DNA from: Pseudomonas sp. ML2-2023-3
GTDB taxonomy: Bacteria; Pseudomonadota; Gammaproteobacteria; Pseudomonadales; Pseudomonadaceae
Reading direction: 5' to 3'
Length of the DNA: 64,000 bases
Assembly: GCF_037055275.1 (NCBI RefSeq)
Contig: NZ_CP146343.1
Span: 2,390,501-2,454,500 of the forward strand
Shown here: positions 1 through 64,000 of the stretch, piece after piece
Numbering within the stretch: position 1 is the stretch's first letter
Layout: every line of letters begins with the position of its first letter
Program-made: the position numbers and the translations under genes
Notes under the pieces: model-generated
The model's input: only the letters and a program-made list of their open reading frames with translations
Database searches by the model: none
Told to the model about the DNA's origin: nothing

Positions 1-1886
1 GCGAAGTCCACCTGGCAATGGCGTTCAACCCGTCCCACCTGGAAATCGTTTCTCCAGTGGTTGAAGGGTCTGTACGTGCTCGCCAGGACCGTCGTAACGA
101 CAGCACCGGCGAAAAAGTACTGCCAATTTCCATCCACGGTGATGCTGCATTCGCAGGTCAGGGCGTGGTCATGGAAACCTTCCAGATGTCGCAAACTCGC
201 GGCTTCAAGACGGGCGGCACCATTCATCTGGTGATCAACAACCAGGTGGGCTTCACCATCAGCAATCCGGAAGACTCGCGCTCCACCGAGTACTGCACGG
301 ACGTTGCGAAAATGATCCAGGCACCGATCCTCCATGTGAATGGTGATGATCCGGAAGCCGTTCTGTTCGTAACCCAGCTGGCTATCGACTACCGCATGCA
401 GTTCAAGCGTGACGTCGTGATCGACCTGTTCTGCTACCGCCGTCGCGGTCACAACGAGGCCGACGAGCCAAACGGTACTCAGCCGCTGATGTATCAGCAG
501 ATCGCCAAGCAGCGCACTACCCGTGAACTGTATGCCGAACGTCTGACGCAAGAAAAAGTGGTGGACGCAGAACGCGTTCAGGCCAAGATCGACGAATACC
601 GCAACGCGCTGGACAACGGTCTGCATGTTGTGAAAAGTCTGGTCAAAGAGCCGAACAAAGAGCTGTTCGTAGACTGGCGCCCATACCTGGGTCACGCCTG
701 GACTGCACGTCACGACACCCGTTTTGATCTCAAGACCCTGCAAGAACTGTCTGCCAAGCTGCTGGAAATTCCGGAAGGCTTCGTTGTCCAGCGCCAGGTT
801 GCGAAGATCTACGAAGATCGTCAAAAAATGCAAGCCGGCGGCCTGCCGATCAACTGGGGTTATGCCGAAACAATGGCATACGCAACCCTGCAGTTCGAAG
901 GTCACCCGATTCGCATGACGGGTCAGGACATCGGCCGCGGTACGTTCTCGCACCGTCACGCCGTGCTGCACAACCAGAAAGATGCTGGCACCTACATTCC
1001 TCTGAAGCACCTGTTTGAAGGTCAGCCACGTTTTGACCTGTACGACTCGTTGCTGTCGGAAGAAGCGGTATTGGCGTTCGAATACGGCTACTCGACCACC
1101 ACGCCTAACGCGCTGGTGATCTGGGAAGCCCAGTTCGGCGACTTCGCCAACGGCGCCCAGGTTGTAATCGACCAGTTCATCACCAGCGGCGAGCACAAGT
1201 GGGGCCGTCTGTGCGGTCTGACCATGCTGCTGCCACACGGTTATGAAGGTCAGGGCCCGGAGCACTCCTCTGCACGTCTTGAACGTTACCTGCAACTGTG
1301 CGCCGAGCACAACATTCAGGTGTGCGTGCCGACTACTCCTGCGCAGATTTATCACCTGCTGCGCCGTCAGGTCATCCGTCCGCTGCGCAAGCCGCTGATC
1401 GTCCTGACTCCGAAGTCGTTGCTGCGTCACAAATTGGCAATCTCGACCCTGGAAGATCTGGCCGAAGGTTCGTTCCAGACCGTTATTCCGGAAATCGATG
1501 CACAAGATCCGGCGAAAGTCGGTCGCATCGTGCTGTGTAGCGGCAAGGTCTACTACGACCTGCTGGAAAAACGCCGTGCCGAAGGTCGTGATGACATCGC
1601 CATCGTGCGTCTTGAGCAGCTGTACCCGTTCCCTGAGGACGACTTGATTGAAGTCCTGGCTCCGTACAAAAACGCCAAACATATTGTCTGGTGTCAGGAA
1701 GAGCCGATGAACCAGGGTGCCTGGTACTGCAGCCAGCACCACATGCGCCGCATCATCAGCGGTCACGACAAATCTCTCGTACTTGAGTACGCGGGCCGTG
1801 ACGCTTCTGCTGCACCTGCTTGTGGTTACGCATCGATGCACGCTGAGCAACAGGCAAAACTGTTGCAAGACGCGTTCACTGTTTAA
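1..1886 (+). CDS. sucA: 2-oxoglutarate dehydrogenase E1 component, 3' part
   Basis: Thiamine-diphosphate-dependent E1 subunit of the 2-oxoglutarate dehydrogenase complex (TCA cycle, cytoplasm). It decarboxylates 2-oxoglutarate and passes the succinyl group to the lipoyl arm of SucB. The gene enters the window already open: the frame starts at base 3 ([16 protein letters not shown]) and about 627 residues are visible, roughly the last two thirds of a protein usually near 940 residues. The visible part carries the conserved [10 protein letters not shown] stretch, the pyrimidine-binding domain ([20 protein letters not shown]-like [19 protein letters not shown]) and the C-terminal EEPMNQGAW segment. 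It ends in TAA 41 bases before sucB, with which it surely forms an operon. Identity is very secure; only the N-terminus is missing. Confidence 0.98.
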
Positions 1887-1927
1887 CGCCTTCGCGCACT
1901 GAAACCGAATTTAAGGAACCAAAGAAC

Positions 1928-3142
1928 ATGGCTATCGAGATCAAAGCCCCAACATTTCCGGAATCGGTTGCCGATGGCACCGTTGCCACCTGGCACAAAC
2001 AACCGGGCGACGCTGTAAAGCGCGACGACCTGATTGTTGACATCGAAACCGACAAGGTTGTGCTGGAAGTGCTGGCAACAGCTGACGGCGTACTGGGCGC
2101 TATCGTCAAGAACGAAGGCGACACCGTTCTGTCCGACGAAGTTCTGGGCTCCATCGTTGAAGGCGGCGTTGCTGCTGCACCAGCCGCTGCTGCACCGGCT
2201 GCTCAGGCTGCTGCTCCAGCTGGCGAAGGCGAAGACGATCCAGTGGCTGCGCCTGCTGCTCGCAAGATCGCCGAAGAAAACGGTATCAACATTGCTTCCG
2301 TTGCCGGCACTGGCAAAGGCGGTCGTGTGACCAAGGAAGACGTAGTTGCCGCTGTTGCTGCCAAAAAGGCCGCGCCTGCTGCTGCGCCTGCCAAGGCTGC
2401 CGCACCTGCCGCTGCTGCTCCGGTTTTCGCTGCTGGCGACCGCGTAGAAAAACGCGTTCCAATGACCCGCGTTCGTGCCACCGTGGCCAAGCGTCTGGTT
2501 GAAGCTCAATCGAACATGGCGATGCTGACCACTTTCAACGAAGTGGACATGACTGAAATCATGGCACTGCGTTCGAAGTACAAGGACCTGTTCGAGAAGT
2601 CGCACAACGGTGTACGTCTGGGCTTCATGTCGTTCTTCGTCAAGGCCGCTACCGAAGCGCTGAAACGCTTCCCGGCGGTCAACGCTTCGATCGACGGTTC
2701 CGACATCGTTTACCACGGCTTCGCCGACATCGGTGTTGCTGTATCCAGCGACCGTGGTCTGGTAGTTCCGGTTCTGCGTAACGCCGAACTGATGAGCCTG
2801 GCTGAAATCGAAGGCGGCATTGCTGCTTACGGCAAAAAAGCCCGTGACGGCAAACTGTCCATCGACGAAATGACCGGTGGTACGTTCACCATCACTAACG
2901 GTGGTACTTTCGGTTCGATGATGTCGACCCCGATCGTTAACCCGCCGCAAGCCGCGATCCTGGGCATGCACAACATCCTTCAGCGTCCAATGGCAATCAA
3001 CGGTCAGGTCGTAATCCGTCCGATGATGTATTTGGCTCTGTCTTACGATCACCGCTTGATCGATGGCAAAGAAGCTGTAAGTTTCCTGGTAGCAATCAAA
3101 AACCTGCTGGAAGACCCGGCTCGTCTGCTGCTGGATATCTAA
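1928..3142 (+). CDS. sucB: dihydrolipoamide succinyltransferase (E2 of 2-oxoglutarate dehydrogenase)
   Basis: Core E2 acyltransferase that moves the succinyl group from lipoamide to CoA. The 404 residues show the full domain order: N-terminal lipoyl domain (about 1-78) with the lipoyl lysine K43 in ETDKVVLEV; an Ala/Pro-rich swinging linker (about 80-105); a peripheral subunit-binding domain (about 107-143, [11 protein letters not shown]...GRVTKEDV); a second Ala/Pro linker; and the catalytic domain with H375 and D379 in the HRLIDG motif. The start is preceded by AAGGAACC. It lies between sucA (41-base gap) and lpdG (105-base gap that holds a repeat). Length and domains are typical of gammaproteobacterial SucB. 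Confidence 0.98.
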
Positions 3143-4684
<1,542 letters not shown>

Positions 4685-4699
4685 GACCAGACAATAAGA

Positions 4700-4910
4700 A
4701 ACCACGGCGGTTTGCCCGTCGTGAGCCTTGCTAGCAAGCCTCACCGCGGAACTTCCGCCGGACGCAGTCTTGTCTTGTTTGACTCAGGCCCGGCTCCGCT
4801 CACGCGGGTGTCGGGCTTGTAAAGGCAGCACAAGCAGCAGTCACAGGTGGTGCGGCACTAATAAAAGTGCAGCGCCGAATGCGCAGTACCTAACGAAGAC
4901 GGTAAAAAGC
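4700..4910 (+). ncRNA. structured leader upstream of sucC (candidate sucC RNA motif)
   Basis: The 226 bases between lpdG and sucC are non-coding but rich in secondary structure. A near-perfect palindrome occupies 4721-4744 (GTGAGcCTTGC/GCAAGcCTCAC), and a second stem joins GCCCG near 4788 to CGGGC near 4816, followed by an unpaired purine-rich stretch before the start codon. A Pseudomonas-only cis-regulatory candidate called the sucC motif has been described upstream of sucC; position and genus fit, but I could not compare with the published consensus. An in-frame extension of sucC through this region is rejected because SucC proteins start at MNLHEYQ. Confidence 0.5.
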
Positions 4911-6077
4911 ATGAATCTTCACGAGTATCAGGGTAAGCAGCTGTTCGCTGAATACGGCCTGCCAGTATCCAAGGGTTATGCAGTAGACACCCCGGAAGCA
5001 GCCGCAGAAGCTTGCGACAAAATCGGTGGGACCGAATGGGTTGTCAAAGCCCAGGTTCACGCAGGTGGTCGCGGTAAAGCGGGCGGCGTTAAGCTGGTTC
5101 GCAGCAAAGAAGACGCTAAAGCATTCGCACAACAGTGGTTGGGCAAGCGTCTGGTGACTTACCAGACTGATGCCAATGGTCAGCCGGTCACCAAGATCCT
5201 GGTTGAATCGTGCACTGATATCGCTAAAGAGCTGTACCTGGGCGCTGTCGTTGACCGTTCCAGCCGTCGTATCGTATTCATGGCTTCCACCGAAGGTGGC
5301 GTGGATATCGAGAAGATCGCTCACGACACTCCAGAAAAAATTCTGAAAGCAACTATCGATCCACTGGTTGGCGCTCAGCCATTCCAGGGTCGCGAGTTGG
5401 CTTTCCAGTTGGGTCTGGAAGGCAAGCAAGTTACTCAGTTCGCCAAGATCTTCGTAGGTCTGGCCAAACTGTTCAAGGATCACGATCTGGCCCTGCTGGA
5501 AGTGAACCCGCTGGTTATCAAGGCTGACGGCGATCTGCACTGCCTCGATGCAAAAATCAACATCGACGCTAACGCCATGTACCGTCAGGCCAAGCTGAAA
5601 ACTTTCCACGATCCGTCGCAAGACGATCCGCGCGAAGCGCACGCTGCCAAGTTCGAACTGAACTACGTAGCACTGGAAGGCAACATCGGCTGCATGGTAA
5701 ACGGCGCTGGTCTGGCGATGGGCACCATGGACATCGTTAACCTGCATGGCGGCAAGCCAGCCAACTTCCTCGACGTTGGCGGCGGTGCTACCAAAGAACG
5801 CGTTACCGAAGCGTTCAAGATCATCCTGTCCGACAGCAATGTCGCTGCAGTACTGGTCAACATCTTCGGCGGCATCGTTCGTTGCGACATGATTGCCGAA
5901 GGCATCATCGGTGCAGTGAAAGAAGTCGGCGTGAAAATCCCGGTGGTTGTTCGCCTTGAAGGCAACAACGCTGAACTGGGCGCTAAAGTACTGGCAGAAA
6001 GCGGCTTGAACATCATCGCTGCTACCAGCTTGACCGACGCTGCTCAACAAGTTGTTAAAGCTGCGGAGGGCAAGTAA
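4911..6077 (+). CDS. sucC: succinyl-CoA synthetase beta subunit
   Basis: ADP-forming succinyl-CoA ligase beta chain, which carries the ATP-grasp nucleotide site and couples succinyl-CoA cleavage to ATP formation. The start [12 protein letters not shown] at 4911 gives 388 residues, the usual family length; an open frame extends further upstream into the structured leader but is not conserved-looking. Visible motifs include the ATP-grasp loop [11 protein letters not shown], the Mg-binding EVNPL region, and the C-terminal CoA-ligase domain with [11 protein letters not shown] and [10 protein letters not shown]. The stop TAA shares its last base with the sucD start (TAATG), indicating translational coupling. 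Confidence 0.98.
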
Positions 6078-6958
6078 TGAGCGTCCTGATCAATAAAGAC
6101 ACCAAAGTTATCTGCCAGGGCATCACTGGTTCGCAGGGCAGCTTCCACACCCAGCAAGCCATCGAATACGGCACCAAGATGGTTGGTGGCGTTACTCCGG
6201 GCAAAGGCGGCACCACTCACCTGGACCTGCCTGTTTTCAACACTGTGAAAGAAGCCGTAGCTGCCACTGGCGCAACCGCCAGCGTTATCTACGTACCGGC
6301 TCCTTTCTGCAAGGACTCCATCCTTGAAGCAGCTTTCGGCGGCATCAAGCTGATCGTTTGCATCACTGAAGGCATTCCTACCCTGGACATGCTGGACGCT
6401 AAAGTTAAGTGCGACGAACTGGGTGTTACCCTGATCGGCCCTAACTGCCCAGGCGTTATCACTCCAGGCGAATGCAAGATCGGCATCATGCCAGGTCACA
6501 TTCACTTGCCAGGCAAAGTAGGCATCGTGTCGCGTTCCGGCACCCTGACTTACGAAGCTGTTAAGCAAACTACTGACGCCGGTTTCGGTCAGTCGACTTG
6601 CGTAGGCATCGGTGGTGACCCGATCCCTGGTTCCAACTTCATCGACATCCTGAAGTTGTTCCAGGAAGACCCGAAGACCGAAGCGATCGTAATGATCGGT
6701 GAGATCGGCGGTTCGGCTGAAGAAGAAGCGGCTGCCTACATCAAGGCACACGTGACCAAGCCAGTTGTTTCCTACATCGCTGGTGTGACTGCCCCTGCTG
6801 GCAAGCGCATGGGCCATGCTGGCGCAATCATCTCTGGCGGCAAGGGCACTGCAGACGAGAAGTTTGCTGCTCTGGAAGACGCAGGCGTTAAAACCGTGCG
6901 TTCGCTGGCAGACATCGGCAAGGCTCTGTCCGAGCTGACTGGCTGGGCAATCAAATAA
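6077..6958 (+). CDS. sucD: succinyl-CoA synthetase alpha subunit
   Basis: Alpha chain of succinyl-CoA ligase, which binds CoA and carries the phosphohistidine intermediate. The 293 residues contain the N-terminal CoA-binding Rossmann fold ([17 protein letters not shown]), the [18 protein letters not shown] segment and the active-site H247 in [12 protein letters not shown], at the position expected from E. coli SucD. Its start codon overlaps the sucC stop by one base. It is the last gene of the suc cluster and is followed 30 bases later by a strong terminator. Confidence 0.98.
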
Positions 6959-6988
6959 GCCACGCGCTTAGCTGATAGCTACACCAGA

Positions 6989-7014
6989 CAAAGGCCACCT
7001 TCGGGTGGCCTTTG
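6989..7014 (+). terminator. Rho-independent terminator after sucD
   Basis: AAAGGCCACC and GGTGGCCTTT form a stem with a TTCG tetraloop, about 30 bases after the sucD stop. The same hairpin would work weakly on the other strand. It closes the suc operon. Confidence 0.9.
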
Positions 7015-7017
7015 TGC

Positions 7018-7344
7018 GTTCTGGCAGAAGTGTTTGTAACCGCCGCCGAAGGAACGAGGCAGCGCCTACCCAATCGCGGCAGTCCCAACGCTGCAAAACC
7101 ACATCAAATCAATTTTCGATGTCATCCAGGCGACAACTGCGTTCGTTCATCGGACAGTCCGCCCTCTAACAGTGCGTTGTAGGAAAAAAATCGGTAATCT
7201 TGCCGCCATTCTGCATTTCTGCGTGTGCATCCCAAAAGGAAGCCGCGCGCTAGACGGGTCGGACTTATACAGACCGACAGCATTTCCCACATCCGCACGG
7301 GAAATTCCCCTCTAATTCCGATTCAGTAGTGTGGTATTTCCGTA
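7018..7344. other. non-coding gap upstream of brnQ
   Basis: No gene is supported in these 327 bases. Near 7031-7065 there is a degenerate relative of the GTAGTCGCTGCCGA repeat family seen elsewhere in the window (GCCGCCGAAGGAACGAGGCAGCG). Closer to brnQ two hairpins can form: GTCGG/CCGAC around 7259-7279 and a 7-bp ATTTCCC/GGGAAAT stem at 7282-7305. The brnQ ATG has no convincing Shine-Dalgarno sequence, so these leader structures may matter for its translation, but this is inference. Confidence 0.5.
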
Positions 7345-8658
7345 ATGAAAGTATTGAAAGGCCAGGACATCCTGGCACTTGGGTTTATGACTTTTGCCCT
7401 GTTCGTTGGGGCTGGCAACATCATTTTCCCGCCAATCGTTGGCCTGCAGGCTGGACCTAACGTCTGGATGGCCGCATTGGGCTTCCTGATCACCGCGGTA
7501 GGTCTGCCGGTGGTCACTGTTATTGCGCTCGCCAAGGTTGGCGGCGGAATGGACGCACTGAGCAGCCCGATCGGTAAAGTGGCTGGCGGCTTGCTCGCGG
7601 CTGTGGCCTATCTGGCTGTTGGTCCGTTGTTCGCCACCCCGCGTACCGCCACCGTATCCTTCGAGGTCGGTCTGGCGCCGTTGACGGGTGAAAGCCCGCT
7701 GGCGCTGTTCTTGTACAGCTCGGTGTACTTCCTGATTGTGTTCTTCGTTTCGCTGTATCCGGGTCGTCTGCTCGACACGGTAGGGCGCTTCCTTGCACCG
7801 TTGAAGATCATCGCACTGGCGATTCTCGGTATTGCCGCTGTTGCCTTGCCTGCGGGTGATATTGGCGTTGCGACCCCTGAATACGTCGCCGCACCCTTCT
7901 CTCAAGGGTTTATCAATGGCTACCTGACCATGGATACCCTGGGCGCGCTGGTGTTCGGCATTGTGATCGTGAACGCCATTCGCTCCCGTGGGGTTGAGTC
8001 GCCGAAGCTGATTACCCGTTACGCAATCATTGCTGGCCTGATCGCCGGTGTTGGCCTTGCGCTGGTCTACATCAGCCTGTTCCGCCTGGGGGCGGGCAGC
8101 CATGAAGTGGCGGCGGGCGCAACCAATGGCGCGGCAGTACTGCACGCCTATGTACAGCATACGTTCGGTTCGCTGGGCAGCGGCTTCCTGGCTGTACTGA
8201 TTGCCCTGGCTTGCCTGGTAACGGCGGTGGGCCTGACGTGCGCCTGTGCTGAATACTTCAGCACGGTGTTGCCACTGTCTTACAAGACTCTGGTGATTAT
8301 CCTTGCGGTGTTCTCGCTGGCCGTGTCGAACCTTGGTCTGACGCAGTTGATCGCCTTCTCCATCCCGCTGCTGACGGCGATTTACCCGCCGTGCATCGTG
8401 CTGGTGGCGTTGAGTTTCTGCAAAGGCCTGTGGCATGCCCAGGCGCGGATCGTGGGTCCGGTGATGCTGGTGTCGTTCATCTTCGGTTCGATCGATGCGC
8501 TCAAAGGTGCAGGCCTGGCTGGCTGGATTCCTAGCCAGCTTGCGAATATGCCCTTCAGCGACCAGGGTTTGGCGTGGCTGGTGCCATGCCTCGTGACCTT
8601 GGTGGGCGCATTTATTTGCGACCGTCTGCTGGGCAAGCGTGCTGAAGCACTCGCGTAA
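7345..8658 (+). CDS. brnQ: branched-chain amino acid transport carrier (LIVCS family)
   Basis: Cation-coupled inner-membrane symporter for leucine, isoleucine and valine. The 437-residue protein starts [30 protein letters not shown], the signature N-terminus of the BrnQ/BraB family, and has about twelve hydrophobic segments spread over its length; size is exactly typical. The equivalent position next to the suc operon in P. aeruginosa holds braB, as far as I recall. It is a single-gene unit: a terminator precedes it (after sucD) and another follows it. The ATG at 7345 lacks a clear ribosome binding site (upstream bases GTGGTATTTCCGTA), but it matches the conserved family start. Confidence 0.93.
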
Positions 8659-8692
8659 TTATTCGGTTCGCCAAAAGCGTTCCTGAATACCT

Positions 8693-8731
8693 GAAAAAGC
8701 CCTGCATCTCACGGATGCAGGGCTTTTTTAT
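8693..8731 (+). terminator. Rho-independent terminator after brnQ
   Basis: A perfect 10-bp stem GCCCTGCATC (8699-8708) / GATGCAGGGC (8714-8723) with a 5-base loop is followed by six T residues and preceded by an A-tract, 40 bases after the brnQ stop. Confidence 0.93.
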
Positions 8732-8777
8732 GGCGCTGTGTTCGGGTATCGAAGCAAGAAATCTTGAGCCCGGGACA

Positions 8778-8812
8778 CAACAAAGCCCGCACTTGGCGGG
8801 CTTTGTGTTACC
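8778..8812 (-). terminator. hairpin terminator after the small lipoprotein gene
   Basis: CAAAGCCCGC and GCGGGCTTTG form a stem with loop ACTTG (core 8781-8804), 16 bases past the stop of the minus-strand lipoprotein gene. The stem includes A and T tracts on both sides, so it could work on either strand. Confidence 0.8.
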
Positions 8813-8827
8813 TCACAAAAAGCCGTA

Positions 8828-9097
8828 TTACTTGCTTTCTGGAGTTGCCACTGGAGCAGCAGGAGTAGCAGGAGCGGCTTCTTCAGCGGCGGCTTTGTTG
8901 GACTCGGCCTGAGCTTTGGCAGCTTCGGCGTTTTCTTTCGCCGCGTCGTTCACTTTGTCCTGGGCTTCAGACATTTTTTCTTGAGCTTGCTCAGCGTGCT
9001 GAGTGGCTTCCTGGGCTTTATCTTCGGACTTCTTGTCACACGCAGCCAGACCAAGGGTGGCAGCCAGCATCAAGGCAACAGCAAAAGTATTACGCAT
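8828..9097 (-). CDS. small Ala/Glu/Lys-rich lipoprotein
   Basis: An 89-residue protein with a classic lipoprotein signal peptide: MRNTFAVALMLAATLGLAAC, with the lipobox LAAC placing the acylated cysteine at residue 20. The mature part (about 21-70) is highly charged, Ala/Glu/Gln/Lys rich and very likely a single long alpha-helix or coiled coil (KAQEATQHAEQAQEKMSEAQ and similar heptad-like runs), ending in an Ala/Pro-rich tail. AAGGAG sits nine bases before the ATG. It is transcribed away from htpG. The function is unknown; the helix resembles other small Pseudomonas envelope lipoproteins. Because the sequence is of low complexity, homology-based naming would be unreliable. Confidence 0.85.
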   Translation of the reverse strand: MRNTFAVALMLAATLGLAACDKKSEDKAQEATQHAEQAQEKMSEAQDKVNDAAKENAEAAKAQAESNKAAAEEAAPATPAAPVATPESK

Positions 9098-9236
9098 GGG
9101 GTGTTTCTCCTTATGAGTAGATCTACGGGGCGTTTGAGCATTGGCTCAATGCTTAAGTTCCATGCTTTCAGACATATATAAGTAAAGCATCCTAGGTCGA
9201 AACGGCTGGTAAAAAACCGATGCCTTGCCATCAGGC

Positions 9237-9264
9237 CTTGAAATTTGAACCTGAGCCCCCAACT
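9237..9264 (+). promoter_or_regulatory. sigma-32 (RpoH) heat-shock promoter for htpG
   Basis: CTTGAA at 9237-9242 and CCCCAACT at 9257-9264, separated by 14 bases, match the RpoH consensus (CTTGAA, 11-16 bases, CCCCATNT). The predicted start of transcription near 9271 leaves a leader of about 60 bases before the htpG ATG. Confidence 0.8.
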
Positions 9265-9330
9265 TTCATGACATCCCGCCGCCAACCCACTAGGGCGTGG
9301 CTCATGCCATCCAATCGGAGTTTGATAACA

Positions 9331-11235
9331 ATGAGCGTGGAAACTCAAAAAGAAACCCTGGGCTTCCAGACCGAGGTCAAGCAACTGCTGCACCTCATGA
9401 TCCATTCGCTGTACTCCAACAAGGAAATTTTCCTTCGCGAATTGATCTCGAACGCCTCTGATGCTGTCGACAAATTACGTTTTGAAGCACTGTCCAAGCC
9501 TGAGCTGCTGGAGGGCGGTGCCGATCTTAAAATCCGTGTGAGCTTCGATAAGGACGCCAACACCGTCACCCTCGAAGACAACGGTATCGGTATGAACCGT
9601 GATGACGTGATCACCCACTTGGGTACGATTGCGAAATCCGGCACAGCTGATTTCATGAAAAACCTGACAGGCGATCAGAAGAAAGACTCGCACCTGATCG
9701 GTCAGTTCGGTGTGGGCTTCTATTCCGCCTTTATCGTCGCCGACAAGGTTGACGTCTACAGCCGCCGTGCCGGGACTCCTGCCAGCGAAGGCGTGCACTG
9801 GTCCTCCAAGGGCGAAGGCGAGTTTGAAGTTGCCACCGTCGAAAAAGCTGATCGCGGCACCAAGATTGTTCTGCACCTGAAGTCCGGCGAATCCGAGTTC
9901 GCTGACGGCTGGCGCTTGCGCAACATCATCAAGAAGTACTCCGACCATATCGCCTTGCCGATCGAGCTGCCTAAAGAGCAAACCGTTGCCGAAGGCGAAG
10001 AAACACCTGCGCTGGAATGGGAAACCGTTAACCGCGCAAGTGCCCTGTGGACTCGCCCTCGTACTGAAGTCAAGGACGAGGAATACCAGGAGTTCTACAA
10101 GCACATTGCCCACGATTACGAGAACCCGCTGGCCTGGAGCCACAACAAGGTTGAAGGCAAGCTGGAATACAGCTCGCTGCTCTACGTGCCGGCACGTGCT
10201 CCATTCGACCTGTACCAGCGTGAAGCGCCTAAAGGCCTGAAGCTGTACGTACAGCGTGTATTCGTGATGGACCAGGCCGAGTCGTTCCTGCCTCTGTACC
10301 TGCGCTTCATCAAGGGCGTGATCGACTCCAACGACCTGTCGCTGAACGTGTCGCGGGAAATCCTGCAAAAAGACCCGATCATCGACTCGATGAAGACCGC
10401 GCTGACCAAGCGTGTACTCGACATGCTGGAAAAACTGGCGAAGAACGAGCCTGAGAAATACCAGGGCTTCTGGAAAAACTTCGGCCAGGTGATGAAAGAA
10501 GGCCCGGCTGAAGATTTCGCCAACAAGGAAAAAATCGCCGGTCTGCTGCGTTTCGCCTCGACCCATGGTGACGACGGCGAACAAAACGTTTCTCTGGTCG
10601 ACTACCTGGCTCGCGCCAAGGAAGGTCAGGACAAGATCTACTACCTGACCGGCGAAACCTACGCGCAGGTCAAAAACAGCCCGCACCTCGAAGTCTTCCG
10701 CAAGAAAGGCATCGAAGTCCTGCTGTTGACCGACCGTATCGACGAGTGGCTGATGAGCTACCTCAGCGATTTCGACGGCAAGAGCTTTGTGGACGTGGCA
10801 CGCGGCGACCTCGATCTGGGCAACCTGGACTCCGAAGAGGACAAGAAAGCTGCAGAAGAAGTGGCCAAGGCCAAAGAAGGTCTGGTTGAACGCATCAAGG
10901 CAGCCCTGGGTGAAAGCGTCAGCGAAGTGCGTGTATCCCACCGTCTGACTGATTCCCCGGCGATTCTGGCCATCGGCGAGCAGGACCTGGGCATGCAAAT
11001 GCGTCAGATCCTGGAAGCTAGCGGTCAGAAAGTGCCTGAGTCCAAGCCTATCTTCGAGTTCAACCCGGCTCACCCGCTGATCGAGAAACTCGATGCAGAG
11101 CAGAGCGAAGAGCGTTTTGGCGACCTGTCGCACATCCTCTTCGATCAGGCGGCCCTGGCAGCCGGTGACAGTTTGAAAGACCCTGCGGCTTATGTCCGTC
11201 GGCTTAACAAATTGTTAGTAGAGTTGTCGGTCTAA
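9331..11235 (+). CDS. htpG: molecular chaperone HtpG (bacterial Hsp90)
   Basis: ATP-dependent cytosolic Hsp90 chaperone. The start at 9331 ([16 protein letters not shown]) is chosen because GGAG lies ten bases upstream and it gives 634 residues, the usual Pseudomonas length; a longer open frame from 9220 runs through the promoter. The N-terminal GHKL ATPase domain shows E37 and N41 ([12 protein letters not shown]), DNGIGM (83-88) and the lid motif GQFGVGF (124-130). The middle domain ([30 protein letters not shown]) and the C-terminal dimerisation domain follow. It is a single-gene unit with its own heat-shock promoter and terminator. Confidence 0.97.
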
Positions 11236-11244
11236 CCGCGCTAT

Positions 11245-11272
11245 AAAAACCCGCTTCGGCGGGTTTTTTTTG
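11245..11272 (+). terminator. Rho-independent terminator after htpG
   Basis: AAAAACCCGC and GCGGGTTTTT pair around a TTCG tetraloop, followed by a long T run, about ten bases after the htpG stop. Confidence 0.93.
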
Positions 11273-11293
11273 TTTTGAGCTCAGGAGTTTTTA

Positions 11294-12022
11294 ATGAAAT
11301 CAATTACGGTCAGTTCTGTGGCCTATCAAATCGACGGCCAACCTTACGAAGGCCGCCTCGCGTTTGACCCGAGCCGAGAAGATCCACTGCCGGGCTTGCT
11401 GATGGCGCCTAACTGGATGGGCATCAGTGCGGGTGCCGAAGAGATCGCCAAGTCGGTTGCAGAGCAAGGCTACGTGGTACTGATCGCGGATTTGTACGGC
11501 CAGGCCATCCGTCCGGGCAATGCCGACGAGGCGGGCGCTGCAATGATGCCGCTCAAGAATGACCGCGCCCTGTTGCGCAAGCGGATGTGGGCAGCGTACG
11601 ACATGCTGAAAAATCAGGGCCTGGCCCAGGTCGACAGCAACAAGCTGGCCACCTTTGGCTTCTGTTTTGGCGGCTGCTGCTCACTTGAACTGGCGCGCAG
11701 CGGTGCACCACTTCAAGCGGCGGTGTCCTTCCACGGCAACCTCGACACGCCCAATCCGATCGATGCCCAGAGCATCAAGGGTGCGGTGCTGGTGTTGCAC
11801 GGCGCTTCTGATCCGTTGGTGCCAAACGAACAGCTACCGGTTTTTGAGGCCGAGATGAATGCGGCAAGCGTGGACTGGCAATTGACCAGCTACGGCGGCG
11901 CGGTGCATTCCTTCACCGATCCCCACGCCAATGTGCCGGGCAAGATGATGTACGACGCCAAAACTTCCAGCCGTGCCTTTACGGCGATGCACAACCTGCT
12001 GGATGAAGTGTTCCGCGATTAA
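11294..12022 (+). CDS. dienelactone hydrolase family protein
   Basis: Alpha/beta hydrolase of the dienelactone hydrolase type, 242 residues, cytoplasmic (no signal peptide). The catalytic triad can be placed: nucleophile C124 in GFCFGG, D173 in HGASDPLVP and H205 in GGAVHSFTDPHA. The Cys nucleophile is the hallmark of this family as opposed to Ser hydrolases. TCAGGAG lies before the ATG. The natural substrate is not known; no aromatic-degradation genes are nearby, so it should not be called carboxymethylenebutenolidase on context. It follows the htpG terminator and ends just before a REP pair that separates it from the convergent trhP gene. Confidence 0.88.
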   Translation: MKSITVSSVAYQIDGQPYEGRLAFDPSREDPLPGLLMAPNWMGISAGAEEIAKSVAEQGYVVLIADLYGQAIRPGNADEAGAAMMPLKNDRALLRKRMWAAYDMLKNQGLAQVDSNKLATFGFCFGGCCSLELARSGAPLQAAVSFHGNLDTPNPIDAQSIKGAVLVLHGASDPLVPNEQLPVFEAEMNAASVDWQLTSYGGAVHSFTDPHANVPGKMMYDAKTSSRAFTAMHNLLDEVFRD

Positions 12023-12038
12023 TCGCAATCACCCAGTC

Positions 12039-12124
12039 TGTGGGAGCGGGCTTGCTCGCGATGCTGACGGCTCGGTCGTCAGACAAAACCGGGCGATGCT
12101 ATCGCGAGCAAGCCCGCTCCCACA
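12039..12124. repeat. inverted pair of REP elements (REPIN), copy 1
   Basis: Two 23-base units in inverted orientation, 12040-12062 and 12101-12123, each beginning GTGGGAGCGGGC and containing CTTGCTCGCGAT, are separated by 38 bases. The arms are perfect reverse complements. The pair lies between the convergent ends of the dienelactone hydrolase and trhP genes and could act as a bidirectional transcript end. Confidence 0.93.
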
Positions 12125-12128
12125 GCGC

Positions 12129-13469
12129 TCACGCCGAGCGTTCCATCACTTCACTTACCGTCAAGTCCCGCATCAACAACCCGTACTTCAAGTCCACCTG
12201 CTCGGGGATCGGCAGGTACACCGTGTGGCCGTCACCCGGTGCAACCTGGGTCGGCAAGCCCGCGCTGTTGTGTAACCGGTCGAGATCAAAATGGTAGTTG
12301 CCGTGGGGGGTCATCAACTCCAGATGGTCACCCAGGGCAAAGCGGTTTTTGACTTTGACCTCGGCCAGGCCGTTGCGCCGTTCGCCGGTCAACTCCCCGA
12401 CAAACTGCTGGCGGTGCGACAGCGAGCTGCCATGCAGGTAGTTTTGATATTCATCGTGGACATGGCGCCGCAAAAACCCTTCGGTGTAACCGCGCTGGGC
12501 CAGTGATTCCAGGTCCGTCATCAGGCTGCGGTCAAACTCACGGCCTGCCACCGCATCATCAATCGCCTTGCGATACACCTGAGTCGCCCGCGCACAGTAG
12601 AAGTGCGACTTGGTTCGGCCCTCGATTTTCAGCGAGTGCACGCCCATCCCGGTCAGCCGCGCCACATGCTGTACGGCGCGCAGATCCTTGGAGTTCATGA
12701 TGTAAGTGCCGTGCTCGTCTTCGAACGCCGTCATCTGTTCGTCCGGGCGTTGGGACTCGTTGAGCACGAACACTTCGTCGGTGGGCGCACCCACCCCCAG
12801 GGTCGGCTCGACCACATTGACGATATTGCCCAGTTCGTTTTCCGTGGCCGGTTTGGTGTCGTATTTCCAGCGGCAGGCATTGGTGCAACTGCCTTGATTG
12901 GCGTCGCGCTTGTTCATGTAGCCCGACAACAGGCAGCGCCCCGAGTAGGCCATGCACAATGCGCCGTGGACGAAGATCTCCAGTTCCATGTCCGGTACTT
13001 GTTGGCGAATCTCTTCAATCTCTTCCAGCGACAGCTCGCGGGACAGGATGATCCGGCTCAGGCCTTGCTGGCGCCAGAACTCGACACTGGCCCAGTTGAC
13101 CGTATTGGCTTGTACCGACAAATGAATCGGGACATGGGGGAAGTTTTTGCGCACCAGCATGATCAGCCCCGGGTCGGACATGATCAGGGCATCCGGGCCC
13201 ATGGCGATTACCGGTTCCAGATCCTTGAGGAACGTGCGCAGCTTGGCGTTGTGGGGGGCAATATTGACCACCACGTAAAAGCGTTTGCCCTGCGCCTGGG
13301 CTTCGGCGATCCCGATGGCCAGATTGGCGTGGTCGAATTCGTTATTGCGTACCCGCAAGCTGTAGCGCGGCTGGCCTGCATACACCGCGTCGGCGCCATA
13401 GGCGAAGGCATAACGCATGTTTTTGAGGGTGCCGGCAGGGGCGAGGAGTTCGGGCGGTGCAAGGCGCAT
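12129..13469 (-). CDS. trhP: tRNA hydroxylation protein P (U32 family, YegQ-type)
   Basis: Peptidase-U32-family protein now linked to prephenate-dependent 5-hydroxylation of U34 in tRNA. The 446-residue length and the start MRLAPPELLAPAGTLKNMRYAFAYGADAVY match the YegQ branch rather than the longer RlhA branch (about 650 residues). The U32 signature (EIFVHGALCMAYSGRCLLSG) is present, with four conserved cysteines C172, C179, C195 and C199 that probably bind an iron-sulfur cluster. A U32 C-terminal beta-barrel domain occupies about the last 90 residues. It is monocistronic or the tail of a unit with the epimerase-like gene 65 bases upstream. The older label U32 peptidase should not be taken as evidence of protease activity. 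Confidence 0.88.
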   Translation of the reverse strand: MRLAPPELLAPAGTLKNMRYAFAYGADAVYAGQPRYSLRVRNNEFDHANLAIGIAEAQAQGKRFYVVVNIAPHNAKLRTFLKDLEPVIAMGPDALIMSDPGLIMLVRKNFPHVPIHLSVQANTVNWASVEFWRQQGLSRIILSRELSLEEIEEIRQQVPDMELEIFVHGALCMAYSGRCLLSGYMNKRDANQGSCTNACRWKYDTKPATENELGNIVNVVEPTLGVGAPTDEVFVLNESQRPDEQMTAFEDEHGTYIMNSKDLRAVQHVARLTGMGVHSLKIEGRTKSHFYCARATQVYRKAIDDAVAGREFDRSLMTDLESLAQRGYTEGFLRRHVHDEYQNYLHGSSLSHRQQFVGELTGERRNGLAEVKVKNRFALGDHLELMTPHGNYHFDLDRLHNSAGLPTQVAPGDGHTVYLPIPEQVDLKYGLLMRDLTVSEVMERSA

Positions 13470-13534
13470 AGTCAGGTCATTCGCAAAAAGGCGCGATATT
13501 AATCGAGCCTGAGTGCGGGATTATTGACCTGGAT

Positions 13535-14401
13535 CTATGGGTTGAGTTTGAAGCTGACACTGATGTTCGCTGATTGGCCCTTATGCAATAACGTCAGCCC
13601 GGGGTGGCCGGGCAGGTGATGGGCATTGACCGGGTGGCTGACGGGTTCGAAGCAGAAAAAGTCCTCTCCCGGCGGGCAATACACCAGGCAGTAAGGGCTG
13701 CCCGTTGCCTGACAGCCCAGCGTATAGCCCAAGTCCGGCTGGCTGATCACTGCGTTGCCATCCCACTCGGTGAAACAATTGTCGAGCCGGGTTTGCGGCA
13801 AAGCGTTGCTCTGGTTGAAGTCCCACTCCATCGGCAGGGGCGCAAGCTCCGTGGGCAGGCCCTGGTCATCGCACAGCCAGACCTGAGCAGACTTTGCCTG
13901 CAATCGTGTGTTGGCGGTGCGTGGCAGATACGGGTGTAGCCCCAGGCCATGCCAGGCCGCGTGCTCGTCCTGATGGGTCACGCTCAGCTCGATACGCAGT
14001 TGGCCGTCGCTCAGGCTGTAACGCAGTTGCGCACGGTAGGCAAAGGGGACGGTGCTGTCGAGTTGCAGGCAGGCATGGTGCGGGCTGTGCTCGGTCACGC
14101 TCCAGGCCTGCTGCCATGCACTGCCGTGGATGGGCAGCAGGCCTGGAGGATTGTTGGGCTGCAAGGCGAACCAATGGCCTGCGCCTTCGAAGCCTCCATC
14201 CCCGATCCGGTTCGACCAGGGCACCAGTGGGTAACAGGCCAGCTGGTTGGCCGAGTTGCTGTCCAGGGCATCGGCTGCACTTGGGCGAAACAAGGGCTGG
14301 CCGCTGGCAATGATGCTCCAGTCAAGAATGCTGCCGCCTATGTGCGGTGCCAGAGTCAGACGGGTCAGGCCGTCTTCAAGGGTCAATGTTTCTGTGGGCA
14401 T
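13535..14401 (-). CDS. aldose 1-epimerase (galactose mutarotase-like) family protein
   Basis: A 288-residue protein of the aldose 1-epimerase superfamily, a beta-sandwich that interconverts sugar anomers. Recognisable segments are the early IGGSILDW and YPLVPWSNRIGDGGFEG stretches, the GLGLHPYLPR histidine region and the late LDNCFTEWDGNAV acidic region, which hold the expected catalytic His and Glu. It lacks a signal peptide. It lies 27 bases downstream of the DMT transporter gene and close to the uronate locus, so a role with hexuronates or other sugars is plausible but not shown; substrate specificity cannot be read from the sequence. Confidence 0.8.
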   Translation of the reverse strand: MPTETLTLEDGLTRLTLAPHIGGSILDWSIIASGQPLFRPSAADALDSNSANQLACYPLVPWSNRIGDGGFEGAGHWFALQPNNPPGLLPIHGSAWQQAWSVTEHSPHHACLQLDSTVPFAYRAQLRYSLSDGQLRIELSVTHQDEHAAWHGLGLHPYLPRTANTRLQAKSAQVWLCDDQGLPTELAPLPMEWDFNQSNALPQTRLDNCFTEWDGNAVISQPDLGYTLGCQATGSPYCLVYCPPGEDFFCFEPVSHPVNAHHLPGHPGLTLLHKGQSANISVSFKLNP

Positions 14402-14428
14402 GGGGCTCTACCGTTAGGGAATGACAGA

Positions 14429-15343
14429 TCAATCGGTGGCACGGCGCCAGGTCAGCATCACGATACCCGCGACCACGATCAGGCCGCCGATGATTTGGCC
14501 GCTGCTGAGCAACTGGTCCAGGATCAGCCAGCCAAACAGCAGGCTTGCCACTGGCTCAACGTTCATTACGGGTGCGTTGCGGGCCATGTTCAGGCGCGTC
14601 ATGCAGATAAACAACAGGCAGAACCCTAGTCCATAAAGCGCCACCAGGCAGGCCAGAGCTGTCCAGCCGGTGGACGAGGAGGGCAGCGACACGCCGCCGG
14701 GCAGCACACCGCTGACCCCGGCCAGGGCCGCTGCGCAAAATACAATCAGCATGGTCAGCATGCTGCGCACCGTGCCACGCAGGCTCGACAGCTTGTGATC
14801 GGTAATCCAGAGCGCACAGGCGAACACGGAGGCCGCGGCGAACCCGAACAGAATGCCTTCGAGCCATTGCGCTTCGGTGGTGCCCTGGTTGGACAGGCGC
14901 TCGGGGACGTCCAGGGCAAAGACCAGGCCGCACATGATCAACCCCATGAGCAGCGCCGCTCGCCGTGTCGGGGCTGCACCTCCCAGGGCCCAGGTCAGCA
15001 GCACCAGCAGGATCGGCGCCACGTTGGCAATCAACAGCGCCAGTGCCACGGGAATCCGTGCCACGGCCGAATAGATAAAGAAACTTTGTGCCGCGATCAG
15101 CAGCCCCAGCAGCACTTGCCAGCGCCAGTTGGCAGGGGTCAGGCGCGGGCGTTCGCGTTGCCACAGCACCAGGCTGGTCAACACCAGCAAGGTCACGCCA
15201 GCGCGGCACAGAATGGCCAGTAACAGGCCTGTGTCGTGATCGAAGGCGATGCGGGCGGCGATGTGGTTGCCCGCGAATGCGCAGGCCAGCAGGACCAGAA
15301 TCAACACGGCGATATGGCGGGGGAACAAAGCAGGAGCAGACAT
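14429..15343 (-). CDS. EamA/DMT-family transporter
   Basis: Drug/metabolite transporter superfamily member with two EamA repeats and about ten transmembrane helices, 304 residues when started at MSAPALFPRHIAVLILVLLACAF. This start (15343) is supported by AAGGAGG ten bases upstream; the open frame extends further back only by running into a REP element. The C-terminal repeat ends with NVEPVASLLFGWLILDQLLS, typical of the family. The transported compound is unknown. Transcribed with the epimerase-like gene, and separated from the TRAP genes by a REP pair. Confidence 0.87.
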   Translation of the reverse strand: MSAPALFPRHIAVLILVLLACAFAGNHIAARIAFDHDTGLLLAILCRAGVTLLVLTSLVLWQRERPRLTPANWRWQVLLGLLIAAQSFFIYSAVARIPVALALLIANVAPILLVLLTWALGGAAPTRRAALLMGLIMCGLVFALDVPERLSNQGTTEAQWLEGILFGFAAASVFACALWITDHKLSSLRGTVRSMLTMLIVFCAAALAGVSGVLPGGVSLPSSSTGWTALACLVALYGLGFCLLFICMTRLNMARNAPVMNVEPVASLLFGWLILDQLLSSGQIIGGLIVVAGIVMLTWRRATD

Positions 15344-15390
15344 AAGTAACCAGCCTCCTTGGCTGGAAATAAAGCCTCTTGGATAAGCAT

Positions 15391-15477
15391 TGTGGGAGCG
15401 GGCTTGCTCGCGATGGGAACGCTGCGGTGTATCAGTTACACCGCGTCGTCTGCATCGCAAGCAAGCCCGCTCCCACG
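15391..15477. repeat. inverted pair of REP elements (REPIN), copy 2
   Basis: Inverted REP units at 15392-15414 and 15454-15476, with one mismatch between the arms (CTCGCGAT versus CTTGCGAT). The 39-base centre itself contains a small inverted pair (GCGGTGTA/TACACCGC). The element occupies the gap between the TRAP large permease stop and the start of the transporter gene. Confidence 0.92.
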
Positions 15478-15490
15478 GGCAGGGGACGGG

Positions 15491-16771
15491 TTATAGCACC
15501 AGGCTTGGCAACCACAGCGAGATGGCCGGAACGTAGGTCACCAGCATCAGCACCATGAACAGCGCCACGTAGAACGGCAGCAAGGCTTTAACCGTGTTTT
15601 CGATAGTGACTTTACCCACGGCAGCGCCCACGAACAGCACTGCGCCTACCGGCGGTGTAATCAGTCCGATCCCCAGGTTGACCAGCATGATCATGCCGAA
15701 ATGCACGGGATCAACGCCGATACCGATGATCACGGGCAGCAGGATTGGCGTAAGGATCAGAATCAGTGGCGCCATGTCCATCACGGTGCCCAGCAGCAGC
15801 AACATGACGTTGATGCACATCAGGATCACGTAACGGTTATCCGACAGCGTCAGGAACGCTGTGGTGATCTTCATCGGGATTTCCATCAGCGTCAGGATGT
15901 AACCGAAGCTGGCTGCAAAACCGATCAGGATCATCACGATGGAAATGGTGCGTACCGCCCGGTGCATCAGCTTGGGCAGGTCGCGCCATTTGTAGTCGCG
16001 ATAAATGAACATGGTGACAAAGAACGACCAGACCACCGCAACGGCTGCCGACTCGGTGGCGGTGAAGATGCCTGTCAGGATGCCGCCGAGGATGATGACC
16101 ATGGCCATCAGGCCCCACATCGCTTCACCGGCGATTTTCAGCGCCCGGCGCAGCGGAATCACTTCACCCTTGGGGTAGTTGCGCTTGCGCGCAAAGATCA
16201 TGCACAGGCCCATCATCACGGCGCTGAGCAGCAATCCCGGCATGATGCCCGCCATGAACAGCGAAGCGATCGACACCGTACCGCCAGCGGCCAGCGAGTA
16301 CAGCACCGAGTTGTGGCTCGGCGGTGTGAGCAAGGCTTGTACCGAACCGCTGACCGTCACTGCCGTGGAGAACTCGCGGGGGTAGCCGGCACGCTCCATC
16401 TCCGGAATCAGTACCGAGCCTACCGACGCCGTGTCAGCCACAGATGAGCCGGAAATCGCACCGAAAAAGGTTGAAGCCACGATGTTGACCAGTGACAGCC
16501 CGCCCCGTACGAAGCCCACCAACACCCCGGCAAATGCCACCAGCCGGCGTGACATGCCCCCTTCGGCCATGATCGCCCCCGCCAGTACGAAGAACGGGAT
16601 AGCCAGCAGGGAGAATTTATTCACGCCCCCAGCCACCTGGATCATCAGGGCGTCGAACGGGATATCGATCCACCAGGCGCCGACCAGTGCCGACAGGCCC
16701 AGCGCATAGGCGACCGGCATGCCGAGAAGGATCAGGGCGATAAAGCTGCCCAACAATACGAAAGCGTCCAT
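15491..16771 (-). CDS. TRAP transporter large permease (DctM type)
   Basis: Large membrane subunit (426 residues, about 12 helices) of a tripartite ATP-independent periplasmic transporter, the ion-driven channel component. The start MDAFVLLGSFIALILLGMPVAYALGLSAL and motifs such as FFGAISGSSVADTASVGSVLIPEM and the C-terminal NLGIGLITPPVGAVLFVGAAVGK are diagnostic of DctM. Its ATG directly follows the TAA of the small permease gene with no spacing, so the two are translationally coupled. With the upstream uronate dehydrogenase and lactonase genes, the likely substrates are hexuronates such as glucuronate or galacturonate (inference from context). Confidence 0.93.
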   Translation of the reverse strand: MDAFVLLGSFIALILLGMPVAYALGLSALVGAWWIDIPFDALMIQVAGGVNKFSLLAIPFFVLAGAIMAEGGMSRRLVAFAGVLVGFVRGGLSLVNIVASTFFGAISGSSVADTASVGSVLIPEMERAGYPREFSTAVTVSGSVQALLTPPSHNSVLYSLAAGGTVSIASLFMAGIMPGLLLSAVMMGLCMIFARKRNYPKGEVIPLRRALKIAGEAMWGLMAMVIILGGILTGIFTATESAAVAVVWSFFVTMFIYRDYKWRDLPKLMHRAVRTISIVMILIGFAASFGYILTLMEIPMKITTAFLTLSDNRYVILMCINVMLLLLGTVMDMAPLILILTPILLPVIIGIGVDPVHFGMIMLVNLGIGLITPPVGAVLFVGAAVGKVTIENTVKALLPFYVALFMVLMLVTYVPAISLWLPSLVL

Positions 16772-17299
16772 TTATACGGCCTCTTCGCTGGCTTCTACGA
16801 TGTCGAACCGCACGGCACGGCGGTGGCTTTGGTCGCCCAGGAACAGTTTTTCCAGGACGAAGCAAAGGGTTATCAGGCCGCCAACAGGGATAGGTAAATA
16901 GGAGATGCCAACCCGCACGGACGGCATCTCACCAATGAACTGATTCCAGGTGGTCGCACACAATTTGAACCCCTTCACGGTCATGAACAGACAGACCATC
17001 ACCATCAGTATTTGCACCAGCACGGCGACCTTGGGGCGGATGTGCCTGGGCATCCGTTCCACGGCCATCGCCACGGCCATATGGGCCCCGGCGCGGTAAC
17101 TGGCGGCGGCCCCGAAAAAGGTGAATACCACCATCAATAAAATGGCGGTGGGCTCGGGCCAACTGGAGCCGGTCCCCAGCACGTAGCGGGCAAAGATGCC
17201 CCATGGAATGATCAGGGTCATGGTCAGTACCGACAGGCCGGCAATCCCGATACACACCCGGTACAACATGTCGTTAAAGCGCAGCACGGTATTTTTCAT
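16772..17299 (-). CDS. TRAP transporter small permease (DctQ type)
   Basis: Small four-helix membrane subunit of the TRAP transporter. Starting at MKNTVLRFNDMLYRVCIG (17299) it has 175 residues, a normal DctQ size; a GTG start 42 bases further upstream (17341) is possible but would add a non-hydrophobic tail. Family features are the IIPWGIFARYVLGTGSSWPEP segment and the late RVGISYLPIPVGGLITLCFVLE helix. It sits between the binding protein gene and dctM in the usual P-Q-M order. Confidence 0.88.
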   Translation of the reverse strand: MKNTVLRFNDMLYRVCIGIAGLSVLTMTLIIPWGIFARYVLGTGSSWPEPTAILLMVVFTFFGAAASYRAGAHMAVAMAVERMPRHIRPKVAVLVQILMVMVCLFMTVKGFKLCATTWNQFIGEMPSVRVGISYLPIPVGGLITLCFVLEKLFLGDQSHRRAVRFDIVEASEEAV

Positions 17300-17361
17300 G
17301 GGGCTCACCACTGCGGCGGAAAACGGGCTGGAGCCCGTCACCGCGGCATTATCGGACTGAC

Positions 17362-18345
17362 TTATTGAACGGCTTCAATACGGGAGATCAGGTCTTTGTA
17401 GTCAGCGCCATACTTGTCACGCACCGGCTGAGTCGCGTCGTAGAAGGCTTTTTTCTGCTCAGGCGTGAGGGTGATGAACTCAACACCACCGGCCTTGAGT
17501 TTGGTGACGCTTTCGGCGGATTTTTTGTCCCACAACTCGCGCTCTTCAAACTGCGCCTCGCGGGCAAGTTTCTGCACCAGGGCTTGTTGCTCCGGGTTGA
17601 GCTTTGTCCAGGTGGATTTGGCGATCACGATCGGCTCGGGCAGGATCAGGTGATCGGTCCAGGTGAAGTACTTGGCGTTCTGGTAGTGGTTGTGTTCAAG
17701 AAAGGTAGGCGGGTTGTTCTCTGCGCCATCGATCACGCCGGTCTGCAGGGCGCTGAAGATCTCGCCGGTGGCCATGCCGATACCATTGCCGCCCATGTCG
17801 TTGATGGTCTGGATAAATACCGGGTTGCCCTGGACGCGGATTTTCATGCCCTTGAGGTCGGCAATTTCGCGTACGGGCTTCTTGGTGTACAGGTTGCGGG
17901 TTCCGCCATCCATCCAGGCCAGCGCGACCATGTTGAAGTCGGAGTTGGTGATTTTATCCAGCATCTCCTGGCCAATTTCACCGTCGATGATTTTGCGCAT
18001 GTGGGCCTGGTCGCGGAACACGAACGGCAGGTTGAACGCGTTGGTTTCCGGCACGACCGGCCCGAGGATGCCCAGGCTGACACGGGTCATCTGTATCGCG
18101 CCGGACTGGAGTTGCTCGACCACCTCTTTCTCGGAGCCCAGCACGCCACCGGCAAACATCTTGAAGGAAATATCGCCGTTACTCTGGGCCTGAAGCTTCT
18201 TGCCCATTTCCTGTTCAGCGACCACAGGCGGATAGCCAGTGGGGTGAACCTCGGCGAATTTGATTTTGATTTCGGCCTGGGCCATGCCTGAGAGGCAGAA
18301 AGCCAGCGGGAGCGCAGCGATAAGCAAGGTGCGTTTGAAATCCAT
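17362..18345 (-). CDS. TRAP transporter periplasmic substrate-binding protein (DctP type)
   Basis: Solute receptor of the TRAP system, 327 residues, with a signal peptide ending near residue 25 (LAFCLSGMAQA|EIKIKFAE). The mature protein shows DctP landmarks: KIKFAEVHPTGYPPV, GSEKEVVEQLQSGAIQM, the conserved Arg region GMKIRVQGNPVF that usually contacts the substrate carboxylate, and GVIDGAENNPPTFLEHNHY. Requirement for a carboxylate fits a uronate ligand. GGAG lies six bases before the ATG and an A-rich Hfq/Crc-type motif lies just upstream of it. It starts 49 bases after the lactonase gene. Confidence 0.93.
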   Translation of the reverse strand: MDFKRTLLIAALPLAFCLSGMAQAEIKIKFAEVHPTGYPPVVAEQEMGKKLQAQSNGDISFKMFAGGVLGSEKEVVEQLQSGAIQMTRVSLGILGPVVPETNAFNLPFVFRDQAHMRKIIDGEIGQEMLDKITNSDFNMVALAWMDGGTRNLYTKKPVREIADLKGMKIRVQGNPVFIQTINDMGGNGIGMATGEIFSALQTGVIDGAENNPPTFLEHNHYQNAKYFTWTDHLILPEPIVIAKSTWTKLNPEQQALVQKLAREAQFEERELWDKKSAESVTKLKAGGVEFITLTPEQKKAFYDATQPVRDKYGADYKDLISRIEAVQ

Positions 18346-18360
18346 GGGTCACTCCACATA

Positions 18361-18374
18361 TTGTTTTTGTTATT
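18361..18374 (-). promoter_or_regulatory. A-rich Hfq/Crc (CA-type) motif before the TRAP binding-protein gene
   Basis: On the minus strand the 14 bases read AATAACAAAAACAA, a run of AAN triplets that fits the AAnAAnAA consensus of Hfq/Crc catabolite-repression sites. It lies five bases upstream of the GGAG ribosome binding site region, the usual position for translational repression. Confidence 0.55.
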
Positions 18375-18394
18375 TAAAGGTGTTGGATCAGCAA

Positions 18395-19282
18395 TCAGTG
18401 ATTGAAGGCGGGCTCCGGCAGGCCTTTGACGCCTGGCCTTAGGGCAAACACCCCGCCTGCCAGCGGCTGGTCGGCGAGATCCCCGGCAGGACGAATCGAG
18501 GTCACGAACAGGGTGTCCAGGTCTGCGCCGCCAAAGGCACACATCGCGGGTTTTTTGACGGGCACGGCCAGGGAGCGGTCAAGCTTGCCTTCAGGGGTAA
18601 AGCGATGGATCAACCCCGCATCGTTGCCGCAGATCCAGTAGCAGCCATCCGCGTCGACGGCGGCGCCATCAGGGCGGCCTGCCTGTTCGGCCATGTCCAC
18701 GAACAGGCGGCGACCATGGGGCGTGCCGGTGTCGGTGTCGTAGTCAAACGCCCAGATCTTTTGCACATCGGGATGTGAGTCCGAGAGGTACATGGTTTTG
18801 CCGTCCGGGCTGAACGCCAGGCCGTTGGGTACGGTCAGCCCTTCAAGTTGCGCCTCGAGTGGTTCTTGCTGGCCCGCGCTGTAGCGATACATCGCGCCCA
18901 CCGGCGCCCCGGCGGCCATGTTCATCAACATGGTGCCCGCCCAGAAGCGTCCCTGGCGATCGCAGCGGCCATCGTTAAATCGCATCCCTGGCAGGGCGTG
19001 GGTCACGCTGGCCAGCAGGCGACTGTCGAGGCTGCCATCGGTGTGGGGCGTGATGGCGAACAGCCCGTTCTCCATACCGGCGATCCAGCTGCCATTCCCT
19101 GCCTGAGCAATGCACGCGAGCATTTGCGAGGCTTGCCAGCTTTGGTTTTTGCCATCGGCGGGGCTCCAGCGGTGCAAGCGTTTTGCCGGGATATCCACCC
19201 AGAAAAGTGCCTGTTGCGCAGTGCTCCAGACCGGGCTTTCGCCGGTGGCGTTGCGTGCATCCAGAATCAGTTCAGCAGTCAT
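18395..19282 (-). CDS. uxuL: SMP-30/gluconolactonase family protein, probable aldarolactonase
   Basis: Six-bladed beta-propeller of the SMP-30/LRE family, 295 residues, no signal peptide. Metal-binding landmarks are present: E15 in NATGESPVWS, the NDGRCDRQGRFWAGTM stretch, PNGLAFSPDGKTMYLSDS and DGCYWICGNDAG. Directly after udh in the same direction, it most likely hydrolyses the aldaro-lactone made by uronate dehydrogenase to glucarate or galactarate, the role reported for UxuL in pseudomonads; the symbol is given on that context. Gluconolactone or another sugar lactone remains possible. The gap to udh is 47 bases. Confidence 0.8.
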   Translation of the reverse strand: MTAELILDARNATGESPVWSTAQQALFWVDIPAKRLHRWSPADGKNQSWQASQMLACIAQAGNGSWIAGMENGLFAITPHTDGSLDSRLLASVTHALPGMRFNDGRCDRQGRFWAGTMLMNMAAGAPVGAMYRYSAGQQEPLEAQLEGLTVPNGLAFSPDGKTMYLSDSHPDVQKIWAFDYDTDTGTPHGRRLFVDMAEQAGRPDGAAVDADGCYWICGNDAGLIHRFTPEGKLDRSLAVPVKKPAMCAFGGADLDTLFVTSIRPAGDLADQPLAGGVFALRPGVKGLPEPAFNH

Positions 19283-19329
19283 GGCGGCTCAATCCTTGTC
19301 CGTATTCAGTGGTGTGCCCGGGGAGCGGT

Positions 19330-20157
19330 TTACTCGTCCCCGAACGGACCTGCCGCAACGAAGGCTCCGCCCTGGTAAACCATGGCTGGATCGTTGGCCG
19401 CTGGCACAGGCTGGGCGTCGATCTTGGCGCGGAATACTTCAGAGGTGTCCCTGGGCTCAAAACCCAGGTGGGCGGCAAAGCGGTTGTCCCACCACACGTT
19501 GAGGTTGTTGGAGGCGCCATAGACCACGGTGTGGCCGACATTGGGGGTGTACAGCGAGCGCTCGATCAACTGCGTGAGGTCGGCAAAGCTCAGCCAGGTG
19601 CTCATCATCCGGCGGTTTTGCGGCTCGGGGAACGAGGAGCCGATGCGGATGCTGACGGTTTCGATGCCGTAGCGATCGAAGTAGAAGGTGGCCATGTCTT
19701 CGCCGTAGGACTTGGACAGACCGTAATAGCCGTCCGGACGTCGCGGGGAGTGGGCATCCAGGGTTTGGTCCTGCTTGTAGAACCCGATGACATGGTTGGA
19801 GCTGGCGAAGATCACGCGCTTGACGCCATGACGGCGTGCGGCTTCGTAGATATGGAAAATACCGCTGATGTTGGGGCCCAGAATCTCTTCGAACGGACGC
19901 TCTACCGAGACCCCACCAAAGTGCAGGATGGCGTCTACGCCTTCAACCATCTGGTGAACAGCGTGCTTGTCGGCAAGATCACAGAGGACTATTTCTTCGT
20001 GGCTATCGGCCGCGGGTGCTATTTGGGCGATATCAGAGAGTCGCAACACCTTCGCGTAGGGCTTGAGGCTTTCGCGCAGTACCTTCCCCAGACCGCCGGC
20101 TGCACCGGTGAGAAGAAGGCGATTGAAGGGGGTTTGGACAGTACGTGTGGTTGTCAT
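19330..20157 (-). CDS. udh: uronate dehydrogenase
   Basis: NAD+-dependent short-chain-dehydrogenase-like enzyme that oxidises D-glucuronate or D-galacturonate to the aldaro-lactone, first step of the oxidative uronate pathway. The 275 residues show the Rossmann loop GAAGGLG (18-24), the FASSNHVIGFY active-site stretch and the YxxxK pair Y145/K149 (YYGLSK), plus VSIRIGSSFPEPQNRRM, as in characterised Pseudomonas Udh. The ATG at 20157 is preferred over a TTG one codon upstream; AGGGA lies six bases before it. It heads the udh-lactonase-TRAP unit. Confidence 0.92.
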   Translation of the reverse strand: MTTTRTVQTPFNRLLLTGAAGGLGKVLRESLKPYAKVLRLSDIAQIAPAADSHEEIVLCDLADKHAVHQMVEGVDAILHFGGVSVERPFEEILGPNISGIFHIYEAARRHGVKRVIFASSNHVIGFYKQDQTLDAHSPRRPDGYYGLSKSYGEDMATFYFDRYGIETVSIRIGSSFPEPQNRRMMSTWLSFADLTQLIERSLYTPNVGHTVVYGASNNLNVWWDNRFAAHLGFEPRDTSEVFRAKIDAQPVPAANDPAMVYQGGAFVAAGPFGDE

Positions 20158-20171
20158 CAAAAATCCCTGTA

Positions 20172-20183
20172 TTTCTTGTTATT
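20172..20183 (-). promoter_or_regulatory. A-rich Hfq/Crc-type motif in the udh leader
   Basis: The minus strand reads AATAACAAGAAA, four AAN triplets, beginning about 15 bases upstream of the udh start and bordering the ribosome binding site. It matches the AAnAAnAA Hfq/Crc consensus. Confidence 0.55.
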
Positions 20184-20190
20184 GTCATCT

Positions 20191-20242
20191 GTTGTCGTAT
20201 GACTTGGCTTGGATTATTCACAGCCATTGTGGTGGTTGTCAA
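20191..20242 (-). promoter_or_regulatory. udh promoter with downstream operator-like dyad
   Basis: On the minus strand a perfect -35 TTGACA (20237-20242) is followed 18 bases later by AATAAT (20213-20218). Just downstream lies GTCATACGACAAC (20191-20203), an imperfect dyad also present before the porin gene. The whole arrangement is repeated at 21731-21781, which points to a common regulator of the GntR or LacI kind; no regulator gene is in the window. Confidence 0.6.
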
Positions 20243-20299
20243 TGCCGAATCCGTACTTGTAACGGCTAAGGTTTTACTATTTGGGGAGCGTCACATACC

Positions 20300-20382
20300 T
20301 GTGGGAGCTGGTTTGCCGGCGATGCAGACACCACGGTGTGGCAGGTTGCACAGATGCCATCGCGAGCAAGCCCGCTCCCACA
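20300..20382. repeat. inverted pair of REP elements (REPIN), copy 3
   Basis: Inverted units at 20301-20323 (diverged: GTGGGAGCTGGTTTGCCGGC) and 20359-20381 (canonical), 35 bases apart. It lies between the porin stop and the udh promoter. Confidence 0.9.
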
Positions 20383-20397
20383 GATCAAGAAGGGCGC

Positions 20398-21693
20398 TTA
20401 CAACAACGACAGCGGATAGCTGATGAAGATGCGGTTTTCGTCGAATTCGTGCGTGCTGTAATCGCGACGGATGCTCGCGTTGCGCCAGCGCAGGTTCAGG
20501 TCCTTGAACGTGCCGCTTTGCACGGTGTAGGCCAGTTCCGATTCGCGGCCCCATTCCTTGCCATCCGTAATGGCGCCGGTGTGGATGTTATCGCCGCTGA
20601 TATAGCGGTTCATCATCGTCAGGCCGGGGACGCCAAGCACTGCAAAATCCAGGTCGTGGCGCAGTTGCCAGGAGCGTTCCTTGGCGTTGTCGTAGCTGGA
20701 GTTGTAGCTGTCGTTGGCCAATGTGCCGCCGCTGGTGCCGTTGACGCGGAACCAGCCATCGTCGCCGCTGATTTTCTGCAGGCCTACATACAGGGTGTTG
20801 CCTTTGTATTTGGCCGAAAGCAGGGCGTAGGCGGTTTTGTTGTCCAGATCGCCAGCCAGTTTGTTGCCGTCTTCCTTGCCCCAGAAATAGCCAAGGTTGG
20901 CGCCCAGGGTCACATCGCCGATGGGCTGGCTGTGCAGGACGTTCAGGAATTGCTGCTGATAGATATCTTCCAGCTGGGCGTACCACACGCCGACCTGAGT
21001 GCGCTTGTCGTTGAAGCTGTAATCACCGCCGGCAAAGTTGAAACGGTCGGAGGTAAAGGCGCCTTTACCGTTGAGCGACATTTCTTCCATGCTTGCATCG
21101 TTACGCGGACTGTTGGCACGGAACTGACCGCCATAGAGGTTCAGCCCGGCGATTTCTTTTGACGTGATCTGGCCGCCACGGAAGGTTTGAGGCAGGGAGC
21201 GCCCGTCATCCGAGCGCAGGATTGGCAATACAGGCATCCACTCGCCGATTTTAAGCTCCGTGCTGGATATTTTGGCCTTGGCTGCAACGCCCAGGCGGCC
21301 GAAGTTATCGGCGGGCTCGCCATCACTATGGGTCGGCAGCAGTTGTGTGCCGACTGTGCCTTTACCGCCATCGAGCTTCTGAGAGTAGAGCCCCAGCACA
21401 TCCACCCCGAAACCGACCGTGCCTTGGGTAAAGCCGGACTTGACGTCGAGAATGAAGTTTTGTGTCCACTCTTCGGCTTTGCTTTGTGGATAGTTGGGGT
21501 TGGTGTAATTGCGGTTGATATAGGCGTTGCGCAGGGTCAGGGTGGCCTTGGTGTCGTCCACAAAGCCCTCTGCCATGCCCGTTAACGGCAAGGCCAGGCC
21601 CATGCTGCCGAGGCCGAGCAGCGCAAGGGAGCGGGTACTTTTGGCGTTTATCGAGCGTGTGAGAAGCGAGAGGGCGCAGGTAGGTGAAATCAT
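20398..21693 (-). CDS. OprD-family outer-membrane porin
   Basis: Substrate-specific 18-strand porin of the OprD family, 431 residues. A signal peptide ends near residue 41 (LALPLTGMA|EGFVDDTKATLTLRN), and the mature start is the family hallmark. Alternating aromatic strand patterns run to the last residues, and the Tyr/Arg-rich tail LRWRNASIRRDY is typical. The start at 21693 is chosen because AAGGAG lies nine bases upstream; the frame is open further back through the promoter. As first gene of the uronate locus it probably admits hexuronates or aldarates, by analogy with OprD/OpdK-type carboxylate porins. Confidence 0.9.
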   Translation of the reverse strand: MISPTCALSLLTRSINAKSTRSLALLGLGSMGLALPLTGMAEGFVDDTKATLTLRNAYINRNYTNPNYPQSKAEEWTQNFILDVKSGFTQGTVGFGVDVLGLYSQKLDGGKGTVGTQLLPTHSDGEPADNFGRLGVAAKAKISSTELKIGEWMPVLPILRSDDGRSLPQTFRGGQITSKEIAGLNLYGGQFRANSPRNDASMEEMSLNGKGAFTSDRFNFAGGDYSFNDKRTQVGVWYAQLEDIYQQQFLNVLHSQPIGDVTLGANLGYFWGKEDGNKLAGDLDNKTAYALLSAKYKGNTLYVGLQKISGDDGWFRVNGTSGGTLANDSYNSSYDNAKERSWQLRHDLDFAVLGVPGLTMMNRYISGDNIHTGAITDGKEWGRESELAYTVQSGTFKDLNLRWRNASIRRDYSTHEFDENRIFISYPLSLL

Positions 21694-21711
21694 CCGTAGA
21701 GCTCCTTGATC

Positions 21712-21728
21712 ATTATTATTTTTGTTAT
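21712..21728 (-). promoter_or_regulatory. A-rich Hfq/Crc-type motif in the porin leader
   Basis: The minus strand reads ATAACAAAAATAATAAT, an uninterrupted run of AAN triplets (AAC AAA AAT AAT AA) right upstream of the AAGGAG ribosome binding site of the porin gene. It is the longest of the three such motifs in the locus. Confidence 0.6.
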
Positions 21729-21730
21729 CT

Positions 21731-21781
21731 GTTGTCATACAACTGGACGGATTTTTTACAGAGTGCGCACAGGGTTGTCAA
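21731..21781 (-). promoter_or_regulatory. porin promoter with perfect operator dyad
   Basis: Minus strand: -35 TTGACA (21776-21781), 17-base spacer, -10 TAAAAA (21753-21758), then the dyad GTTGTATGACAAC (21731-21743), which is GTTGT-N3-ACAAC and would overlap the first transcribed bases. The same elements in the same order precede udh, so the porin and the catabolic unit look co-regulated. Confidence 0.62.
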
Positions 21782-21929
21782 TGCTGCGTGATGTCGTTTT
21801 CATGGCTGCTGGCGCAAGTCGCGGGATTGAGCTTGAGTGTTCAAGGGGCAGTGCTTCTTATCGCAGCCGGTGTCAGGGGCTACACTGCGTCTATTCCAAG
21901 CATTCGCGGCCTACTGACATGGATGACAC

Positions 21930-23012
21930 ATGAACGAAACAAGTCTTCAACGCAAAACCCTGCTCCTGTTGCTGGCCTTGGTCACGATTGCCTTCATCTG
22001 GATTTTACTGCCGTTTTACGGGGCGATTTTTTGGGCTGTGGCCCTGGGGATCCTGTTCGCACCGCTGCAACGCAAGTTGCTGCTCAAGATGCGGGGGCGC
22101 CGCAATCTGGCAACGTTCACCACGTTGGGTGCGTGTACGGTGATCGCGATCATACCGGTGGTCATCACCACGGCCTTGCTGGTGCAAGAAGTGGCCACTC
22201 TCTACAAGGATGTTGAGAGCGGCAAGATCAACGTCGCCAGTTATGTCATGCAGTTCAAGGACATCTTGCCGCCCACGGCGCAGGACTGGCTTGATCATTT
22301 CGGCCTGGGCAGCATTGACGGTCTCAGTGAAAAAGTCTCCAAGGGCGTACTCGAAGGCAGCCAGTTTTTTGCCACTCAGGTCTTCAGTTTTGGCCAAAGT
22401 ACCTTTGATCTGGTGGTGAGCTTTTTCATCATGCTGTACCTGCTGTACTTCTTTATTCGTGATGGCCAGCAAATGGTGCGCACCATCCGCAATGCGGTGC
22501 CGCTGGCAGAGCAGCAAAAACGCCTGTTGCAGCTCAAGCTGCGCCGTGTGGTTCGGGCCTCGGTCAAGGGCAACCTGGCGGTGGCCATTACCCAGGGGGC
22601 ATTGGGCGGGGTGATTTTCTGGGTGCTGGGCATTCACAGTGCGCTGTTCTGGGCGGTGCTGATGATGTTTCTGTCGCTGCTGCCCGCCGTAGGCGCCGGG
22701 ATCGTCTGGGCACCGGTCGCGGTTTACTTTGTAGTGACCGGTGCGGTCTGGGAAGGGGTAGTGCTGGCGCTGTACGGGGTATTCGTGATCGGCATGGTGG
22801 ACAACGTGCTGCGCCCGATCCTGGTGGGTAAAGACACCAAAATGCCGGACTTCCTGATCCTGATTTCGACCCTGGGCGGCATGGCGATCTTTGGCCTCAA
22901 TGGCTTTGTGATCGGGCCGTTGATCGCCGCCCTGTTTCTGTCCAGCTGGGGATTGTTCAGCGGCACCCGCCGCAAGGTGCGGTTGCCTGCCGATATCCAG
23001 ACGGAGGATTAA
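21930..23012 (+). CDS. AI-2E/PerM family transporter
   Basis: Integral membrane protein of the AI-2 exporter superfamily (TqsA/PerM/YdiK type), 360 residues with about seven to eight helices: two near the N-terminus (LLLLLALVTIAFIWILLPFYGAIFWAVALGILFAPL), then a cytoplasmic stretch and a C-terminal helical bundle with VKGNLAVAITQGALGGVIFWVLGI and the PILVGKDTKMPDFLILISTLGG signature. Members transport varied small molecules or ions; quorum-signal export should not be assumed. It runs convergently into the TonB receptor gene, the two stop codons overlapping by four bases. Confidence 0.87.
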   Translation: MNETSLQRKTLLLLLALVTIAFIWILLPFYGAIFWAVALGILFAPLQRKLLLKMRGRRNLATFTTLGACTVIAIIPVVITTALLVQEVATLYKDVESGKINVASYVMQFKDILPPTAQDWLDHFGLGSIDGLSEKVSKGVLEGSQFFATQVFSFGQSTFDLVVSFFIMLYLLYFFIRDGQQMVRTIRNAVPLAEQQKRLLQLKLRRVVRASVKGNLAVAITQGALGGVIFWVLGIHSALFWAVLMMFLSLLPAVGAGIVWAPVAVYFVVTGAVWEGVVLALYGVFVIGMVDNVLRPILVGKDTKMPDFLILISTLGGMAIFGLNGFVIGPLIAALFLSSWGLFSGTRRKVRLPADIQTED

Positions 23013-25126
23013 CGCAAGCTGTAGGAAACCCCTATGTAGGCGCCCATGCCTTCTCCAGGCGTGGAGCGTGCCGCATCCAGACCTTTGTCGTCATAGCCGG
23101 GGGTAATGGTGGCGGCGTAGCGCTCACCGGTGAGGTTGCGCAGGTCGAGCCAGGTTTGCCAGTCCTGCTTGGGGGAGTTGTAGCCCAGCGTTGCGCCAAA
23201 CAGCATGTACGACGACGCGTAGTACGAGTTGGCGTAATCCACCGCCATCCGCGAAGCCACCTGGGTGTTTACCCCGGCATAGAAGCCTTGCGGGTGGTCA
23301 TAGCGGACTTCGGCCTGGTAGTAGTGTTGTGGGATGCCCGGCAGTTTGTTATCACCAAAGCGGTCGTCATCACGGTAGTGGAAGTCGCTGAACGTGTAGG
23401 CCTGACGCAGGGATACTTTGCCTGCGGCTCGACCTTCCCACAGGAGGCTGTTGAGGCCTGCTTCGATGCCTTGGTGCACGGTTGGGCTGGCGTTGGATTC
23501 GCCCACAATCGGTCCCAGGTTTTGCGTCGCTGCTTGCAACTCAACGGTCAACAGCTCATGGCGCACGGCCGAGTAATACCAGGCCAGATCCCACTGGCCG
23601 AGCCATGACTCGCCACGGGTGCCCAGTTCCAGGGTTGTGGCGGTCTGATTTTGCAGGTCGATAGGTGTGCTTTGGCGGCCGGTTGCCGCACCGCTGCCAA
23701 CCGGGAACACATAAGGTGAACTCCAGATCATCGACCACGGGTGCGGTGGTTCGACCGAGCGACTCAGGTTGGTGTATACCTGCAGGTTCGGGTTGAACTC
23801 ATAGCGCAGGCCGACGCGCGGGGCGTAGTCCCAGTCATGCTGGCTGACCTTGCCACCGCTCTCGGGGTAGCTCACATCGCTCTCGCGGCGGGTATAGATC
23901 AACGCCATGCCGGTGGTCAGCCACAGGTCAGGCATCAGCTCCAGATCATTGCTGGCATGCAGCACGCTGTCCGAACCCTGGTAGCTGAAGTCGCGCATCT
24001 TGGTGCCGGGTGCGTAAGTCGCCGTATTGCCTCGAGGGATGCGTACATATTCCGACGCACCGCTGTTAGGCAGGTGCTTGGTGTTGCGCAGGCCCACAGT
24101 GGTGTTGCTTTCAAGCCCGAACAGGGTGTCGCGACGCTTGTAGTTCAGCGTGCCGCTGACATCGGTGTAGGCAACTTTCAGGCGATTGGGGCCTTCACGC
24201 AGATCCATCGGGTAGTCGTGATAGACCAGGCCCACTTCCAGTTGCGAATCGTCATCCAGGTACATCGTGGTCTTGTTGCCCAGCCAGGCACTGCCGGGTT
24301 GCGGGCGGGTGTAGTCACCGCTGACGTAGGCCGGGTTGGCTGCCCGGGGATGATGCTTGATGCTGTCTTTGGTCACGCGCCCGGCCAGTTCGTTATCGGT
24401 TTCGCGATAGCGCAGGTAGAAGCGGGTTTCCAGTTGCGGGCTGAAGCGATAGCCGACGTTGGCGGCAATGCCTTTGCTGTTGCCAGCGGTGTGGTCCTGA
24501 TAGCCGTCAGTGTTGGAATCTGTCAGGGAGACGTAGTAGTCCAGATCCCCCAGCACCTGCCCGGAGCTGATCTGGCGTTTCTGATAGCCGTAGCTGCCGG
24601 CTTCATAGCGCACTTGCAATGGCGCCGCGTCGTAGCCGGTATGGGTGACATAGTTGATCGACCCGCCCAGGGCCAGCGAGCCGGTTTCGAAACCGTTGGC
24701 GCCGCGCAGCACTTCGGCGCGGCTTAGCCACAAGGGTTCAAACAGTTCATAGGGCGTACCGCCGGGGCCGGTCAGCGGTAATCCGTCGAACATGACATAC
24801 AGGCCTGAACCGTGGGCGCTGGGGGCGCGGTTGATGCCCGAGCCGCGTACCGAGACCTTGGCCCCGTCATTGCCCGCTGATTGCGCATAGACCCCCGGTT
24901 GATAGGCCAGCACATCGGCATTGCTGGCAGTGCGGCCGTTTTCGACGCGGGTCATGTCGATCAGGTTGCTGGCGCCGGGGATTTGCTCAAGTGCGGCCTT
25001 TGCGGCCTCAAGCTCACTGCTTTCTTCGCTGCGTACCTGAACCTCGCCCAGTTCCAGGGCACTGCCATAGGCGGGGGCGCTGCAGATCAACGCCAAGGGT
25101 AAAAGTGAAGAAAGAGCAGAGCGCAT
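23009..25126 (-). CDS. TonB-dependent outer-membrane receptor
   Basis: A 705-residue TonB-dependent transporter. From the start at 25126 (MRSALSSLLPLALICSAPAYGSA) there is a signal peptide of about 24 residues; GGAAG lies eight bases upstream. The N-terminal TonB-box region and plug domain follow (plug motifs NADVLAYQPGVYAQ, VRGSGINRAPSAHGSGLYV, EVLRGANGFETGSLALGGSINYVT), then a 22-strand barrel ending in the aromatic C-terminal residues GAYIGVSYSLR. There is no N-terminal signalling extension, so it is not a FecA-type transducer. The ligand cannot be read from the sequence: no siderophore genes or sigma/anti-sigma pair are adjacent. Confidence 0.9.
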   Translation of the reverse strand: MRSALSSLLPLALICSAPAYGSALELGEVQVRSEESSELEAAKAALEQIPGASNLIDMTRVENGRTASNADVLAYQPGVYAQSAGNDGAKVSVRGSGINRAPSAHGSGLYVMFDGLPLTGPGGTPYELFEPLWLSRAEVLRGANGFETGSLALGGSINYVTHTGYDAAPLQVRYEAGSYGYQKRQISSGQVLGDLDYYVSLTDSNTDGYQDHTAGNSKGIAANVGYRFSPQLETRFYLRYRETDNELAGRVTKDSIKHHPRAANPAYVSGDYTRPQPGSAWLGNKTTMYLDDDSQLEVGLVYHDYPMDLREGPNRLKVAYTDVSGTLNYKRRDTLFGLESNTTVGLRNTKHLPNSGASEYVRIPRGNTATYAPGTKMRDFSYQGSDSVLHASNDLELMPDLWLTTGMALIYTRRESDVSYPESGGKVSQHDWDYAPRVGLRYEFNPNLQVYTNLSRSVEPPHPWSMIWSSPYVFPVGSGAATGRQSTPIDLQNQTATTLELGTRGESWLGQWDLAWYYSAVRHELLTVELQAATQNLGPIVGESNASPTVHQGIEAGLNSLLWEGRAAGKVSLRQAYTFSDFHYRDDDRFGDNKLPGIPQHYYQAEVRYDHPQGFYAGVNTQVASRMAVDYANSYYASSYMLFGATLGYNSPKQDWQTWLDLRNLTGERYAATITPGYDDKGLDAARSTPGEGMGAYIGVSYSLR

Positions 25127-25213
25127 TAATGGAGCTTCCAGGTCGATGGGCGGGCGGCGCGCCAGCCTATACAAGCCGAGAATCACTCGCAACGTGCGGG
25201 CAGCATAAATTGA

Positions 25214-25236
25214 GTGGGAGTGGGCTTGCTCGCGAT
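25214..25236 (+). repeat. solitary REP unit
   Basis: A single 23-base unit (GTGGGAGTGGGCTTGCTCGC then GAT) with no inverted partner within about 150 bases, just upstream of the TonB receptor gene. Single units are usually relics of broken pairs. Confidence 0.85.
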
Positions 25237-25316
25237 GTGTTTCACGCCGATTCTGTTGATCTCAAGCATCTGGCCACTGTTGCCGCTCATTTGCTGCGTG
25301 ATGCTTGCGGTCTTCT

Positions 25317-25450
25317 TGATATCACTTGGTTAACTGATGCGTTGAGTACATATCCGGCATCTAGGTCTAACTGGACTATTGGTTTCGCTCTTACAGCGAG
25401 TCCCTTTTTGAAGGACCAAAAAGCAACCAAAAAGTCCTCGCCCCAGCGTA
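25317..25450. repeat. long intergenic repeat, copy A (decayed)
   Basis: Contains CTTGATATCACTTGGTTAAC (25315-25334) and GGTTTCGCTCTTACAGCGAG (25381-25400) followed by TTTTTGAAGGACCAAAAAGC. A diverged copy with the same blocks in the same order begins near 25779. The blocks resemble a larger repeat family common in fluorescent pseudomonads. Confidence 0.6.
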
Positions 25451-25623
25451 CGGCCTTCGCTTCGCTCAGGTTCCCTCGTTCCGGTCCCGCTCCGTGGGCC
25501 CGCCGTGACGAGCCATCCTTGGCCCAACACGGCTCTCCCGAAGGGGCGGGCAGATCAAAAGCATTTCGCGCCGAGGCGGCCGACCGGCCGGCCTGTTTGG
25601 TGTAAGTGCGCGCTGCTCAATCT

Positions 25624-25769
25624 GTAGTCGCTGACGAGCCGTGCGAGGCTGCGTCCGGCTGCGTAGCAGTCGTAAAACCAGACACAGCGGTCGTTCAGGT
25701 AAATCCCGGACGCAGGTTTTGCGGTCGCTTCGCAACCGATCGCAGCCTTCGTTCCTCGTCAGCGGCTAC
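25624..25769. repeat. long inverted repeat of the GTAGTCGCTG family
   Basis: GTAGTCGCTGACGAG at 25624-25638 pairs with CTCGTCAGCGGCTAC at 25755-25769, and inner segments GGCTGCGTCCGGCTGCG and GGTTTTGCGGTCGCTTCGC give further imperfect pairing. It belongs to the same family as the elements at 42682-42773 and 50786-50915. Confidence 0.7.
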
Positions 25770-25778
25770 AGGGGGCTG

Positions 25779-25880
25779 CTTGATATCGCTTGTTTAACGG
25801 GAGTATCGGTTTCGCCCTTACGGCTGATCACTTTTCCAGACGCCGAAAAAGTCCCCCAAAAGGCGTTCCCCTGTGTATCA
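25779..25880. repeat. long intergenic repeat, copy B (decayed)
   Basis: CTTGATATCGCTTGTTTAAC (25778-25797) followed by GGTTTCGCCCTTACGGCTGA and CCGAAAAAGTCCCCCAAAAG. It matches copy A block for block, but the spacing between the blocks is about 35 bases shorter. Confidence 0.6.
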
Positions 25881-25922
25881 CCGCACGTCACGTCTGAGAA
25901 ACTCATCCCGGGTCGAAGGGGC

Positions 25923-26351
25923 TTACGAGGTTGAGTTGTCACAGAGCGGGCCTTTGGCCCAATGGTCAGTCGCTTCAGCGCTCAGGTAAGGCAGTACCTC
26001 CCGGGCCGTATCTTCGAATCGGGTAGTGCGGGTGCCTTTATTGTCATATCTGAACCAGTGGTCTCCTTCCATGGCCGCGCCCAACCGAATGCGTTTATTG
26101 GGATGCAGGTGCGTGGCGACCACTTTTGCCGCGGGGATCTGCTCGCCCCAATGCAGGGTGACTCCCTCAGTCGGACTGACAGCGACTTCAATAACAAAAC
26201 CGCCTCCATGTTTATCAAACTGAAACGTTAGCAGGTCAATTTGCTGTCCCGTGTTACGGCGAAAGTGAGGAAAAGACCCCTTAAACCCCATGCTGCGAAG
26301 TACCGGGACGACATGTTCTTTTAATGCGGCATCAATTTTCTCGCGTTCCAT
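25923..26351 (-). CDS. DUF4304-like protein
   Basis: A 142-residue soluble protein without signal peptide. The layout (N-terminal MEREKIDAALKEHVVPVLRSMGFKG, then HFRRN, a beta-rich core with IDLLTFQFDKHGGGFVIEVAVSP, then HPNKRIRLG and HWFRYD) is that of DUF4304 proteins. Members often occur singly or next to polymorphic-toxin immunity genes, but no toxin is seen here and no function is claimed. GGAG lies seven bases upstream of the ATG. It is followed by the repeat-rich stretch and preceded, 94 bases away, by a lipoprotein gene on the same strand. Confidence 0.75.
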   Translation of the reverse strand: MEREKIDAALKEHVVPVLRSMGFKGSFPHFRRNTGQQIDLLTFQFDKHGGGFVIEVAVSPTEGVTLHWGEQIPAAKVVATHLHPNKRIRLGAAMEGDHWFRYDNKGTRTTRFEDTAREVLPYLSAEATDHWAKGPLCDNSTS

Positions 26352-26445
26352 GGCATGACTCCATTTGGCAGGCAGTTATTCGGTAAGACATGCGCAGGTG
26401 CCAGTCGAACAGCATTGCCGTTGTTCGGGTGTGGCAGGTTTTTAC

Positions 26446-27051
26446 TCAGCAGTTGAATACTGGCGTATAGCGTTCTTCACGTTTTTTAAAGTGGATGGGT
26501 GCCATGGGCACTTTTTCACCATTCACGTAAATATCCGGGAAGGTGAGTGTGAAGTCATCCATGTCGCCCTTGCCCAGTGGCGTTCCCTTACGGCTGCTGC
26601 TGGTGTGTTCCTGCGGGTCAAAGCCGGTTTCCAATTGATCGATACTGACTTGATAGGTTTCACCCGTCGCCAGCGTTACGCTCACCCTGGGGGAGGCGGC
26701 ACTCACCCACAGAGGCGGGTCGGTTTGTTTGTAGGCTGCTCGGCGTTGATCCGGGGTGTTCAGGTTGCGCAAGCGTGGAGGTATGTAGAGTCGGCCAAAC
26801 AGGCGAAGCTCGGTATCAACTGAGCGCAGGTTACCCGGCCAGCTCGATGTGCCCGGCGGCGCTACATAGACCAGTACATGCACCCAATTGAGTTCTTCCG
26901 AGAGGGGGGCAAAGCTCATTGCTGCTTTTGGACCAGGGCAGGTGCGATCAAGCACGGCGTTTTTACCCGTTGCGGATTCCGGATACAGATAGGGCCCCGT
27001 GCTGCATCCTGCGAGCAACGCCATGAGCGGGTAGAGGAAGTATTTCTTCAT
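26446..27051 (-). CDS. hypothetical lipoprotein
   Basis: A 201-residue predicted lipoprotein: MKKYFLYPLMALLAGC with lipobox LAGC (Cys 16). The mature domain is mixed, with a proline-rich early part (CSTGPYLYPESATGK), a CPGPKAAMSFAPL segment and a C-terminal VNGEKVPMAPIHFKKREERYTPVFNC end. The final cysteine could pair with the Cys near residue 38. The start at 27051 is chosen for the signal peptide; a frame open upstream to 27111 adds an unlikely polar tail. I do not recognise the family. GGAG lies about eleven bases upstream, a similar leader to the DUF4304 gene. Confidence 0.75.
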   Translation of the reverse strand: MKKYFLYPLMALLAGCSTGPYLYPESATGKNAVLDRTCPGPKAAMSFAPLSEELNWVHVLVYVAPPGTSSWPGNLRSVDTELRLFGRLYIPPRLRNLNTPDQRRAAYKQTDPPLWVSAASPRVSVTLATGETYQVSIDQLETGFDPQEHTSSSRKGTPLGKGDMDDFTLTFPDIYVNGEKVPMAPIHFKKREERYTPVFNC

Positions 27052-27235
27052 TGGGGGGCCAACTCCATTTGCGGTATTGCCGACTATGTCATCTCTGCGA
27101 TGGCTTCTCATCAGTTCTGTTACTGGTTCTGCTGGCCATCCTGGGCCTTCCGTCGGTGCGCACAGATTAAAACAATGCGCGTCGAGGCAGCCTGTTTTCG
27201 TGTTGACGACCCGTAGCCAGGGCTACAAATCCAAC

Positions 27236-27275
27236 AAAAAACCCCGTGAAGGCCAGGCCTTCACGGGGTTTCGGG
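27236..27275 (-). terminator. Rho-independent terminator of the nuo operon
   Basis: On the minus strand AACCCCGTGAAGGCC pairs with GGCCTTCACGGGGTT, followed by a T run (TTTTTTGTTGG). It lies about 20 bases past the nuoN stop. Confidence 0.93.
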
Positions 27276-27290
27276 TACAGCGCTTAACGC

Positions 27291-28760
27291 TTAGCCAGCA
27301 AAGTTCAGCGCGGCGTGTTGCACCAGTTCCAGCATTGGCTGCGGGTATACACCCAGGAAGAACACCATGACCGAAACCGCCAGCAACATGACGCCGCCGG
27401 CTTTTTGTTCCCAGTTCAGCGGAGCATCGTGGCGATGCAGTTTCGGCTCGACCAGGTACAGGGTCACCATCACACGCAGGTAGTAGAACACGCCAATGGC
27501 GCTACCCAGGATCAGGGAACCGACCAGCCACCATTGGTGAGCTTCAACGCCCGTGGCAATGATGTAGAACTTGCCGATAAAGCCCGCAGTCAGCGGAATG
27601 CCCGCCAGCGACAGCATCATCACGGTCATGACCGCCGTCAGGTACGGACGGCGCCAGAACAGGCCGCGGTACTCGTACAGGGCGTCTGCGTCACGGCCTT
27701 TGTACGGCGAAGACATCAGGGTAATGACACCGAATGCACCCAGGCTGGTCAGGACGTAGGTGATCAGGTAAACACCGATCGCTTCCATGGCCATGCCCTT
27801 GCTCGCCACCAGGGCGATCAGCAGGTAGCCGAAGTGGGCGATGGACGAGTAACCCAGCAGTCGCTTGAGGTTGTTTTGGGTCAGGGCCAGCAAGTTACCG
27901 AACAGGATCGAGGCAATCGCGATCACGGTCAGTACATCGCTCATCACACCGGTAGTCGCCGAAGGCGTGATCTGGAACAGACGCACCATCACGGCAAACA
28001 CGGCCACTTTCGACGCGGTAGCCAGGAAGGCGGCGACCGGAGCCGGGGCACCTTCGTACACGTCTGGCGTCCAGAGGTGGAAAGGAACCAGGGACAGTTT
28101 GAATGCCAGGCCCACCAACATCATGCCCAGACCCAGTTGTGCCAGCGGCGCAGGTACGCCAGTGGCTGCCAGGGCCAGACCAATGCCGCTGAAGCTCAGG
28201 CTGCCGGCTTCGGCGTACAGCAAAGCCATGCCGAACAACAGGAACGCGGAACCGGCTGCCGACAGCACCATGTACTTGATGCCGGCTTCCAGGGAGCGCT
28301 TGTTGAAGAAGGCATACGCCACCAGGCCGTAAACCGGTACCGAGAGCAGTTCCAGACCGATAAACAGGCCCGCCAGGTGTTGTGCGCTGACCAGCACGAT
28401 ACCGCCGGTCGCAGCCAGCAGCATCAGCAGGTAAAGCTCTTCACGGTTGCCCGGGTAGCCCGTGCCGCCTTCGCCCAGATAGGCGTGAGCCAGGGTGACG
28501 CAGGCCAGGGTCGCGGCCAGGATCAGCCCGATGTACAGAAAGGCGAAGTTGTCCATCATCAACAGCGGGGTGACAGCCAGTGGAGCAACTTTCAACGCCG
28601 GGAAGATCGACAACAAGGCCAGGTTAAGACCCGCCACCGAAAGCAGGAAGGTCTGTGAGTGGTTGCGGCGCCACGCGATTGCCAGCATCACCACAACAAC
28701 GGTGAGGCTGGTAATCAGCAGCGGAGCAAGCGCGATAAAGTGTTGGATCGTGAATTCCAT
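27291..28760 (-). CDS. nuoN: NADH-quinone oxidoreductase subunit N
   Basis: Antiporter-like proton-pumping membrane subunit of complex I, 489 residues from [15 protein letters not shown] with about 14 transmembrane helices. The conserved half-channel residues lie in the TM7/TM8 region ([32 protein letters not shown], including the central Lys and the broken-helix SxVPFH motif). The start at 28760 sits seven bases after the nuoM stop; the frame continues upstream only inside nuoM. It is the last gene of the operon. Confidence 0.97.
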
Positions 28761-28767
28761 AGCGCTC

Positions 28768-30300
28768 TTACCGGGCCGAAGCGAGTTGAGTGAAGGCGGT
28801 GCCGAGCCATTGCTGCACGCCATGCATGGTGGCAGCCGAGGTATCGAGGAACGGTTGTGGGTACACGCCGATGAAAATCAGCAATACCGCCAGACCGAGC
28901 ACCATGATCAGTTCACGTGCATCCATGCCGGCCAGTACAGCGTCGGACTTGGACGGGCCGAAATAGGCACGGTGAATCATGATCAGCGAGTAGACCGAAC
29001 CAAACACCAGACCGGTCGTTGCAATGGCCGTGATCCATGGGAAGCTGGCGAACGAGCCAATCAGGATCAGGAACTCACCCACGAAGTTACCGGTACCCGG
29101 CAAGCCCAGGGACGCTGCCGCGAAGAACAGGCTGATGGCGGGCAGGTAAGCGATCTTGGACCACAAACCACCCATCTCACGCATGTCACGGGTATGCAGA
29201 CGCTCGTACAGTTGACCGCTGAGGATAAACAGCGCGGCAGCCGAAACACCGTGGGCCAGCATCTGGATCACTGCGCCTTGCAGGGCCAGCTGGCTGCCGG
29301 AGTAGATACCGATCAGTACGAAGCCCATGTGCGAAACACTGGAGAACGCGATCAGACGCTTGATGTCGGTTTGTGCGAAGGCCAGGAATGCACCGTAGAA
29401 AATCCCGATCAGGCCCAGGGCCATGGCGATCGGCGCAAACTCGGCCGAAGCATTCGGGAACAGCGGCAAGGCGAAACGCAGCAGACCATACGCAGCGGTC
29501 TTCAACAGGATACCGGCCAGATCGACCGAACCTGCGGTAGGTGCCTGTGCGTGAGCATCCGGCAGCCAGGAGTGGAACGGTACAACCGGCAGCTTCACGG
29601 CAAAGGCAATGAAGAAGCCCAGCATCAGGATGTACTCAGTGGTGAGCGACATCTTGGTTTTCAGCAACTCGGCGTAGCTGAAGGTAATCACGCCGGTGCT
29701 GTTGAAGTTGACCAGCACCAGACCCAGGATCGCCACCAGCATGATCAGGCCGGAAGCCTGAGTGAAGATGAAGAACTTGGTCGCGGCGTAGATACGGGTT
29801 TTCTTGCCGTCCGATGAGCTGTGACCCCAGAGCGCGATGAGGAAGTACATCGGCACCAGCATCATTTCCCAGAAGAAGAAGAACATGAACAGGTCGATGG
29901 CGAGGAACACGCCAACCACGCCGCCCAGGATCCACATCAGGTTCAGGTGGAAGAAGCCCACGTGACGCTGAATTTCTTTCCAGGAACACAGAACCGACAG
30001 CACACCGAGCAAGCCGGTCAGCAGGATCATCAGCAGCGACAGGCCGTCCAGCGCCAGGTGCACGCTGATACCGAAGCGTGCAATCCAGGTGTGCTGGAAC
30101 TCAAGGGCCCAGGTCGGATCGGCGCCAGGCGCCGGTGCAAATGAGTAGTTCCCCTGGGACCACAGCCAAAGGCCGAGGGCAAGCTCAAGGGACATGGTCA
30201 GCAATGCAATCCAGCGGGGCAGGGTGGAGCCGAAACGCTCACCCAGCCAGCACAGGAGGCCGCCGATAAAGGGGATCAGGATTAGCCAAGGCAGAATCAT
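28768..30300 (-). CDS. nuoM: NADH-quinone oxidoreductase subunit M
   Basis: Second antiporter-like membrane subunit, 510 residues, about 14 helices. The conserved Glu of TM5 is in [20 protein letters not shown], and the key Lys and broken helix are in [39 protein letters not shown] sequence. It couples quinone reduction to proton translocation with NuoL and NuoN. It starts 38 bases after nuoL. Confidence 0.97.
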
Positions 30301-30338
30301 GACGGGCTCAATTCCTTTCGCAAAGTCGAAGGTTCATA

Positions 30339-32192
30339 TCAGACCGCTACCAACACGATGGCGCCCATGACCAGTACAGCACCGGCGGCCATGGATGCAG
30401 CGTACCAACGCAGTTGACCGGTTTCGCTGCGGCTCAGGGCGTTATGCCCGGCCTTGGCCATCTTCGGGATCAAACCAATGGTCTGGTCCAGAGGATCTTT
30501 GGCCAGCAAGCGGCAGATCAACAGGTACGGTTTGACGAACAGTTTGTCGTACAGCCAGTCGAAGCCCCAGGCAGCGAACCACCAGGCCGACAGGAAGCGA
30601 CCGATGCCGCTGTTGGCGACTGCGGTTACAAAGCGACGCTTGCCCAGGTACAGCAGGGCGGCGAGCAGGATACCGGCCAGGGCGATGGCGCCCGAGGCGA
30701 TTTCCAGGCTGTGCTTGGCTTCACCGCCAGCATGGCCAACGCTTTGTGGCAGTACACCGGCCAGTGGCGGGGTGATCATGGCGCCGATGAAGGTCGACAG
30801 TACGATCAGCACGCTCAATGGCAGCCAGTAGGTTACGCCGTGGCCCGCATGCGCTTCAGTCTTGGCTTCACCGTGGAACGTGATGAAGATCAGGCGGAAG
30901 GTGTACAGCGAGGTCATGAACGCACCGACCAGACCGGCATACAACAGTTCGTTGTTACCGCTGGCGAAGGCTTCCCAGAGGATTTCGTCCTTGGAGTAGA
31001 AACCGGCCGTCAGCAATGGCAAGGCAGACAGCGCCGCGCCACCGACGATAAAGCTGGCGTAGGCCAGAGGCAGTTTTTTCCACAGGCCGCCCATCTTGAA
31101 GATGTTCTGCTCGTGATGGCAGGCAACGATCACCGCACCCGATGCAAGGAACAACAGCGCCTTGAAGAAGGCGTGGGTCATCAGGTGGAAGATCGCGCCG
31201 TCCCAGGCACCTACGCCCAATGCCAGGAACATGTAGCCGATCTGGCTCATGGTCGAGTAGGCAAGGATGCGTTTGATGTCGGTTTGTACCAGTGCAGCAA
31301 AACCGGCCAGGACCAGGGTCACACCGCCGACGATGCCGACCAGGTGCAGCACGTCAGGCGCCAGGGTGAACAGGCCGTGGGTACGGGCAATCAGGTACAC
31401 ACCGGCCGTTACCATGGTTGCGGCGTGGATCAGGGCCGACACCGGGGTAGGACCGGCCATGGCGTCTGCCAGCCAGGTTTGCAGCGGCAGTTGCGCAGAT
31501 TTACCGACAGCGCCGCCCAGCAGCATCAGGGTCGCCAGTACGATCCAGAAATCACCGGCCTGGAACTTCTGAGGTGCCAGAACCAGCAGTTCCTGAATAT
31601 TCAGCGTGCCCAGTTGCTGGAACAGGATGAACAGGCCGATGGCCAGGAACACGTCGCCGACGCGGGTCACGATAAAGGCTTTGAGTGCGGCGTTACCGTT
31701 GTTGCGGTTGCTGTAGTAGAAACCGATCAACAGATACGAGCACAGGCCCACGCCTTCCCAGCCGAAGTACACGAACAGCAGGTTATCGGCCAGGATCAGG
31801 AACAGCATGCTGGCGATAAACAGGTTGGTGTAGGCAAAGAAACGTGAGTAGCCGTTTTCGCCGCGCATGTACCACGAAGCAAACACGTGGATCAGGAAGC
31901 CCACGCCAACCACTACGCCGAGCATGGTGACCGACAGGCCGTCCAGGTGCAGGGCGAAGTTGGGCTTGAAGCCTTCCACCGACATCCACTGCCACAGCAC
32001 TTGCGTGTACTCGCCGCCGGGTGGCGGTGCGACATTGAATTGCCAGATCACATACGCGGCCACGATGGCCGACAGGCCAATGGAGCCAACGCCGATCACG
32101 GCCGAGAGGTTTTCGCTGAAGCGTCCACGGGAGAACGACAGCAGCAAAAAGCCGATCAGGGGGAATACGAAAGTCAGAAAGAGAAGGTTCAT
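30339..32192 (-). CDS. nuoL: NADH-quinone oxidoreductase subunit L
   Basis: Distal antiporter-like subunit, 617 residues, about 16 helices including the long lateral helix near the C-terminus. Motifs: the TM5 acidic [16 protein letters not shown], the [37 protein letters not shown] stretch and [12 protein letters not shown]. Its ATG overlaps the nuoK stop by four bases. Confidence 0.97.
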
Positions 32193-32497
32193 CCGCGCAT
32201 CTCACTGGCAGCATCGATATCAAGCGTATGGAAGCGGCGATACAGCTGCAGCAGGATCGCCAGGCCAATACTGGCCTCAGCGGCTGCCAGGGTGATCACC
32301 AGGATGAACATCACTTGTCCATCCGGCTGCGCCCAGCGTGCACCGGCAACGATGAAGGCCAGTGCAGCGGCGTTCATCATGATTTCCAGACTCATCAATA
32401 CGAAGAGAATGTTGCGACGTACCATCAGGCCGACCAGACCGAGGCAGAACAGGATGCCCGCTACCGCGAGACCATGTTCGAGAGGTATTCCTGGCAT
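32189..32497 (-). CDS. nuoK: NADH-quinone oxidoreductase subunit K
   Basis: Small three-helix membrane subunit (102 residues) with the two buried glutamates of the E-channel in [17 protein letters not shown] and [23 protein letters not shown] precedes the start. Separated from nuoJ by one base and overlapping nuoL by four. Confidence 0.97.
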
Positions 32498-32498
32498 G

Positions 32499-33002
32499 TT
32501 ATTGCTCCTTCGCCTCAGTGCGGCCCAAGTGGAACGCCGTCACAGCTGCAGCAAGCAGCAGCATCGAGGCGAGTTCGACCACCAGCAGGTACGGGCCGAA
32601 CAGGCTGATGCCCACGGCTTTGGCATCAATGGTGGTTTGACCGATTGCTGCACCGCTCTGGTGAGCGAACAGCACGTACAGCAATTGGGCCAGCAGGATG
32701 GCCGACAAAATGCTCGGGCCGATCCAGATGCCCGGCTTGAGCCAATGGCGTTCTTGCGTCACCGAGGCAGGGCCCTGGTTGAGCATCATCACCACGAACA
32801 CAAACAGCACCATGATGGCACCGGCGTAGGCGATCACTTCGAGCACACCGGCAAAGGGTGCACCGAGGCTAAAGAACGTCATCGCCACGGCAATCAGCGA
32901 AATAATCAGGTAGAGCAGGGCGTGCACAGGGTTGGTGTTGGTGATCACGCGTAGCGTGGACACGACAGCGACACCCGATGCGAAATAGAAAGCGAATTCC
33001 AT
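32499..33002 (-). CDS. nuoJ: NADH-quinone oxidoreductase subunit J
   Basis: Five-helix membrane subunit, 167 residues. The TM3 segment with the pi-bulge region reads [20 protein letters not shown], the family signature. The C-terminus is short and charged (GRTEAKEQ). It starts nine bases after nuoI. Confidence 0.97.
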
Positions 33003-33011
33003 CGTTCTTCC

Positions 33012-33560
33012 TTAAGGCAGCAAGCTCTTCACGTTGATCGGCTCGGCTTCGTTCTGGGCAGCGCCTTTCGGCTTGCCCTCAACGGCCATACCCGCAACAC
33101 GATAGAAGTTGTAATCAGGGTTCTTACCGGGACCGGAGATCAGCAGATCTTCTTTCTCGTACACCAGATCCTGACGTTTGAACTCGGCCATCTCGAAATC
33201 CGGTGTCAGCTGGATCGCGGTGGTCGGGCAGGCTTCCTCACACAGGCCGCAAAAAATGCAGCGTGAGAAGTTGATGCGGAAGAACTCCGGGTACCAACGA
33301 CCATCTTCGGTTTCGGCTTTTTGCAGCGAGATGCAGCCTACCGGGCACGCGACAGCGCACAGGTTACAGGCTACACAACGCTCTTCGCCGTCCGGGTCGC
33401 GGGTCAGGACAATCCGGCCACGGTAGCGCGGTGGCAGGTAGACCGGTTCTTCCGGGTATTGCAGCGTGTCACGCTTGCGGAAGGCATGGCCAAAGACCAT
33501 CACCAAGCTGCGAAGCTGGGTGTAGGTGCCATGCACGATGTCAAACAGGTACTTGAACAT
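33012..33560 (-). CDS. nuoI: NADH-quinone oxidoreductase subunit I
   Basis: Peripheral-arm subunit with two [4Fe-4S] clusters (N6a, N6b), 182 residues. The ligands are C62, C65, C68, C72 ([12 protein letters not shown]) and C101, C104, C107, C111 ([12 protein letters not shown]). It passes electrons to NuoB. The N-terminal amphipathic segment anchors it at the membrane. Lies 12 bases downstream of nuoH. Confidence 0.97.
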
Positions 33561-33572
33561 GGGTCTCTATCC

Positions 33573-34580
33573 TCACTGAACCGCGCCGGCAGGCGTGTTC
33601 AACAACACGACTGCGGCGGTCACCAGCAAATTGATCAGGGTCAGCGGCAGGCAGAACTTCCAGCTGAAGTCCATCACTTGGTCATACCGTGGGCGCGGAA
33701 TAGAAGCGCGCAACAGGATGAAGATCATGATGAAAAACGCGGTCTTCAGGGCGAACCAGATAAACGGGATCTGCGGCAGGATGCCGAAAGGCCCGTGCCA
33801 GCCACCGAAGAACAAAGTCACCAGCAACGCCGAGATCAACACGATCCCGATGTATTCACCAACGAAGAACATGCCCCATTTCATGCCGGCGTATTCAATG
33901 TGGTAACCATCGGCCAGTTCCTGTTCTGCTTCTGGCTGGTCGAAGGGGTGACGGTGAGTCACGGCCACGCCTGCGATGAAGAAGGTCAGGAAACCGAAGA
34001 TCTGCGGAATGATGAACCACAGGTTCTGCGCCTGGTATTCAACGATGTCGCGCATGTTGAACGAGCCAACCTGCACCACGATGCCCATCAGCGCCAGGCC
34101 CATGAACACTTCGTAGGAAACCGTCTGTGCCGAGGCGCGCAAGGCACCCAGCAGCGCGAACTTGTTGTTGCTCGACCAGCCTGCAAACAACACCGCATAG
34201 ACCGACAGGCCGGCCATCGCGAAGAAGAACAGGATACCGACGTTCAGATCCGCCACGCCCCAGGTCGGGGTGATCGGGATAATCGCGAAGGCGATCAGCA
34301 AGGCGCTCATGGCCACAACCGGTGCCAGGGTGAAGATCACCTTGTCGGCAAACGGTGGGGTCCAGTCTTCCTTGAAGAACATCTTGATCATGTCGGCGGC
34401 GATCTGGAACGCGCCGAACGGGCCCACGCGGTTCGGACCGTAACGGTCTTGCCACAAGGCCAGCAGGCGACGCTCGACCCAGCTGAGCAGCGCGCCGCAC
34501 ACCACGACGGCGAGCAGGATGACCACGGCTTTGAGCACCGAGATAATCACGTCGATCACTTCAGGGGTGAACCAGGTCAT
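33573..34580 (-). CDS. nuoH: NADH-quinone oxidoreductase subunit H
   Basis: Eight-helix membrane subunit that forms much of the quinone chamber, 335 residues. Conserved features are the cytoplasmic loop [21 protein letters not shown], the [12 protein letters not shown] stretch and the acidic [22 protein letters not shown] loop. Its start overlaps the nuoG stop by four bases. Confidence 0.97.
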
Positions 34581-37291
34581 TGGGCTGCCTCCTGCAAACC
34601 GTCAACGGTAAGGCCAAAGATCGCAGGCGGGATACCGGCGAGGCCTGCTGGCAATGCCACCAGACCTGAACCCAGCTCTTCATTGATACGCAGCGGCAGA
34701 CGCAGGGTCACGCCGACAACGTTCAGGCTGAGCAGCGCGCCATCATTGACACCCAGACGGTCGGCTTCGGATTTGGCCAGTGCGATGTAGGCAGCCGGAA
34801 TGCGTTCCTGAACCGGCGCGGCTTTGGAAGAGTTCTCTTCGCTGCCCAGCAGGTGGAAGAACGGCACGACTTGCCAGGTGCCACGTGCCGGGTTGAATGC
34901 GCCCGGGATGTTGGCGAACCAGCTCAGCGAATCACCTGTGCTTTCGATCAGGCGGGTGCCCGGGTCGCCAGCGCGGATATGACCACCCACTTCGTCCTGG
35001 AACTTGTTCCACGCTTGTGGCGAGTTCCAGCCCGGCGACCAGGCGAACGGCACTTGCTGGCGCGGTTCGACGGAGCCCGAGTAACCTTCCATGGAGAAGG
35101 CGAACGCGGTGTCCGGGTCTTGCGGGGTACGAGGTTCGTGCACGCTGATGTTGGCACGCATGGCGGTACGGCCGCTGTAACGCAGCGGTTCGCGAGCCAG
35201 TTTCATGCCCTTGATGCGGAACGCAGCAGACGGCGCGGCATCAACGATGCGGGCCAGTGCAGGTGTGCTTGCAGCAGTGGCTTGCGTGACGTGGTCGAGC
35301 AAGGTCCAGTCAACCGGCTTGTTCAGCAGGGTGCTGCGCAGGGCATGCAACCAGCGCCAGCCTTCGTGAACCAGGATGCTGGCGTCCAGATAAGTCGGGT
35401 CGAAGACCTGGAAGAAGCGCTGGGCGCGGCCTTCCTGGCTGACCAGAGTACCGTCGCCTTCAGCGAAGCTGGCTGCCGGCAGTACCAGGTCGGCACGGTC
35501 GGTGGTGGCCGTCTTCTGGTGGTCGGCAACGATCACCACTTTGGCAGCGTCCAGCGCGGCGTTGACCTTGACGGCGTCGACGCGGGTGAACAGGTCGTTT
35601 TCCAGTACCACGATGGCGTCGGCTTTACCGTCGATCACCGCTTGCAGGGCTGCATCTACCGAATCGCCACCCAGCATGGCCAGGCCGAGGCTGTTGGCTT
35701 CCGGCACGACGAGGCTGATGGAACCGGCTTTTTCACGCAGGTGCAGGGCTTTGGCGATGTTGCCTGCCGCTTCGATCAGGGCCTTGGAGCCCAGGGAAGT
35801 ACCGGCAATGATCAATGGGCGTTTGGCCGCGAGCAGGGCGTCGGCGATGCGCTTGGCCAGCTCCAGTGCTTCAGCGTCCAGGCCGGCAACGGCAGGGGCG
35901 CTGGCGTCGAGGGCGTGAGCCACGGCGAAACCGATACGGGCCAAGTCATCCGGCGCAGCGTGTACGCATTCTTCAGCCACGTCATCGAGCTTGGTTTCAG
36001 CCAGGCTTGCGATAAACAGCGGATTCAGCGCGTGCTGGCCGATGTTTTTCACGGCGGCATCGAGCCACGGCTGAACGCGCATGGCGTCGGCCATGTCCTC
36101 AGCCTTGCCCTTGACCGATTGACGCAGTGACAGCGCCATGCGGGCGGCGGTCTGGGTCAGGTCTTCGCCGAGGACGAAAATGGCGTCGTGATCTTCGATC
36201 TCGCGCATGTTCGGCACTGGCAGCGGGCTGTCTTTCAATACTTGCAGCACCAGGCGGATGCGCTCCAGCTCACCGGCTTCGATGCCCGAGTAGAAGTGCT
36301 CGGCGCCGACCAGTTCGCGCAACGCGTAGTTGCTTTCGAGGCTGGCCCGTGGCGAACCGATACCGACAATGTTGCGACCGCGTAGCAGGTCAGCGGCTTT
36401 ATCCAGCGCGTTGTCCAGGCTCAGCTTGGTGCCGTCGGCCAGCAGTGGCTGACGTGGACGATCGGTGCGGTTGACGTAGCCATAGCCGAAACGACCACGG
36501 TCACACAGGAAGTACTGGTTGACCGAACCGTTGAAGCGGTTTTCGATGCGACGCAGTTCCCCATAACGCTCGCCCGGGCTGATGTTGCAGCCGCTGGAGC
36601 AACCGTGGCAGATGCTCGGTGCAAACTGCATGTCCCACTTGCGGTTGTAGCGCTCGGAGTGGGTTTTGTCGGTGAACACACCGGTCGGGCAGACTTCGGT
36701 GAGGTTGCCCGAGAACTCGCTTTCGAGCACGCCGTCTTCAACGCGACCGAAGTACACGTTGTCGTGGGCACCGAATACGCCCAGGTCAGTGCCGCCAGCG
36801 TAGTCTTTATAGAAGCGTACACAGCGATAGCAGGCGATGCAGCGGTTCATCTCGTGAGAAATGAACGGGCCCAGTTGCTGGTTCTGGTGGGTACGCTTGG
36901 TGAAGCGATAACGGCGCTCGTTGTGGCCGGTCATCACGGTCATGTCTTGCAGGTGACAGTGACCGCCTTCTTCGCACACCGGGCAGTCGTGCGGGTGGTT
37001 GGTCATCAGCCATTCAACAACGCTGGCGCGAAACACTTTCGCCTCTTCGTCGTCGATGGAGATCCAGCTACCGTCGGTGGCCGGGGTCATGCATGACATG
37101 ACGATACGACCACGCTTGTCGTTCTCGTCGGTGTACTGCTTGACGGCGCATTGGCGACAAGCGCCAACACTGCCCAGGGCAGGGTGCCAGCAGAAATACG
37201 GGATATCGAGGCCCAGCGACAGACACGCCTGTAACAGGTTGTCTGCCCCATCGACTTCGAGATCTTTGCCGTCTACGTGGATAGTGGCCAT
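34577..37291 (-). CDS. nuoG: NADH-quinone oxidoreductase subunit G
   Basis: Largest peripheral subunit, 904 residues. It carries the [2Fe-2S] cluster N1b (C34, C45, C48, C67), the His-ligated [4Fe-4S] cluster N5 ([14 protein letters not shown], with C103, C106, C112), cluster N4 (C151, C154, C157 and the Cys of [11 protein letters not shown]), and also the [11 protein letters not shown]...[12 protein letters not shown] cysteines of the extra cluster N7 that is known from E. coli but not universal. A molybdopterin-oxidoreductase-like domain without cofactor follows. It begins after an unusual 132-base gap behind nuoF. Confidence 0.96.
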
Positions 37292-37423
37292 TGTTCAAAG
37301 GTCTTCGTTGGCCCGGTGTCAGCGGGCGTGGCTAATGGAATCTTGTTATGCGTTCGAAACAACTCAGCCTCACGGCGTTATCGAACGATCAAAGAGCGGC
37401 ACGGACCGCTCTCCTACAGAGCG
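37292..37423 (-). other. long intercistronic gap with hairpin between nuoF and nuoG
   Basis: Most nuo genes overlap or are within 40 bases of each other, yet 132 bases separate nuoF from nuoG. On the message strand GAGCGG-TCCGTG-CCGCTC (about 37394-37411) forms a hairpin followed by TTTGATCG. No small gene with a ribosome binding site is seen. The hairpin may cause partial termination or protect the upstream message. Confidence 0.5.
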
Positions 37424-38779
37424 TTACGCGCCGATTACAATCGGGCGTGCCAGAGGCGGTACACCGGGTTTTGCTTGCGCAATGCCGGCTTCGAACTCTG
37501 GACGGAAATACTTGATCGCGCTGCCCAAAGGCTCCACGGCACCCGGTGCGTGAGCACAGAACGTCTTGCCAGGGCCGAGGAAGCCGACCAGACCCAGCAG
37601 GGTCTCGATATCGCCGGGCTGACCTTCGCCGTGTTCAATCGCCATCAGGAGCTTGACGCTCCACGGCAGACCATCACGGCAAGGGGTGCAGAAACCGCAC
37701 GATTCGCGAGCGAAGAACTGTTCCATGTTGCGCAGCAGGGAGACCATGTTGACGCTGTCGTCGACGGCCATTGCCAGGCCGGTACCCATACGGGTGCCGA
37801 CCTTGGCGATACCACCGGCGTACATTTGTGCGTCAAGGTGCTCCGGCAGCAGGAACCCGGTACCGGCGCCACCTGGCTGCCAGCACTTGAGCTTGAAGCC
37901 GTCGCGCATGCCGCCAGCGTAGTCTTCGAACAGTTCGCGAGCGGTCACGCCGAACGGCAGTTCCCACAGGCCAGGGTTCTTCACTTTGCCGGAGAAGCCC
38001 ATCAGCTTGGTGCCGTGGTCTTCGCTGCCTTCGCGGGCGAGGGATTTGTACCAGTCAACGCCGTTGCCGATGATGGCCGGTACGTTGCACAGGGTTTCAA
38101 CGTTGTTCACGCAGGTCGGCTTGCCCCATACGCCCACGGCAGCCGGGAACGGCGGCTTGGAGCGCGGGTTGGCGCGACGGCCTTCGAGGGAGTTGATCAG
38201 TGCGGTTTCTTCGCCGCAGATGTAACGCCCGGCGCCGGTGTGAACGAACAGTTCGAAGTCAAACCCCGAGCCCAGAATGTTCTTGCCCAGCAGGCCTGCT
38301 GCCTTGGCTTCTTCGACAGCACGGCGCAGGTGCACGGCAGCCGTGGTGTATTCGCCACGCAGGAAGATATAGCCGCGGTAGGTTTTGAGCGCACGGGCAC
38401 TGATCAGCATGCCTTCGATGAGCAGATGGGGCAGTTGCTCCATCAGCATGCGGTCTTTCCAGGTGTTGGGTTCCATTTCATCGGCGTTACACAACAGGTA
38501 ACGGATGTTCATGGACTCATCTTTTGGCATCAGCCCCCACTTCACGCCCGTGGGGAAGCCCGCACCGCCGCGGCCCTTGAGGCCAGCGTCTTTCACGGTC
38601 TGGACGATGTCGTCCTGGGCCATGTCAGCGAATGCCTTGCGCGCAGCGGCGTAACCGTCCTTGGCCTGGTATTCGTCGAGCCACACCGGCTCGCCGTCGT
38701 CACGCAGACGCCAGGTCAGGGGGTGGGTTTCTGCCGAACGCTTGATCAGGTTGGCAGGGCCGAAAGAAGTCAGGCTCAT
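37424..38779 (-). CDS. nuoF: NADH-quinone oxidoreductase subunit F
   Basis: NADH- and FMN-binding subunit, 451 residues. The FMN/NADH glycine-rich loop is [10 protein letters not shown] (69-78); [10 protein letters not shown] (182-191) contributes to the flavin site; cluster N3 ligands are C361, C364, C367 ([12 protein letters not shown]) and C408 (KTFCAH). It receives the hydride from NADH. Its start overlaps the nuoE stop by four bases. Confidence 0.97.
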
Positions 38780-39273
38780 GGGTAGGCCTCCAGCAACGTG
38801 GCGACGCCAGCAGGCTGCACGTCACCGAATGTGTCGTCGTCGATCATCAACGCCGGCGCCTTGTCGCAGTTGCCCAGGCAGCACACCGGCAGCAGCGTGA
38901 AGCGGCCGTCCGCAGTGGTCTGGCCCAGGCCGATGCCCAGCTTGTTCTGGATTTCGCCAACCACGGATTCGTGGCCGCCGATGTAGCAGACCATGCTGTC
39001 ACACACGCGGATGATGTGACGGCCAACGGGCTGGCGGAAGATCTGGCTGTAGAACGTGGCCACACCTTCAACGTCGCTGGCAGGGATGCCCAGCAGTTCG
39101 CCGATGGCGTAAATCGCGCCGTCCGGCACCCAGCCGCGTTCCTTCTGAACGATCTTCAGGGCTTCGATCGACGCTGCGCGTGGATCTTCGTAGTGATGCA
39201 TCTCGTGCTCGATGGCCGAGCGCTCGGTTTCGCTCAGGGCGAAACGGTCTGTCTGGATAAGCGTGCTGTTCAT
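38776..39273 (-). CDS. nuoE: NADH-quinone oxidoreductase subunit E
   Basis: Thioredoxin-like subunit with [2Fe-2S] cluster N1a, 165 residues. The ligands follow the CX4C...CX3C pattern: C91 and C96 (RVCDSMVCY), C132 and C136 (CCLGNC). Forms the dehydrogenase module with NuoF. It starts two bases after the nuoCD stop. Confidence 0.97.
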
Positions 39274-39275
39274 GC

Positions 39276-41060
39276 TTAGCGGTCCACGTCGGCCATAACG
39301 AAATCGATACTACCCAGGTACGCAATCAAGTCCGCGACCATTTCACCTTTGATCACCGAAGGGATCTGTTGCAGGTGCGGGAAGCTTGGAGTACGAATCC
39401 GGGTGCGGTAGCTCATGGTGCCGCCATCGCTCGTCAGGTAATAACTGTTGATGCCCTTGGTCGCTTCGATCATCTGGAAGGATTCGTTGGCCGGCATGAC
39501 CGGGCCCCACGAAACTTGCAGGAAGTGCGTGATCAAGGTCTCGATGTGCTGCAGCGTGCGCTCTTTAGGCGGCGGCGTGGTCAGCGGGTGATCCGCCTTG
39601 TACGGGCCTGCCGGCATGTTGCGCATGCACTGCTCGATGATTTTCAGGCTCTGACGCATTTCTTCGACACGCACGATGCAACGATCGTAGGCATCGCCGT
39701 TGGCTGCCAGCGGGACTTCGAACTCGAAGTTCTCGTAGCCCGAATACGGGCGCGCTTTACGGATGTCGAAATCACAACCGGTCGAACGCAAGCCAGCACC
39801 GGTGACGCCCCATTCCAGGGCCTCTTTGGTGTTGTAGGCGGCAACGCCGATGGTACGGCCACGCAGGATGCTGTTGTCCAGAGCGGCTTTCTGGTACTCG
39901 TCCAGACGCTTTGGCATCCAGTCGATGAATTCCTGAACCAGCTTTTCCCAACCGCGGGGCAGGTCGTGTGCAACGCCGCCGATGCGGTACCAGGCCGGGT
40001 GCAGACGGAAACCGGTGATGGCTTCGATCACTTTGTAGGCGCGCTGACGGTCGGTGAAGGTGAAGAACACCGGGGTCATGGCGCCCACGTCCTGGATGTA
40101 AGTACCCAGGAACAGCAGGTGGCTGGTGATGCGGAAGAACTCGGCCATCATGATGCGGATGGTATCGACCCGATCCGGAACCTTGATGCCGGCCAGCTTC
40201 TCGACCGAGAGCACGTACGGCAGGTTGTTCATCACGCCGCCGAGGTAGTCGATACGGTCGGTGTACGGGATGAAGCTGTGCCAGGACTGGCGCTCTGCCA
40301 TTTTCTCGGCACCACGGTGGTGGTAGCCGACGTCTGGCACGCAGTCGACGATCTCTTCACCGTCCAGCTGCAGGATGATACGGAAGGCACCGTGGGCCGA
40401 AGGGTGGTTCGGACCCAGGTTGAGGAACATGTAGTCCTCGTTTTCGCCCGAACGTTTCATGCCCCAGTCTTCTGGACGGAAGCGTGCGGCTTCTTCTTCC
40501 AGTTGCACCTTGGCCAGGGTCAGGCTGTACGGGTCGAACTCGGTGGCACGGGCCGGGAAGTCCTTGCGCAGCGGGTGACCTTCCCAGGTCGGCGGCATCA
40601 TGATGCGCGACAGGTGAGGGTGGCCTTTGAAGTCGATGCCGAACATGTCCCAGACTTCGCGCTCGTACCAGTTGGCGTTCGGCCAGATACCGGTCACGGT
40701 CGGTACGCTGAGGTCGCTCTCGGACAAGGCGACCTTGATCATTACGTCACTATTACGTTCAAGCGACATCAGGTGATAGAAGACGGTGAAGTCCGCACCC
40801 GATGGCAGGCCCTGACGCTTGGTACGCAGACGTTCGTCTACACCGTGCAGGTCATAGAGCATGACGTAAGGTTTTGGCAGGTTGCGCAGGAAGGTCAGGA
40901 CTTCAACCAGTTTTGCGCGGGTAACCCAAAGCACCGGCATGCCGGTGCGCGTGGCCTGGGCGGTGAACGCCTCAGGGCCAAAGCGGGTATTGAGTTCGAC
41001 AACCACATCTTGGTCGTCAGCCTTGTAAGGCGGGATGTACAGAGCGGAGCCTGTAGTCAT
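39276..41060 (-). CDS. nuoC: NADH-quinone oxidoreductase fused subunits C and D
   Basis: Fused NuoCD, 594 residues from [16 protein letters not shown]. The NuoC-like part (about 1-190) contains [18 protein letters not shown]; the NuoD-like part (about 205-594) contains [14 protein letters not shown] with the quinone-site His, [19 protein letters not shown], and [10 protein letters not shown]. The fusion is normal for Pseudomonas and enterobacteria, not a frameshift artefact. An in-frame TTG at 41084 would add eight residues; the ATG at 41060 matches known proteins but has no strong ribosome binding site. Lies 74 bases downstream of nuoB. Confidence 0.96.
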
Positions 41061-41134
41061 GGTTTTTTTATCGCTTTCGGTCAACGTAAAGAATGAAGCC
41101 AGGGTTTCGTTCTATTGATAGAAACGGTGCTGGA

Positions 41135-41809
41135 TCAGACTTCGTCGGGGCTGCGCAGGTTGGTTACCTGAATACGCTGTTCACGGCGCTGTTCCTTTTG
41201 GGACGGCATCTCGGCGCGGTAAACGCCTTGCTCGCCGACAACCCAGGAAAGTGGGCGACGCTCCTGGCCAATCGACTCTTGCAAGAGCATCAAACCTTGC
41301 AGAAAAGCCTCAGGGCGGGGTGGGCAGCCTGGCACGTAAACGTCCACGGGCAGGAACTTGTCGACCCCTTGAACCACGGAGTAGATGTCGTACATGCCAC
41401 CGGAGTTGGCGCAAGAACCCATGGAAATAACCCACTTAGGCTCAAGCATTTGCTCATAGAGACGCTGAATGATCGGCGCCATCTTGATGAAGCAGGTACC
41501 GGCAATAACCATGAAATCCGCCTGACGCGGCGATGCCCGGATAACTTCGGCGCCAAAGCGTGCGATGTCGTGGGGCGCCGTGAAGGCGGTAGTCATTTCC
41601 ACGTAGCAGCAGGACAGGCCGAAGTTGTACGGCCACAGGGAGTTTTTACGCCCCCAGTTGACCGTGCCGTTCAGCACGTCTTCCAGCTTGCCCATGAAGA
41701 TGTTTTTGTGGACTTGATCTTCTAACGGATCGGCAACGGTTTCCCGTGTGCCGATCGGGTATTGCTCGTTAGGAGCATCCGGGTCGATCCTGGTGAGTTC
41801 GTATTGCAT
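41135..41809 (-). CDS. nuoB: NADH-quinone oxidoreductase subunit B
   Basis: Carries the terminal [4Fe-4S] cluster N2 that reduces quinone, 224 residues. The ligands C67, C68 (tandem cysteines in GLSCCYVEM), C133 ([11 protein letters not shown]) and C162 (PGCPPRPEA) have exactly the spacing known for N2. The ATG at 41809 ([10 protein letters not shown]) is preferred over a TTG two codons upstream; GAGG lies at the nuoA end before it. Ten bases separate it from nuoA. Confidence 0.97.
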
Positions 41810-41819
41810 TGCCAAAGCC

Positions 41820-42233
41820 TCATTGTTTCAGCTTGGCCTGCCGCTTACGACGAGCTTCCGGTGCCCAATCAAGAGCACCCACCCGAAATAGGTAGACAAG
41901 GCCTGCCAACAGAATTGCTATGAAAACGAGAGCTTCGACGAATCCGGTCCAGCCGCTTTCGCGAACAGACACAGACCATGCAAAGAGATAGAGGGCTTCG
42001 ATATCGAAGATCACGAACAGCATCGCGACCAGATAGAATTTGGCTGAGAGCCGCAAGCGGGCGCCACCGGTGGGTAGCATGCCGGACTCGAACGGTTCGT
42101 TTTTGCTGCGACCCCAGGCTTTTGACCCGAGGAGGCTGGAGACACCGAGCATGAAGGCGCAGAGGCCGACAACGCCGAGAAGGAAAATGGCAAAGCCCCA
42201 GTTGTGGGCTATGAGTCCTGTCGCTTCGGGCAT
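41820..42233 (-). CDS. nuoA: NADH-quinone oxidoreductase subunit A
   Basis: Three-helix membrane subunit, 137 residues, first gene of the operon. Diagnostic segments are [43 protein letters not shown], with the loop that reaches toward the quinone site and the acidic FDIE. AAGGAT lies nine bases before the ATG. A candidate sigma-70 promoter lies about 90 bases upstream. Confidence 0.97.
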
Positions 42234-42323
42234 GCTGGAAATCCTTAACAGAGAGCAAAGGTCTCTGAGCTTAAAAAGGTAATAAAGCAGTGACGTTATG
42301 TCGCAGTGCTATTGATTGCCGGG

Positions 42324-42352
42324 ATTTTATGGCTAAACACCCAGCAAGTAAA
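42324..42352 (-). promoter_or_regulatory. candidate sigma-70 promoter of the nuo operon
   Basis: Minus strand: TTTACT (42347-42352), a 17-base spacer and TAAAAT (42324-42329), 5 of 6 matches for the -10 box. The predicted transcript start near 42317 gives a leader of about 84 bases to nuoA. Not the only AT-rich possibility in this region. Confidence 0.45.
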
Positions 42353-42485
42353 TTTTCTAAGATGAATTAATTCAGTCCTTTAGTGGTATGGCCTTCCTGG
42401 AATGTGCTGTAAGCCTTGTGGCACGGGCATTACAGCGAGTTTTGTTGATTATGTTTTACAGCGCCGGTAATCAACAACAGCAACT

Positions 42486-42504
42486 CTAAATGATAATCAA
42501 TATT
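42486..42504. promoter_or_regulatory. Fur-box-like sequence upstream of nuo
   Basis: The core ATGATAATCA (42490-42499) matches the middle ten bases of the 19-base Fur box, and the flanks bring the total to about 14 of 19. It lies in a strikingly AT-rich stretch about 140 bases upstream of the proposed nuo promoter. Confidence 0.35.
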
Positions 42505-42681
42505 GTTTAAGTGCGGCGCGGTGCTTTGTACCGGTTGAAGTTGGCTTATATAAGCGCACTTCGCAAGTTTTGAACTTGGCTTTTTAACCCGGTTTCTGTT
42601 TTCGGTTATGGATCTGGGTCAGGGTTTTGTCGGATGGGCCTGATTCCTGATTCTTCTGATCCAACTCACCATTCTGATCCC

Positions 42682-42773
42682 GTAGTCGCTGCCGAGGAAC
42701 GAAGGCTGCGAGCTGTTTATATGCCGCCATGAAAATCAAAAGCTCGCAGCCTTCGTTCCTCGGCAGCGACTAC
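42682..42773. repeat. perfect 33-bp inverted repeat of the GTAGTCGCTGCCGA family
   Basis: Arms 42682-42714 and 42741-42773 are perfect reverse complements over 33 bases (outer end GTAGTCGCTGCCGAGG, inner end GCTGCGAGCT), with a 26-base centre. Perfect pairing over this length suggests a recent or maintained element. Related but diverged copies are at 50786-50915 and 25624-25769. Confidence 0.92.
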
Positions 42774-42816
42774 GTTTGGTGTTTGGTGTTTGGTGGTGGT
42801 AATGGGAGTTAGCAGG

Positions 42817-42847
42817 CAAAAAAACGCCCCGAGCCAGTCGGGGCGTC
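42817..42847 (-). terminator. Rho-independent terminator downstream of aceA
   Basis: On the minus strand ACGCCCCGA-CTGG-CTCGGGGCG-type pairing (GACGCCCCGACTGG then CTCGGGGCGT) is followed by TTTTTTTGCC. It lies about 60 bases past the aceA stop. Confidence 0.9.
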
Positions 42848-42904
42848 ATGTGCGAGGCATTGCGTTTTTGCTTTACGAGCCGGGCAATGGCCGTGGTTCC
42901 ACTA

Positions 42905-44230
42905 TCAGTGGAACTGTTCTTCTTCAGTCGAACCGGTCAGGGCAGTGACCGAAGACGAGCCACCCTGGATCACGGTGGTCATGTCGTCGAAGTAGCCGGT
43001 GCCCACTTCCTGCTGGTGAGCCACAAAGGTGTAACCCTTGGCGGCGTCAGCGAATTCCTGCTCTTGCAGTTTTACGTAGGCAGTCATGTCGTTGCGGGCG
43101 TAGTCGTGCGCCAGGTTGAACATGCTGTGCCACATGTTGTGGATGCCCGCCAGGGTGATGAACTGGTGCTTGTAGCCCATTGCCGACAGTTCGCGCTGGA
43201 ACTTGGCGATGGTCGCGTCGTCCAGGTTTTTCTTCCAGTTGAAGGAAGGCGAGCAGTTGTACGACAGCAGTTGGTCCGGGTATTCCTTTTTGATCGCTTC
43301 GGCAAAGCGACGGGCTTCGTCCAGGTCAGGCTTTGCAGTTTCGCACCAGATCAGGTCGGCATAAGGCGCATACGCCAGGCCGCGAGCGATGGCTTGATCC
43401 AGGCCGGCGCGTACTTTGTAGAAGCCTTCCTTGGTGCGTTCACCGGTTACGAACGGCTGATCGTACGGGTCGCAATCAGAGGTCAGCAGGTCGGCGGCGT
43501 TGGCGTCGGTGCGGGCCAGAATGATCGTCGGTGTGCCTGCAACGTCGGCGGCCAGACGAGCAGCGGTCAGCTTTTGCACAGCTTCCTGGGTCGGTACCAG
43601 TACCTTGCCGCCCATGTGCCCGCATTTTTTAACCGAGGCCAGCTGATCTTCGAAGTGAACGCCTGCGGCGCCTGCCTCGATCATGCTTTTCATCAGTTCG
43701 TAAGCGTTGAGAACACCGCCGAAACCGGCTTCAGCGTCTGCCACGATCGGTGCGAAGTAGTCGATATAGCCCTGGTCGCCCGGGTTTTTACCGGCTTTCC
43801 ACTGGATCTGGTCGGCGCGGCGGAACGAGTTGTTGATGCGCTTGACCACGGTTGGAACGGAGTCCACCGGGTACAGCGACTGATCCGGGTACATGGATTC
43901 GGCAGAGTTGTTGTCTGCCGCCACTTGCCAACCCGACAGGTAAATAGCCTGGATACCGGCTTTAACCTGTTGAACCGCTTGGCCCCCGGTCAGGGCGCCC
44001 ATGCAGTTGACGAAATCTTTCTCAGGACGGAAGGACGGGTGTGCGCCCTGTGTCACCAGTTTCCACAGCTTGTCGGCACCCATTTTTGCAAAGGTGTGCT
44101 CGGGTTGAACCGAGCCGCGCAGGCGGACCACGTCAGCAGCGGAGTAATCGCGAGTCACGCCTTTCCAGCGTGGGTTTTCGGCCCAGTCTTTTTCAAGGGC
44201 TGCAATTTGCTGTTCGCGTGTCAGTGCCAT
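42905..44230 (-). CDS. aceA: isocitrate lyase
   Basis: Glyoxylate-shunt enzyme that splits isocitrate into succinate and glyoxylate. Starting at [16 protein letters not shown] it has 441 residues; the active-site signature KKCGHMGGK occupies 201-209 with catalytic C203. [15 protein letters not shown] and [19 protein letters not shown] are further family segments. GAGG lies ten bases before the ATG. This is the short (about 440-residue) isocitrate lyase type. The gene is alone between its own promoter region and a terminator, with a long inverted repeat in the promoter that may be an operator. Confidence 0.97.
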
Positions 44231-44286
44231 GGAGATAAACCTCGTCGCATAGGTCTGGGTTGAAAAATGGTTGCTCCACCAGGCAC

Positions 44287-44299
44287 ACAACAATGTTGT
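44287..44299. promoter_or_regulatory. 13-base palindrome in the aceA leader
   Basis: ACAACA-A-TGTTGT is a perfect dyad about 57 bases upstream of the aceA start codon. It could be an operator or an mRNA hairpin. No specific regulator is assigned. Confidence 0.35.
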
Positions 44300-44421
44300 T
44301 TGAAGTGAGTGCGTGAATGGCTGCTCGCTATGGGCGGTACTGGCCCCAGGGCCTTTGCAGGGCCTCTGATCAGCGGGAGCGGGGCCATCATGCCCTTGCA
44401 TTTTTGAGGCGTCAAATGTTT

Positions 44422-44447
44422 TGTAGTGCTTTTTTAATAACACTACA
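44422..44447. promoter_or_regulatory. inverted repeat TGTAGTG-N12-CACTACA upstream of aceA
   Basis: Two perfect 7-base inverted arms (44422-44428 and 44441-44447) flank an AT-rich centre (CTTTTTTAATAA) in the aceA promoter region. The half-sites TGTAGT/ACTACA resemble those I recall for RccR, an RpiR-family repressor of aceA and glcB in P. fluorescens. The spacing should be compared with the published site. Confidence 0.5.
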
Positions 44448-44472
44448 TAATTGCGGAAAAACGACTCGTCAG

Positions 44473-45210
44473 TCAGTTTTGGCCCTTTTGGTCGAGTGCG
44501 TCGACTTTCACTCGTACAGTCATGTCATCCCGACTTTGAGTAGAGTAGGTGCGGGTTGTGGGCGATTGGCGGGATAAATTGCGGCCGCTGATGCCGGCCA
44601 GGGTTATCCATTGGCCCAGGGGGCCGCTGACTTCTGTGTCGGTACTTTGTGTTTCCACTACATCAGAACGCTCCTGGCTCATTCGGTCACGATTTGTACG
44701 GATGGACAGATGTACGGTATTTCCCGTGACGTTGGCGGTGACGTAAAACCCGCGGGTTACATCGCGGTAATCGGTCTGGCTCAGCATGCGGCCATAGGCA
44801 TCGGTCTGGCTGCTGGTCAGTGGCACGGTGCTGCCCGTCTGGATCAGGGCGGGTACGCCTTCTGTGGCTTGAATCTGTTGGGTGCCACCTTCCCGGCTGG
44901 CGGTGCTGTAGACCCGGGCATTGCTGTCGGGCGGGCTGTTATCGCTGGTATCAACACTGATCAGCAAGCGCCGGGCCGGCTTGTCGAGCTTGGCCAGCAG
45001 CTCCTGCAGGCTCTGGATTCTCGCTGCCGGGGCGTCGACGATCAGTTGATTGCCGTAGGCGCTTACTTTTCCGGTGATGCCGATATAGTCCCGGGCTATC
45101 GGCAGCAGGCTGGCGCTGGTGCGGTTTTGCAGGGTAATGACCTGGGTTTCGGCGATCGCGCTGGCGCTGACTATCAGCAGCAGACTGGCGATAAAAGGGC
45201 GTAGTGGCAT
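44473..45210 (-). CDS. secretin N-domain-like periplasmic protein
   Basis: A 245-residue exported protein: signal peptide [20 protein letters not shown], then [46 protein letters not shown]... residues, a fold like the N-terminal (NolW/STN-like) domain of secretins, where residues collapse into beta-alpha-beta repeats. The C-terminal half is Ser/Thr-rich and beta-like ([15 protein letters not shown] is reminiscent of secretin core strands), but the membrane barrel is absent. GGAG lies nine bases before the ATG at 45210. It is an orphan: no type II/IV secretion or pilus genes are near. Function unknown. Confidence 0.75.
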
Positions 45211-45261
45211 CTGTGTTTTCTCCGCGGTGCTCGAGAGGGCGATGGGAAGAGTGTGGCAGAT

Positions 45262-45303
45262 AGCAAAACGCCCTGCGATCCGGGGATGGCAGGGCGTTTT
45301 GGG
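45262..45303 (-). terminator. terminator between the GNAT and secretin-like genes
   Basis: AAAACGCCCTGC and GCAGGGCGTTTT form a 12-bp perfect stem with a 12-base loop, flanked by A and T tracts, so it can work in both directions. It lies about 30 bases past the GNAT acetyltransferase stop. Confidence 0.88.
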
Positions 45304-45334
45304 GTTGCCTGGTTCTTGTGGGAGGGCGTGATGA

Positions 45335-45757
45335 TCAGCTCCCGCGCACCATATCAACGTGGGGAATCCCTGCTTCCAGGAATTCGTCGCTGACAATCTT
45401 GAAGCCCAGGCGCTCATAGAACGGCGTGGCATGCACTTGTGCGCTGAGCATTTGCTGCTTGAGGCCGCGTTTTTCAGCTTCCTCGATCGTGGCTTGCATC
45501 AACGCGTCGCCGACTTTCAGGCCGCGCCAGTCCTTGAGGACTGACACGCGGCCGATATGGCCGTCCGGCAGCAGCCGGGCGGTGCCAATCGGAAAGTCGC
45601 CTTCATAGGCCAGAAAATGCACTGCATCGGCATCGTCTGCATCCCACTCCAGTTCTGGAGGTACAGATTGTTCGGCAATAAACACCGCCTCACGAATGCG
45701 TCGAAGTTCGGCGTTGTCCTTTTGCCAGTCGGCGACACGTACGTGAATGCTATTCAT
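45335..45757 (-). CDS. GNAT-family N-acetyltransferase
   Basis: A 140-residue GCN5-related acetyltransferase. The acetyl-CoA binding motif A is in IGRVSVLKDWRGLKVGDALMQATIEEA (the R/Q-x-x-G-x-G/A loop is WRGLKVGDAL), followed by the motif B region AQVHATPFYERLGFKIVSDEFLEAGIPHV with the usual ...FYERLGF. The start MNSIHVRVADW at 45757 lies inside the last codons of roxA (8-base overlap), suggesting translational coupling. The substrate is unknown; the C-terminal GIPHVDMVR resembles ElaA-type proteins. Confidence 0.88.
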   Translation of the reverse strand: MNSIHVRVADWQKDNAELRRIREAVFIAEQSVPPELEWDADDADAVHFLAYEGDFPIGTARLLPDGHIGRVSVLKDWRGLKVGDALMQATIEEAEKRGLKQQMLSAQVHATPFYERLGFKIVSDEFLEAGIPHVDMVRGS

Positions 45758-46916
45758 CAGCGAACCCCAGGCTTCCTTGTTTAACCAGCTCACAGAGCAG
45801 GTTGCGTCCATCTTCATCGGCCAGCCATGTGCCGAGGTTGTCACTGTGCAGCGCATCGGCGGCACAAATCATTTTCAGCAGCTCGCGCAGCTTGCCCGGC
45901 AGCAGGCGGCTCTGGCCGCTGGCGAACAGCAGCAGGTCCTCATCGACTTCGGACCAGGCCAGGCGGGCGCTCGGGTTGCGGATCAGGATCGCGCCCTGTT
46001 CCAGGCTGCCCAGCAGGTCTTCTTCTTCGAGTTCAGGGCCGACCACGAGTTCCGGATAACGTGGCTCGGTCATGAACTGGCCGAACCAGGTCAGCAGCAT
46101 GCGCTCGTCGCTCATGTGCTCGGTCAGCAGGCTCTTGAGGCGGCCCAGGGCGTCGTGCTGGATCTGGTGCGGGTCGCTGACCGGCTGCGCGTCGGCGTCG
46201 GTGTAGCGGTCTTCGTCCGGCAGGTACTGGCTGAGGAAGTCGGTGAAGTGGGTCAGCACTTCAGCGGCGCTCGGCGCGCGGAAGCCCACCGAGTAGGTCA
46301 GGCAGTCGTCCACGGCGACGCCGCAGTGGGCCAGGCGCGGCGGCAGGTAGAGCATGTCGCCGGGCTCCAGGGTCCACTCGTCGGTGGCCTGGAAGTCGGC
46401 CAGGATGCGCAGGTCGGCGTGCTCCAGCAGCTTGCTCTCGGAGTCGCACATCTGGCCGATCTGCCAGTGACGCTGGCCGTGGCCTTGCAGCAGGAACACA
46501 TCGTAGTTGTCAAAGTGCGGGCCCACGCTGCCACCTGGGGCGGCGTAGCTGATCATGACGTCGTCGATGCGCCAGCTAGGCAGGAAACGGAAGTTTTCCA
46601 GCAGCTCGTTGACTTCAGGTACGAACTGGTCGACCGCTTGCACCAGCAGGGTCCATTCGCGCTCAGGCAGTTTGCCGAATTCGTCTTCAGCGAACGGGCC
46701 GCGGCGCAATTCCCATGGGCGCTCGCCGTGTTCGATGATCAGGCGCGATTCGACTTCTTCTTCAAGGGCCAGACCGGCCAGTTCGTCGGCGTCGATCGGG
46801 CTTTCGAAGTCAGGAATGGCCTGACGGACCAGCAGCGGTTTTTTCTGCCAGTAGTCGCGCATGAACTCGCGTGCAGTGATGCCGCCCAGAAGTTGAAGAG
46901 GAATATCAGGATTCAT
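45750..46916 (-). CDS. roxA: ribosomal oxygenase (50S L16 arginine 3-hydroxylase, YcfD type)
   Basis: JmjC-fold Fe(II)/2-oxoglutarate oxygenase that in E. coli hydroxylates an arginine of ribosomal protein L16. The 388 residues carry the iron triad H134 and D136 (GPHFDNYDV) and H197 (PPRLAHCGV), at spacings matching E. coli YcfD, followed by the dimerisation and winged-helix-like C-terminal part. The start at 46916 (MNPDIPLQLLGGIT) matches the family. It lies between purB and the GNAT gene; in E. coli roxA is also close to purB, supporting orthology. Confidence 0.88.
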   Translation of the reverse strand: MNPDIPLQLLGGITAREFMRDYWQKKPLLVRQAIPDFESPIDADELAGLALEEEVESRLIIEHGERPWELRRGPFAEDEFGKLPEREWTLLVQAVDQFVPEVNELLENFRFLPSWRIDDVMISYAAPGGSVGPHFDNYDVFLLQGHGQRHWQIGQMCDSESKLLEHADLRILADFQATDEWTLEPGDMLYLPPRLAHCGVAVDDCLTYSVGFRAPSAAEVLTHFTDFLSQYLPDEDRYTDADAQPVSDPHQIQHDALGRLKSLLTEHMSDERMLLTWFGQFMTEPRYPELVVGPELEEEDLLGSLEQGAILIRNPSARLAWSEVDEDLLLFASGQSRLLPGKLRELLKMICAADALHSDNLGTWLADEDGRNLLCELVKQGSLGFADE

Positions 46917-46952
46917 GTGTAACCTATTGAAAAAATGCACTTTGTAATCGGG

Positions 46953-46984
46953 AATAAAAACGCCCGGCACGGCCGGGCGTTAAT
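46953..46984 (-). terminator. Rho-independent terminator after purB
   Basis: On the minus strand ACGCCCGGCC-GT-GCCGGGCGT (stem of about 9 bp) is followed by TTTTTATTCC, about 16 bases past the purB stop and before the roxA start. Confidence 0.9.
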
Positions 46985-46999
46985 AGGTCGTTGCAGCGA

Positions 47000-48454
<1,455 letters not shown>

Positions 48455-48497
48455 TCATACGCGTATCGATTTTCAAACCTGTGCCAGCTGGCGTGCT

Positions 48498-49121
48498 TCA
48501 GTTGCCGCGCAGCATCGGATAAAGCTCTTTGAGCAGCTTGCGGCGGCTGATGACCAGCTGCCAGCGGTGGCCACCCAATTGACGCCAAAGCCGCGCTGAG
48601 CGGATACCGGCCAGCAGCAGGGCGCGAATTTTTGATGCGTTGTTCGGTTGTTGCAGGTTGCGCATGTCGCCGTGTACCTGGATTCGCTGACGCAAAGTGC
48701 TCAGGGTGTCCTGGTACAGCGCGCCACAGGCGGCCACCACGTTTTCGTGGGCCGGGCCGAAGTGCTCGACCTGGGACTGGATCTGCGGCAGGCGTTTGCC
48801 GATCAGTTCCAGCATGTCATTGCGCTTGGCCAGTTGGCGTTCAAGGCCCAGCATCGACAACGCGTAGCGCAGGGGTTCGCGCTGCAGGGTGTTGGGGTCG
48901 CGCTCAAGGGCGCCAATCAGGGCTCGATAGCCTTCTCGCAGGTTGATGTCGTCACCGCCAAACACTTCAAGCGTGTCCTTGGGGTCGCGCACCAGCAGGC
49001 TGCCGAGCATGCAGCTCAGGTCGGCCTCGCTGACCTGTCCGGTCTTGGCGATCTTGTCCACCAGCACGGCGGCCAAAAACACGCCCCCCAGGGCTACCAG
49101 TTGCTCCTGAGTGGCGTTCAT
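48498..49121 (-). CDS. hflD: high-frequency lysogenization protein HflD homologue
   Basis: A 207-residue all-helical membrane-associated protein. In E. coli HflD binds lambda CII; its normal cellular role is not clear. The start [25 protein letters not shown], the [18 protein letters not shown] segment and the C-terminal [22 protein letters not shown]...SRRKLL block are characteristic. The start at 49121 forms a 4-base ATGA overlap with the mnmA stop, preferred over an upstream in-frame start at 49145. A 127-base gap separates it from purB. Confidence 0.93.
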
Positions 49122-50251
49122 GTCCGGTTGCCCTTGCTGGACCATGGCTCGGCCACTTCGATCACACCGCCGCCCAGGCAGACTTCGCCGTCATAAAACA
49201 CCACGGACTGGCCGGGAGTGACCGCCCGTTGCGGGTCGTCGAAGGTCGCGCGATATCCCGTAGCGGTTTTTTCCAGGGTGCAGGGTTGATCGCTTTGGCG
49301 ATAGCGAACCTTGGCTGTCAGGCGCAGCGGGGTGCTCAGGTCGATCGGGTTGACCCAGTAGATTTCGGAGGCGAGCAGGGCGCCGGAGAACAGCCACGGG
49401 TGATCATTGCCTTGGCCAACGATCAGTTCGTTGTGTTCCAGGTCCTTGATCAGCACGTACCACGGCTCGTCGCTGGCGTCTTTAAGGCCGCCAATGCCCA
49501 GGCCCTGGCGCTGGCCGATGGTGTGATACATCAGGCCGTGGTGGCGGCCGATCACTTCACCTTCGGTATTTTTGATCTCGCCAGGCTGCGCCGGCAGGTA
49601 TTGCTTGAGGAAGTCGCTGAAGCGGCGCTCGCCGATAAAGCAGATCCCGGTGGAGTCTTTTTTCTTCGCGGTGGCCAGATCGTGCTTTTCAGCGATCCTG
49701 CGCACTTCGGGTTTTTCCAGTTCGCCGACCGGAAACAGGGTCTTGGCGATTTGCTCGCCGCCAACGGCGTGCAGGAAGTAGCTTTGGTCCTTGTTAGGGT
49801 CCAGGCCCTTGAGCAGTTCGGTGCGGCCATCGATGTCGCGACGGCGCACGTAATGGCCGGTGGCGATCAAGTCGGCACCGAGCATTACGGCGTAGTCGAG
49901 GAACGCCTTGAACTTGATTTCGCGGTTGCACAGGATGTCCGGGTTCGGCGTGCGACCGGCCTTGTATTCGGCCAGGAAGTGCTCAAACACGTTGTCCCAG
50001 TACTCGGCAGCAAAATTGGCGGTGTGCAGCTTGATGCCAATTTTGTCGCACACGGCCTGGGCGTCTGCCAGATCATCCATGGCGGTGCAGTAATCAGTAC
50101 CGTCGTCTTCCTCCCAGTTCTTCATGAACAGGCCTTCCACCTGGTAGCCCTGCTCCATGAGCAGAACGGCGGAAACGGAAGAATCGACACCGCCGGACAT
50201 GCCGACGATGACGCGCTGCTTTTCGGGGGCGACTAGGGCTGGATCACGCAT
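49118..50251 (-). CDS. mnmA: tRNA-specific 2-thiouridylase
   Basis: Adenylates and thiolates U34 of Lys, Glu and Gln tRNAs. The 377 residues contain the PP-loop SGGVDSS (19-25), the conserved cysteines C108 (PDILCN) and C204 (STGICF) that carry out persulfide transfer, and the downstream [15 protein letters not shown] and [19 protein letters not shown] segments. Its stop overlaps the hflD start. Confidence 0.97.
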
Positions 50252-50310
50252 AAGGTTTCAATGAGTGTCTTGAAAAAGGACGCGATTCTAGCAGGCCCGA
50301 GCGCTCAAGG

Positions 50311-50757
50311 CTAAACCGAAGGGCGGATTAACGTCAGGTCGAACAGTTTACCGTCCAGATAATCGTCGATGCACTGCAGGGTAAGCTCGCTGCGCCAGCG
50401 TTCACGCTGGGCTATCAGCTCGTCGCGGGTCAGCCACAGCGGGCCGATAATGCCCGTGTCCAGTTGGTATTCGGGGTGGTGCTTGATGGCCTTGCCGGCA
50501 AAGCAGATACGCTGGTAGGTCACGCCATTGCTGGGGGCGGTATACAGGTAAATGCCGATCACGCCGGTCAGTTCGACGTCGTAACCGGTTTCTTCGAGGG
50601 TTTCGCGGATGGCGGCCTCGATCAGGCTTTCGTTCGGGTCCAGATGCCCGGCCGGTTGGTTGAGCACGGCGAGGTCGCGCTTGAGCTCTTCAACCATCAG
50701 GAAGCGGCCATTGTCTTCGACGACAGTGGCGACGGTGATGTGGGGTTTCCATTCCAT
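50311..50757 (-). CDS. nudJ: Nudix hydrolase, NudJ type
   Basis: A 148-residue Nudix phosphohydrolase; E. coli NudJ, at the same position beside mnmA, hydrolyses HMP-PP and nucleoside triphosphates. The Nudix box runs from about G37 to G58 (PAGHLDPNESL...RETLEETGY) with the metal-binding E52, E55 and E56. The ATG at 50757 is preferred to a GTG nine bases upstream because AAGGAG is eight bases before the ATG and would be too close to the GTG. Directly upstream of mnmA (59-base gap). Confidence 0.88.
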   Translation of the reverse strand: MEWKPHITVATVVEDNGRFLMVEELKRDLAVLNQPAGHLDPNESLIEAAIRETLEETGYDVELTGVIGIYLYTAPSNGVTYQRICFAGKAIKHHPEYQLDTGIIGPLWLTRDELIAQRERWRSELTLQCIDDYLDGKLFDLTLIRPSV

Positions 50758-50785
50758 ATTGTTCACTCCTTGGGGGTGAGATGTT

Positions 50786-50915
50786 GTAGTCGCTGCCGAA
50801 GGCTGCGTTCGGTTGCGAAGAAATCGTTATGCCGTGTAAAGAGTTTGACCGAGAGATCGCATGCGTTGATTTTACGCCGGCTTCGCCGTCGATCGCAGCC
50901 TTCGGCAGCGACTAC
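50786..50915. repeat. inverted repeat of the GTAGTCGCTGCCGA family, diverged centre
   Basis: GTAGTCGCTGCCGAAGGCTG at 50786-50805 (continuing CG) pairs with CGCAGCCTTCGGCAGCGAC at 50894-50912 (continuing TAC). The 22-base arms are perfect; the 86-base centre is unique. It lies between idh and nudJ. Confidence 0.9.
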
Positions 50916-50931
50916 AGGGTTGCGAGCACCG

Positions 50932-50967
50932 TAAAAACACAAACCCCGGCGTCGTGGGCCGGGGTCT
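50932..50967 (-). terminator. Rho-independent terminator after idh
   Basis: On the minus strand ACCCCGGC-CCACGAC-GCCGGGGT is followed by TTGTGTTTTTAC, 20 bases past the idh stop. Confidence 0.88.
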
Positions 50968-50986
50968 GTGGTGTTGCCTGTTGCTC

Positions 50987-53218
<2,232 letters not shown>

Positions 53219-53539
53219 TTAACTCTCTTCTTTGCTGAGCGTGCTCAGATACTCGAGATGCGCAGGGTAGGCGCTTTCGTTCACAGTGAACAATGAGCCG
53301 AAAGTCGAGGTTCTTCGCGGTGATTGAATGCATCAGTAGAGCGTCAAGCGGTCGAGCCGGGGTAACGGCTCAGCCTTTCTAGGCCTGAAAGACTCATTCC
53401 AGTAGGTGTTTCACTGTGACTCCGTGGTCACCGGCGCAGTATACATAGGTCACTAAGGTTGCTGCGAGGGGGGCGGCCTATCACGAATCATCAATTGGTC
53501 TAAGTCCCTGCGTCAAAATGCCCTTATTGTTGGTGCTTT

Positions 53540-53561
53540 AGCCCGTGTTTGCGGGTTTTTT
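53540..53561 (+). terminator. orphan plus-strand terminator
   Basis: CCCG (53542-53545) pairs with CGGG (53552-53555), extended by G-T and A-T pairs, followed by six T. It would stop a plus-strand transcript, yet no plus-strand gene lies upstream within the window for many kilobases. Confidence 0.6.
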
Positions 53562-53597
53562 CGGCAATCTTCACCTTTCTCCCAGATGGAGCAGGCA

Positions 53598-53643
53598 TAA
53601 AAAAACCGGCCGGTTCAATGATTGAATCGGCCGGTTTTCTTTT
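53598..53643 (-). terminator. Rho-independent terminator after cspD
   Basis: Minus strand: AAAACCGGCCGATTCAAT and ATTGAACCGGCCGGTTTT form a long stem with one mismatch region, followed by a T run. It begins about eight bases past the cspD stop. Confidence 0.92.
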
Positions 53644-53651
53644 GCAGTGGG

Positions 53652-53930
53652 TCAGACCGAGAGGCTCGTCACCTCTTGCACAGTCGCCTGTGCGCTGGCT
53701 GGAACTTGAACGTTGGTGATAGCAACAGCATGCAGGCCCTTGGGGCCCTGGGTTATTTCGAAACTCACAGGCTGGCCAGCCTTGAGGGTCTTGTAACCAT
53801 CCATCTGGATTGCTGAAAAATGTGCAAAAAAGTCGATTGGGTTTCCGTGTTCATCGATGCCTTCCTTGGCCTGCGTATTAATAAAGCCAAAGCCTTTCGC
53901 GTTGTTGAACCACTTGACCTTGCCTTGCAT
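53652..53930 (-). CDS. cspD: cold-shock-domain protein CspD, with an enlarged loop
   Basis: Single-stranded nucleic acid binding cold-shock-fold protein, an inhibitor of replication in E. coli during stationary phase. Start at [17 protein letters not shown] (53930) because the GAGGG ribosome binding site is eight bases away; the ATG six bases upstream is too close to it. RNP1 is KGFGFI and RNP2 is DFFAHFS. Between them is a longer loop ([15 protein letters not shown]) than in E. coli CspD, about eight residues extra. [25 protein letters not shown] is CspD-like, and a 20-residue tail follows. 92 residues in all. Divergent from clpS as in other gammaproteobacteria. Confidence 0.9.
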
Positions 53931-54158
53931 ACTCATATCCCTCTGCTGCAAACAACTCCATCACTGGAGTATCATCCAGTTCACTCGCACAGAAACCAGT
54001 AATTATGGTTGACTGTGCGGACCATTTTTCCCACTGTGGGCACTAATGGTTGTAACACCGTTTTACCGATAGTCAAGGTCACGCGGCGGCGCGGTTGAAA
54101 TTTGAGACGTGTGCCTCCATCACTGTATCTGTACAACCTACGACGAACCTTTTTTTCC

Positions 54159-54521
54159 ATGCATGCAATCAGCCAGACTCGACTAACATTCAATCAGGAT
54201 CATCCGGATTTTGATGACGAAGATTCCGCTGGCTTGGCTGTGCAAGAGGCTAAGCCTGCGCTTCAGGCGCCGCCGATGTACAAGGTGGTTTTGTTTAATG
54301 ATGACTACACTCCCATGGATTTTGTTGTCGAAATCCTTGAGGCGTTTTTTAACTTGAATCGCGAATTGGCGACCAAGGTCATGCTGGCCGTCCATACAGA
54401 AGGACGGGCTGTGTGCGGCATCTATACCCGCGACATTGCCGAGACCAAGGCGGCGCAGGTAAACCAGTACGCACGCGAAAGCCAGCATCCGCTACTCTGT
54501 GAAATCGAGAAGGACGGTTAA
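54159..54521 (+). CDS. clpS: ClpS adaptor for ClpAP
   Basis: Adaptor that recognises N-degron substrates and delivers them to ClpA. The 120 residues from [11 protein letters not shown] include a flexible N-terminal extension (1-35) needed for ClpA engagement and the folded core. The N-degron pocket is visible: N47 and D48 ([11 protein letters not shown]) and H79 ([10 protein letters not shown]), with the same spacing as E. coli N34/D35/H66. The C-terminus is [17 protein letters not shown]. No strong ribosome binding site precedes this ATG; the frame is open upstream, but the chosen start matches the Pseudomonas family. clpA follows after 29 bases. Confidence 0.95.
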
Positions 54522-54550
54522 CGCCGACCACTTGGGTATGAGGTGAAGCC

Positions 54551-56821
54551 ATGTTAAATCGCGAGCTCGAAGTCACCCTCAATCTTGCCTTCAAGGAAGC
54601 CCGCTCCAAACGTCATGAGTTCATGACGGTTGAGCATCTCCTTTTAGCGCTTTTGGATAATGAGGCGGCCGCAACCGTTCTACGCGCCTGTGGCGCAAAC
54701 CTCGACAAACTCAAGCATGACCTGCAAGAGTTTATTGACTCCACGACACCCCTTATCCCTGTCCACGACGAAGACCGCGAAACGCAGCCAACCCTTGGTT
54801 TTCAGCGTGTCTTGCAGCGTGCCGTATTCCACGTGCAGAGTTCCGGCAAGCGTGAAGTAACGGGCGCCAATGTACTGGTTGCCATCTTCAGCGAGCAGGA
54901 AAGCCAGGCTGTGTTTCTGCTCAAGCAGCAGAGCGTGGCGCGCATTGATGTGGTCAACTTTATTGCCCACGGCATTTCCAAGGTGCCGGGGCATGGCGAC
55001 CACACTGACAGCGATCATGAGATGCAGGATGAAGAGGGTGGCGAGTCGTCGTCTTCAAGCAATCCTCTGGATGCCTACGCCAGCAATCTGAACGAGCTGG
55101 CCCGCCAGGGTCGCATCGATCCGCTGGTTGGGCGCGAAATGGAAGTTGAGCGCGTTGCTCAGATCCTGGCCCGTCGTCGCAAAAACAACCCGTTGCTGGT
55201 CGGTGAGGCAGGTGTGGGTAAAACCGCGATTGCCGAAGGTCTGGCCAAGCGCATCGTCGACAATCAAGTGCCTGACCTGCTGGCTAACAGCATCGTCTAC
55301 TCCCTTGATCTGGGCGCGTTGCTGGCGGGTACCAAATACCGCGGTGATTTCGAGAAGCGCTTCAAGGCGTTGCTCGGCGAGCTGAAAAAGCGTCCACAAG
55401 CGATTCTGTTTATCGACGAAATTCACACCATTATCGGTGCTGGCGCGGCTTCTGGCGGGGTGATGGATGCCTCCAACCTGCTCAAGCCCTTGTTGTCTTC
55501 GGGCGACATTCGTTGCATCGGCTCCACTACGTTCCAGGAATTTCGCGGAATTTTCGAGAAAGACCGTGCCTTGGCGCGACGTTTCCAGAAAGTCGATGTG
55601 TCCGAACCTTCGGTTGAAGACACCATTGGCATTCTGCGCGGGCTTAAAGGTCGTTTCGAGCAGCATCACGGTATCGAATACAGCGATGAGGCCCTGCGTG
55701 CAGCGGCTGAGCTGGCTTCGCGCTATATCAATGACCGTCATATGCCGGACAAGGCCATCGATGTGATCGACGAGGCTGGCGCCTACCAGCGCCTGCAGCC
55801 GGTCGAGAGCCGGGTCAAGCGCATTGAAGTGGCGCAGGTGGAAGATATCGTGGCGAAAATCGCCCGTATTCCGCCAAAACATGTCTCTGTCTCTGACAAG
55901 GAACTGTTGCGCAACCTAGAGCGCGACCTGCGTCTGACCGTATTCGGCCAGGATGCGGCAATCGATTCGTTGTCCACGGCGATCAAGTTGTCCCGTGCCG
56001 GGCTCAAGTCGCCAGACAAGCCTGTGGGTTCGTTCCTGTTCGCAGGGCCGACCGGTGTCGGTAAAACCGAGGCCGCGCGCCAGTTGGCCAAGGCGTTGGG
56101 GATCGAGCTGATCCGTTTCGACATGTCCGAGTACATGGAGCGTCACACCGTATCGCGTCTGATTGGTGCGCCTCCGGGCTATGTCGGTTTCGATCAGGGC
56201 GGTTTACTGACTGAAGCCATCACCAAGCAGCCTCACTGCGTGTTGCTGCTCGACGAAATCGAGAAGGCCCACCCTGAAGTCTTTAACCTGCTGTTGCAGG
56301 TCATGGATCACGGCACGCTGACCGATAACAACGGGCGCAAGGCTGACTTTCGCAATGTGATCGTCATCATGACCACCAACGCGGGGGCTGAAACGGCTTC
56401 TCGGGCTTCGATCGGGTTTACTCATCAGGATCATGCTTCCGATGCGATGGAAGCGATCAAGAAGAGCTTCACCCCCGAGTTCCGTAACCGCCTGGACACC
56501 ATCATCCAGTTTGGTCGCCTCAGCCACGAGGTTATCAAGCACGTGGTGGACAAGTTCCTTACCGAACTGCAAGCCCAGCTGGAAGACAAGCATGTGCAGC
56601 TTGAAGTGTCGGATGCGGCTCGCGGCTGGTTGGCGGCGGGTGGCTATGATGCTCTGATGGGTGCACGCCCAATGGCGCGTTTGATCCAGGACAAGATCAA
56701 GCGTCCGTTGGCCGAGGAGATTCTCTTTGGGGAGCTGGCCGACCATGGCGGTGTAGTACACATCGACCTGGAGAATGGCGAGTTGACCTTCGAGTATGAA
56801 ACCTCAGTTGAAATGGCTTGA
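54551..56821 (+). CDS. clpA: ClpA, ATP-dependent unfoldase of the ClpAP protease
   Basis: Hexameric AAA+ unfoldase, 756 residues. The N-domain (1-145, [14 protein letters not shown]) docks ClpS. D1 has Walker A GEAGVGKT (218-225) and Walker B AILFIDEI (284-291); D2 has Walker A GPTGVGKT (499-506) and Walker B in [15 protein letters not shown]. The ClpP-binding IGF loop appears in [11 protein letters not shown]. It lacks the long middle coiled coil of ClpB, which separates it from that family. GAGGTGAAGCC precedes the ATG. Confidence 0.97.
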
Positions 56822-56834
56822 TGTGACATCGCAG

Positions 56835-56868
56835 TAAAAAAAGGCGCCTTCGGGCGCCTTTTTGCTGT
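56835..56868. terminator. bidirectional terminator between clpA and the Na/Pi cotransporter gene
   Basis: AAAAAAAGGCGCC and GGCGCCTTTTT pair around a TTCGG-type loop, with A tract before and T tract after, placed between two converging genes (stops at 56821 and 56875). Confidence 0.92.
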
Positions 56869-56874
56869 CTGCAA

Positions 56875-58503
56875 TCAGGTGGTCGGGCTCAGCGCGGTGT
56901 TGCGCTCCAGTACCGGGTAGCCCAGGGCGGCAATATGGTGATGAACGCGACGGTAGTCGCGCAGCACGCGCTGGAAGATGTCTCCGGATTCTGCCCATGC
57001 CGTCTTGTCATTCTGCAGCTTGCGAAAGTGTTCGCGGCTGGCTCTTGCTTCCAGCTTGCGCATGGTCTCCTTGTGGCTGATCAGTGCATCTGCAGCGGCT
57101 ACGTCTTCGCGCAAAAAAGCGGTAATGGCCAGGTTCAGGCTGTCCAGCAGGGCCAGGTGCATGGCCTGGATGTGAATCAGCTCGAACGAAGAGAAGCGTT
57201 CACCCCGGCGAGTCCTGCGAATAGCCAACTGCGCCAGGTTGTTGAGGATGTCACCGGCATGTTCCAGATTGATCACGAACATCAGGACTTCCTGGGCGCG
57301 GTCGGCATCGGCATCGCTCAGGCCATCCTGGCCGATGTCGGCAAGATAAGCGCGGATCGCCGCACTTAGCAGATCGATGGAGTGATCCAGCTGGCGCACG
57401 TTGTCCATCGTGCGCTGATCGGGTTTCTCGAACAGCTGCAAGACCTGGTTAAGCATCAGGGATGTCATGTCCGCCAGACGCAAGGCTTCACGCACACTGT
57501 TGGACAGTCCGATATTGGCCACTTCCAGCCCGGCTTCGTCCAGATACTGCGGCATGCCCGGGTCTGCTGGCGGTTCTTGTTGTGGAAATAGGCGGGTAAG
57601 CAGGCGAGCGCAAGGTTCGGTCAGGCCGATAAACACCACTGCCAGCACCAGGCTGAACGCGGTATGCAGGTAAACAACCCAGTGCGCGAGATCGATATCG
57701 GTGCCAGCCAGCCAGGTGGCTATCAGCGGCAGGCATGGCAGCAGGGCCAGGGTGCCCAGCAGGCGGATCAGCAGGTTGCCCACCGGCAGGCGTCGCGCGA
57801 CTGGCGAACTGGCGCTCATCACTGACGGCAAGGCGCCGCCGATATTGGCGCCGAGCATCAGGGCGATGGCGGTGACCGGAGTCATCATGCCTGCGCCCGC
57901 CAGCGAAGCGATAAGCAGCACGACCGCGACACTGGAGTGGCAGATCCAGGTCAGCAGCACGGCGGCGAGCACTGCAATGATCACATCACCTTCCAGGCTT
58001 TGCATCACGGCGCGAAACACCGAGGTTTCTTCCATGTGGCCCAGACTGGCGCTGAGCAAGCCCAGGGCCAGCAGCATCAGGCCCAGACCAATCAATGCGC
58101 AGCCAACGCTTTCATGGCGCGAATCATCGCGCAGGCGAAAGATGATAAAGCCCACCAGCAAAATGACAGGCATCGCCAGCGAGGTATCGAAGCTCAGCAG
58201 CTGCACCACCAGGGTTGAGCCGATGTTGGCCCCCAGCATCACTGCCAGGGCTGGCGCCAGGCTCAAGGTGCCTGCGGCGGTAAACGAGGTTGCCATCAGG
58301 CTGACTGCCGTACTGCTTTGCAGTACGCCGGTGATACCCATTCCGGAAATCAGCGCCATCCAGCGGTTATTCAGGTTGCGCCCCATCCAGTTGCGCAGTT
58401 GGGTGCCAAAACCGCGCAGCAGGGCTGTAGAAATCATGTGGGTGCCCCATAGCAAAAGTGCGATGGCGCCCGCGAGGTTGAGCAACAGAGTGGTTCCCGA
58501 CAT
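56875..58503 (-). CDS. Na+/phosphate cotransporter family protein (NptA/YjbB type)
   Basis: A 542-residue membrane protein. Two inverted Na/Pi-cotransporter repeats fill the first about 300 residues, each with the QSST motif or its counterpart (GVLQSSTAVSLMATSF near 60 and WICHSSVAVVLLIASL near 195), giving about nine to ten helices. The C-terminal 200 residues are a PhoU-like helical domain (SVREALRLADMTSLMLNQVLQLFE..., VFVINLEHAGDILNNL). Such proteins carry phosphate in or out; E. coli YjbB exports it. GGAG lies before the ATG at 58503. Next to mgtA, it may help balance Mg2+ and phosphate, which is inference. Confidence 0.88.
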   Translation of the reverse strand: MSGTTLLLNLAGAIALLLWGTHMISTALLRGFGTQLRNWMGRNLNNRWMALISGMGITGVLQSSTAVSLMATSFTAAGTLSLAPALAVMLGANIGSTLVVQLLSFDTSLAMPVILLVGFIIFRLRDDSRHESVGCALIGLGLMLLALGLLSASLGHMEETSVFRAVMQSLEGDVIIAVLAAVLLTWICHSSVAVVLLIASLAGAGMMTPVTAIALMLGANIGGALPSVMSASSPVARRLPVGNLLIRLLGTLALLPCLPLIATWLAGTDIDLAHWVVYLHTAFSLVLAVVFIGLTEPCARLLTRLFPQQEPPADPGMPQYLDEAGLEVANIGLSNSVREALRLADMTSLMLNQVLQLFEKPDQRTMDNVRQLDHSIDLLSAAIRAYLADIGQDGLSDADADRAQEVLMFVINLEHAGDILNNLAQLAIRRTRRGERFSSFELIHIQAMHLALLDSLNLAITAFLREDVAAADALISHKETMRKLEARASREHFRKLQNDKTAWAESGDIFQRVLRDYRRVHHHIAALGYPVLERNTALSPTT

Positions 58504-58559
58504 GAGGAATCTCCACAGTACAAATAGTCATGTTTTACGAGGTCGTAATACGAAGGCAC

Positions 58560-58585
58560 GGGCTGGCGCAGTGTTGCGCCAGCCC
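58560..58585 (-). terminator. strong hairpin after mgtA
   Basis: A perfect 11-bp stem (58560-58570 with 58575-58585, GGGCTGGCGCA/TGCGCCAGCCC) has a 4-base loop but no T run behind it, 14 bases past the mgtA stop. It may be a Rho-assisted end or a processing barrier rather than a true intrinsic terminator. Confidence 0.6.
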
Positions 58586-58598
58586 ATGGCGGTTCAAG

Positions 58599-61313
58599 TC
58601 AGTACCACTGCTTGAAACGACGGATGTAGATGGTTTTCATCAGTTGCGCGACGCAGCAATAGCTGAACAGGGTGGCAACCAGCCAAGGGAAGTAGGAGAG
58701 CGGCAGCGGCTCCAGGCCAACCATGGTGCCCAGCGGCGAGAACGGCACGTAGATCCCGAGCACTATCACAATGATGGTCATCATGGTGACAGGCCATGCG
58801 GCAGTGCTCTGGAAGAACGGGATCTTGCGGGTACGCAGCATATGGACCACCAGGGTTTGCGACAGCAACCCCTCGATAAACCAGCCGGACTGGAACAGGG
58901 TCTGCATTTCCACGCTGTTGGCCGAGAACACGTACCACATCAGGGCGAACGTGGTGATGTCGAAGATCGACGAAGTTGGCCCGATCCAGATCATGAAGCG
59001 CCCGATGTTCCTGGCGTCCCACTTGCGTGGTTTTTGCAGGTACTCCTTGTCCATCTTGTCCCACGGCAAGGCCAGTTGGGAGATGTCGTACATCAGGTTT
59101 TGCAGCAGCAGGTGGATCGACAGCATCGGCAGAAAAGGGATGAAGGCGCTGGCCACCAGAACCGAGAACACGTTGCCGAAGTTTGAGCTGGCAGTCATGT
59201 TCAGGTACTTCATGATATTGCCGAAGGTCTCACGTCCTTTGAGCACGCCTTCTTCGAGTACCATCAGGCTCTTTTCCAGGAGGATGATGTCAGCCGACTC
59301 TTTGGCGATGTCCGTGCCGCTGTCCACCGAGATGCCAACATCGGCGTCGCGCAGGGCAGGGGCGTCATTGATGCCGTCGCCAAGAAAGCCCACGGTGTGG
59401 CCGTTGGCTTGCAGGGCTTTGAGCACCCGGGACTTTTGCAGTGGGGTGAGCTTGGCGAACACCGTGCGCTGTTCGACCTCCAGTTGGAGTGCAGCGTCGT
59501 CCATCGTCTCTATCTGCGGGCCCAGCAGCGGTGTGCCGGGTTCCAGGCCCACCTGACGGCAGATCTTGCTGGTGACAACCGCGTTGTCGCCGGTCAGTAC
59601 CTTGACCGCTACACCGATATCTTGCAGGGCGGCAATTGCCGGGCCCGCCGTCTCTTTTGGTGGATCGAGAAAGGTCAGCAAGCCGCGGATCACCAGATCC
59701 CGTTCGTCAGCAGTGTTGTATTGCTTTTGCGCCTGGACCTCGGGGATTTCGCGGGTGGCTATCAGCAGTACGCGGAAGCCATCCTCATTGTACTCGGTGG
59801 CCAGTGCCAGCAATTGCTCGCGGCGTGTGGCATCCAGTGCAACGCGGGTGTCGCCTTCCATGACATGGGTGGCGATGCCGAGCATTTCTTCGACGGCGCC
59901 CTTGCACACCAGCAGGTGGTCGCCTCGGGTGTCCTTGACGATGATCGACAGGCGCCGACGCACGAAGTCAAAAGGCAGCTCATCGACTTTGCTGTAGTTG
60001 AGCGGCGCATTGAACTTGGGATCCTGCCGTGAAAACTGCACCACGGCCTGATCCATCAGGTTGCGAATGCCGCTTTGGTGATGGCTGTTGAGCCAGGCCA
60101 GAGCCAGTACCGACTCATCGCGTTGGCCGCTTGGATCAACGTGATGCTCAAGGATGATGTGGTCCTGGGTCAGGGTGCCGGTCTTGTCGGTGCACAGCAC
60201 GTCCATCGAGCCCAGGTTCTGGATTGCATTCAGACGCTTGACCACCACTTTGCGCTTGGCCATGGCGGTCGCACCTTTGGCCAGGTTGGCGCTGACAATC
60301 ATTGGCAGCATTTCCGGAGTCAGGCCAACCGCCACTGCCAGGGCAAACAGGAAGGCATCGCCCCAATCGCCCTTTGAGAACCCATTGAGAAAAAACACGA
60401 TGGGCACCATGACCAGCATGAAGCGGATCAGCAGCCAGCTGACGCTGTTGACCCCGCGGTCGAACGCGGTTTGGGTGCGAGAGCCGACGATTGCTTTGGC
60501 CAGCGAGCCGAAGTAGGTGCGCGGACCGGTGGCCACCACTACGGCCCGGGCGGTGCCGCTGACCACGTTGGTGCCCATGAAGCAAATGTTGGGCAAGTCC
60601 AGCAGATTGCTCTGGTCGGCCGCGGTGCTGGAGGCGGACTTTTGTGTCACATCCCCCAGGGTGTCGTATTTCTCCACGGGCAAGGCTTCGCCGGTGAGCA
60701 CGGCCTGGCTGATAAACAGGTCCCGGGACTCGATCAGGCGGATGTCCGCCGGGATCATGTCGCCCGCTGACAGCTGCACGATATCCCCGGCGACCAATTC
60801 GCGCATCGGCACCTCATGGACAGAGGTTTTGCCGCTCGCTGTGTCCCGCCGAACGACAGTGGCGGTGGTGCGGACCATAGCTTTGAGGGCTTCGGCGCTC
60901 TTGGCAGAGCGGTGTTCCTGCCAGAAACGCAGCAGGCTGCTGAGGCCGACCATCAAGCCAATGATGATGACTTTGGTCAGGTCGCCTTCTTCGCCATCGC
61001 GCTCCGGCAGCCAGTAGTCGGTGACAAAGCTGATAACGCCCAGGGTCAGCAGTACATAGATGAAGGGGTTGTGCAGGGCCAGCAGAAATTGCACCAGGGC
61101 GTGAGGTGGCTTGTCGTGAGCCACCTCGTTGTAGCCATCGCTTTGCAGGCGTTCGGCGGCGTCCTGCTCGGTCAGGCCTGCGGTGGTGGCGCGTACATTG
61201 GCCAGAGTGGCCGAGAGACCGTTCTGGGCTTCCCGAGCGGCACGCATGGACAGTTTGTTATTGTCGCTGGCGTTGTTCTTGTCCCGAACTTCAGTGTTTT
61301 TTACGGCGCTCAT
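58599..61313 (-). CDS. mgtA: Mg2+-importing P-type ATPase
   Basis: Inner-membrane P3B-type ATPase for Mg2+ uptake, 904 residues from MSAVKNTEVRD. The start (61313) has AGGAG eight bases upstream; a longer frame is spurious. The catalytic phosphorylation site is D376 in DKTGTLTQD; the actuator motif is TGEALPVEK (207-215); VAVGLTPEMLPMIV (328-340) is the M4 ion-site motif; GDGINDAPALRDADVGISVDSG is the hinge. Ten helices are expected. The acidic/asparagine-rich N-terminal tail is like that of E. coli MgtA. Upstream lie a 12-codon ORF and a hairpin that may regulate expression. Confidence 0.95.
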   Translation of the reverse strand: MSAVKNTEVRDKNNASDNNKLSMRAAREAQNGLSATLANVRATTAGLTEQDAAERLQSDGYNEVAHDKPPHALVQFLLALHNPFIYVLLTLGVISFVTDYWLPERDGEEGDLTKVIIIGLMVGLSSLLRFWQEHRSAKSAEALKAMVRTTATVVRRDTASGKTSVHEVPMRELVAGDIVQLSAGDMIPADIRLIESRDLFISQAVLTGEALPVEKYDTLGDVTQKSASSTAADQSNLLDLPNICFMGTNVVSGTARAVVVATGPRTYFGSLAKAIVGSRTQTAFDRGVNSVSWLLIRFMLVMVPIVFFLNGFSKGDWGDAFLFALAVAVGLTPEMLPMIVSANLAKGATAMAKRKVVVKRLNAIQNLGSMDVLCTDKTGTLTQDHIILEHHVDPSGQRDESVLALAWLNSHHQSGIRNLMDQAVVQFSRQDPKFNAPLNYSKVDELPFDFVRRRLSIIVKDTRGDHLLVCKGAVEEMLGIATHVMEGDTRVALDATRREQLLALATEYNEDGFRVLLIATREIPEVQAQKQYNTADERDLVIRGLLTFLDPPKETAGPAIAALQDIGVAVKVLTGDNAVVTSKICRQVGLEPGTPLLGPQIETMDDAALQLEVEQRTVFAKLTPLQKSRVLKALQANGHTVGFLGDGINDAPALRDADVGISVDSGTDIAKESADIILLEKSLMVLEEGVLKGRETFGNIMKYLNMTASSNFGNVFSVLVASAFIPFLPMLSIHLLLQNLMYDISQLALPWDKMDKEYLQKPRKWDARNIGRFMIWIGPTSSIFDITTFALMWYVFSANSVEMQTLFQSGWFIEGLLSQTLVVHMLRTRKIPFFQSTAAWPVTMMTIIVIVLGIYVPFSPLGTMVGLEPLPLSYFPWLVATLFSYCCVAQLMKTIYIRRFKQWY

Positions 61314-61441
61314 GATGAGTACTCCTGTCGCCAACTCTTGACCGTGCATATGTTGATTTACCTTTTAAGAGGCGAGCCAATATATGCCGAGTCGCAAACT
61401 TCGCAATCGGTTTGGTTGAAGTGTTAAGTGCGCTTTATATT

Positions 61442-61478
61442 CCCGCTGCGGCGAGGTAATTAATATTCGCGCAGCGGG
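61442..61478 (-). promoter_or_regulatory. 9-bp hairpin in the mgtA leader
   Basis: CCCGCTGCG (61442-61450) and CGCAGCGGG (61470-61478) are perfect reverse complements with a 19-base loop. On the message strand the first arm covers codons 8-10 of the 12-codon leader ORF and its stop codon lies in the loop. No T run follows, so it is not a terminator by itself. Confidence 0.65.
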
Positions 61479-61498
61479 TAACTACTGGCTTCTTCCAT
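61460..61498 (-). CDS. candidate 12-residue leader peptide upstream of mgtA
   Basis: ATG at 61498 with GGAG six bases upstream opens a 12-codon frame reading MEEASSYPLREY, stopping at TAA (61460-61462), 146 bases upstream of mgtA. The end of the ORF lies inside the 9-bp hairpin at 61442-61478, so ribosome progress would decide whether the stem forms. E. coli mgtA is controlled by a leader peptide (MgtL) with a different sequence. The ORF is too short to judge by coding statistics; the good ribosome binding site and the hairpin are the only support. Confidence 0.4.
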   Translation of the reverse strand: MEEASSYPLREY

Positions 61499-61541
61499 AA
61501 GGAACTCCAGTTCATTAATACGTGTTTTAATGGGGTGGAAC

Positions 61542-61781
61542 TTAGCGCAAAAAGCGACTCTGCGGGTCCTGAGAGTCGGCCATGCTCCAGCGCTGTTCCA
61601 GTTGGCCGGTGGCCGGACTGACGCGCCATTGCACTTGGCGGTGCGCAGGTTTTACGCCGGTTACGGGGATGGAGAAGGGGGATTTTGCCGAGCGAGCATA
61701 GGTGGGCTCGCGGGACAGTTTCACGCGCATGCTGGAGGCAAAGGCGCGAACGCCGGGTAGAACATGGGTTTTAAAGGTCAT
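61542..61781 (-). CDS. small basic protein upstream of mgtA
   Basis: A 79-residue Arg/Lys-rich protein (MTFKTHVLPGVRAFASSMRVKLSREPTYARSAK...), without signal peptide or membrane segment. A WRVSPATGQLEQRW segment suggests beta-strands. GAGGTG lies four bases before the ATG. The gene is on the same strand as mgtA, 228 bases upstream of it, and is itself preceded by a structured leader of about 200 bases with a sigma-70-like promoter. I do not recognise a family; co-transcription with mgtA is likely but not certain. Confidence 0.65.
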   Translation of the reverse strand: MTFKTHVLPGVRAFASSMRVKLSREPTYARSAKSPFSIPVTGVKPAHRQVQWRVSPATGQLEQRWSMADSQDPQSRFLR

Positions 61782-61791
61782 AACACACCTC

Positions 61792-61923
61792 GTGACCGGA
61801 CTGCTGCCGGTGAGGTCGTTACGTTGGAGCGTCAGGCTCTAGCGCAGTTGACCCCGCCGTGCAGGCGAGTCCCGTCAATGTCTGGGTTGGGCGTCCGGAT
61901 CTCCGTATTAACGGTGACCGGAC
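61792..61923 (-). promoter_or_regulatory. candidate attenuator or riboregulator upstream of the small basic protein gene
   Basis: On the message strand GTCCGGTCAC occurs twice: at 61914-61923 and again at 61792-61801, where it abuts the GAGGTG ribosome binding site. Between them CCGGAC (61893-61898) can pair with the GTCCGG of either copy. The two pairings are mutually exclusive, and the second would bring structure next to the ribosome binding site. Confidence 0.45.
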
Positions 61924-61945
61924 AGCGACTAGATACTGTGTCCAT
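61832..61945 (-). CDS. candidate 37-residue small ORF in the leader of the small basic protein gene
   Basis: ATG at 61945 opens 37 codons ending in TGA at 61832-61834; the peptide begins MDTVSSRCPVTVNTEIRT and is rich in Thr, Pro, Asn and Asp. AAGAAG four bases upstream is a weak ribosome binding site. It lies entirely within the predicted leader transcript and overlaps the repeat segments that can form alternative stems. It may be a regulatory small ORF; coding status is unproven. Confidence 0.35.
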   Translation of the reverse strand: MDTVSSRCPVTVNTEIRTPNPDIDGTRLHGGVNCARA

Positions 61946-61993
61946 TGGCTTCTTTTGTGAAGTTTATAGGCGGCCTGAATGACCGACCTGTGC

Positions 61994-62022
61994 AATCTAC
62001 TCAGTGGGTGGTGGTGCGTCAA
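61994..62022 (-). promoter_or_regulatory. sigma-70 promoter of the small basic protein-mgtA region
   Basis: Minus strand: TTGACG (62017-62022), a 17-base spacer and TAGATT (61994-61999). Transcription would start near 61987, about 206 bases upstream of the 79-residue ORF. Confidence 0.55.
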
Positions 62023-62194
62023 CTTTAAAACCCGATAAGTGTGGCTGGTACAGCAACGGTTCAGGAAGTTTGAAAGTTATTGGAGTGGTTCGCCGGGCAG
62101 GTCATTAATATGACAGGGAAGTTACAGGTATAGAAGTTTGAAGTGCGCAGCACTTATTGTTGGTGCGGGATATTCGCCTGGCCACACACACCTT

Positions 62195-62259
62195 GTGGGA
62201 GCGGGTGCGGTTAAGCTGGAATATCGCGCCGCTTGCATCGCGGGCAAGCCCGCTCCCAC
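62195..62259. repeat. REP pair with one damaged arm, copy 4
   Basis: The right arm (62237-62259) is an intact inverted unit, GTGGGAGCGGGCTTGCCCGC on the minus strand. The left arm starts GTGGGAGCGGG at 62195, but its CTTGCTCGCGAT half is replaced by other sequence. Confidence 0.8.
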
Positions 62260-62288
62260 AGGTCCTGGGTACAGACTCAAATCGCAGA

Positions 62289-62326
62289 CAAACAAAAACG
62301 CCCGGCAGAGCCGGGCGTTTTGTATT
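62289..62326 (-). terminator. Rho-independent terminator after infA
   Basis: AAAACGCCCGGC and GCCGGGCGTTTT make a 12-bp perfect stem with loop AGA, about ten bases past the infA stop; the tracts allow function on both strands. Confidence 0.92.
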
Positions 62327-62333
62327 GACTTGA

Positions 62334-62552
62334 TTAGCGAGCGCGGTAAGTGATGCGCCCTTTGCTCAAGTCATAGGGCGTCAGCTCGACGCGCACTTTG
62401 TCACCGGTAAGAATACGAATGTAGTTCTTGCGCATCTTGCCGGAAATATGCGCGGTTACGACGTGCCCATTTTCCAACTCCACACGAAACATGGTGTTGG
62501 GCAGGGTGTCGACGACAGTGCCTTCCATTTCGAAGCTGTCTTCTTTCGACAT
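62334..62552 (-). CDS. infA: translation initiation factor IF-1
   Basis: S1/OB-fold initiation factor that binds the ribosomal A site. The 72 residues [22 protein letters not shown]...[13 protein letters not shown] match the universal IF-1 length and sequence. GAGGG lies ten bases before the ATG at 62552. A longer open frame upstream (to 62654) has no support. Downstream of bpt on the same strand, as in other pseudomonads. Confidence 0.98.
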
Positions 62553-62650
62553 GCAGTAAAGCCCTCGGTGTCCAATGAATGGCCCGGTGCAACTGCGCCA
62601 GGCAAAAGCGGCGTGCATTGTGCCCGAAAAATGGGGTTTAAGCCAAGGGT

Positions 62651-63358
62651 TCAATCAAGAGAGCTCCATCTCTGATTAATCAGCAGCTCAATGGGCCTGT
62701 ATTCGGTCTTGTAATTCATCTTTTTGCAGTTCTTGATCCAGTACCCAAGGTACAGCGCATCCAGCCCCAGGCGCTGCGCTTCTGCAATTTGCCAGAGAAT
62801 GCCGTAACGCCCCAGGCTGCGCCGCTCTTCGTCAGGGTCGTAGAAGGTGTACACGGCAGACAGGCCGTTGGGGAGCACGTCTGTGACGGCAACAGCCAGC
62901 AAGCGCCCGTCCAGGCGGAACTCGTAGAACTTCGAGAACGGGAGGTCGCGTACCAGGAAGGTTGAAAATTGATCGCGGCTGGGTGGGTACATGTCGCCGT
63001 CGGCATGCCGTTGCTCGATATAGCGCTGGTAAAGGTCAAAGTTCTCTTCGCTGAAACCAGGCTTTACCGGCCGAACCTGTAAATCGGCGTTGCGCTTGAA
63101 AATGCGTTTTTGCTGACGATTGGGCTTGAACCGGGCGACAGGAATGCGCGCAGGGGTGCAGGCATCGCACTTCAGGCAATGGGGGCGATACAGATGGTCG
63201 CCACTGCGCCGAAAACCCATTTCGGACAAATCGGCATAAACCTGCACATCCATCGGCTGACTGGGGTCGAGGAACAGCGTGGTGGCCTGTTCGTCAGGCA
63301 AGTAGCTGCAAGCGTGAGGTTGAGTGGCATAAAACTTCAGACGCGCCAGCTCGGTCAT
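62651..63358 (-). CDS. bpt: aspartate/glutamate leucyltransferase
   Basis: Bacterial protein transferase that adds leucine to N-terminal Asp or Glu, creating an N-degron. The 235 residues show the Cys-rich N-terminal domain ([19 protein letters not shown], with [18 protein letters not shown]) and the C-terminal acyltransferase domain ([55 protein letters not shown]). It is often annotated as arginyltransferase Ate1-like, but the bacterial members of this length use leucine. Adjacent to aat, another tagging enzyme; clpS and clpA lie about 6 kb away. Confidence 0.93.
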
Positions 63359-63412
63359 GATGGGCCCTCGGGAAATCTTTAAATTAAGTGTAAGCCAGTG
63401 TGTAAAAGTCGC

Positions 63413-64000
63413 CTATAAAACCCACTGTGCAGTTGTGGGTTGATCCAGGTGCTGGTGCAAATAATCGGCGAATTGCTGACGCGGGATCGAACGTGCGCCC
63501 AGGCTCTGCAGGTGATCAGTCGGCATCTGGCAGTCAATCAGCACAAAGCCCCAGGCCTTGAGGTGTTTGACCAGTGTTGCAAAACCGAACTTTGACGCGT
63601 TGTCGGCACGGCTGAACATGGATTCGCCAAAAAACAACTGGCCCATTGCCAGGCCGTACAGCCCGCCCACCAGTTCGCCGTCATCCCAGACCTCAACCGA
63701 ATGCGCATGGCCGCGAGCGTGAAGTTCGATGTAGGCGTTTTGCATGTTGTCGGTAATCCACGTGCCGTCCGCATAGTCGCGCGGTGCTGCACAGGCTTGA
63801 ATCACGGCGGCAAAGTCACGGTCAAAGCTGACTTGGTAGCGCTGCTGGCGCAACAGCTTGCCCAGGCTGCGGGACACGTGCAGCTCTTCAGGAAACAGCA
63901 CTGTGCGAGGGTCAGGTGACCACCAGAGGATCGGCTGGCCTTCGCTGAACCACGGAAAGCAGCCGTGACGGTAGGCCTGGATCAGTCGGTCTGCCGACAG
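63413..64000 (-). CDS. aat: leucyl/phenylalanyl-tRNA-protein transferase, 3' part
   Basis: Aat adds Leu or Phe to N-terminal Lys or Arg to create N-degrons. The gene runs off the right end of the window; 195 residues are visible from [32 protein letters not shown], which is close to the N-terminus (the family is about 230 residues, so about 25-35 are missing). The region [55 protein letters not shown] and [21 protein letters not shown] are diagnostic. Fifty-four bases separate it from bpt. Confidence 0.96.

Follow-up and report, generated by a model that had tools for sequence, protein, structure and literature searches.

Upstream of mgtA in Pseudomonas sp. ML2-2023-3, a sigma-70 promoter is followed by two tandem leader units, A (61957-61779) and B (61520-61311). 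Coordinates throughout are those of the window, the whole stretch of 64,000 nucleotides that was analysed. The two units have a common plan. A small ORF comes first and is followed by stems with compensatory changes, the last element is a hairpin located at the following gene's SD region, and the strand that covers this SD region has a covarying alternative partner upstream. The best reading of the arrangement, which we place just on the probable side, is a ribosome-coupled, probably Mg2+-sensing pair of tandem translational switches. The arrangement resembles the Mg2+ leaders of enteric bacteria but belongs to none of them.

A preliminary description of this DNA had listed the promoter, ORFs of 37, 79 and 12 codons and a hairpin. 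All are present in the sequence, and they are regarded as beyond chance because they are conserved among relatives, not on the strength of a single sequence. It had also proposed a multi-layer mgtA leader, analogous to the enteric leaders but distinct from them, and the conserved parts, covarying stems and mutually exclusive pairings at the SD regions agree with that proposal. The leader does appear layered, but what had been taken for a single leader is two tandem units, one for each gene. Leader control of Mg2+ genes by small ORFs is already known from enteric bacteria and, if the reading given above is true, its tandem version in Pseudomonas and Entomomonas would make the strategy older or mean that it has arisen more than once. 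Two further leads from the locus are a small protein, so far uncharacterised, with ties to Mg2+ uptake and a conserved RNA family that did not turn up in Rfam.

Layout of the leader

The order on the minus strand of the window is infA (which we take to encode IF-1), its terminator (62321-62295), approximately 270 bases, the promoter, the small gene and mgtA. The start of mgtA was placed at the ATG at 61313 and not at the longest-ORF start at 61349, because the SD sequence CAGGAG and this ATG are conserved among relatives. The gene after mgtA, at 56875-58503, presumably encodes a membrane protein of the Na/Pi cotransporter type. An inverted pair, GTGGGAGCGGGCTTGCCCGCGATG ... CCGCTCCCAC, lies between infA and the promoter at 62261-62190 and is presumably a Pseudomonas REP element.

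Features of the leader in the order of transcription:
61994..62022, minus strand: sigma-70-type promoter TTGACG-N17-TAGATT, with 9 of 12 consensus matches
61972..61988, minus strand: hairpin at the predicted 5' end of the transcript, with a stem of at least 5 in 73 of 79 regions
61822..61957, minus strand: core RNA of unit A (closing helix, hairpins H1 and H2), scoring 133.8 bits with covariance model R1, which was built from sequences that include the window
61832..61945, minus strand: sORF A, 37 codons (MDTVSSRCPVTVNTEIRTPNPDIDGTRLHGGVNCARA), with the first 8 codons near-invariant and the rest and the frame not
61925..61945, minus strand: 5' strand of the closing helix, a near-invariant block that holds the sORF-A ATG (alignment and pair counts)
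61892..61924, minus strand: hairpin H1, with 6 of 13 pairs changed on both sides
61850..61873, minus strand: hairpin H2, with 84.8% of cells paired and one pair changed on both sides
61845..61855, minus strand: alternative partner (anti-anti-SD) GGGGTCAACTG, made up of the H2 3' strand and linker and complementary to GACCTC of the anti-SD strand
61826..61845, minus strand: 3' strand of the closing helix, GCGCTAGAGCCTGACGCTCC (pair counts)
61779..61823, minus strand: SD-sequestering hairpin of the small gene (anti-SD 61823-61809; SD and ATG 61791-61779)
61542..61781, minus strand: small basic protein gene, 79 codons (homologues, pN/pS)
61311..61520, minus strand: unit B RNA, scoring 166.9 bits with covariance model R2, which likewise was built from sequences that include the window
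61485..61510, minus strand: possible hairpin P0 over the sORF-B SD and start, visible in the window sequence
61460..61498, minus strand: sORF B, 12 codons (MEEASSYPLREY), with SD CTGGAG at 61510-61505
61442..61478, minus strand: stem P1, CCCGCTGCG...CGCAGCGGG, whose 5' arm is sORF-B codons 8-11; this is the 9-bp hairpin of the preliminary description
61387..61410, minus strand: stem P2, whose 3' strand GCGAC is the alternative partner of the P4 5' strand
61347..61386, minus strand: stem P3 with inner stem (pair counts and column-pair scan)
61322..61343, minus strand: stem P4, abutting the mgtA SD (CAGGAG) and weak in the window itself
58599..61313, minus strand: mgtA, Mg2+-translocating P-type ATPase (NF011702, TIGR01524), with conserved SD and ATG

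The genomes followed up were the 83 of the genus whose MgtA match reaches 72% identity or more; among the matches listed, the best MgtA of other genus genomes is more distant, often at about 56% identity. Unit A was found in 81 of the 83 (79 by pattern, and L048 and L087 by the covariance model) and is absent from the other two regions, L088 and L089. The promoter had been called a good one. A stretch of 1.8 kb contains two sigma-70-like sites, where shuffled sequence gives 0.8 ± 1.0, and the call is therefore weak when taken alone, but besides its 9 matches to consensus a promoter-like pair precedes sORF A in all 79 regions with the sORF-A block, as scored with a permissive regular expression and no control run. 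A T run (at least 5 T in 7) behind the GC hairpin at the 5' end gives a terminator-like arrangement close behind the promoter in 40 of the 79 regions. It is absent in L001-L004, which are close relatives of the window, and no terminator-like site was found in the minus-strand leader within the window.

Conserved structures and alternative pairings

Removal of near-identical sequences reduced the 79 unit A regions to 36, of which 30 form set A1; the leader alignments do not include L088 and L089. In A1, 87.2% of cells are paired, compared with 30-42% in slid controls, and 47 cells are changed on both sides against 15.3 in shuffles that ignore relatedness. The 8 pairs changed on both sides (5.3 in shuffles, with the value reached by 21 of 500) and the 22 further pair types (20.7, reached by 147 of 500) are not beyond the shuffles. 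The strongest covariation evidence for unit A sits in H1, and one pair of H2 is unpaired in 15 of the 30 sequences. The closing helix pairs the start region of sORF A with GCGCTAGAGC..., and one of its pairs is compensated in L058 by changes in both strands but broken in L017 and L049. Another pair is A-C in 9 of 30 sequences, and the divergent L087 appears by eye to keep the helix with other letters.

The start of sORF A, MDTVS[SR]R[CR], is kept in 77 of the 79 regions. These eight codons are also paired in the RNA and are conserved at synonymous sites too. Beyond codon 8 the frame is not kept, lengths range from 25 to 37 codons, and there is no good SD. The motif EPE is present in 14 of the 79 sORF A peptides, where it falls within the RNA-constrained sequence.

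The 79-codon ORF that unit A precedes, claimed earlier as a gene for a basic protein, is on the sequence evidence a real protein gene, with pN/pS of 0.39, 0.54, 0.45, 0.38 and 0.32 in five groups (of 7, 10, 3, 6 and 14, respectively). Homologues were found in 62 of 298 genus genomes, and 18 regions that carry the sORF-A block and no detected homologue have an ORF of 36-89 codons with little likeness at the same start. The 79 aa protein belongs to no family in the Pfam or NCBIfam libraries, and its AlphaFold model is of low confidence (pLDDT 58.5). The one match to a solved structure (E 0.46) is at chance level and was discarded. In P. aeruginosa, PA4826 adjoins mgtA, and mgtA and its neighbours respond to Mg2+, according to PMC11218974; no P. 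aeruginosa name occurs among the 120 homologues listed of 218.

For unit B, 80 regions were reduced to 66 by removing near-identical sequences, and 40 of the 66 form set A2. In A2, 90.2% of cells are paired (slid controls 26-41%), and 16 pairs and 75 cells are changed on both sides against 7.3 and 26.2, respectively, in shuffles that again ignore relatedness. In the 40 sequences of A2, P1 is 95.9% paired and shows changes on both sides in 5 of its 8 pairs, but 11 of the 66 aligned leaders, all of them outside A2, have lost its 3' arm. P4 is supported by columns 187/201, which are C-G in 21 and U-A in 17 of the 40, and is deleted in 5 of the 66. The 26 leaders outside A2 include all 11 that have lost the P1 3' arm (5 of these also without P4), so the A2 pair percentages and the unit B permutations given below are blind to the P1 and P4 deletions; the column-pair scan over all 66 leaders does take them in. 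Hairpin P0 was rejected as a conserved element, since it breaks in many of the 40 sequences.

Five genomes (L056, L057, L063, L067 and L068) have kept unit A and mgtA and lack sORF B, P1 and P4, so that the unit B switch is gone, yet P2 and P3 are still present. Six more Pseudomonas leaders are without the P1 3' arm. sORF B was found in 75 of 82 upstream regions, with an SD-like sequence in 60 of the 75 by a permissive test, and is exactly 12 codons long in 35. Its pN/pS within Pseudomonas (0.70, 0.77 and 1.20 in groups of 17, 12 and 16) indicates no protein-level constraint. Codon 2 is acidic in 50 of the 75 and codon 3 in 35; the window has E2 and E3, and its codon 5 is not acidic. An acidic-Pro-acidic motif in the first 20 codons was found in none of the Pseudomonas sORF Bs. 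In the window the stop codon lies about 50 bases before P2, so a ribosome on sORF B does not reach P2. Of the checks that had been suggested for the leader, synonymous-site bias fails within Pseudomonas for both sORF A and sORF B, and compensatory changes in the stems were found in both units.

Alternative pairings were sought in an unguided scan of all column pairs in the 66 unit B and 36 unit A regions. In unit A, H1 leads, followed by the H2 3' strand paired with the anti-SD strand (3 compensated pairs each), against a background in which some pairings outside the model also reach 2. In unit B, P1 and P3 lead, and third comes the pairing between the P2 3' strand and the P4 5' strand (5, 5 and 3 compensated pairs, respectively). 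The unit B scan also paired the P3 3' strand with bases immediately behind the mgtA SD (2 compensated pairs in 30 cells); such a helix would close around the SD and be incompatible with P3.

The duplexes become weaker when partners are exchanged between species. The unit A alternative was matched by 6 of 5000 permutations and the unit A SD:anti-SD duplex by none, and the unit B alternative, P4 and P1 were likewise each matched by 0 of 5000. These permutations (44 distinct of 79 regions for unit A; 26-36 distinct of 40 for unit B) ignore relatedness, and the counts are to be read as support and not as probabilities. L001 has a strong unit A alternative (-15.5 kcal/mol), but in the largest clade the sequences taken to represent 28 and 4 regions give weak ones (-8.3 and -6.8 kcal/mol, respectively). 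The P1 3' arm with the inner P3 strand was rejected as an alternative for unit B, as 1295 of 5000 permutations were as good.

Related leaders and candidate mechanisms

Outside Pseudomonas, the 119 family genomes contain this type of MgtA in four cases, at 71-72% identity and all in a single other genus. Two leader peptides of this sister genus have exact matches among database proteins, under the names Entomomonas asaccharolytica and E. moraniae. All four Entomomonas leaders give full-length R2 matches to unit B (E 6e-7, 9e-7, 4e-5 and 1e-4), and R1 does not recognise unit A in any of the four. The layout is retained nonetheless, with the promoter-like pair in 4 of 4, an sORF A that starts MD (21 codons in three, 9 in one) and a small gene of 71-72 codons shown in 3 of 4.

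The Entomomonas sORF B is exactly 42 codons long and starts MEEPPS in all four, with this start kept through varied synonymous codons. The motifs EPEP, EPEP, EPDP and EPES occur in the respective peptides, and EPDP is the ribosome-destabilising motif of E. coli MgtL as described in PMC11282234. The enteric peptide had been called different from the Pseudomonas one, which holds for the window peptide, in that it lacks EPDP, but not for the Entomomonas sORF B, which is acidic and proline-rich like MgtL. The close pair L253/L254 gives a pN/pS of 0.17 for sORF B, against 2.64 and 2.05 in the other frames. The five distant Entomomonas pairs are uninformative for sORF B (0.72-1.06), as are the Entomomonas values for sORF A (0.53-0.68). 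The mgtA SD region can pair with sORF-B codons 29-38 in all four (-15.9 to -22.5 kcal/mol, with no shuffle control), and full translation of this sORF B would open the SD helix during ribosome passage, which is opposite to the simplest MgtL model. MEEPPS...EPEP in Entomomonas and MDEASSRF or MEEASSYPLREY in Pseudomonas offer a comparative series for peptide or RNA sensing.

Rfam searches of 58000-64000 of the window and of seven relatives gave no match up to E = 5, and neither unit matches a family there. The M-box and Mg_sensor RNAs (which we take to be RF00380 and RF01056) likewise place Mg2+ transporter genes under RNA control and are not matched here; for the M-box riboswitch there was no covariance-model match in the window or the seven relatives.

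The closest system in logic appears to be Salmonella mgtQ, in which an acidic small ORF is combined with a 1:2 / 2:3 / 3:4 switch at the mgtB RBS [PMC8092293]. Shared with mgtQ-mgtB are an ORF of very few codons placed between a small gene and a downstream gene for an Mg2+ P-type ATPase, an acidic codon 2 (E2 in the window), a stem whose 5' arm is made of ORF codons and an anti-RBS strand that, in Pseudomonas by prediction, has a choice of two mutually exclusive partners. Pseudomonas differs in having two tandem units and in that an acidic codon 2 is not universal (50/75). mgtQ has acidic codons 2 and 5, whereas the window sORF B has E2 and E3. In mgtQ the RBS is freed by the partner of the ORF stem itself; the covarying alternative in unit B is not the P1 3' strand but the P2 3' strand, and the ORF codons sit in P1, another stem.

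Through Entomomonas, the closest relative in peptide would be MgtL, whose leader ORF is also directly before mgtA [PMC11282234, PMC11552253]; EPEP or EPDP is near the N-terminus in 3 of the 4 Entomomonas peptides. The window peptide MEEASSYPLREY, in contrast, has one proline and no EPDP, the Pseudomonas structures end at SD sites, and there is no match to the Rfam mgtA leader. Salmonella mgtCBR also has two small ORFs, mgtM and mgtP, in one Mg2+ transport operon, possibly with separate inputs, but in the account of PMC3641672 both are in the operon leader and act on transcription, while the Pseudomonas small ORFs each precede their own gene and point to translation. The M-box leader with a uORF in Mycobacterium tuberculosis similarly brings together an Mg2+ RNA, a small upstream ORF and a translational platform, though in a different phylum [PMC12810186] and with an M-box that is unmatched in Pseudomonas. 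No description of a Pseudomonas mgtA leader of this kind was found among the papers listed from the literature covered, subscription papers and preprints being outside its scope.

In the favoured reading of two ribosome-coupled translational switches, one transcript from the promoter at 62022-61994 would carry both, with unit A gating the small basic protein and unit B gating mgtA. Behind the small ORF of each unit, a downstream strand would pair either with the SD region (closed) or with the 3' strand of the upstream stem (open). The pairing would be chosen by RNA folding together with what ribosomes do on the small ORFs, whether they initiate or, at low Mg2+, fall off early at acidic codons. 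sORF A and the Pseudomonas sORF B would be translated. Mg2+ as the signal is suggested by the gene controlled and by the mgtQ and MgtL analogies, and both units would presumably be open at low Mg2+. In its favour are the presence of unit A in 81 of the 83 genomes, the covariation of closed and alternative pairings, and the layout, R2 matches and peptide motifs seen in Entomomonas. The P1 and P4 deletions, the poor SD and unkept frame of sORF A and the weak unit A alternative in the largest clade speak against a switch of this kind, as do the lack of an acidic-Pro-acidic motif in the Pseudomonas sORF B, its stop ahead of P2 in the window, the two A1 measures within the range of shuffles, the background pairings in the unit A scan and the failure of R1 in Entomomonas.

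Several of the same observations fit direct, riboswitch-like sensing of Mg2+ or another ligand, with the small ORFs incidental or secondary and the sORF-A block acting as a strand of a multi-branch aptamer; we regard this as possible but not likely. The first eight codons of sORF A, conserved at synonymous sites and base-paired in an ORF that lacks a good SD and a conserved frame, are what such an aptamer strand might look like, the closing-helix pair compensated in L058 and the apparent compensation by eye in L087 point the same way, and P2 and P3 persist in the five genomes without sORF B. Set against this, L017 and L049 break the very pair that L058 compensates, no Rfam family matches up to E = 5, and Entomomonas has kept the two small ORFs in place although the unit A RNA is unrecognisable. 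A further proposal, considered rather doubtful, is that unit A represents a structured sensor RNA of a new class. Its multi-branch fold, in which the near-invariant strand of the closing helix doubles as a start-codon region, would switch the SD of a small cation-linked protein, and an altered version of it would recur before mgtA. One transcript would then process two inputs related to Mg2+, with direct competition between RNA folding and ribosome loading.

It is unlikely that the structures are fixed, giving low basal translation and 5'-end protection while regulation occurs only at the promoter, for example by PhoP. PhoPQ regulates Mg2+ transporters in general, and the promoter-like pair (79/79) and the 5' hairpin (73/79) would suit this explanation, but a static structure needs no alternative pairings and these covary alongside the closed ones, and the small ORFs recur in the sister genus. 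Transcription attenuation under small-ORF control, at the 5' hairpin and its T run or through Rho within the leader, seems improbable. Salmonella mgtA does use Rho [PMC11552253], and the T run follows the hairpin in 40 of 79 regions; it is missing from L001-L004, however, the minus-strand leader of the window has no terminator-like site, and the conserved 3' hairpins are at SD sites, as translational control would need.

Distribution and remnants in Pseudomonas

The block CAATGGACACAGTATCTAGNCGCTG, with at most 2 mismatches, was found in 80 of 298 genus genomes and the reversed pattern in none of them. The same scan over 194 genomes of the order gave two matches, both in the genus, and R1 gave no credible match outside the genus in 119 family genomes. 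An exact scan of named contigs for the block gave 112 stretches, and the 80 listed are all from Pseudomonas. mgtA is located 450-950 bases downstream on the same strand in 103 of these 112 loci. Seven of the remaining nine have only 108-860 bases before the stretch ends; L144, among them, shows the mgtA start.

Neither R1 nor R2 finds a leader upstream of the second MgtA gene in the genome of the window (L280; 56% identical; G000:C1:4425444-4428041, outside the window), nor upstream of the other MgtA type (approximately 56%) in sets of 8 and 7 regions, where the one R1 match (E 2.2) is at chance level. Also taken as chance were a weak R1 match in G592 (E 0.057), a second R1 match in the genome of the window at G000:C1:296429-296525 (24.1 bits, E 0.023), and R2 matches of 40-72 bases in ten genomes of the class (E 0.008-0.09).

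The last two of the nine loci are L173, by its length the contig on which L239 (G279) carries a remnant of the operon left by a deletion, and L206 (Pseudomonas sp. GM18). In L206 mgtA is gone while unit A and the small gene have stayed, the next gene being, by eye, the one that follows mgtA in the window. L088 and L089, whose MgtA is 72-73% identical, have an 18-codon ORF ending EVPA..G before mgtA, also by eye, and R2 matches part of L088 (E 1.7e-4).
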